From Paludibacteraceae bacterium (GTDB taxonomy: Bacteria > Bacteroidota > Bacteroidia > Bacteroidales > Paludibacteraceae): 34,099 bases of DNA. Within the stretch, counting starts at the first letter, position 1. Each line of letters begins with the position of its first letter. A model generated the notes under the pieces. The model had not been told where the DNA came from and made no database searches. It saw nothing but the letters and a program-made list of their open reading frames with translations. Where the stretch lies: positions 17,629-51,727 of the forward strand of contig CAJOFV010000016.1 of NCBI GenBank assembly GCA_905233925.1, in the 5' to 3' direction. Shown here piece after piece: positions 1 through 34,099 of this stretch. A program made the translations under genes and the position numbers.

Positions 1-2
1 TT

Positions 3-699
3 GTAATCGGCGCACTCGTCGCTATCGGTGTCGGCAAGATGTCATTCGGCGGACTCGGGCAGAACCTCTTCAACCCCGCACTCGTCGGGCGTGTGTTCCT
101 GCTCATTTCCTTCCCCATGCAGATGACTACCTGGCCGCGGCCGTTGGGCTTCATGACGAACTACATTGACGCCGCAACCGGTGCCACGCCGCTCGCTGCC
201 ATGAAACAAATCGTCAAGGGCGGCGACGCTTCAGCAATCAACAAACTGCCCGAATTATGGGATTCGTTCATCGGTCTGGTCGGCGGTTCGTTCGGTGAAG
301 TCTGTGCTGCGGCTTTGATTTTCGGCGGATTGCTGCTTAATTTTATGCCTTGTGTTTTTCCGGTTTTATCTCTTATAGCCGGACTGTACTATTATCATCT
401 TTTTTTACAAGTGGATTGGCACTCCCGCAGGCATGCACCCGCACATGTACATTCTCTATAGCCTCTGCACCGGCGGTATGATGCTCGGTGCCTTCTTCAT
501 GGCAACCGACTACGTGACGTCGCCGATGAGCGCGTGGGGTAAGATTATTTTCGGCGTAGGCATTGGCTTTATCGCGATGGTAATCCGTACGTGGGGGGCA
601 TATCCCGAAGGCGTTTCCTTCGCGATTCTGATGATGAACGCCTGTGTACCGTTGTTGAACAAGATTCGTCCGAAACGCTTCGGCGAGCAAAAGAAATAG
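3..699 (+). pseudogene. rnfD: RnfD, electron transport complex subunit D (5' truncated by window edge; reading frame changes around 320-430)
   Basis: [21 protein letters not shown] in frame 3 (ORF 39..461) and LCTGGMMLGAFFMATDYVTSPMSAWGKIIFGVG...AYPEGVSFAILMMNACVPLLNK in frame 1 (ORF 433..699) are the two halves of RnfD in different frames; rnfG, E, A follow. Confidence 0.85.
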
Positions 700-710
700 G
701 AGGATGAGTT

Positions 711-1316
711 ATGGCTAAACTACCCAGTACATTTATGAATATGGCCTTGTCGCTGACGTGCATCACGTTGGTGGCAGCCGCAGCGCTGGCAGGCGTTTAC
801 CTGCTGACGCAGGCACAAATTGAGCAGCAGAAGCGCGAAGCGCAGGACGCAGCCCGCATTGCCGTGCTCGCCGGACACGAAGACGGCATTGCCATTGAGA
901 CGCAGGCCGACGGCTTCGGCGGCGTTATCAAACTCATGGTCGGCTTTGACCCTGAAGGACACATCCTCGGCTACGAAGTGCTTGAGCAGCAGGAAACGCC
1001 GGGTCTCGGCACGCATATCGTCGAGTGGTTCAAGAACGCTGACAAGCCCGGACAGAACATCATCGGCCGCGAGGCAACAGGTCGTTTCTCCGTTTCGAAG
1101 GACGGCGGCGACGTGGATGCCATCACCGCGGCAACAATCTCTTCCCGCGCGTTCCTTGCCGCGATAAACGACGCCTATGTGCAGTTCAAAGCACAACAGG
1201 GCGAACAGGTTGAGGCTTGGACAGGCGCATCCAAAATGGTAACCGAAACGCCGGAACAGCCGGAAACACCGGAAACAACTGAACCCGCAGAAGAAAAGGA
1301 GGCACAAGATGAATAA
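711..1316 (+). CDS. rnfG: RnfG, FMN-binding electron transport complex subunit
   Basis: N-terminal TM, ETPGLGTHI..., DAITAATISSRAF (FMN attachment-type S/T-A-T motif); position between rnfD and rnfE. Confidence 0.93.
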   Translation: MAKLPSTFMNMALSLTCITLVAAAALAGVYLLTQAQIEQQKREAQDAARIAVLAGHEDGIAIETQADGFGGVIKLMVGFDPEGHILGYEVLEQQETPGLGTHIVEWFKNADKPGQNIIGREATGRFSVSKDGGDVDAITAATISSRAFLAAINDAYVQFKAQQGEQVEAWTGASKMVTETPEQPETPETTEPAEEKEAQDE

Positions 1317-1893
1317 TGGTACAAAAACGCTGTTAAACGGCATTCTCAAAGAGAATCCGACCTTTGGTCTCGTGCTCGGCATGTGCCCGACACTCGCGAC
1401 CACCACTTCCGCCCTCAACGGTATGTCCATGGGCTTGGCGACGCTGTTCGTGCTCGTTTGCTCGAACGTTGTCATCTCGCTCCTCAAGAACCTCATTCCC
1501 GACAAGGTGCGTATTCCGGCATTCATCGTTGTTATCGCTACGTTCGTGACGTTGGTGCAGTTGCTTATGCAGGCCTACCTGCCCGCCATTTACAACGTGC
1601 TCGGACTCTTTATCCCGCTGATTGTGGTGAACTGCATCGTCCTCGGTCGTGCAGAGGCGTTTGCCGCCAAGAACACCGTCGGGCTGTCTGCATTGGATGG
1701 CATCGGTATGGGTCTCGGCTTCACGCTGGCGCTGACGGTGCTCGGTGCATTGCGCGAGCTGCTTGGCACAGGCGCTATTTTCGGCTGGCATATCTTCCCC
1801 GACAATTACGGAGCGCTTGTCTTCGTCCTTGCACCGGGCGCATTCATCTGCCTTGCCTACCTGATGGTTATCGTCCAACGCTGGATGAAATAA
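1309..1893 (+). CDS. rnfE: RnfE, electron transport complex subunit E
   Basis: ENPTFGLVLGMCPTLATTTSALNGMSMGLAT, IPLIVVNCIVLGRAEAFA; overlaps rnfG end. Confidence 0.94.
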   Translation: MNNGTKTLLNGILKENPTFGLVLGMCPTLATTTSALNGMSMGLATLFVLVCSNVVISLLKNLIPDKVRIPAFIVVIATFVTLVQLLMQAYLPAIYNVLGLFIPLIVVNCIVLGRAEAFAAKNTVGLSALDGIGMGLGFTLALTVLGALRELLGTGAIFGWHIFPDNYGALVFVLAPGAFICLAYLMVIVQRWMK

Positions 1894-1929
1894 AATGAGA
1901 AAATGTAAAAATAAATAAATGAGAAAATT

Positions 1930-2523
1930 ATGGTTTACTTCTTGATATTTATTTCCGCGATATTTGTTAATAATATCGTCCTCAGCCAGTTCCTCGGCAT
2001 TTGTCCCTTCCTCGGTGTCAGCAAGAAAATCGACACCGCTCTCGGCATGGGTGCTGCAGTGACGTTTGTGCTCACGCTGGCAACCGTTGTGACCTACCTG
2101 CTCCAGAAACTGCTGATTCTCTGGCACATAGAGTTCCTGCAGACCATTCTGTTCATTCTCGTGATTGCCGCGCTCGTGCAGATGATTGAGATTATCCTCA
2201 AGAAAATCTCTCCGTCACTTTACGAGGCGTTGGGTGTTTTCCTGCCGCTGATTACCACGAACTGCTGCATCCTCGGTGTGGCTATTCTTGTGGCGAACGG
2301 CACGAACAAACTCCCTGTCGGCGCAGACCACAACCTGCTTACCGGCACACTCTTCGCGTTTGCAACAGCCATCGGTTTTGCACTCGCGTTGGTTATCTTC
2401 GCCGGCATGCGTGAACAGCTCAGCATGAACAAAGTCCCCAAAGCGATGGAAGGCACTCCGATTGCGCTCCTTACCGCCGGACTGCTCGCCATGGCATTCA
2501 TGGGATTTTCAGGAGTCGTATAA
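1930..2523 (+). CDS. rnfA: RnfA, electron transport complex subunit A
   Basis: NNIVLSQFLGICPFLGVSKKIDTALGMGAAVTFVLTLAT, LITTNCCILGVA. Confidence 0.95.
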   Translation: MVYFLIFISAIFVNNIVLSQFLGICPFLGVSKKIDTALGMGAAVTFVLTLATVVTYLLQKLLILWHIEFLQTILFILVIAALVQMIEIILKKISPSLYEALGVFLPLITTNCCILGVAILVANGTNKLPVGADHNLLTGTLFAFATAIGFALALVIFAGMREQLSMNKVPKAMEGTPIALLTAGLLAMAFMGFSGVV

Positions 2524-2548
2524 TTCACATTTAACACATTCTAATACC

Positions 2549-3530
2549 ATGTTATTCAAACTTGCATCGGCACTTCACAAGGAAAAACTCGAACTACCTT
2601 TCGAGCCGGATCCGCAGTGGGTGGAAGAAAACCAGGTCGTTGCCGTCTTGAGCGGTGGCAGCGAAGCATTATTCCTTGAGAAGGTGAACAAGGGCGAAAT
2701 AACCCTTGACAAACCGATTTATCTTATTGCCGGCGAGCAGAGCAACTCGCTTGCCGCAAGTTGCGAAATATTAAGTTGGATCAATCAACATCACGGTCAT
2801 GGAGAGATTAGGACTCATCGGTAAGCCGTCGGATTGGCTTATCTCATCCACATTCGATGCGGACATTATCCGCGAAAAATTAGGTTGCGAACTGGTCGAG
2901 ATTCCCATTTCGGAAGTGCAGTCTCTCGGCGAAGTGGAGGAAGGAGAAAAAGGCGCGCTGCGCATCTACGAGCGCCTCAAGGAACTGGTTGCCAAGTACA
3001 ATCTTTTCGGTCTGACGCTCCGTTGCTTTGACCTGCTGACCGTTTGCAAGAACACCGGCTGCCTGGCGCTTGCCAAACTGAATGCCGAAGGTATTCCCGC
3101 GGCTTGCGAAGGCGATGTGCCTGCGTTGCTGACGATGGTTCTTGCGCACCGCATCACCGGCTGCTCCGGTTTCCAGTGCAATCCTGCCCGCGTGAATACG
3201 GAGAACGGCGAAATGCTTTGGGCGCACTGCACCATTCCGTTGAACATGGTGGAGAAGTACGAGTACGACTCGCATTTCGAGTCCGGCATTGGCATTTCCA
3301 TTCACGCAGACCTGCCGTTGGGTGATTATACGTTGGTGAAAGTGAGCGGCGACTTGAAGCGCATCTTTGCAGAGGATGTGCAGCTTGTCCGCAACCAATA
3401 CCAGCCGAATCTCTGCCGCACGCAGGTTTGGCTGAAGACGAAGCATGTTATTCCTTACCTGTTGTCGAATCCCATTTCGAACCACCACTTGCTTGTCCCG
3501 GGTCATCACGCCGCCGAGTTTGTCATTTGA
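2549..3530 (+). pseudogene. fucose/arabinose isomerase-like protein, split into two frames (2549..2824 and 2799..3530)
   Basis: N part MLFKLASALHKEKLELPF...LIAGEQSNSLAASCEILSWINQHHGHGEI; C part RLGLIGKPSDWLISSTFD...ACEGDVPALLTMVLAHRITG...HFESGIGISIHADLPLGDYTLVKVSGDL. The two join at a frame change near 2800. Confidence 0.7.
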
Positions 3531-3568
3531 TTATTGCACAACACCGCAGTACCGCGATTCCTCCCAAC

Positions 3569-3597
3569 AAAAAAGTGCGACAATATCGCACTTTTTT
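3569..3597 (+). terminator. intrinsic terminator hairpin AAAAAAGTGCGA-caata-TCGCACTTTTTT
   Basis: Perfect 12-bp inverted repeat ending in a T tract, just after the 3530 stop. Confidence 0.85.
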
Positions 3598-3648
3598 CGT
3601 TAAACTTTCAACTTTCAACTTTCCACTTTCCACTTTCCACACAAAAAA

Positions 3649-3680
3649 TTTGCGTATTCAAATTTTTTGTAGTACTTTTG
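3649..3680 (+). promoter_or_regulatory. Bacteroidota-type promoter TTTG-N20-TACTTTTG
   Basis: Exact match to -33 TTTG / -7 TAnnTTTG with 20-nt spacing; no long ORF follows. Confidence 0.65.
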
Positions 3681-3864
3681 CACCCACCTTCACTCATTCA
3701 CTCCTTCACTCATTCACTCTGTATTGGGTGATTATTGGGTGATTATTGGATTATTATTGGGTGATTGACCCGAGAGAACCCCAAGAGTTACGTCCGTCTT
3801 GATGCGTACATCCGCGCATCCATCTACAAACAACTCAAAAACTCATGAATAATACATGGCCTTT

Positions 3865-3975
3865 GGCCCTATGGCCCTTGCCATAAACTGCATAACTGTC
3901 TATAAATCAGTAAAATACAGCATTTTTGCGTAGGGTCATAGGGCCAGGACATAATTCATATTGCATTGGCCCTAT
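3865..3975. repeat. inverted/direct GGCCCTATG repeat cluster
   Basis: GGCCCTATGGCCC (3865-3877), GGGTCATAGGGCC (3933-3945, inverted, 12/13 match), GGCCCTAT (3968-3975). Confidence 0.7.
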
Positions 3976-4210
3976 CTTTCTTCGTTGATTACCCCGGCAT
4001 CCTATGCCGCCCGTTCACCCGTTCATCCGTTCACCCGCTCACCCGTTCATCCGTTAAACGTTAAACTTTCAACTTTTGTCCAGCTCGCGGCGCTAACTCG
4101 CCGCGTTCTTCGTCCTTTTTGCGCGTATGATTTACGCGCAGAGTCCACTATGCAAATCCCGCTTAACTCCGCTAAAGCATTGGCAAAAACAAAAAAAAAT
4201 GGCACAAATA

Positions 4211-4242
4211 TTTGCATGTGTCATTTTTTTGTAGTAATTTTG
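4211..4242 (+). promoter_or_regulatory. Bacteroidota-type promoter TTTG-N20-TAATTTTG
   Basis: TTTG 4211-4214, TAATTTTG 4235-4242, 20-nt spacer. Confidence 0.75.
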
Positions 4243-4535
4243 CAGCCGTAAACGTACGCCGGAGGGAAATGTCTCTCATTTTTAGGGTAGGTTTACGGAC
4301 ATATTAATAGCGTTTATTGACGCTTGTTTTGGTTTTACGAAATCTGGTAAATTTCTATTCCCCCAAGACAAGATAGTGCAATAAGCGTTCTCGTGGGTAT
4401 GTATTATCCGTTCGCGCCCTATTAGGCGGGAGGGGTGACATATCGGGCGTGAACGTTATTGTTTATTCTTGGGAAACGGTTTACCAGAACCTCGTAAAGG
4501 AGAATGAGCGTGGATAACATTCACGCTTTTGTTTT
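4243..4535 (+). ncRNA. probable independently transcribed structured RNA (~290 nt)
   Basis: Preceded by a promoter and ended by hairpin AGCGTG/CACGCT plus T-rich tail. Complementary segments: CCGTAAAC/GTTTACGG, AGCGT/ACGCT, TTTACGA..TCTGGTAAA/TTTACCAGA..TCGTAAA, CCCAAGA/TCTTGGG, CAATAA/TTATTG, CGTTCGCGCCC/GGGCGTGAACG. Confidence 0.75.
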
Positions 4536-4536
4536 T
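4507..4536 (+). terminator. intrinsic terminator of the structured RNA
   Basis: AGCGTG-gataacatt-CACGCT followed by TTTGTTTTT. Confidence 0.7.
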
Positions 4537-4631
4537 ATCTTTACGGACTTTAGAGCCCCAATTGACTTTATAAAACAAACAACAATATTAACCCTTTAAA
4601 AGTGCGCACGATACTTATAGTGTATTTGCTT

Positions 4632-7600
4632 ATGAGAAAAATCATTTTTACAATTCTCCTTACCATCGCAGCAAGTGTAGGAAAACTATTCGCTTATGAT
4701 GCCCAAATCGGTAATTTGTACTACAATCTCAGCACCATTTCCCAAACAGCAACGGTAACTTATAAATCCCTAACCGTATATTATCCTAGTAAATTTGTAT
4801 ATAACGAAAATTGGAATATTACTACTGTCGACATTCCAGCCTCGGTAACCTATGGCGGTACAACCTACACCGTCACTTCGATCGGTAGTAATGCTTTCTC
4901 TGGTTGCACCAGTTTGACCTCTGTTACCATTCCAAACTCCATCACTTCGATTGGGAAGGAAGCTTTCTCTGGTTGCTCTAGTTTGCCTGAGATAGGTAAT
5001 ATCTGTTATGCGGATAAATGGATTGTGGAAGTAACTGATAAAAACTTATCGACTTATACGATTGAAGAAGGGACTCGGGGTATTTGCAATAATGCGTTCG
5101 CTTATTGCAAATACATGACCACAATCACTATTCCCAACTCCGTTACTTCGATTGGCAATGACGCTTTCTATGGTTGCTCTAGTTTGCCCATTGTTGATAA
5201 TATCCGCTATGCAGACACATATTTAGTAAAGCTTGCAGATGAATCGTTATCTACATGTATAATCAAAGAAGGTACAAAATTTATTGGCAATAACGCTTTC
5301 TATGGTTGCACCAGCTTGACCTCTGTTACCATTCCCAACTCCGTAACTTTGATTGGTGAGCAAGCTTTTAATGGATGTACTGGTCTGACTTCTATTGCCA
5401 TTGGTAACTCCGTCACTTCGATTGGTTATATGGCTTTTTATGGTTGCGCCGGTTTGACTTCTGTTACTATTCCTAACTCTGTCACTTCGATTGGTGAGCA
5501 AGCTTTCTATGGTTGCACAAGCTTGACTTCCGTTGCCATTGGTAACTCCGTCACTTTGATTGGTGAGCGAGCTTTTAGAGGGTGTACCGGTTTGGTGTCT
5601 GTCACATTGGATGCAAATGAGATTACTAGCAAAAATTATTCATATGGTGGCGACAATGGTATTTCCAATATTTTTGGAACGCAAGTGCAAGAATATATTT
5701 TGGGAAACTCCATTACTTCAATTGGCAGTTATGCTTTCTCTGCTTGCACCGGTTTGACTTCTGTCACCATTGGTAACTCCGTCACTTCAATTGGCAGTTA
5801 TGCTTTCACGGGTAGCTCTAGCCTAAATTCTATACTATGGAATGCCAATGAATATGAGGTATTAGATTACGATCAAGGAGGAAGTAGTAAAGAGTTTGGT
5901 CCCTTTTATGATATATGTTCTAACATCACTTCCTTTACTATTGGAAATGAAGTTGAATCGCTTCCTGATTATTTATGCTACGGCATGAATAACTTGACGG
6001 ATATCAATTTACCAAATAGTGTGAAGTCTATAGGTGATAAATGTTTTTATGATTGTGTTGGCTTACGTAGAGTGCAATTGAGTAACCAATTAGAGCATAT
6101 TGGAGCATCCGCTTTTGAAAACTGCACACGCCTAAATACTTTGAACTTACCCAATACATTGACATACATAGGAATAGATGCCTTTAAAAACACACCATTC
6201 TATTCTTCTACCGGTGAATGGGAAAATGGTATGCGCTACATTGGTACGGTATTGGTTGAGGTAAATGAAGCAGAACTTCCATATTATGATTGTACTATAA
6301 GAGAAGGAACAACAGCAATTATTGATAGAGCATTTGCATATTGTCATATAGGTTCAATTACCATACCGGAAGGAGTCACGGCTATTCCAAATTATGCTTT
6401 TGAAGGATGTTATTATCTACATACTATTAAAATTCCTAATTCCGTCACTTCGATTGGCAGTGGGGCCTTCTCTGATTGCACTGGTTTGACTTCTGTTACG
6501 ATTCCTAACTTTGTCACTTCGATTGGCAGTGGGGCTTTCTCTGATTGCACTGGTTTGACTTCTGTTACGATTCCTAACTCTGTCACTTCGATTGGCAATT
6601 ATGCTTTTAGGGATTGCACAGGTTTGACTTCTATTACTATTCCTAACTCTGTCACTTCAATTGGTAGTGGGGCTTTCTCTGGTTGCACCGGTTTGACCTC
6701 TATAACCATTCCCAACTCCGTCACTTCGATTGGCGAGAAAGCTTTTAATGGATGTACCGGTTTGACTTCTGTCACCATTGGTAACTCAGTCACTTCAATT
6801 GGTAGTAATGCTTTTGAAGACTGTACAAGCTTACAAGAAGTTCATATTAGCGATATTGCTGCTTGGTGTTCTATTAAATTCAATGATAATCCTTTGTATT
6901 ACACTAAACATTTATATTTGAATGGAAAAGAAATTACTGGAGATTTGGTTATTCCGGAAGGTGTCACTTCAATTGGCAATGGAGCTTTCTACTATTGTGA
7001 CAAATTGACATCTGTTACTATTCCTAACACCGTCATCTCAATAGGAGAAAAAGCATTTTACAGTTGTCACAATTTGACATCACTAACCATTCCGGATTTG
7101 GTGAAGGCAATAGGTAGTGAGGCCTTTTGTAATTGCGGAATAAAATCTATTGTTATCGGAAATTCCGTTTCTAAAATTGGTGAATACGCTTTTAGACGGT
7201 GTTCTTTAACCTCTGTAGTATGGAATGCAAAAAAATGTGATGCCTATCATTATCATTATTCTGAATATATTCCAGAAGCCGGATATGATTGGGAGCATGA
7301 TGAATATGGACCTTTCTACTCATCAAATCATTATATTACATCATTTACATTGGGTAATGAGGTTAGAGAAATTCCCGATGGACTTTGCTATGGGATGTAT
7401 AATTTAACTTCTGTCAACATTCCTAATAATGTTGAGAAAATAGGCAAAATGGCATTCTCCGGTTGCGAAGCCCTTAAACAAATTACTATTGGCCATAATG
7501 TCAAGGAGATAAGCGACAATGCATTTGATGAATGCCCGAATGTAATGACAATCTATTCCTATCTGGAAACGCCGCCTGCAATCAATAATACTGTCTTTGC

Positions 7601-8840
7601 CGGATTTGGTACCTATAAAGGTGTGGATTTGTATGTTCCCATCGGCTGCAAAGCCAATTATGAAGCAATGGATATTTGGAAAGAGTTCTATATTATTGAG
7701 GGCTTGCCAGACATTATTGATAACAATCTCTATTATATGTTGGACGAGGTAAACCAGACGGCAACACTTATCACGTCTTCTCTTGCGGAGTTAAAGCCGG
7801 TTGTAAATGGTGAATTGGTCATTCCGGAAACCGTAGTAAGCAACGGTAAGACCTTTACGGTAACCGCTATCGGCGATAATGTATTCAAAGATAATTCCAC
7901 CATTAGCACGGTTGTTATACCTTCGACCGTCACGCAGATTGGCGATTCGGCTTTCTATGGTTCAAGTTTGACGTCTGTTGTTATCGGTGGAACTAAAAAG
8001 CCTGTAGAATCGGTGGCTGTTCGTCGTAACATAATGGTGGAAGAATGTTACGAAATTGGAGATTATGCCTTTGCTAACTGTAAAGGATTGACAAAGGTAA
8101 AATTCCTTGACTGCGTAAGTTCTATCGGCAAAGGAGCATTCAAAGGTTGCTCCAACCTGAAGGATATCTATTCCAAGATGCAAACCCCGCCCGCTATTGA
8201 TGAGACTGTATTTGCTGATTGTGGCGCTTTGAAAGATATTAACTTGTATGTTCCGACCGGCATGGAATCTACATACAAAGGAATGGCTGTTTGGAAAGAA
8301 TTCTTCTTCAAAGTGTTTGTTAATACTTATATTGTCACTTTCGTAGATTGGAACGGCAATGTAATCAGCACACAAGAAGTTGAAGAAGGAGCATCTGCTA
8401 TTGCTCCTGCCGACCCGGAACGGAATGGCTATCACTTTACAGGATGGGATATTTCCTTTGCCAATGTAACGGCCGATATAATCGTTACTGCCCAATATGC
8501 GGAAATTGTCATGTGGACACTTGTTGCCAAGCCATCCGATGAGTATATGGGGTATGTTACAGGTGGCGGCATCTACGAAGAAGGTGAAGTTGTGACCATT
8601 ACGGCAATCCCGTATGAAGGTTATATCTTCGTTCAATGGTCAGACGGCAACACGGATGCCCAACGGACGGTAACGGTTACTTCCGATGCCACCTATACCG
8701 CTGTATTTGCAGAGCAACCTCAAGCAATTGAGCAAATCGAAATGGGAAATCCGAAAAATGCTAAATTGCTGATAGAAGGGCACCTCTACATCCTTCGCGA
8801 CGGCAAAATATACACCGCTACCGGTGCAGAAATTCGTTAG
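4632..8840 (+). CDS. BspA-like leucine-rich repeat surface protein (TpLRR/LRR_5 repeats, InlB/List-Bact-type repeat near the C-terminus)
   Basis: Signal peptide MRKIIFTILLTIAASVGKLFA; many copies of SVTIPNSVTSIGxxAFxGCTGLT; VTFVDWNGNVISTQEVEEGASAIAPADPERNGYHFTGWD; tail EGHLYILRDGKIYTATGAEIR. Confidence 0.93.
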   Translation: MRKIIFTILLTIAASVGKLFAYDAQIGNLYYNLSTISQTATVTYKSLTVYYPSKFVYNENWNITTVDIPASVTYGGTTYTVTSIGSNAFSGCTSLTSVTIPNSITSIGKEAFSGCSSLPEIGNICYADKWIVEVTDKNLSTYTIEEGTRGICNNAFAYCKYMTTITIPNSVTSIGNDAFYGCSSLPIVDNIRYADTYLVKLADESLSTCIIKEGTKFIGNNAFYGCTSLTSVTIPNSVTLIGEQAFNGCTGLTSIAIGNSVTSIGYMAFYGCAGLTSVTIPNSVTSIGEQAFYGCTSLTSVAIGNSVTLIGERAFRGCTGLVSVTLDANEITSKNYSYGGDNGISNIFGTQVQEYILGNSITSIGSYAFSACTGLTSVTIGNSVTSIGSYAFTGSSSLNSILWNANEYEVLDYDQGGSSKEFGPFYDICSNITSFTIGNEVESLPDYLCYGMNNLTDINLPNSVKSIGDKCFYDCVGLRRVQLSNQLEHIGASAFENCTRLNTLNLPNTLTYIGIDAFKNTPFYSSTGEWENGMRYIGTVLVEVNEAELPYYDCTIREGTTAIIDRAFAYCHIGSITIPEGVTAIPNYAFEGCYYLHTIKIPNSVTSIGSGAFSDCTGLTSVTIPNFVTSIGSGAFSDCTGLTSVTIPNSVTSIGNYAFRDCTGLTSITIPNSVTSIGSGAFSGCTGLTSITIPNSVTSIGEKAFNGCTGLTSVTIGNSVTSIGSNAFEDCTSLQEVHISDIAAWCSIKFNDNPLYYTKHLYLNGKEITGDLVIPEGVTSIGNGAFYYCDKLTSVTIPNTVISIGEKAFYSCHNLTSLTIPDLVKAIGSEAFCNCGIKSIVIGNSVSKIGEYAFRRCSLTSVVWNAKKCDAYHYHYSEYIPEAGYDWEHDEYGPFYSSNHYITSFTLGNEVREIPDGLCYGMYNLTSVNIPNNVEKIGKMAFSGCEALKQITIGHNVKEISDNAFDECPNVMTIYSYLETPPAINNTVFAGFGTYKGVDLYVPIGCKANYEAMDIWKEFYIIEGLPDIIDNNLYYMLDEVNQTATLITSSLAELKPVVNGELVIPETVVSNGKTFTVTAIGDNVFKDNSTISTVVIPSTVTQIGDSAFYGSSLTSVVIGGTKKPVESVAVRRNIMVEECYEIGDYAFANCKGLTKVKFLDCVSSIGKGAFKGCSNLKDIYSKMQTPPAIDETVFADCGALKDINLYVPTGMESTYKGMAVWKEFFFKVFVNTYIVTFVDWNGNVISTQEVEEGASAIAPADPERNGYHFTGWDISFANVTADIIVTAQYAEIVMWTLVAKPSDEYMGYVTGGGIYEEGEVVTITAIPYEGYIFVQWSDGNTDAQRTVTVTSDATYTAVFAEQPQAIEQIEMGNPKNAKLLIEGHLYILRDGKIYTATGAEIR

Positions 8841-8890
8841 AACGCTATAACGCTAAAACGCTATAACGATAGAACGCCATAACGCTAAAT

Positions 8891-8923
8891 AAAACGAAGT
8901 GCGGCAAAACCGCACTTCGTTTT
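8891..8923 (+). terminator. hairpin terminator AAAACGAAGTGCGG-caaaa-CCGCACTTCGTTTT
   Basis: Perfect 14-bp stem downstream of the BspA-like CDS. Confidence 0.85.
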
Positions 8924-9013
8924 AGCATTTGTTAAGCATCTGTCTCCTTTTCCTTTTTATGGTAAAATCACACTTTGGGGCTCATTAAACAAAAAAAATG
9001 CACAAAAATCAAG

Positions 9014-9071
9014 AATCGGAGATTATTTTATATAAAATCGCAGATTTTTCTTGCGCAAATCGGAGATTTTT
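9014..9071. repeat. three AATCGSAGATT repeats at exact 22-nt period
   Basis: AATCGGAGATT at 9014, AATCGCAGATTTTT at 9036, AATCGGAGATTTTT at 9058. Confidence 0.75.
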
Positions 9072-9208
9072 ACTACCGTTGCCGCGATTTTTAAAATAAT
9101 GTCGGAACCTATCAGAATGATATCCTATGAAAACAACGAGGATAAATAATTAGGGCAAGAAGTAAAGTAACTGTTTAACGTTTGCGTAGCAAATCATCTT
9201 CACTCCCC

Positions 9209-9236
9209 AAGTGCGGTCTGAAAACCGCACTTTGTT
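9209..9236 (+). terminator. hairpin AAGTGCGGT-ctgaaa-ACCGCACTT followed by TGTTTT
   Basis: Perfect 9-bp inverted repeat; downstream sequence TTTTAGCATnTGTTAAGCATCT repeats that after the 8891 hairpin. Confidence 0.7.
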
Positions 9237-9373
9237 TTAGCATATGTTAAGCATCTAAAAGAGATCCAAAAGGAAACCCGACGAAAGCCCTGTGATATCC
9301 CGAGATGCTACGGGAACAAGCAGGCTAAAAAGAGAGGAATAAGTCTCCTCGCTTCGGCAGGCTTCCCAATCAT

Positions 9374-9399
9374 AAAAGTGCGGTAAAACGCACTTTTTT
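9374..9399 (+). terminator. hairpin AAAAGTGCG-gtaaaa-CGCACTTTT
   Basis: 9-bp inverted repeat plus T tract. Confidence 0.7.
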
Positions 9400-9472
9400 A
9401 GCATTCATTCCTTCATTCTTTCACTCATTAATTCATTCAACATTACACATTACACATTAAAAATCAAAAAAA

Positions 9473-9504
9473 TTTGCACGAATCATTTTTTTTTTGTACT
9501 TTTG
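9473..9504 (+). promoter_or_regulatory. Bacteroidota-type promoter TTTG-N20-TACTTTTG for the mlaE-led gene train
   Basis: TTTG 9473-9476, TACTTTTG 9497-9504, 44 nt before the likely mlaE start. Confidence 0.8.
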
Positions 9505-9547
9505 CGCGCTTTTAGAATGTGTCATGTTATTTTTGGGGTCATTTGCA

Positions 9548-10288
9548 ATGAAACTGATAGCACATATAGGTGAATATTTTCTGCTGATGGGCAGGGCATT
9601 CCGTTTGCCTGACCGTCAGCGGATGTTCTGGCGGCAGTTGTCGCTTGAGATGGAGAAACAAGGTTTGCAGTCGATATTGCTGACGCTGATAGTGAGCGTG
9701 TTCATGGGTGCGATTATGACGATGCAAACGAAGTTGAACACAAGCAACCCTTTGCTGCCGGTATATACGACCGGTCTTGTGACGCGCGACTGCATTCTGT
9801 TGGAGTTCTCAAGCACGATTCTCTGTTTGCTTCTGGCGGGCAAAGTGGGTAGTAACATCGCCTCGGAGATAGGCACGATGCGCATCACGGAGCAGATTGA
9901 TGCGATGGAGATAATGGGCGTGAACAGCGCGAACTATCTCATTCTGCCCAAGGTGATTGCTTTCATGGTGATGATGCCGTTGCTCGTGACGCTGTCAATG
10001 GGCATCGGTCTTGTCGGCGGCTATATCATCAGCGACGTGACAGACATCATGACCACAGCGGAATACCTCATCGGTATCCAGTATGCGTTTGTGCCGTTCT
10101 ATGTGTGGTACTCATTCATCAAGACAGTGGTGTTTGCGTTCGTGATTGCAAGCATGTCAAGCTACTACGGCTACTACGCATACGGTGGTGCGTTGGAAGT
10201 GGGTAAAGCCAGTACGAAAGCCGTCGTGAACAGTAGCATTATTATTCTGTTGCTGGACGTGGCGCTGACAAACCTTATGTTGAATTAG
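9548..10288 (+). CDS. mlaE: MlaE-family ABC transporter permease
   Basis: LEFSSTILCLLLAGKVGSNIASEIGTMRITEQIDAMEIMGVNSANYLILPKVIAF is MlaE/YrbE signature; start moved to MKLIAHIGEYF. Confidence 0.92.
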   Translation: MKLIAHIGEYFLLMGRAFRLPDRQRMFWRQLSLEMEKQGLQSILLTLIVSVFMGAIMTMQTKLNTSNPLLPVYTTGLVTRDCILLEFSSTILCLLLAGKVGSNIASEIGTMRITEQIDAMEIMGVNSANYLILPKVIAFMVMMPLLVTLSMGIGLVGGYIISDVTDIMTTAEYLIGIQYAFVPFYVWYSFIKTVVFAFVIASMSSYYGYYAYGGALEVGKASTKAVVNSSIIILLLDVALTNLMLN

Positions 10289-10292
10289 TGGT

Positions 10293-11054
10293 ATGATACA
10301 AGTCAAGAATATAGTAAAGAGCTTTGAGGGCGTGACGGTGCTGAAAGATATCAGCGCGGACTTCCACGACGGCGAGGTGAACATGATTATCGGTCAGTCC
10401 GGCTCGGGCAAAACAGTGCTGATGAAGACCATGCTCGGGCTGTTCCGTCCGGACAGCGGAGCTATATTGTTGGATAGCCACGCAGATCTCACGAAGTTCA
10501 AAGAAAGGGAAATGCGGGCATATCACCGCAAAGTGGGAACATTGTTTCAGGGCTCGGCACTATTCGATTCGATGACGGTGATGCAGAATGTGCTGTTCCC
10601 GTTGGAGATGTTCTCCCGCATGAGCGACGCGGAAATGCGCGAACGGGCGATTTTCTGCCTCAAACGCGTGAACATGCCGGAACATACCTACGACTTGATG
10701 CCCAGCGAAATCAGCGGCGGACAGCAGAAACGTGTGGCAATTGCGCGCGCCATTGTGCTGAATCCGAGGTATCTGTTCTGCGACGAACCGAACTCCGGAC
10801 TGGACCCGAAAACCAGTCTGGTCATCGACCAACTGATTCAAGATATCACCCGCGAATACAATATCTGCACGATTGTGAACTCGCACGACATGAACTCCAT
10901 CATGGAAATCGGAGACAATATTCTGTTCCTGAAGAACGGTCTGCTTGAATGGCAGGGCTCACGGCACGATATTTGTAACAGCGATAATGAAGCACTCAAC
11001 GATTTTGTATTTGCGAGCGAGTTATTCAAGAAAATCAAAGCAACGAATATATGA
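10293..11054 (+). CDS. mlaF: MlaF-family ABC transporter ATPase
   Basis: IIGQSGSGKTVLMKTMLGL Walker A, SGGQQKRVAIARAI signature, YLFCDEPNSGLDP Walker B; adjacent to mlaE. Confidence 0.93.
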   Translation: MIQVKNIVKSFEGVTVLKDISADFHDGEVNMIIGQSGSGKTVLMKTMLGLFRPDSGAILLDSHADLTKFKEREMRAYHRKVGTLFQGSALFDSMTVMQNVLFPLEMFSRMSDAEMRERAIFCLKRVNMPEHTYDLMPSEISGGQQKRVAIARAIVLNPRYLFCDEPNSGLDPKTSLVIDQLIQDITREYNICTIVNSHDMNSIMEIGDNILFLKNGLLEWQGSRHDICNSDNEALNDFVFASELFKKIKATNI

Positions 11055-11389
11055 AAAAAGGACTGACAATACTGGCTGTTGTATTTGCAATGGCAATCAG
11101 CGCAGCAGCGCAGCAGCCGGCAAAAGTGCCGGCCTATCGGGGTGAAATAGTTCGCGAACAGCCGGACGGCTACAAATTGCTGACGTACTTGCGCGGCGAT
11201 GAACGCAGTCACTATGCGATGACAGTTGACGGCTGGCAAATCAAGGAAAACACGAAAGGCGAATGGTGCTACGCCATGCAGAAAAAAGACGGTTCCATCG
11301 TTGCAAGCGGCAAAGTAGCCAAAAACGAAGAAGACCGCAAGAAATGCGAAAAGAAGTGGTTAAACAAAAAAGGAATTAAAAAACAATAA
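11051..11389 (+). CDS. small secreted protein resembling the N-terminal propeptide of the adjacent M6 protease
   Basis: Signal peptide MKKGLTILAVVFAMAISAAAQ; AYRGEIVREQPDGYKLLTYLRGDERSHYAMTVDGWQIKENTKGEWCY aligns by eye with AFRGPINRVQPDGSTITVYMHGDEFFHWETNDKGEWLTRDENGKY of the next gene. Confidence 0.75.
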   Translation: MKKGLTILAVVFAMAISAAAQQPAKVPAYRGEIVREQPDGYKLLTYLRGDERSHYAMTVDGWQIKENTKGEWCYAMQKKDGSIVASGKVAKNEEDRKKCEKKWLNKKGIKKQ

Positions 11390-11393
11390 TGAT

Positions 11394-13019
11394 ATGAAGA
11401 AACTGATGTTGATAATGTGCGGTATTGCAATGGTTACTGTACTGAACGCCAAACCCGCATTCCGCGGACCTATTAACCGTGTTCAACCGGACGGAAGTAC
11501 CATCACCGTCTATATGCACGGCGATGAGTTCTTCCACTGGGAAACCAACGATAAAGGCGAATGGCTGACCCGCGATGAAAACGGCAAATACGTAAAGACC
11601 GCCGCTCTGACGGACGAGCAGATTACAGCACAACGCAAAGCATCACGCTACTACATTCCACAGAGCTTGCAACAGGCACAGCCGACCAATCTCGCGCCAC
11701 GCGGACTGATTATTCTGGTGAATTTCAAGGACGTACAGTTCCAAAGCACGAACACGCTGGATATAATGCGCGACATGCACAACGGGGACAATTATACGTA
11801 TAGTTACGAGTACAACGACCCTTACGAGGGCACGCATGTAAGCGTTACGGCACAAGGGTCTGCTAAAAAGTACTTTGTAGACCAGTCCGGCGGTCGCTAT
11901 CAGCCGTACTTTGACGTAGTTGGACCTTATACGGTATCACAAGACATGGCATACTACGGCAAAAACGACAGTTACGGAAATGACAAGAACCCGCACGTCA
12001 TGGTGAAAGAAGCCTGCGAACTGGCGCACAATGACGGTGTGAACTTCGCACAATACGACAATGACAAGAACGGATATGTGGATTTTGTGTATGTCATTTA
12101 TGCGGGCTACGGCGAAGCAGACGGCGGTGCTGCCAATACAATCTGGCCGCACAGTTGGAACATTTACACCAAAGGAGGTATCTCGCTGAAATTGGACGGC
12201 AAACAGGTGGATTTATATGCGTGCAGCAGTGAATTAAACTACTACTCCAAGAAACGCGCAGGCATTGCCACATTCTGCCATGAATTCAGCCACGTGCTCG
12301 GTCTGCCCGACCTCTATTCCACCAACGGAGCCAGCCATAAGACCAGCGGTTCGTGGGATGTCATGGATTATGGTCCTTACAATAACGACGGCAATACTCC
12401 ACCCTCTTACTCCGGCTACGAGCGTCTTTTCTTCGGTTGGACAACGGGACGTGTGCCAAACGCACCGCTGAACATGACCATCAAAGAATTGCAAGAGTTC
12501 AATGATGTATGTGTGATTACATCAACCGGCAGTTTCAACGACCAAGGCAATGACCCAAATCCGACAGAGTTTTATATTATCGAGAACCGTCAGCAAAAAG
12601 GTTGGGATCAATATCTGCCCGGACACGGTATGATACTTACAAAGGTCAAATATTCTTACGATTACTGGACAAACAACAAGGTAAATAACAACAGCAGCGA
12701 CATGCGCGTAGATATCATTGAAGCTGACGGGCTAAAACCCAGTTACAATCAAAACAAGCCGGACAATGGCTATATGGGCAAACCGGGAGATGCATTCCCT
12801 GCCGGCGCAACGTCATACTCCGGCATCACGGATTATCCGATTACGGATATTACGGAAACGGACGGAGTGATTCACTTCAAAGTGAAAGGTGGCGGTCCGG
12901 AAGGCATAGAGACGCTAAATACGGATGAGAAGAACGCCGCACGCAAAGTATTTGAAAACGGACACGTACTAATCATTCGCGACGGAGTAAAATACTCGCT
13001 GTTGGGAGAAAAACTTTAG
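11394..13019 (+). CDS. M6 family (immune inhibitor A-like) secreted metalloprotease
   Basis: Signal peptide; HEFSHVLGLPDLYS (HExxHxxGxxD); GSWDVMDYGPY; tail ENGHVLIIRDGVKYSLLGEKL. Confidence 0.92.
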   Translation: MKKLMLIMCGIAMVTVLNAKPAFRGPINRVQPDGSTITVYMHGDEFFHWETNDKGEWLTRDENGKYVKTAALTDEQITAQRKASRYYIPQSLQQAQPTNLAPRGLIILVNFKDVQFQSTNTLDIMRDMHNGDNYTYSYEYNDPYEGTHVSVTAQGSAKKYFVDQSGGRYQPYFDVVGPYTVSQDMAYYGKNDSYGNDKNPHVMVKEACELAHNDGVNFAQYDNDKNGYVDFVYVIYAGYGEADGGAANTIWPHSWNIYTKGGISLKLDGKQVDLYACSSELNYYSKKRAGIATFCHEFSHVLGLPDLYSTNGASHKTSGSWDVMDYGPYNNDGNTPPSYSGYERLFFGWTTGRVPNAPLNMTIKELQEFNDVCVITSTGSFNDQGNDPNPTEFYIIENRQQKGWDQYLPGHGMILTKVKYSYDYWTNNKVNNNSSDMRVDIIEADGLKPSYNQNKPDNGYMGKPGDAFPAGATSYSGITDYPITDITETDGVIHFKVKGGGPEGIETLNTDEKNAARKVFENGHVLIIRDGVKYSLLGEKL

Positions 13020-13022
13020 GCA

Positions 13023-13784
13023 ATGAAGATTATTTCCTATAACTTGAACGGCATCCGCAGTGCGGTATCGAAAGGTCTGTTTGACTGGCTGAAGGACGAA
13101 CAGCCGGATGTATTCTGCATTCAGGAGTCCAAAGCACAACCCGAACAGATTGACGTATTCACCATGCAGGAACTCGGTTATCGCAGTTACATTCACTCCG
13201 CGCAGAAGAAAGGTTATTCGGGCGTTGCCATATTCAGCCGCATCGAGCCGGACAAAGTAGTGGCGGGGATGAATATGCCGCGCTATGACAGCGAAGGACG
13301 GGTGCTACGGGCAGACTTCGGGGATATCTCCGTTGTGGATGTATATATCCCGAGCGGCACAACAGGCGATATACGGCAGGAATTCAAGATGGAGTTTCTG
13401 GAAGATTTCATATTGTGGGTCAACGACTTGCGCAAAGAACGTCCGAATCTGGTCATTTGCGGTGACTACAATATCTGCCACAAGCCGATAGATATCAACC
13501 ATCCCGAGCGGCAAGTGGGCGTAAGCGGTTTCCTGCCCGAGGAACGCGAGTGGATGGATCGTTGGGAAGCAAGCGGATTAGTGGATACGTTCCGCATGTT
13601 TGACCAGTCGCCGGAGAAATACAGTTGGTGGAGTTACCGCGCAGGAGCACGAGCCAACAATGCCGGTTGGCGCATTGACTATGAGTGGATTACAGAGCCG
13701 CTCCGCAACCGTGTTTATAATGCAAGAATATACAACGAGGTCGTTCACAGCGACCATTGCCCTATCGGATTATGGATAAACTGA
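13023..13784 (+). CDS. xth: exodeoxyribonuclease III (AP endonuclease, ExoA type)
   Basis: [66 protein letters not shown]. Confidence 0.96.
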
Positions 13785-14515
13785 GAACTGAACATTTGGT
13801 CAAGAAATACGGCAAACGAACGGTCGTAAACGACGTGAGCATATATCTTGAGCAAGGCGAGATAGTTGGTTTGTTGGGACCTAACGGCGCCGGAAAGACA
13901 ACGACGTTCTATATGACCGTCGGACTGATTACATCGAATAACGGCAAGATTTTCCTCAATGACCAGGATATTACCGGTTTGCCGATGTACAAGCGCGCAC
14001 AAATGGGTATCGGTTACCTGCCTCAGGAAGCAAGCGTGTTCCGCAAACTTTCCGTAGAAGACAACATCCGCGCGGTGCTTGAGATGACGACGTTCACAAA
14101 AGAATACCAGCAGCAGAAACTGGAACAACTGATTCAGGAATTCAATCTCAACCACGTGCGGCATAACTTGGGCGACCGGCTTTCCGGTGGTGAACGCCGT
14201 CGTACGGAGATTGCACGTTGTCTGGCCATCGAACCGAAGTTCGTGATGTTGGACGAACCGTTTGCGGGTGTGGATCCGATTGCCGTACAGGAGATTCAAG
14301 ACGTTGTATGGCGGCTGAAGAGCAAAAATATCGGCATTCTCATTACCGACCACAATGTGGATGAAACGCTGATGATTACCGACCGCGCATATTTGCTGTT
14401 TGAGGGAAAAATCCTCTTCCACGGCACTCCGGAAGAATTGGCGGCAAACCCGATTGTACGGAAAAACTACCTCGGTCGTGACTTTGAGTTGAAGAAAAAG
14501 ACACATGTGGAATAA
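13772..14515 (+). CDS. lptB: LPS export ABC transporter ATPase LptB
   Basis: [94 protein letters not shown]. Confidence 0.96.
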
Positions 14516-15467
14516 ATCCGCAATATGGCTGTTCGTGCTGCTGTTCGCAGCGTGTACGAAGAAAACGGAAGTAGAACTCTCCGTTGTTCCTTGTGCACCA
14601 ATGCCGGAAGGACGGGCGAGTGCCTGTGCTACCGCCTGCGACGGCAAAGCATACATCTTCGGCGGACGGGATGCAGATGGGACATACCGCAATGAGTTGT
14701 GGGAATATGATGCGGCAAAAAACACATGGAGCGTCATAAAAACCCCTTTGAAAGCCCGCGTTCACGCGTCTATCGCAACGTACGGCAAAGCGATATATCT
14801 CGGGCTCGGTTTTACGGGACAAGTGTATGTGGACAGTTGCTATATGCGCGACTGGTGGCGCTATACGCCGGCAACAGGCGAATGGAAAAAACTTAAAAAG
14901 TTTGACAGCCCGCGCACAATCGGTAATACAACGTACGTTGTCGGCAACAGAATATACGCCATTTACGGCGCAGACGGCTGTTTCTCACGGCATATTCATT
15001 ATTACGATATTGACCAGGACGAATGGACGAATGAGGAGGAAAGTCACTTACGCGCGAAATCAGGATTCGGCGGCGTTGGTGCACAAGTGCAGGGACGTTG
15101 TTTCTATGGACTCGGAAACAATACGGACAACCTCACCCAATGGTATGAAGCCGACCTGCCTGCCGATAAATGGACAAAGAAAAGGGATATCCCGAGTAAA
15201 GGAAGAACATTAGGTGCGTGTTGCGCTACAAACGAGTATATCTATGTTTTCGGAGGACGTTGCTTCAGAGGCGAATATACCGAAGGCGAGGTTTTTCCGG
15301 ACTACTACCGCTATGACCCGAGTAATGACACTTGGGCATATTGCGGACGGATGCCTTGTGGCAGTGCGGAAAATCTTGTGGCGTTCACTATCAACGGCAA
15401 AGCATATTTCGGGCTCGGTGAGAACACGGACGGCAAACTGATAAAACAACTCTACCGCATTGAATAG
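14505..15467 (+). CDS. kelch-repeat lipoprotein
   Basis: Lipobox LLFAAC; repeated kelch modules ([43 protein letters not shown]...[11 protein letters not shown]). Confidence 0.85.
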
Positions 15468-16896
15468 GATACTGGGCATATTGGTTTTGTTTATAGCACT
15501 ACCCGCGATGGCGTGGGAGTGGTGGCCATTGCCTATGGCGGAGCCTGACACCTGCCGCGACAGCGTGCTGTATGTCGGACAATTCTCCGTGCTCACTTCT
15601 ACCGGTGATGCAGCGCCAAGTCTGTTGCACACCAATACAAACGGCAATATATCCTCGCTGCCACACAGTACAAACCTTTCGCTTGGCATTATCAAGCCTG
15701 CCACACGGCCGAACAGGTGGTTTGATTATGACGGAGCCATCGTCTTGACGGGAAGGCTGCAGAGTGCACAACAAACATCGTTCCATAGCCCGAAGCCAGA
15801 AATAACCGGGTACTTCCGCGAACTTTATGCCCACGTACGATTGTATATCGTCGATATTACGGCAGGTATTCATCCGGTATATTACGGCGCGGGAGACCCC
15901 GAACTCACCGGCGGAAGTCTCTGGCTATCCAATAACGCACATCCGATTCCGAGAATCACTGTCGGTTTGGATAACTGGACACCTATCCCCGGATTGTTCG
16001 GCTATGCCGAATTGAAGGGCGGTATTACTCACGGCTGGCTCAATGACAACAACAAAATCGTGAGCAAAACGTTGTTCCACCACAAGTTCATCGGCGGACG
16101 CATCGGCGGCAAACTGCCAATAAACATCAGTTACGAGTTTCACCATGTGGCGCAGTGGGGAGGCTACTCAGACATCTCCGGTGACTTGGGAAACGATTTG
16201 TCCGCATTCAAGAACATTTTCGCCGCAAAAGGCGGCGGTGTGACATCCAATGAACGACTTAATGCACAAGGTAATCACATCTTGAGCCAGCAGCTTTGTC
16301 TGATTGCTAAAGGAAACGGCTGGCAAGTGGATGTCTATTGGCAGGATATGCAGGAAGATGGTCGTCCCCGGTTTATAGGCTGTGGTCAGAATGCCCGTGA
16401 CGGTTTATGGGGTATTCACGCAAGCCAAACACATTGGCGGTATATCTCGGGGCTGACGCTTGAATTTCTTCAGACAACTGACCAGTCCGGGCCATATCAC
16501 GACCGCGACGGATACGTATTCGGCGGCAACGACAATTATTACTATAACATCGTTTATGCCCAGGGATGGACGTATTTCGGACGTTGTATGGGGTCTTCGT
16601 TCTGCTCGCCGCAAAACAATCGCGTAATGGCTTATTTTGCAGGACTGAAAGGCGATATATACGGATTCCGGTACCGTGCTGTTTATACGCATGCAACAAG
16701 TTATGGCACGTACAAAGCGCCGCTCCCGAAACAAACGACAAACGCCTTTCTGCTCGAAGTCAAAAAGCGCGTTCAAAAAGCATGGGATTTGGAATTCGGG
16801 CTCTCGCTGGCAGGCGATGTAGGGGACAAAGAGCATAAAGGAAGTTATGGTTTCATGTTTACCATTACCAAACAAGGACTAATCACAAACTACTAA
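15460..16896 (+). CDS. capsule-assembly Wzi-like outer membrane beta-barrel (TTG start)
   Basis: Signal peptide then FRELYAHVRLYIVDITAGIHPVYYGAGDPELTGGSLWLSNNAHPIPRITVGLDNWTPIPGLFGYAELKGGITHGWL...YEFHHVAQWGG. Confidence 0.8.
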   Translation: MNRILGILVLFIALPAMAWEWWPLPMAEPDTCRDSVLYVGQFSVLTSTGDAAPSLLHTNTNGNISSLPHSTNLSLGIIKPATRPNRWFDYDGAIVLTGRLQSAQQTSFHSPKPEITGYFRELYAHVRLYIVDITAGIHPVYYGAGDPELTGGSLWLSNNAHPIPRITVGLDNWTPIPGLFGYAELKGGITHGWLNDNNKIVSKTLFHHKFIGGRIGGKLPINISYEFHHVAQWGGYSDISGDLGNDLSAFKNIFAAKGGGVTSNERLNAQGNHILSQQLCLIAKGNGWQVDVYWQDMQEDGRPRFIGCGQNARDGLWGIHASQTHWRYISGLTLEFLQTTDQSGPYHDRDGYVFGGNDNYYYNIVYAQGWTYFGRCMGSSFCSPQNNRVMAYFAGLKGDIYGFRYRAVYTHATSYGTYKAPLPKQTTNAFLLEVKKRVQKAWDLEFGLSLAGDVGDKEHKGSYGFMFTITKQGLITNY

Positions 16897-16900
16897 ATAT

Positions 16901-17506
16901 ATGACTTTTGTAGAAACAGCAAATCAGATTTTTGCACAGGCGGTCAAAGACTACCACAAAACAGATAATGTGGATGCTCCCATTATCAATCCTTACCAAT
17001 CAGGCACTATTGAAGCCGATTTGTATCTCAAGAACTGGATTGATGTCGTGCAATGGCATCTCGAAGATATTATTCGTGACCCGCAGATTGATCCGGTAGA
17101 AGCGTTGGCGTTGAAACGCAGGATTGACCATAGTAATCAGGAGCGCACAGATCTTGTAGAGCGCATCGACTCTTACTTCTGGGAGCAGTTTCACCATGTG
17201 CAACCGAAAGCAGGATCCCGTATTAACACGGAAAGTCCCGCTTGGGCAATTGACCGTCTCAGTATTCTGCACGTCAAACTATGGCATATGCAGGAGCAAG
17301 TAGACCGCAAAGATGTCAGCATGGAGCAACATGAGAAGTGTGTCGCCAAAATGGCAGTACTCAAAGAGCAACTGTCCGACATGACGACTTCCATCAGCCA
17401 ACTCCTTGCAGACTATGCCGATGGCACTCGTATCATGAAGGTCTATCGCCAGATGAAAATGTACAATGATCCGAGTCTCAATCCGGTACTCTACGGCAAG
17501 AAGTAA
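16901..17506 (+). CDS. DUF4254 family protein
   Basis: NPYQSGTIEADLYLKNWIDVVQWHLEDIIRDPQIDPVEALALKRRIDHSNQERTDLVERIDSYF. Confidence 0.8.
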   Translation: MTFVETANQIFAQAVKDYHKTDNVDAPIINPYQSGTIEADLYLKNWIDVVQWHLEDIIRDPQIDPVEALALKRRIDHSNQERTDLVERIDSYFWEQFHHVQPKAGSRINTESPAWAIDRLSILHVKLWHMQEQVDRKDVSMEQHEKCVAKMAVLKEQLSDMTTSISQLLADYADGTRIMKVYRQMKMYNDPSLNPVLYGKK

Positions 17507-17935
17507 GTGAAGCGCGTGCTTGTCATACGGTTTTCGGCATTAGGCGATGTGGCTATGCTGGCAGCGGTACTCAACGGTATTGCCTTGACTTCGGACACAG
17601 AAATAGCCGTGCTCTCACGACAGCAAATGGCTCCGTTGTTTACCGGTGTCCGGTTCTATGGAGCAAATCTCAAAGGCCGCCACAAAGGTATTAAAGGATT
17701 GAATATGCTCCTGCAAGACATTGATTACAAGCAGTTCGATGCCGTCATTGACTGCCACAATGTGCTTCGGAGCCGCTATCTTGACATGCGTTTCCGTTTG
17801 GCAGGTAAACGCGTCACTATAATGACCAAAGCCCGCTTTGCAAAATGGTGGTTGACATGCCGGTGGAACAAGCACAAAAAAGCACTCGTCCCGATGCCGG
17901 ATCGTTACCGCCAGACTATTGTTAAAACATTATAA
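17507..17935 (+). CDS. N-terminal domain of a GT9 (heptosyltransferase-like) glycosyltransferase, stand-alone ORF
   Basis: MKRVLVIRFSALGDVAMLAAVLNGIA...VRFYGANLKGRHKGIKGLNMLL...FDAVIDCHNVLRSRYLDMRFRLAGKRV; stops at the expected inter-domain linker. Confidence 0.85.
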   Translation: MKRVLVIRFSALGDVAMLAAVLNGIALTSDTEIAVLSRQQMAPLFTGVRFYGANLKGRHKGIKGLNMLLQDIDYKQFDAVIDCHNVLRSRYLDMRFRLAGKRVTIMTKARFAKWWLTCRWNKHKKALVPMPDRYRQTIVKTL

Positions 17936-17947
17936 ATTATACAACAC

Positions 17948-19237
17948 ATGAAAGTTCTAAAATTCGGAGGCACCAGTGTCGGTTCGGCCGCCCGTATGAA
18001 AGCAGTGGCAGAATTAGTGGCAGACGGTGAACAGAAAATAATTGTTTTGTCCGCTATGTCCGGCACTACGAACCAGTTGTTACAGATGGCTGAATATATC
18101 CGTGTCGGCAACGCCAGCGGTGCAACAGATACAATGAATATATTGGAAAAGAAGTACCGCGCCGAGTGCGAAGGGCTCGGGATAGACTATGCCGTTCTTA
18201 AGCCGTTCTTCAGCACGTTGCGTCGCCGATGCTTACAGCCGTTTACGCCACAGGTAGAAAAAGACATCGTCAGTTACGGAGAACTGATTTCCACCACCAT
18301 GATGACCACCTACATGGTGCAGCAGGGGCTTGACGCAGCATTAATGCCGGCTTTGGACTACATGCGTCTCAACAACGACGGAGAGCCTGATATGCTTCTG
18401 ACCGAACGTCTATTGCGCGAGCAATTGGCACAAACAGGCGAACATCTTTACATCATCACACAAGGGTTCATTTGCCGCAACACGGAAGGACAGATTGATA
18501 ATCTCCGCCGAGGCGGCAGTGATTATACCGCCTCCATTGTCGGCGCGATTTTGGAAGTGGACGAAATACAGATTTGGACGGACATTGACGGTATTCACAA
18601 CAATGACCCGCGTTATGTGGAAGGCACAAAACCTTTGCGGAACCTCAGTTTCGACGAGGCGGCGGAGTTGGCGTATTTCGGAGCGAAGATTCTGCACCCG
18701 ACTTGTATTTTGCCTGCAAAAATGCACAACGTTCCTGTCCGCCTGCTCAATACAATGGAGCCTTCCGCGCCGGGCACATATATTGACAACCACACATCTT
18801 CCGGTACCATTAAAGCCGTGGCCGCCAAAGATGGTATCTACGCCGTACGTGTACAGTCTGACCGGATGTTGATGGCATACGGTTTCCTGAGCCGCGTATT
18901 CAAAGTCTTTGAGCAATACCGCACCGCTATTGACCTTATTACCACGTCCGAGGTGGCAGTCTCAATGTCTGTGGATAACGACAGCCATTTGAAGGAGATT
19001 TTGGCGGAACTGCGCACGCTGGGCACAGTATCGGTGGAGGGCAATATGAGCATTATCTCTGTCGTCGGTGATTTGCGCCCGAACAATCAAGGTTTGGAAT
19101 CGCTTGTCATTACGGCTCTCAAGGATATTCCTATTCGTATGATTAGTTATGGCGGATCTGACCATAATATCTCCCTGTTGGTATCTTCGGATAACAAAGT
19201 GAAAGCACTTCAGGCATTAAGCCGTTGTCTCTTCTAA
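17948..19237 (+). CDS. lysC: aspartate kinase
   Basis: MKVLKFGGTSVGSAARM, IIVLSAMSGTTNQL, RGGSDYTASIVGAIL, WTDIDGIHNNDPR, ACT region. Confidence 0.95.
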   Translation: MKVLKFGGTSVGSAARMKAVAELVADGEQKIIVLSAMSGTTNQLLQMAEYIRVGNASGATDTMNILEKKYRAECEGLGIDYAVLKPFFSTLRRRCLQPFTPQVEKDIVSYGELISTTMMTTYMVQQGLDAALMPALDYMRLNNDGEPDMLLTERLLREQLAQTGEHLYIITQGFICRNTEGQIDNLRRGGSDYTASIVGAILEVDEIQIWTDIDGIHNNDPRYVEGTKPLRNLSFDEAAELAYFGAKILHPTCILPAKMHNVPVRLLNTMEPSAPGTYIDNHTSSGTIKAVAAKDGIYAVRVQSDRMLMAYGFLSRVFKVFEQYRTAIDLITTSEVAVSMSVDNDSHLKEILAELRTLGTVSVEGNMSIISVVGDLRPNNQGLESLVITALKDIPIRMISYGGSDHNISLLVSSDNKVKALQALSRCLF

Positions 19238-19251
19238 AACTTGTATGCCCT

Positions 19252-20445
19252 ATGATGGTTGGTCAATTTCCGGTAAAACAGTTAAGCCAGTTTGCTACTC
19301 CGTATTACTATTACGACATGGATGTGCTGCGCGAAACGCTGCAAGTCATGCGTAGTGAATCGCAAGATTCTAATTGGCATGTGCACTATGCCATAAAGGC
19401 CTGTGCTACTGATGCCATACTTAAAACGATTGCGGCGAGCGGCGTGGGCGCAGATTGTGTAAGCGGAGGAGAAGTCCGTGCGGCTATTAATGCCGGTTTT
19501 CCGGCAGACAAGATTGTGTTTGCCGGTGTCGCAAAAATGGACAGCGAAATACAGTACGCACTGGAACAAGGCATATTGTGTTTTAATGTCGAGTCCACGG
19601 AAGAACTGGCAGTTATAAGCCAGTTGGCTGGCAATATGGGGACTCGCGCACGCGTATGCCTGCGTGTGAACCCGAATGTGGATGCACATACGCACGCAAA
19701 AATAACAACCGGATTAAGTGAAAACAAGTTCGGTATTCCTTTGCGTTTTCTGGCAGATGCCGTGCGTCTGTGCTACCGTCTGCCTAATGTTGTTTTTCTC
19801 GGGCTGCATTTTCATATTGGCTCACAGATTACCGATATGCAGCCTTTTGAGCAACTTGCTCAAAAAATCAACCAATTAGTCACTGATGTTGAGCAGCTGA
19901 CGTGCATAGACGAGTTCGGCAACAACGTACAGGCAGTTGTTACACACATCAACGTCGGCGGAGGATTGGGAATCTTGTACGAACATCCCAACCACTTCCC
20001 TATTCCGAATTTTAAGGCGTATTTTGCCACGTGGCGCAACGGTATTTCGCTGCGTCCTAATCAGCACCTGCACTTCGAACTCGGGCGTTCCATCGTCGCA
20101 CAGTGTGGCAACCTGATAACCCGTGTGCTGTATGTCAAGCACGGCGAAAACAAGCAGTTCGCCATTGTGGATGCCGGTATGACAGACCTTATCCGTCCTG
20201 CTTTATATGGTGCTTTCCACCGCGTAGAGAACCTCACGCACCCGGATGACGAAGAGCAGTTGTACGATATCGTCGGCCCAATTTGCGAATCAAGCGATGT
20301 CTTTGTGCAGGGCTATAAAATTGCGGCAGTACAGCGAGGCGATATCCTGGCCATGCGTAGCGCCGGTGCTTACGGCGAGATAATGGCGTCACAATATAAT
20401 CTCCGACGCCTGCCCGGACATGTAATTTCTGATGACGTTCAATAA
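19252..20445 (+). CDS. lysA: diaminopimelate decarboxylase
   Basis: ATPYYYYDMDVLRETL, HYAIKACATDAIL, GVGADCVSGGEVRAAI, GLHFHIGSQI, INVGGGLGILYE, GPICESSDVF, SAGAYGEIMASQYN. Confidence 0.95.
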   Translation: MMVGQFPVKQLSQFATPYYYYDMDVLRETLQVMRSESQDSNWHVHYAIKACATDAILKTIAASGVGADCVSGGEVRAAINAGFPADKIVFAGVAKMDSEIQYALEQGILCFNVESTEELAVISQLAGNMGTRARVCLRVNPNVDAHTHAKITTGLSENKFGIPLRFLADAVRLCYRLPNVVFLGLHFHIGSQITDMQPFEQLAQKINQLVTDVEQLTCIDEFGNNVQAVVTHINVGGGLGILYEHPNHFPIPNFKAYFATWRNGISLRPNQHLHFELGRSIVAQCGNLITRVLYVKHGENKQFAIVDAGMTDLIRPALYGAFHRVENLTHPDDEEQLYDIVGPICESSDVFVQGYKIAAVQRGDILAMRSAGAYGEIMASQYNLRRLPGHVISDDVQ

Positions 20446-20942
20446 TGCCCCAACACAAGAGCAACATAGGAATAGCACCGTTTGCCGCACACAAGGGCAA
20501 AATCTACCCACTTGAAAAAATGGAGCAGGTTGTTGCCGCCTTGAGCAAATCCGGCGAGAAAATTTACCTCTTCGGCGGGGGAGAAGAAGAAGTCTCCATC
20601 TTGGAATCATGGGCTGCAAAATATCCGAATACCGAATGTGTGGCGGGCAAAATGTCTATGTCTGAAGAGCTGGAACTGATTCGCTCGCTCCGCGTTATGA
20701 TAACGATGGATTCCAGCAACATGCACCTTGCCTCTTTGGTCGGCACACGCGTTGTCAGCGTCTGGGGAGCCACCCACCCGATGGCAGGATTTCTGGGCGT
20801 CGGGCAAAAGGAAGAAGACTGTATTCAGCGAAACTTACCTTGCCGGCCTTGTAGCATTTATGGCAATAAGCCCTGCCGGTTCGGTGATTATCGCTGCCTG
20901 AATATTGACCCGCAAACAATAATCGAACGTGTTGGTCGTTAA
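20445..20942 (+). CDS. C-terminal (donor-binding) domain of the same GT9 glycosyltransferase, stand-alone ORF
   Basis: IGIAPFAAHKGKIYPLEKMEQVV, IYLFGGGEEEVSILESWAAKYPN, MITMDSSNMHLASLVGTRVVSVWGATHP, LPCRPCSIYGNKPCRFGDYRCL. Confidence 0.88.
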   Translation: MPQHKSNIGIAPFAAHKGKIYPLEKMEQVVAALSKSGEKIYLFGGGEEEVSILESWAAKYPNTECVAGKMSMSEELELIRSLRVMITMDSSNMHLASLVGTRVVSVWGATHPMAGFLGVGQKEEDCIQRNLPCRPCSIYGNKPCRFGDYRCLNIDPQTIIERVGR

Positions 20943-21654
20943 TCCTAAATATGAGCACTTGCGCAGTTGGCTGGAACAACTGCCACATATTTTTTCCCGT
21001 CAAGGCGAAATTATTTACGACGCTCGTAATCAAATCCGTCTGATTGATACGGAATTACCTGGCGGCATCAAACTATGCGTCAAGCGCTTTCATCGTCCGG
21101 CTCTTGGGAACAGACTCGCCTATGCATATTTCCGCCAGCCGAAAGCCAAACGCGCTTATGAGAATGCCCGCCGTTTGGAAGAATGCGGTATCGGCACTCC
21201 CACCCCCGTAGCCTACCTTTTGCAGGAGAACCGTTTGGGCTGGCTTGGCGAATCATATCTTGTAACGGAAGTCAGTCCGCTCAAGCGAAACTTCTATGAG
21301 TTCCGTGCACATGGGACTGAGGGCTACGAGCACATTATCCGCCAGTTTGCGCAGTTTACGGCAAACATGCACAGCAAGAACATCCTTCACAAGGATTATT
21401 CGCCGGGAAATATTCTCTTCGACCTTGACGAAAAAGGAAATGCCCGCTTTGAGTTGGTGGATATCAACAGAATGCGTTTCGGCAAACCGGTCGGCTTGCG
21501 TGCTGCCTGCCGCAACTTCTGCCGCTTGTGGGGAAAAGAAGATTTCTTTGTGTTGCTGGCCGAAACATACGCAGAAGCACGGGGATTTGATAAGGCACAA
21601 TGCCGTCGCTTGACCATCAAGTATTGGCGGCGTTTTTGGAGATTTCGCAAATAG
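20929..21654 (+). CDS. lipopolysaccharide kinase (InaA/WaaP-like)
   Basis: LCVKRFHRP, YLVTEVSPL, HSKNILHKDYSPGNILFDLDEKGNARFELVDINRM. Confidence 0.82.
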   Translation: MLVVNPKYEHLRSWLEQLPHIFSRQGEIIYDARNQIRLIDTELPGGIKLCVKRFHRPALGNRLAYAYFRQPKAKRAYENARRLEECGIGTPTPVAYLLQENRLGWLGESYLVTEVSPLKRNFYEFRAHGTEGYEHIIRQFAQFTANMHSKNILHKDYSPGNILFDLDEKGNARFELVDINRMRFGKPVGLRAACRNFCRLWGKEDFFVLLAETYAEARGFDKAQCRRLTIKYWRRFWRFRK

Positions 21655-21657
21655 CAA

Positions 21658-22758
21658 ATGGTTGTACTGCATCACATAGCATCGCCGTTCTGGGGCGGAG
21701 GAGAGCAATATATCTCCGACCTCTGCAACGCTTTGGTGAAACAGCACCACATGCGCTTTGTGTTTGTTTGTCAACCGGACACACCGGACGACCTTATTGC
21801 CCGTTGGCAGAATCTTGGTACAGTTTACCCCCTTTACCCGCACACTAAAAACGGCAAATTCGATTATTGTGAAGCATGGCACTTGTCGCGCATCATCCGC
21901 CGCGAGCATGTGGATGTACTGCATGTACACAACCTGAAAGAATATTTTGTGAGTGTTTACGCCAAAATCCTCTGTAGCAAGCCTCTGCACCTGATTGCGA
22001 CACAGCACCTTGTTGCTCCGGCGAAGCACAAAAGATCATGGCTTTGGGCTTATCGGCACTTTGATGCATTCATCTTCGTGTCTCAAAAAGTGGCGGACAC
22101 TTTCCTTTGTAATGCAGCCGTTCGTCGCAGTTGCCGCCGCACGGCAGTTATTCACAATAGCATCTTCGTTCCCGAAATGCCCAACATTGAACCGACCTTG
22201 CGGCATGAACTCGGTATCACTGACGACCTGCCATTAGTCCTTTATCATGGTCGCATTTGCGCGGAGAAAGGCATTATACAACTCCTCCAAGCTATCGCCG
22301 GTTCGTTCTCGCGCAAATACATCCTTATCCTTGCGGGCGAAGTGGCAGAGGCCGACCATGAAGCATTTGAAGCTATTCTGGCACACCCTGCCTTACAAGG
22401 CTATATCTTCCACCTCGGCTTCCGTACGGACATAGCCTCCCTCATTACCCAATGCGACTTGGGGGTTGTTCCGTCCATTGTGCCTGAGGCAGCGTCTCTG
22501 TCGCTACTGGAACACATGTCACTCGGGACGGCTGTCATTTCTTCTAACTCCGGCGCACAGCCTGAGTTCGCGAGGGACGGCAAAGAAGCCGTCATTTTAC
22601 CTGCAGGCGACTGGGAAAAATGGATTACTGCCATTGAGCGGCTATGTGCCGACAAGCCCTACCGTCAAACTTTAGGTGCAGCTGCACGCAAACGCATCGA
22701 ACAGGACTTCAACTACAACCGTTTGGTTCAACAAATATATGACCTTTATGCCTACTGA
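21658..22758 (+). CDS. GT4 family glycosyltransferase
   Basis: HVHNLKEYFVSVYAKILC, VLYHGRICAEKGIIQLLQAI, VVPSIVPEAASLSLLEHMSLGTAVISSNSGAQPEF. Confidence 0.9.
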   Translation: MVVLHHIASPFWGGGEQYISDLCNALVKQHHMRFVFVCQPDTPDDLIARWQNLGTVYPLYPHTKNGKFDYCEAWHLSRIIRREHVDVLHVHNLKEYFVSVYAKILCSKPLHLIATQHLVAPAKHKRSWLWAYRHFDAFIFVSQKVADTFLCNAAVRRSCRRTAVIHNSIFVPEMPNIEPTLRHELGITDDLPLVLYHGRICAEKGIIQLLQAIAGSFSRKYILILAGEVAEADHEAFEAILAHPALQGYIFHLGFRTDIASLITQCDLGVVPSIVPEAASLSLLEHMSLGTAVISSNSGAQPEFARDGKEAVILPAGDWEKWITAIERLCADKPYRQTLGAAARKRIEQDFNYNRLVQQIYDLYAY

Positions 22759-24187
22759 AAAACGCCTTGATATCAAAGCCTTGTTAACCAATAACATTTA
22801 TGTTTTGGCCGGCGTAGGAAGTTTGCTGCTGTGGTGGCTGGTTTGTCATTTCATCAAACCCGAGACGCCTATATTCTTCAATGAATGTACGGAAGAATAC
22901 CCCGTTTACATGTGGTTTGTTTCCTTGGCGGCATTGTCCGTTCCTGTCATTGCGTATCTTTGCAGCAAGTCGTTCCGTGCTTTGCCGTGGACGCAGCAAT
23001 TACTCTCTGTCGGGTTAGTCTTGCTTTTGGCATCGGTGGTGCACCGCCCCCGGACATATTTGGATGCACAGGTCATTTTCTTTGTGTGTACATTGGTTGC
23101 ATTCGCTTTTGACAAACAACGCCGGTTCAACTGGCCGTCCCTGTTCCAGATTACGATGATTCTTTACTTTACGTGGGTAGCCTTGAGTATGCTTTGGACA
23201 ACCGACAAGCACGACGGACAGCATTTCCTTAACCATTTGGTTCCGGTACTTGCCTACCCGATAGCATTTCTGTTCATTCATACTGATAAGGATAATTTCC
23301 AAGCCCTGTTGCTGGTCTTTGTACGGGTAGCCCTTATTGCCTGCCTTCTTTCTGTCGGGTGTGGCATCTACGAAGCCGCACGGGGAGGCGTTCCCTGCAC
23401 TGTTTTTCTCGAGCTCAAGAAGTTCCTCTTCCTGAATCTTATTCCGGTCTATAATGTTGTCTTTGCCTGGAGCGGAGCATGCCATCCGTCTTATAACGCC
23501 ATTTGGATTACAGCCACCGCTGCAGCGCTCTTTTATTTGCGGGACAAGCAACGCCTTTCCGCCCTTGAGACAGGTTATGGCTGTCTTCTGACCTTATTGG
23601 TGCTCATTATATCGCAAAGCCGTGTCGGTTTCGTCATGTGGGTCATTGTTTGCTTCGCGGGCGTGATTTATCTTCTCCGCAACAGCAAAGTCAAGCTCGC
23701 TATTGCATTAACGGTTTTCCTCCTGCTTTTGGCGGGCATTTTGATAGCCAACCCGATGTGGTCGCACAATTTCACGGAAGATTACAGCCGCTCAAGGCTT
23801 TTCAAAATCGCGCAAGATTATATCGCCGTCACACCGTGGTATGGAACCGGCATAGGCAGCTTGACTTACGCGCATGTAGAGGAAGTTATCGGCTACGAAT
23901 TCCAAAAGTGGTGGCCGGACTACGCAACGGCAACGGCTTTCTACCCGCATAACCAGTTCCTCGGCGACTGGATGCAGACCGGCGTTGCCGGACTCATTCT
24001 TCTGATAGTCATGTTGCTGTCGGTGTTCTACAATGCCTTCCGCACACGACGTTATCTGCCGTTTGTTTTCACGCTCGCCTTGCTGCCGCTCATGCTTATT
24101 GAAATGCCCTTCCGTTTTTTAGCCGGCTCAACGATAATCGCTTTGTCCTGGTGCTTTACACTTTGCAATTATGAAGATACTCATTGA
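22748..24187 (+). CDS. O-antigen ligase/polymerase family membrane protein (Wzy_C-like)
   Basis: Multi-TM; LTLLVLIISQSRVGFVMWVIVCF, YIAVTPWYGTGIGSLTYAH, YPHNQFLGDWMQTGVAGLIL. Confidence 0.85.
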   Translation: MPTEKRLDIKALLTNNIYVLAGVGSLLLWWLVCHFIKPETPIFFNECTEEYPVYMWFVSLAALSVPVIAYLCSKSFRALPWTQQLLSVGLVLLLASVVHRPRTYLDAQVIFFVCTLVAFAFDKQRRFNWPSLFQITMILYFTWVALSMLWTTDKHDGQHFLNHLVPVLAYPIAFLFIHTDKDNFQALLLVFVRVALIACLLSVGCGIYEAARGGVPCTVFLELKKFLFLNLIPVYNVVFAWSGACHPSYNAIWITATAAALFYLRDKQRLSALETGYGCLLTLLVLIISQSRVGFVMWVIVCFAGVIYLLRNSKVKLAIALTVFLLLLAGILIANPMWSHNFTEDYSRSRLFKIAQDYIAVTPWYGTGIGSLTYAHVEEVIGYEFQKWWPDYATATAFYPHNQFLGDWMQTGVAGLILLIVMLLSVFYNAFRTRRYLPFVFTLALLPLMLIEMPFRFLAGSTIIALSWCFTLCNYEDTH

Positions 24188-25214
24188 TTTGTCGATATTA
24201 AAGAACGTCAACTGCGGTTTGGGGCAAGTGGCGTTGAACTACGGTTATTATTTCCGTGATACGTATGTCCCGCAACCGGACGAACAGATTTGGCTGCTTC
24301 TGCCCAAGAAGTTTGTCGGTGCTTTCGGCGACAAAGTGCAATATATCGTTTCGCGCAAGATATACCGTGTCTTCCCGTGGCTTATCGGCAAGCGTTTTGA
24401 TGTTTGGCACGCCATTCATCAGCTTTCCCGCTACCAACCCTTTGCCAAACACTACATCCTTACCGTTCATGACTTTAACTTTGCCTACGAGAAATCCGGC
24501 GCAAAGGTGGACAAGTATCTTGCCAAAATACAGCACAAAGTCAACCGTGCCGACCTTGTCTGTGCCATTTCCCGCTTCGCAAAAGCCGAAACGGAGCGTT
24601 TCATGCACCTGAACGGCAAACCGGTGCAAGTCGTTTATAACGGCATCGAGCGTATCGATCTCAAGCCCGAGCAACCGGTCTCCGGCGTCAAACAGCCGCA
24701 CTTATTCTCGATTGGTGAAATCAAGGAAAAGAAGAACTTCCATGTGCTGCTGGATATTATGGCGCAACTGCCTGAGTATCAGCTGTATATTGCCGGCAAG
24801 AATGACACACCTTACGCAGACCGCATCCGTGCGGAAATAGCCGCAAAGGGGCTCACGAACGTTCATTTGTCGGGATTGGTTTCAGAGGGAGAAAAGGTCT
24901 GGCTCTACCGCCACTGCACGGCGTTTGTATTCCCCTCGCTGTTTGAGGGCTTCGGTTTGCCGGTTGTCGAGGCGATGTTGTTCCGCAAGCCGGTTATCTG
25001 CTCACACGAGACCTCGCTGATTGAAATCGGTGACCGCCATGTTTCCTTCTTTGCCAAAGGTTATCCTGCCGCCGAATCTGCTGCACTCATCCGCCAAACT
25101 ATCCGTCAGGCGACAGCAGCATCTCTGGACAAAGCGTTCGATTACGCCACATCTTTCTCGTGGGTCAACCACCTTAATACCTACCTCCGCCTGTACCGTT
25201 CCTTTGCCTCGTAA
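24171..25214 (+). CDS. GT4 family glycosyltransferase
   Basis: LTVHDFNFAYEK, VVYNGIERIDL, LFSIGEIKEKKNFHVLLDIM, FVFPSLFEGFGLPVVEAMLFRKPVICSHETSLIEI. Confidence 0.92.
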   Translation: MKILIDLSILKNVNCGLGQVALNYGYYFRDTYVPQPDEQIWLLLPKKFVGAFGDKVQYIVSRKIYRVFPWLIGKRFDVWHAIHQLSRYQPFAKHYILTVHDFNFAYEKSGAKVDKYLAKIQHKVNRADLVCAISRFAKAETERFMHLNGKPVQVVYNGIERIDLKPEQPVSGVKQPHLFSIGEIKEKKNFHVLLDIMAQLPEYQLYIAGKNDTPYADRIRAEIAAKGLTNVHLSGLVSEGEKVWLYRHCTAFVFPSLFEGFGLPVVEAMLFRKPVICSHETSLIEIGDRHVSFFAKGYPAAESAALIRQTIRQATAASLDKAFDYATSFSWVNHLNTYLRLYRSFAS

Positions 25215-25226
25215 GGCAGACGGGTA

Positions 25227-26315
25227 CTATTTCAAACCGGCGTACATATTAATCAGGTTTGCCGCCACTTTTTCATCCGTGAAGTTTGCCGCTTGTGCAT
25301 AGCCTTTCTTTATCATGGACTGCTTGAGCGCCGTGTCCGAAAGCACGGCTTGCAGTTGCTGTGCAAGATGCTCGGGGTCTGCAGGATTCGCATATAACGC
25401 TGCGTCGCCGCCGGTTTCCGCAAAGCACGAACCTGTTGAAGTAACCACCGGCACACCGATGCACATGGCCTCCAAAATCGGAATTCCGAATCCCTCGAAG
25501 AATGAGGGATAAGCAAGCAGTGTGGCGGCTTTATAAATTGCCGGAAAGTCTGCAAAGGGTACATTATACAGGCAGTGCAGCCGTACATCCAGTTGTCCGG
25601 CGATGCGTACACATTCATCCGCGTATTTTGTATGTGCCCCGAGTGCAAAAACAGGAACAGACATCCGCGCCGCTGCAACGGCACGGATGAGGTTGGCAAG
25701 GTTCTTGCGCGGCTCGATTGCACCGACAATGAGGATAAACTCCTCCGGCAGATTATAGCGTGCTTTGACACCGGCAAGCGCCTCGTCCGTAACCGGCTGA
25801 CGGAAAATATTGTTACAGCCCTGACAAATAACCTGTACTTTGCGCTCGTCCGCATGGAAGAAGTCTATAATGTCGCATTTGGTCTGCTCGGAAATAGCAA
25901 TAATCCGGTCTGCGTGGTCGCAGGCGTATTGTACTTTGCGCCGGAACAAGTGCCGGTATGTAAGCGAATACAGCTCCGGATAACGCAGAAAGATAGCGTC
26001 ATGCACCGTCACTACCGTACGGACGGGCGGCTTGATGCCACAAGGAATCTCTCCCGACAAGCCGTGGTAGATGTCCACGCCGTCCAGTGAACGCGTGCAG
26101 CCCCAACTGCGCCAAAGCGACGGAAGTGCTCTCCAGATACCTTCCGGCGCAACGGTGGTAGTTTGCGGAAAGGAGTATTTGTCTGTCGGCTTAGCAAAAA
26201 GCAGGTACTCATTCTCCGGCGCATAGGTCGCCATGAGGCGCAACACGTCGCGGCTGTAGTTTCCCAGTCCGCGGTGGTTATGGTACATTCGTTTGGCATC
26301 GTAGGCTATTTTCAT
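25227..26315 (-). CDS. GT4 family glycosyltransferase (mannosyltransferase-like)
   Basis: MKIAYDAKRMYHNHRGLGNYSRDVL, TVHDAIFLRYPELY, ILIVGAIEPRKNLANLIRAV, LAYPSFFEGFGIPILEAMCIGVPVVTSTGSCFAETGGDAALY. Confidence 0.92.
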   Translation of the reverse strand: MKIAYDAKRMYHNHRGLGNYSRDVLRLMATYAPENEYLLFAKPTDKYSFPQTTTVAPEGIWRALPSLWRSWGCTRSLDGVDIYHGLSGEIPCGIKPPVRTVVTVHDAIFLRYPELYSLTYRHLFRRKVQYACDHADRIIAISEQTKCDIIDFFHADERKVQVICQGCNNIFRQPVTDEALAGVKARYNLPEEFILIVGAIEPRKNLANLIRAVAAARMSVPVFALGAHTKYADECVRIAGQLDVRLHCLYNVPFADFPAIYKAATLLAYPSFFEGFGIPILEAMCIGVPVVTSTGSCFAETGGDAALYANPADPEHLAQQLQAVLSDTALKQSMIKKGYAQAANFTDEKVAANLINMYAGLK

Positions 26316-28179
26316 GGCTCTGTCCATTTGTTCTGCATCGAGAGCAGGTTGAGATATTGTGTTCGTTTGGCGTAGTTGCGCATGGCGGCAGTACGTTCGG
26401 GTTCGGTTTGCGAGAGGTCTTCCGAAGAGCCGATATGATATAGCTTCTCCAAACCGGTGGTTAGGCTGTAGCAGTAGAAGTACTCGCCGTCGGAACAGCC
26501 GAGGTGTTCGTTGCTGACGAAGACCGAATACGGGCGTTGCTCGTGCAGCACATCCTCCCCAAGGCAGTTGTTCGTGAACGGAATACCGAGCAGACTCAAC
26601 ACCGTCGGATAAATATCCGCTTGCATGGTCGGGTGGCTTATTTCCTGCACAGGAACGCCGCAGCCGAAGATGAAAACAGGTATCGTATTGTACGTCAACA
26701 CCATCTCATAGGGTGACTTGAGCGGTGTGCCGTGGTCTGCCACAAGCACAAAGACGGTGTTTCTCCCCCACTCTGTTTGCTGCGCGGCTTCCACGAATTG
26801 TCTGACGGCGTCATCCGCGTAGGCTATCATACGTTCGTCGTCGATGCTGCCACAGTCTTTGTATTCCTCCGGTACAACGAAGGGCGCGTGGTTGCTCACG
26901 GTCAGGAGCGTTGCGAAGAACGGCTTGCCGGAAGAGCGTTTGCTGAGGGTCTCAACGGCAAAGGAGAACATATAATCATCCTGCACGCCGAAGTTATTCA
27001 CCGCAGCAGACGACGGATAATCATAGAGCGAATAAATGGTCTCAATGTTATTGTCCCGCCAGAAGGAGTTCATATTGTCGTACTGCGGGTGGCTGGTGAT
27101 GAAACACAGGGTCTCGTAGCCGTTCCGCCGCAGCCAGTAGGGCAGTCCCGTGAACCGGCAGGCCTGCTGCCCCATGATTGTGTTGGCGAAGTTCGGCATA
27201 TAGCCGTACATCGACGCCACGATGCCGTTGTTCGTATGAATCCCCGCCGAGAAGCAGTTGCTCCAGTACTGCGCCTTCTGCTGCAGGCTATTGAGATACG
27301 GTGTCAGCGGCTGGTTATTGTAGGAGCGGGTAAGGTTTATTGACGACATGGATTCCATGAGTACGAGAACGACGTTGGGATTCTCAACGCTGACCACCCG
27401 CTCCGGCGTCATCGGGCGGCAGATGTCATCCTGTGTGTATTCGTCGCCGGAGACAAGGAACGCAGGAATCTCGTCGCGCTTGTAGTCCATGCTGTTGATG
27501 ATGCTCACGATTGGGTTTACACCGAGGCGGTTATAGAATGGTTTGTCGCAGAAGTATGCAAAGCTGACCTGCAACGGGAAGCGCTGGAAGCTGCTCCGCA
27601 TGCCGCAGAAGCACAGTCCGGCAAGCAAGACGGTCGAGAGGACACCATACACATACGTCAGCGCCGTAGGGTCGGGTTCGTCTATGCTCCGCTCCTTCGC
27701 AACAGCGAAAACCGCCCACCAGTACAGCATGATGAGCACAAGCGCCACCATGAAGAACAACACATTCCCCTTGTCTTGGAAGATCATGCCTGCCGTTGTA
27801 CCTGCGAAGCCAAACCAGTCTGTAACGGAAATCGTCAGGTGGTTCTCAAAGAAATGGTAGTACCTTGCGTTCGCCACCTCGATAAAGAGCACGAGCGTAT
27901 AAACGATGCCATAGTACCATGCCACGGCGTTGACATAGTGCTTGTACGCGTTCTTGAACCACGCGCAGTGCATGAAGACGAGCATATAAATGCACGTTAC
28001 GAGCAAGGGCAGCGCCGCCGTGTAGCAGGCGACGAGGTTGTCGAACTTGACGCCGATAAGCATGGCGCGTGTCAGCGCAGATTCGTCAGCAGCAACAGCA
28101 CGCGGCACAGACTCATCGCTGCCAGGCAGAGCAGGTGAATCAGCACGATGTATCCTATGGATTTCCAGAAAGTATTCAT
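26312..28179 (-). pseudogene. LTA synthase/sulfatase-family membrane phosphoethanolamine/phosphoglycerol transferase-like protein with a frame break after TM1
   Basis: Main frame VVLVLMESMSSINL...NCFSAGIHTNNGIVASMYG...FVLVADHGTPL; natural start ATG at 28179 gives MNTFWKSIGYIVLIHLLCLAAMSLCRVLLLLTNLR then TGA (28074-28072), main frame resumes SALTRAMLIGVKFDN. Confidence 0.8.
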
Positions 28180-29057
28180 ATCTTATCGTTTTGGGGGCGT
28201 TGCCACTTCCAGCGGTTATGCGTCCAGAGCCACAGTTCGGGCTGCTCGCGGATGTTCGCTTCGAGGCGGCGAGCAAACTGTTCGGTTATTTCGTTGGGCG
28301 CAGCTGCGGGGGCGTTGTCCGTAATCAAATCCACACGGGCGGTGTAGTGTCCGCGGCGGCTGGAGGTCATGTGTACATAGGTCACCACGTAGTCGAACTT
28401 CTTGGCGATTACCTCGCCGCCGTCCAGGAAGGACGTGTCCTGATTCAGGAAGGTCGTCCAGTAATGCGCATTCCGCGGCGAAGGCTTCTGGTCGGCAATA
28501 AGCCCGAGCGTGAACTTCGCCTGCTGTTTCTTGAGCTGCACGAGGTGGCGAAGAAGAAAATTCTTCTCAATATTGCTGCCTGTTCCGCTGCGTTTCTCGC
28601 GAATAGCGGTCATGGCCTTGTCCGCGGACTTGCTGTTGAGCGGCCGATACACATTGTAATGCTGCATTTCGGGGTTGGTGAAACGGTGCTGCACCTCCGC
28701 CGTCCACTCCCAGTTGCCCAAATGACCGAGCATGAAGATGACGCCGCCTTTCTGCTGCGCCCACTGCTCCACCTTATCGACATTCACCGACTCGAAGTGC
28801 GCCAGCATATCCTCTTCCGTCGCGCGGTACGACCAAATGACCTCGGCAATCAAGTCCACGAAGTGATGATAAAAGCGCTTTTCTATGGCTTTGCGCTCCG
28901 CGTCGGACTTGTCAGGAAAACTCAAACGCAGGTTCTTGCGCACCAGCCGCTTGCGGTAGCCCACCAGGTAATACATCAGCGGGTACGTGAACACGTCGCC
29001 GAGGAAATACAGCACCTTCAGCGGCAAGAGGGATAATATGCTTATCAGACACTTCAT
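28176..29057 (-). CDS. lpxL: lipid A biosynthesis (lauroyl) acyltransferase, LpxL/HtrB family
   Basis: RKNLRLSFPDKSDAERKAIEKRFYHHFVDLIAEV, GVIFMLGHLGNWEWTAEV, LGLIADQKPSPRNAHYWTTFLNQDTSFLDG. Confidence 0.92.
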   Translation of the reverse strand: MKCLISILSLLPLKVLYFLGDVFTYPLMYYLVGYRKRLVRKNLRLSFPDKSDAERKAIEKRFYHHFVDLIAEVIWSYRATEEDMLAHFESVNVDKVEQWAQQKGGVIFMLGHLGNWEWTAEVQHRFTNPEMQHYNVYRPLNSKSADKAMTAIREKRSGTGSNIEKNFLLRHLVQLKKQQAKFTLGLIADQKPSPRNAHYWTTFLNQDTSFLDGGEVIAKKFDYVVTYVHMTSSRRGHYTARVDLITDNAPAAAPNEITEQFARRLEANIREQPELWLWTHNRWKWQRPQNDKI

Positions 29058-30847
29058 AGGCTTTCGTAAATGCGTTGCGTGATGGCGTGAGCAATTTTCT
29101 CATTTTCACATTTACTCATTTTCGCATTTATCGGTTTATCCGTAACGGCGTCGATGACGGTGGTGTCGGTCGGGGTGATGTACGTGAACCCGTCCACGAA
29201 ATGATAGTACGCATAGGGTGTGCGGATGGTGTCCGTCAAGTCTTTGGCAAAAGTGAACTGCTCCGCGTCCAGATGCATCTGGTGCAGCAGCGTCGGTACC
29301 CAATCAATTTGCGACCCGAGCGTGGACACTGTCTGTGCTTGCCGGACAGCGCCGCCGGTGAACACCAGCGGAATACGGTAGCGCAGCGGCTCGAAGTTCT
29401 GAATACCGTCGGGGTACGGATAACCGTGGTCTGCGAGCACGACCACCACGGTGTTGTTCCACTCGGGCGAGGTCTTGAGCGTATCAACAAACGCCCCGAG
29501 ACAACTGTCCGTATAAGCTATCGCGTTGAGGTACGGATGCGCAAAGCGGTGACAGTCCACCTCAAACGGCTCGTGCGACGAGAGGGACAGAATCACCGAG
29601 AAGGTCTTGCTTGCGGGAGCGCGTTTTACGATATCTCCGGCAGCGTAGTCAAACAGGATATGGTCGGGCACGCCCCACTTGCTCATACGGTCGGACAGCG
29701 GGAAGTCTCGGTCTGCCACGCGTTGCTCGAAGCCGCCCGTTACGAGGAACGAGCGCATGTTCGTAAAATCCTCGTCGCCGCCGTAATAGAACTTGAGGTC
29801 GTAGTCTTCGGCTTTGAGCACCTGTCCTATTTGGGGGAGCTGCTGCGACTTTGCCGGAACGAGCATCACCGAACCGGATGCCCCGCCCGGGAACGCTGCC
29901 AAAACGGCGACAACGCCTCTGTCCGTACGGTAGGAGTTGGCATATACATTATTGAAAAAGACGCCCTCTTTGGCAAGCCGTTGCAGGTTCGGCATAGCTT
30001 CCCACGCGGTCTTGCAGAAGCTCTCCAGAATAAAGAGCACCACATGCGGCCGTTCCGAAGACAGGAAATATGTTGCCGGTTTTCCGCTGTCCGGACGGAT
30101 GTCGTGCACCAGCGCGGCAGCTTCGTGGGAAGGCATATAACGGTAGCGGGACGAATCAAAGGTATTCTCGCTGAGGGACTCCACGATATTAAAGACCGGA
30201 TTAACCGCCGCGAGGTTCAGCATCCGGTTGTCGGAGTAGTACGCCCGTCCGGTGTTCATGGTCGAAACTGTCACGCTTCCCCGCATTGGGAGGAACAGCA
30301 ACGCCGTCAGCACCAGCAGCACCACCGTGCCTTTCCATCTTTCAACTTTAGACTTTATACTTTCAACTTTAAACTTTAAACTTTTCACTTTCAACCACCA
30401 CCATCCCGCGAACAGGGCGGCGAACAGGACTACGCCGAGACACCACATCCACCACGGCGCACAGGCTAACACTTCTTTGGGGGTCGCGAGGTAGGCAAAG
30501 ACATCCTTGTCCGGATGATAACCCCAGAAGGGGAAACTGCCGTTGTCGCCGATTATGACGCAGAGGGCGACGGCAAGGAACACGGCGGTTACGGCATCTA
30601 TTATTTTGCGAATGACACGCGCGTTTACCCAGCAGCTCACGCAGAGGAGCACACCGATAACGGCAGTCAGATAAGCGGCGACACTTAAATCAAGCGGCAG
30701 TCCGTGCCACGGCACAAGGAACCAGTCCGTCCAGCGTATTTCGCCCAACAGCCGGTGCTGCCACAGCATAAACAGCGGCTTCTGCGCCGCGAAGAACAGC
30801 ACCCAGAACACATAATACCCTATGAAAAACCGTATCCGTCCGCGCAT
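29054..30847 (-). CDS. LTA synthase/sulfatase-family membrane protein
   Basis: N-terminal TM helices; HVVLFILESFCKTAWEAMPNLQRLAKEGVFFNNVYANSYRTDRGVVAVLAAFPG; VVVLADHGYPYPDGIQNFEPLRYRIPLVFTGG. Confidence 0.9.
   Translation of the reverse strand: MRGRIRFFIGYYVFWVLFFAAQKPLFMLWQHRLLGEIRWTDWFLVPWHGLPLDLSVAAYLTAVIGVLLCVSCWVNARVIRKIIDAVTAVFLAVALCVIIGDNGSFPFWGYHPDKDVFAYLATPKEVLACAPWWMWCLGVVLFAALFAGWWWLKVKSLKFKVESIKSKVERWKGTVVLLVLTALLFLPMRGSVTVSTMNTGRAYYSDNRMLNLAAVNPVFNIVESLSENTFDSSRYRYMPSHEAAALVHDIRPDSGKPATYFLSSERPHVVLFILESFCKTAWEAMPNLQRLAKEGVFFNNVYANSYRTDRGVVAVLAAFPGGASGSVMLVPAKSQQLPQIGQVLKAEDYDLKFYYGGDEDFTNMRSFLVTGGFEQRVADRDFPLSDRMSKWGVPDHILFDYAAGDIVKRAPASKTFSVILSLSSHEPFEVDCHRFAHPYLNAIAYTDSCLGAFVDTLKTSPEWNNTVVVVLADHGYPYPDGIQNFEPLRYRIPLVFTGGAVRQAQTVSTLGSQIDWVPTLLHQMHLDAEQFTFAKDLTDTIRTPYAYYHFVDGFTYITPTDTTVIDAVTDKPINAKMSKCENEKIAHAITQRIYESL
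30331..30395. repeat. CTTTCAACTTT-type simple repeat embedded in the sulfatase-like CDS
   Basis: ctttccatctttcaactttagactttatactttcaactttaaactttaaacttttcactttcaa; encodes KVKSLKFKVESIKSKVERWKG on the minus strand. Confidence 0.8.
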
Positions 30848-30854
30848 TTCGCCG

Positions 30855-30886
30855 CAAAGGTACTACTTTTTTTTGATATGTACAAA
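30855..30886 (-). promoter_or_regulatory. Bacteroidota-type promoter TTTG-N20-TACCTTTG for the minus-strand LPS operon
   Basis: Plus-strand CAAAGGTA 30855-30862 and CAAA 30883-30886, 20-nt spacer, just upstream of the start at 30847. Confidence 0.8.
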
Positions 30887-30960
30887 TTTTTTGATGTTTA
30901 ATGTGTAATTTAGTATTTACAAAGTACGGCGTAAGCACGGTATAAGCACCCTTGACATCT

Positions 30961-31049
30961 GGGTTACCTTTGTGACACTTTTGAGTCACCTTTGGTCGAC
31001 TTATGGGCGACCTTTGGGTGACCTTTGGGCGACCTTTGGGAAAAACGGG
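30961..31049. repeat. degenerate ~12-nt tandem repeat (GACCTTTGGGYG)n
   Basis: gggcgacctttgggtgacctttgggcgacctttggg and related upstream units. Confidence 0.7.
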
Positions 31050-31153
31050 GTGGAAAAGCCTCTCCCCGACCCTCCCCTAAAGGGAAGGGTGAAGGGGAAG
31101 GTTTAACGTTTAACGGGTGAACGGATGAGTAGCACCAAAGGTGCGATGAGTTC

Positions 31154-31187
31154 AAAAAAAGAGCGACAAAATCGCACTTTTTTTTTA
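31154..31187 (-). terminator. hairpin AAAAAAAGAGCGA-caaaa-TCGCACTTTTTTT
   Basis: Near-perfect inverted repeat flanked by A and T tracts, downstream of the minus-strand OMP CDS ending at 31206. Confidence 0.7.
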
Positions 31188-31205
31188 CTACTCCACCGTG
31201 ATTTT

Positions 31206-33731
31206 TTACAGTTCCACCGTGAAGGTGGTGAGGATGCCGGTGGGGACGGTGAGAATCATCGAGGCACGGGCGGCGTAAGGGATGTCCTGCACGAATGCCA
31301 TTTCACAGAGGTCGTGGCAGAAGTCCCAGACATTATAACATTCGACATTGAGACACATGGACGTGTCCTTGACCTTCCACGTGCCCTGAACGTGCAGGTC
31401 GCAATGGAAATGTGCGCCGTGGCGCGTGCCGAAGTTCTGGTCGGTGGGATTCGTGCCGCGGGAGTTACGGGGCAGAATAGCCACCTCCGCACCTCCGTCC
31501 GGCGAATCAGCCGCGCTGCGGTAGAAGTAGTTATAGGCGGTGAAGGGTTTGCCGTCTGTCCATTTGAAGGTCAAGCCCGCCTGCGCCCATTTGCAGATGT
31601 TATAAGCGAGGTAGAACCGTGCGACATAACCTTTGTCGAGATCCATGCGGCTGACCGCAGGATAGCGTCCGTCCTGGTTATTGATGACGTTCGCGGTGTT
31701 GGGGTTGGCAGTTGTTTCGGAGAGTGTGCCGATGGTGTTGCTGTTGGCACCGTTGCCCAGTCCGACATATCCCGCCGCCTGCATAGACTGCCAGCCGAGC
31801 GAGACAATGACCTTGCGTCCGGTGTAGGTATAGCGCGTCAGCTGCGAGAAGTAATAAGGCGAATTGAGGAGGCCATTCGTGCCAAAGGGTTCGGTGTAAC
31901 CGACTTCGTATTCCTTGACGCCGGCGGACTGATAGAAGACGGTGGCGTTGTCCTCGTAGGCGGGGTCATGGTCGTAATTGACATAATAGCCGTACTGCGA
32001 AGCGTCGCCGCGGTAGTATGTGTGCCAGACGTTGAAGAACTTCTTGTAGCTGTTCTGGAGCACGATCTCGTGGCGTCCTTTTCCGAAGACAAAGCGAATG
32101 GGGATATTGACCTCGAGGTAGGATGTCTGGTGGAGACCTTTCTTGTAGTGGTGGTACTTGCCGCCGGTGGTCGCAAAGAGGGTGTTCGTGCCGGCGTAGT
32201 AGATGTCGGCGTTCATGTAGTCGTCCGAGAAGTAACGCAGGTAGTCGGCGGTATAAGGCAGGCGTTCGTGTGCGACGGTCAAGCCCATTTCGAACCACTT
32301 GCAGGGGTGGAGGTCGAAGTTGACACCCGCCTGCCAGTTCGGGGAGACTTTGGATTTGTTGCGGAGGAGCATGCCGTCCAACGTGAAGTCTATGAAGCCG
32401 TTTATATCGAGTTGGCGACACAGGGCGTAGTGCGCTTTGACGCCGAGGGTGTTCTCCAGAATGCCGCCGGTGAAGGCCTTTGACGTCCAGTCGTAGCGGT
32501 AGAGGGCGGTGGGCGTGGTCATGAGCGGGTTTTGGAAGTAGATGTCGTTGGAGAAGGTTTCGTTGGTCGGGCTGAAGTGAATGAGCGAGTTATAGGCATC
32601 GACATGTACGCTGAGCCAGGGGAGCACGGGCTGCTCGTAGTTGACCGCCCAAGAGAGGTCGTGGGTGTTGCCGTCCGCGATCCAGGGCGCGAAACTCTCG
32701 CCGTCCTGGTCGATGATGTTCTTGCTGAAGGACTGGTTATCGTGCCTGACGGTGTTGAGCGACCAGGTCAGTCCGGTGGTCAAGTACTGCCGTTTGGCGT
32801 AGAGGGAAGCGGTGTAGTTCTTGTGGTCATAGACCTCGGCAAAGTTGTAGAGGTACTCGCTGCCGCCGTCAGCACGGCCGGAGAAGTTCACACGGTAAAA
32901 AAGGGATTTGAAGATTTCTAATCTCACTTCGTTCGAACGATCTGCTTCGCTGTATGGAAAATTTGAAAATTTGAAGATTGGGATTTCGCCGTCTGCCTGC
33001 ACCTTATAATAATAGGCGTTGTAGAGCGGGTCGGAAAGGATGAGTCCGCACTGGTCTTCCTTCGTGATGAGCCGCTGTCCGTAAGCGGCAAAGAGGTGCT
33101 GGCGGTAGTTGTTGCCGTCCTTGTCGCGGAAGGTATATGCCGCAGCAAGCGTTCCTGCACCCGCCTGATGACGGCGGTCGGTGATGTGCTTGTAGGTGTC
33201 GGCGCTTTGCACGGCAGAGCGGTGGAAGATGTTGATAATAGCCTGTGTGCCTGCCGCGGGTGCGCCGTTTCCGACCTGCCCGAAGTTGTAACTGGCACGG
33301 ACATAATCACGTGCGGCCGTGTCACGGGAGAAGAACATCTGCCCCGAGTGAATATCCATCGCCAGGTCGTACTGCTGCATATTGGTCACATAGACCGTGC
33401 TGCCGGGCTGAAAGCGGTCGTCCACGCGGAATCCGTCCATGTAGTAGCGGTTGTTGGTGCAGGGCAAGCCGTTCACCGCGAAAGAGAGCCGGTCGGGCAG
33501 CCACCACTGACCGGTGGTGTGGGTTTCCATGATGGTGTGGTCGTTGAGCGCCTCGAGATAATAGATGAGGTCGCTGCGGTGGTACCATTTGCGGAAGAAC
33601 TCTGCGGGCACGGAGTCCGTGCCGGTCATGGCGGTATGGCTGATTTCCAGCGCCGTCGTGTCACGCACCCAGGCAGCCTGCGCGCCGAGCACGCAGAGCA
33701 TCGCGCCGACTATGAACAGCAGGCGTTTCAT
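31206..33731 (-). CDS. TonB-dependent receptor-like outer membrane beta-barrel protein
   Basis: Signal peptide MKRLLFIVGAMLCVLGAQA; YYMDGFRVDDRFQPGSTVYVTNMQQYDLAMDIHSGQMFF; many alternating aromatic/polar strands to the C-terminus. Confidence 0.7.
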   Translation of the reverse strand: MKRLLFIVGAMLCVLGAQAAWVRDTTALEISHTAMTGTDSVPAEFFRKWYHRSDLIYYLEALNDHTIMETHTTGQWWLPDRLSFAVNGLPCTNNRYYMDGFRVDDRFQPGSTVYVTNMQQYDLAMDIHSGQMFFSRDTAARDYVRASYNFGQVGNGAPAAGTQAIINIFHRSAVQSADTYKHITDRRHQAGAGTLAAAYTFRDKDGNNYRQHLFAAYGQRLITKEDQCGLILSDPLYNAYYYKVQADGEIPIFKFSNFPYSEADRSNEVRLEIFKSLFYRVNFSGRADGGSEYLYNFAEVYDHKNYTASLYAKRQYLTTGLTWSLNTVRHDNQSFSKNIIDQDGESFAPWIADGNTHDLSWAVNYEQPVLPWLSVHVDAYNSLIHFSPTNETFSNDIYFQNPLMTTPTALYRYDWTSKAFTGGILENTLGVKAHYALCRQLDINGFIDFTLDGMLLRNKSKVSPNWQAGVNFDLHPCKWFEMGLTVAHERLPYTADYLRYFSDDYMNADIYYAGTNTLFATTGGKYHHYKKGLHQTSYLEVNIPIRFVFGKGRHEIVLQNSYKKFFNVWHTYYRGDASQYGYYVNYDHDPAYEDNATVFYQSAGVKEYEVGYTEPFGTNGLLNSPYYFSQLTRYTYTGRKVIVSLGWQSMQAAGYVGLGNGANSNTIGTLSETTANPNTANVINNQDGRYPAVSRMDLDKGYVARFYLAYNICKWAQAGLTFKWTDGKPFTAYNYFYRSAADSPDGGAEVAILPRNSRGTNPTDQNFGTRHGAHFHCDLHVQGTWKVKDTSMCLNVECYNVWDFCHDLCEMAFVQDIPYAARASMILTVPTGILTTFTVEL
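32906..32979. repeat. 11-bp direct repeats ATTTGAAGATT 63 bp apart inside the OMP CDS
   Basis: ATTTGAAGATT at 32906-32916 and 32969-32979; central palindrome CGTTCGAACG 32930-32939. Confidence 0.85.
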
Positions 33732-34099
33732 TGCTTGGGCTCTTTCTTTTGGAGGATGTCTATGTTATATGCCAAACCCACGCGGATTTGGTGGAAAGGG
33801 TAGTCTTTGATGCCGTACTGGTACGCCACAAACGGCTCGAAGCCTTTGGCGTAGCCTGACAGCCGGAGCTTGAGGGTCATCGGCCGGTCGCCATATTTCT
33901 CCCAGCCCATGTAACCACCCCAGGTGGCACGAAGCCCGACGTATTCGGACTTCACGAGCAGTTGAACACCGTACATCAGTGCGTCGTTCTGGCGACCGTT
34001 ATCCGTCTGCCAGCACAGGAAACCCAGCGAGCCTGCGAGACGCAGTTCCCACGACTTGACCATCAGCGATTTGCCGACGGCGAGGTCGAACCAGTAAGC
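33728..34099 (-). CDS. outer-membrane protein C-terminal part, N-terminus beyond the window
   Basis: Open frame to the window edge (..YWFDLAVGKSLMVKSWELRLAGSLGFLCW...IRVGLAYNIDILQKKEPKQ); stop overlaps the next ATG (ATGA). Confidence 0.6.
   Translation of the reverse strand, partial: AYWFDLAVGKSLMVKSWELRLAGSLGFLCWQTDNGRQNDALMYGVQLLVKSEYVGLRATWGGYMGWEKYGDRPMTLKLRLSGYAKGFEPFVAYQYGIKDYPFHQIRVGLAYNIDILQKKEPKQ

Follow-up and report, generated by a model that had tools for sequence, protein, structure and literature searches.

A multicopy structured RNA of Bacteroidota that is probably a cis-acting 5' leader of exported-protein genes

The segment at positions 4243-4550 of the window (the whole stretch of 34,099 nucleotides that was analysed, from contig CAJOFV010000016.1 of a Paludibacteraceae bacterium) raises the question of which RNA it encodes and what this RNA does for the large gene that follows. 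The original prediction described a structured RNA with its own promoter, and the promoter, the GC hairpin (4506-4528) with its T tract (T-rich to 4537) and the helices listed were all found in place (Table 1). The fold of 4243-4550 reached -112.8 kcal/mol compared with -79.2 +/- 5.2 kcal/mol for shuffled sequences (z = -6.4), none of the 100 dinucleotide shuffles of the segment folding as well. Support for a conserved structured RNA that has its own promoter is strong. In addition, the terminator arms are able to pair with the 5' strand 4307-4334, whereby the element is closed as one rod, and the terminator 3' arm ACGCTTT (4523-4529) doubles as the 3' strand of the closing stem P1.

Table 1. 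Coordinates of the element and its downstream gene in the window, followed by two motifs found next to other copies (locus names in the coordinates or remarks column)
Feature	Coordinates	Strand	Remarks
Bacteroidota-type promoter, TTTG (4211-4214)-N20-TAATTTTG (4235-4242)	4211-4242	+	predicted RNA start ~4247
Variable 5' module, hairpin CCGTAAAC/GTTTACGG and GACAT box	4246-4302	+	
P1 5' strand, ATAGCGT	4307-4313	+	pairs with 4523-4529; 93% of cells paired, 45 diverse copies
P2 5' strand	4334-4338	+	pairs with 4494-4498; 92.9% paired
Hairpin KL1 (GAAA/TTTC)	4339-4355	+	loop L1 CTGGTAA 4344-4350
P3/P4 5' strands	4362-4390	+	conserved CAAGA and CGTTC
Apical domain	4396-4444	+	closed by GGTATG 4396-4401/CATATC 4439-4444; tip variable
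P4/P3 3' strands	4451-4473	+	GAACG, TCTTGGG
Hairpin KL2 (GGT/ACC)	4478-4491	+	loop L2 TTACCAG 4481-4487, complementary to L1
P2 3' strand	4494-4498	+	
Terminator hairpin 4506-4515/4519-4528 and T tract 4527-4537	4506-4537	+	dG -14.1 kcal/mol
Exported BspA-type leucine-rich-repeat protein gene	4632-8840	+	PF13306, E = 9e-224
DUF805b	L110 4291-4325, L112 4285-4319, L121 4243-4277, L075 4293-4327, others		
AGTTGCGCCCGACACRAATTAAGGG motif			L025, L037, L011, L020, L021, L048, L049, L059, L109, L166

The cmscan of the window against Rfam 15 gave no match at the gathering threshold, and the matches seen at E <= 10 were of chance level. None of these was 6S RNA or the Bacteroidales-1 motif, the two candidates that had been named for the segment, and the short-form loci described below gave no family match apart from one tRNA. 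A divergent member of either family, which the rod-like fold and the promoter/terminator layout could bring to mind, has a practically negligible probability given these scans and the many copies per genome. No prior description was found in the main texts of the open-access literature covered. A partial earlier description may stand in the supplementary tables of motif surveys, for example the one in which palindromic Bacteroidetes candidates were reported (PMC8040213), and structured 5' regions without Rfam matches have been reported in Flavobacterium (PMC9723704).

A DNA search within the genus recovered the core (~4297-4535) from dozens of genomes, as a rule at several scattered sites, and the promoter with the 5' hairpin was shared with other loci. 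A covariance model (R1) built from 29 sequences, whose E-values are rough and which was applied to genomes that are mostly metagenome-assembled, found matches in 169/178 genomes of the genus, 122/200 genomes of the family Paludibacteraceae (25 of 33 genera) and 41/198 genomes of the order. An exhaustive search of six genomes yielded 5 matches in the window's own genome (77% complete) and 19, 20, 14, 9 and 14 in the others, a few of the weakest being opposite-strand echoes of the palindromic rod; diverged copies thus amount to up to ~20 per genome, and the related copies number in the hundreds overall. The named records holding a conserved 24-mer belong to Paludibacteraceae and other uncultured Bacteroidales of rumen and gut. 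In more distant families, comprising dozens of other Bacteroidales families, a short form of ~175 nt with the same plan was found, and the model built from it (R2) matched 68/198 genomes of the order and ~20 genomes of other Bacteroidia families. Applied to the window, R2 picks out the element at the exact R1 coordinates (E = 4e-7), so the long and short forms are tied together; in the window's own genome it detects additional short forms. The element is also present in other Bacteroidia families, in genomes that consist of a single contig. The plasmids and viral contigs searched contained no match, so nothing points to an origin in phages or plasmids. At one locus (L076, 4001-4246 and 4469-4706), two different family members stand in tandem ahead of the same gene.

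The conservation of the fold was assessed in a purely sequence-based alignment of 45 diverse copies. Over 39 proposed pairs, 89.5% of cells were standard pairs compared with 75.7% in shuffles, double-change cells numbered 264 versus 66 +/- 9, and pairing fell to 37-49% in the control in which the strands were slid by 1-3 columns. The predicted pairings are therefore kept among homologs by compensatory changes. Changes on both sides were seen in 5/5 pairs of P2, in 3/4 pairs of the KL1 stem (91% paired) and in 4/6 pairs of helix 7, GGTATG/CATATC (94.1% paired), and an independent alignment of the short forms showed them in 17/26 predicted pairs. The P1 5' strand lies within a highly conserved stretch, (G)GCGTTTATTGACGCTTGTTTTGG. 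Among the helices first proposed, CCCAAGA/TCTTGGG, CAATAA/TTATTG and AGCGT/ACGCT have comparative support, and so does the long helix 4334-4351/4480-4498, which now reads as P2 plus a loop-loop helix L1:L2. On the other hand, CGTTCGCGCCC/GGGCGTGAACG (4409-4419/4445-4455) turned out not to be a conserved pairing, the pairs conserved in its place being CGTTC 4386-4390/GAACG 4451-4455 and the helix 7 strands. The 5' helix at 4246-4298 does exist, while it lies outside the conserved core (~4300-4538), as part of the variable 5' module. A second TTTACGG (4540-4546), proposed as a competing strand, was dropped, no conservation of it being seen among the aligned copies.

G-U pairs outnumber A-C mismatches by 193 to 26, and the short forms have 43 versus 1. 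For an RNA made from the reverse strand, the excess would lie with A-C; it is consequently the plus-strand RNA that is under selection. This asymmetry bears on a reading at the DNA level, in which the element would be a MITE, a long palindrome or a bidirectional terminator; its many copies, its long inverted-repeat character and the weak matching of the opposite strand by the model are in line with such a reading, but orientation to the downstream gene is fixed rather than random (143/150 copies) and highly diverged copies keep their pairing through compensatory change, which together with the G-U excess renders it very improbable.

The L1:L2 pairing is the strongest part of the fold, with 94.9% of cells paired and up to 5 pair types per column. 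Approximately 35 distinct complementary 6-bp loop pairs were parsed, for example TCTGGT/ACCAGA, TCCGGA/TCCGGA, CTTCGC/GCGAAG, CCTGAG/CTCAGG and TGTGGT/ACCACA; as this parsing selects for complementarity, it shows variety, and the unbiased test is the column-based count. Loops of different copies were complementary in only 31/1190 cross pairs. The closing triplets of KL2 were GGT/ACC in 102, GGC/GCC in 29 and GGG/CCC in 7 of 138 parsed copies. Because the small stems of KL1 and KL2 are themselves conserved, a loop-loop (kissing) arrangement is likely, the data being compatible with a continuous rod too.

Promoter and 5' module are common to other copies in the same genome. A strict TTTG-N16-24-TANNTTTG was found upstream of 67/152 copies compared with 0.4% of shuffles, and its -7 box ends at a median of 56 nt ahead of the start of the model match. 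The GACAT box was found in 101/156 copies. In the window promoter region (4186-4245), an inverted repeat AAAAAATGGCAC...GTGTCATTTTTT surrounds the -33 box; stretches like this region recur at dozens of places in the genome, which suggests a common operator.

The start codon of the gene at 4632 stands 94 nt past the core and its product begins with a signal-peptide-like sequence. In the family at large, 143/150 copies are followed by an open reading frame on their own strand, at a median gap of 84 nt from the core, compared with 99/141 co-oriented genes on the upstream side (binomial p = 7.5e-15). With genes called as the longest open reading frame and signal peptides by a simple heuristic rule, signal-peptide-like N-termini were found in 97/143 downstream genes (68%), 11/99 upstream same-strand genes and 162/640 other open reading frames. 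The 93 downstream proteins include 24 with BspA leucine-rich repeats, 10 with InlB B-repeats and 6 that match Cys-Xaa-Xaa-Xaa radical-SAM target peptides; the remainder are mostly exported proteins without assigned function, and a small number are of other kinds, among them an MBOAT protein and a type I restriction subunit. No common pathway was found among these genes, export being their shared feature. Small SRRxFFKKA-type proteins follow the element in more than one genus (L092, L114, L116, L127, L128 and L136); the gene that comes next at L092 and L114 resembles that of a radical SAM protein. Further along in the window, beyond the BspA-type gene, come an MlaE permease (9494-10285), an M6-type peptidase (11394-13016) and a Kelch-repeat protein (14505-15464).

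In many copies, a DUF805b RNA (RF02914) sits directly between the element and the start codon, and in one genome (G093) 7 of the 9 above-cutoff DUF805b sites lie 24-134 nt downstream of a copy. The two form a composite 5' untranslated region, and DUF805b may accordingly belong to a single larger unit of regulation. Just ahead of the start codon, 10 copies carry another short conserved motif, AGTTGCGCCCGACACRAATTAAGGG, possibly a small pseudoknot; it had no Rfam match in L025 and L037, the two of these loci scanned that are without a DUF805b match.

The same-strand position, the enrichment of exported proteins, the promoter and the proximity of DUF805b together indicate a 5' leader. We therefore consider it likely that the segment is the cis-acting leader of the BspA-type gene at 4632 and one copy of a cis-regulatory RNA family of Bacteroidota, which is absent from Rfam and probably new. 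The RNA running from promoter to terminator that was originally implied would instead be a stand-alone, trans-acting small RNA, comparable to the multicopy FopS of Bacteroides. Its own promoter and terminator, its many copies and the FopS precedent for paralogous small RNA families in the phylum (PMC11697453) are consistent with such a role; we nevertheless judge it quite unlikely, since nearly all copies are same-strand leaders (95% co-orientation) close ahead of preferentially exported proteins, some gaps (e.g. 26 nt) are too short for a second promoter, a cis element (DUF805b) occupies the same untranslated region, the loops are complementary within a copy and rarely between copies, and FopS RNAs measure only ~65-70 nt (PMC11697453).

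As a leader, the element would be expected to control the gene behind it, and the 3' strand of P1 suggests how. The conserved ACGCTTTT constitutes this strand and, within the local terminator, also the T tract with the 3' arm. A local hairpin reaching the U tract was found in 92/146 copies, and at least 6 T in 10 at the T tract in 143/146. As the same strand serves both structures, a closed core should block the terminator, and this sharing suggests an attenuator or a riboswitch. Transcription would start from the promoter ending at 4242, and the core would fold into the closing stem P1, the stem P2, the hairpins KL1 and KL2 with their loops paired and a central P3-P4 arm. A closed core would then prevent the terminator and leave the gene on, while an open core would allow the terminator and turn it off. 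Within one set of exported-protein genes, this balance would be tipped by whatever the RNA senses, be it a ligand, a protein or a physiological state. At equilibrium, closed P1 is more stable than the local terminator, with a median difference of 12 kcal/mol (110 copies; -90.4 versus -83.0 in the window), so that switching would have to be kinetic/co-transcriptional or factor-driven.

Some of the copies that lack a local terminator have a downstream anti-element, and some have neither. Where the local terminator is missing, the P1 3' strand could pair just ahead of the start codon, which would make translational control possible. The anti-element covaries between copies (CAGTCC/GGACTG, AAGTCCCA/TGGGACTT, GGTTCCA/TGGAACC), the pairings of the strand with the region ahead of the start codon including GGTTCC/GGAACC and CAGTTCCCA/TGGGAGTTG. 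It beats swapped partners in a minority, 12% of copies falling in the top 5%. Translational control is thereby hinted at in no more than a minority of copies. On the swapped-partner test, a downstream anti-element common to all copies was rejected, the element being real in a subset (~top 12-20%) and not general.

A leader of this kind could also act constitutively, escorting RNA polymerase by processive antitermination (put- or EAR-like) or protecting the mRNAs of surface proteins by stabilising them, with no switching at all. The diverse set of genes lacking a common pathway, the strong preference for the P1-closed rod at equilibrium and a local terminator that is not universal all speak for this explanation. 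Against it, the near-universal T tract and the alternative pairings of the 3' strand suggest a decision point, and we regard a non-switching leader as rather unlikely. The broader proposal that the leaders form a phylum-wide class of signal-sensing RNA switches, coordinating surface and exported proteins and carrying copy-specific kissing loops, is put forward as a tentative possibility. If the leader is a switch, the surface of uncultured bacteria of gut and rumen would have a global control point that can be tested. Given the presence of the element in single-contig Bacteroidia genomes, cultured species may offer access to it. With a conserved fold and loops that vary yet always remain complementary, the element lends itself readily to structural and genetic tests.

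To our knowledge, few cis-regulatory RNAs are known in Bacteroidota. The present family is ordinary in kind, being a structured leader, and stands out by its size, its number of copies, the behaviour of its loops and the class of genes behind it: it is large, ancient (class-level), present in up to ~20 copies per genome and placed ahead of BspA-type and other surface proteins. Its plan resembles that of the kissing-loop riboswitches with attenuation (purine, lysine), in which P1 competes with a terminator, as it may in the leader, and two hairpin loops pair; in contrast to these, the leader loops are fully complementary and vary by copy, and the genes concerned form a diverse exported-protein regulon. 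Regulated genes outside one pathway are unusual for a metabolite riboswitch. DUF805b RNA (RF02914, clan CL00115; Rfam type Cis-reg) is, like the leader, multicopy and found in the same 5' untranslated regions, where it adjoins the leader directly on the 3' side, but it is a separate module of 35 nt that occurs without the leader too. Bacteroidales-1 (RF01693), listed as a separate motif (PMC2864571), shares the order and, according to the original prediction, the promoter/terminator layout, whereas the leader has no match to it at E <= 10. Flavo-1 (RF01705) is also a multicopy structured motif of Bacteroidota; the leader loci lack an Rfam match, and Flavo-1, unlike the leader, is reported to lie in either orientation relative to transcripts (PMC9723704). 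Finally, the FopS/GibS small RNA family is multicopy in Bacteroidota and tied to envelope-protein mRNAs, as is the leader, and differs from it in being trans-acting and of far smaller size (PMC11697453).

Follow-up and report, generated by a model that had tools for sequence, protein, structure and literature searches.

A lysC–lysA cassette lodged between the two domains of a GT9 glycosyltransferase gene in a gut Bacteroidales bacterium, with a probable two-chain enzyme as its outcome

What becomes of a GT-B glycosyltransferase when other genes come to lie between its two domains? The question is raised by a locus in the genome of a gut Bacteroidales bacterium (Paludibacteraceae, contig CAJOFV010000016.1), where lysC and lysA are lodged inside a GT9 gene, exactly between its two domains. 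The initial annotation of the 34,099-nucleotide stretch that we analysed (hereafter, the window) described a GT9 gene split at its inter-domain linker with lysC–lysA between the halves, and this description is borne out by the coordinates, the Pfam and NCBIfam matches and the alignment to intact orthologs. The locus is composed as follows; G175 and G173 are two genomes of the same genus, discussed below.

16901..17506, plus strand: DUF4254 gene (Pfam DUF4254, E 2.7e-57), the conserved upstream neighbour of GT9 in relatives
17507..17935, plus strand: N-terminal (acceptor-side) GT9 domain, 142 aa, aligned to intact orthologs; 79% identical to G175, 69% to G173
17936..17947, plus strand: 12-nt spacer from the N-half stop to lysC, read from the sequence
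17948..19237, plus strand: lysC, aspartate kinase, full length (PRK09084, E 2e-111, residues 1–429)
19252..20445, plus strand: lysA, diaminopimelate decarboxylase, full length (TIGR01048, 413.5 bits; cut-off 297.9)
20401..20439, plus strand: 3' end of lysA, encoding LRRLPGHVISDDV, matching the GT9 linker of G175 (28/39 nt identical, from L146:8256 onward)
20445..20942, plus strand: C-terminal (donor-side) GT9 domain, 165 aa (PF01075, E 3.9e-20); 88% identical to G175, 77% to G173
20929..21654, plus strand: LPS-kinase-like gene (Kdo/WaaP; PF06293, E 3.1e-13), by synteny the usual downstream neighbour

The joints are as tight as had been claimed, with 12 nt before lysC and the ATG of the C-half overlapping the lysA stop (TAATG); the N-half starts with a GTG that abuts the DUF4254 stop (TAAGTG). 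Both lysine genes, previously called complete, are full length by Pfam and NCBIfam, the likely lysA start (ATG at 19252) being picked by homology, while the mechanical ORF begins at TTG 19225. The N-half and C-half are two ORFs 2.5 kb apart, and no single chain carries both domains, unlike in G175 and other relatives. Scans for promoters and terminators gave counts close to chance expectation. Translation of the N-half would follow that of DUF4254, and translation of the C-half that of lysA, the latter probably through reinitiation where the codons overlap. The lysine-synthesis genes sit inside an LPS operon.

Each half contains one domain. The C-half matches Glyco_transf_9 (PF01075) with 72.7 bits (cut-off 22), over profile positions 104–237 of 247 only, and the match of the N-half, a weak one, is to heptosyltransferase I over positions 1–104 of 320 only. 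PF01075 does not match the N-half, which nonetheless aligns with intact orthologs and keeps FSALGDVAM, the GD motif of the N-terminal Rossmann domain. In this alignment the N-half ends with the last helix of domain 1 (..MPDRYRQTIVKTL), the C-half begins 7 aa ahead of the IGIAPFAAH motif, and the gap relative to intact orthologs comprises the variable linker only. The earlier reading of an N-terminal-only and a C-terminal-only half is confirmed by these partial profile matches and the alignment. That the linker alone is absent also holds, but its proposed length of about 40 aa is the upper end of the range in orthologs (~10–45 aa) rather than a typical value. Of 52 positions that are invariant or nearly so across 47 intact proteins, 51 are kept in the window halves, in agreement with the claim that both retain their conserved motifs; the halves of G173 likewise keep 51 of 52. 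The structure of the N-half alone was predicted as a complete domain (pLDDT 92.4, pTM 0.85).

In relatives, the same gene is one frame of ~310–400 codons that follows DUF4254 and usually precedes the LPS-kinase-like gene. All 20 regions of the initial set have the DUF4254–GT9 order, and the kinase gene follows in most of those from the same genus; this synteny upholds the ancestral DUF4254–GT9–kinase order suggested earlier. At a threshold of E ≤ 1e-50, an ortholog is present in 78 of 178 same-genus genomes, all compared genomes being drafts, and among these carriers the C-domain stands alone in a short frame only in the window genome and in G173. In a second collection, a split was found in none of 59 loci with a whole C-domain, and an order-wide sample of 394 genomes gave no further clean case. 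Three GT9 relatives in unusually short frames in the latter sample (G398:C41:27354-27728, G465:C49:16442-16918 and G535:C126:7287-7763; 135, 252 and 278 aa) may be broken, truncated or split genes. Since distant relatives match the two halves unequally, an origin from different ancestral proteins was considered; it was rejected, as the best full-length match of both halves is the same G175 protein (79% for the N-half, 88% for the C-half).

G175 is the closest relative of the window genome, and its GT9 gene is one complete ORF of 317 aa. The linker of this protein, LQRLSGHVIPDEV, matches the conserved LysA C-terminus LRRLPGHVISDDV: the G175 linker reads LQRLSGHVIPDEVIRQQEKKN, and LRRLPGHVISDD is the C-terminus of window LysA. 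The identity is 9 of 13 aa and 28 of 39 nt, in the reading frame of lysA itself. The protein score of the match is 46, compared with a maximum of 25 in 83 other GT9 linkers, and one in 20,000 shuffles scored as high; the DNA score is 33 versus 22 among 91 linkers. In the next relative, G178, GT9 is intact and the linker is unrelated. The simplest reading is that the G175 linker is a lysA scar, i.e., that an ancestor shared by the window and G175 lineages carried the cassette, which was then deleted in G175, where the lysA end would remain as the linker. The reverse origin, with the lysA tail taken from a GT9 linker, was rejected because the LRRLPGH core is native to most LysA C-termini across the genus. 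Structure prediction gave the single-chain G175 protein a pLDDT of 95 and the GT9 fold, the scar being the sole weakly predicted stretch; structurally, the prediction is matched best by GT9 heptosyltransferases. It should be noted that the contig of G175 (L146 = L084) has frameshift-like breaks at 282–1098 and 10331–10989, in genes for an ABC-transporter ATPase and a glycosyltransferase; these may be either sequencing errors or real lesions, and the exact in-frame joint of the G175 GT9 gene could therefore itself be a sequencing error.

In G173, the GT9 gene also consists of two ORFs, of 143 and 165 aa (142 and 165 in the window), which end and start at positions equivalent to those of the window halves. 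They are 25 nt apart, and neither lysC nor lysA was found in this genome, which is 95% complete. A single sequencing error was rejected as the source of this split, the gap having stops in all three frames. The gap contains TCACAACATAAT, close to TCACAATATAAT of lysA, a match that is only tied third among 91 linkers (shuffle p 0.016). Read in the frame of the N-half, the gap (L083, about 2325–2370) gives SQHNL, comparable to SQYNL in the LysA tail, which is suggestive only and possibly a second lysA remnant. A separate similarity between the two genomes lies upstream of the GT9 locus, where a single large ORF of 1412 codons (window 4602–8840) matches in parts the region of a neighbouring G173 gene in several registers, in the manner of a repeat protein.

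The G175 and G173 loci bear directly on the reality of the split. The window genome (G000) is a 126-contig draft, 77% complete, in which lysC–lysA might have been wrongly joined into the GT9 gene. Misassembly was rejected, and we find it scarcely credible, because the same position in G175, a separate assembly, is occupied by sequence derived from lysA; in addition, the G173 gene is in two ORFs and the window joints are gene-exact. The G175 scar, together with the two ORFs of G173, shows that the split is not recent and did not arise in assembly.

The tree of the flanking genes has the topology ((G000,G175)100,G173)77, within a clade with G178 at 100. A gyrA tree built with FastTree likewise sets G000, G175 and G173 apart from G178 (support 0.96 for protein, 1.00 for DNA), while the pairing of G000 with G175 has a support of 0.57 (protein) and 0.95 (DNA), and of 1.00 in the concatenation. 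As the three species form one clade in both gyrA and the flanking genes, the split predates at least one speciation and probably two. From these sequence comparisons, it is likely that the gene was split once, in an ancestor shared by G000, G175 and G173. A different history has the gene of G173 split on its own and the lysCA insertion common to the window and G175 lineages only, so that a two-chain enzyme arose twice. The absence of a clear lysA remnant in G173, where the match of the gap ranks as given above, speaks for this history, but the three species are one clade, their halves end and start at equivalent points and one split is simpler; we regard two independent events as unlikely. It should be emphasised that this alternative is about history, not function, and is compatible with a two-chain enzyme in the window. 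The lysCA insertion may itself have made the split or may have entered an existing one.

The cassette itself has a patchy distribution in the genus. Orthologs of lysC occur in 26 and of lysA in 39 of 178 same-genus genomes, adjacent to each other in most genomes that hold both, and window lysC and lysA nest within the genus in both trees. Their sites are several and unrelated (for instance downstream of a lepA-like or a protease-like gene, or within a polysaccharide-type locus, the neighbours being named from sequence). The pair (window 17948–20445; L086, L087, L206–L223) thus behaves as a portable one. No end motif shared between these sites was found, and no transposase or end motifs were recognised next to the cassette. 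Most genomes of the genus are without a lysA match, which would suggest lysine auxotrophy.

Are the separated halves still under selection? A codon model with four species gave dN/dS values of 0.12 (N-half) and 0.02 (C-half) on the window branch, each of which differs from 1 (likelihood ratio 10.5 and 10.9), and of 0.13 and 0.04 on the G173 branch (9.0 and 10.2); near-saturation of synonymous sites makes these values rough. Provided that our reading of the G175 scar is right, the window branch lies wholly after the split. For the short ancestral branch the model gave a high dN/dS, which we disregarded as a boundary estimate. The values are well below 1 for each half, i.e., they indicate purifying selection.

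A gene found split in a draft genome is often a pseudogene, and the split may have inactivated this one, leaving halves that are by chance still open. Many genomes of the genus have no ortholog at the threshold used, which would fit such a loss; about half of the same-genus genomes lack a close one, so the enzyme is dispensable over longer times. Nevertheless, the halves are open, bounded at domain borders and keep nearly all near-invariant residues; dN/dS is well below 1 in two species, there are no signs of relaxed selection or broken frames, and the rejoined G175 gene is complete as well. Inactivation is therefore improbable. Still more improbable is that only one half is functional and the other is a passenger, the C-half acting for instance in nucleotide-sugar binding: the C-half does evolve more slowly than the N-half, but both are constrained and the rejoined G175 form retains both.

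The only other GT9 gene in the window genome lies on contig C38; its C-domain is 45% identical and it falls into a separate group, and no second ortholog of the split gene was found in that genome. The C38 group is common in the genus, and several genomes carry a C38-type gene besides an ortholog of the split one, so the C38 gene is not a missing intact copy. The initial annotation had offered two options, a functional two-subunit GT-B enzyme made when a cassette landed in the linker or a recently inactivated gene; the scar, the G173 form, the purifying selection and the lack of a second ortholog favour the former.

Taken together, our results make it probable that, with lysC–lysA in the linker of an LPS-type GT9 gene, a single operon now encodes the GT-B enzyme in the form of two chains. 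These chains would reassemble across the GT-B cleft, and the reassembled enzyme would still act as a sugar transferase, with the lipopolysaccharide core as its probable acceptor. We also lean, with less assurance, towards the fuller account in which the enzyme went on working in two chains after the lysine cassette landed in the linker and was re-stitched in a sister species through a linker made from the lysA tail. Changes from single-chain to multi-chain enzymes, and the reverse, are usually inferred from ancient events. If the account is true, the splitting and repair of a gene are visible side by side, one genus holding the gene in intact form, in two pieces, in two pieces with a cassette, and rejoined with a piece of the cassette. 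The steps then become testable, namely the tolerance of a GT-B enzyme to losing its covalent linker and its restoration by a lysA-derived one.

Among known systems, the GT9 heptosyltransferases WaaC, WaaF and relatives (PDB 2gt1, 2h1h, 1psw, 3tov) share with the window protein the fold, the family and the motif residues of both domains; they are single chains, whereas the window domains are encoded apart. Our literature search found no paper on a split GT9. Split GT-B glycosyltransferases are represented by Alg14/Alg13 in eukaryotes and EpsE/EpsF in bacteria and archaea, for which splitting and repeated re-fusion have been described (PMC8993221, PMC4973528). As in these pairs, the gene layout of the window and G173 gives separate N-domain and C-domain chains, and by analogy with them the GT9 halves would associate and catalyse as two chains. 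The pairs are, however, MurG/GT1/GT28-related with an ancient split, whereas the window gene is a GT9 split within one small clade, with a cassette in between. Pfam listed no Alg14 or GT28_C match on either half, and the C-half is GT9. The window enzyme is thus like Alg14/Alg13 and EpsE/EpsF in design and not a member of their family. In prokaryotic gene fission and fusion in general (for example PMC11237513), one gene is turned into two at a domain boundary, as here; what the window clade shows in addition is the intervening cassette and what we read as its remnant in a sister species that has the gene rejoined.
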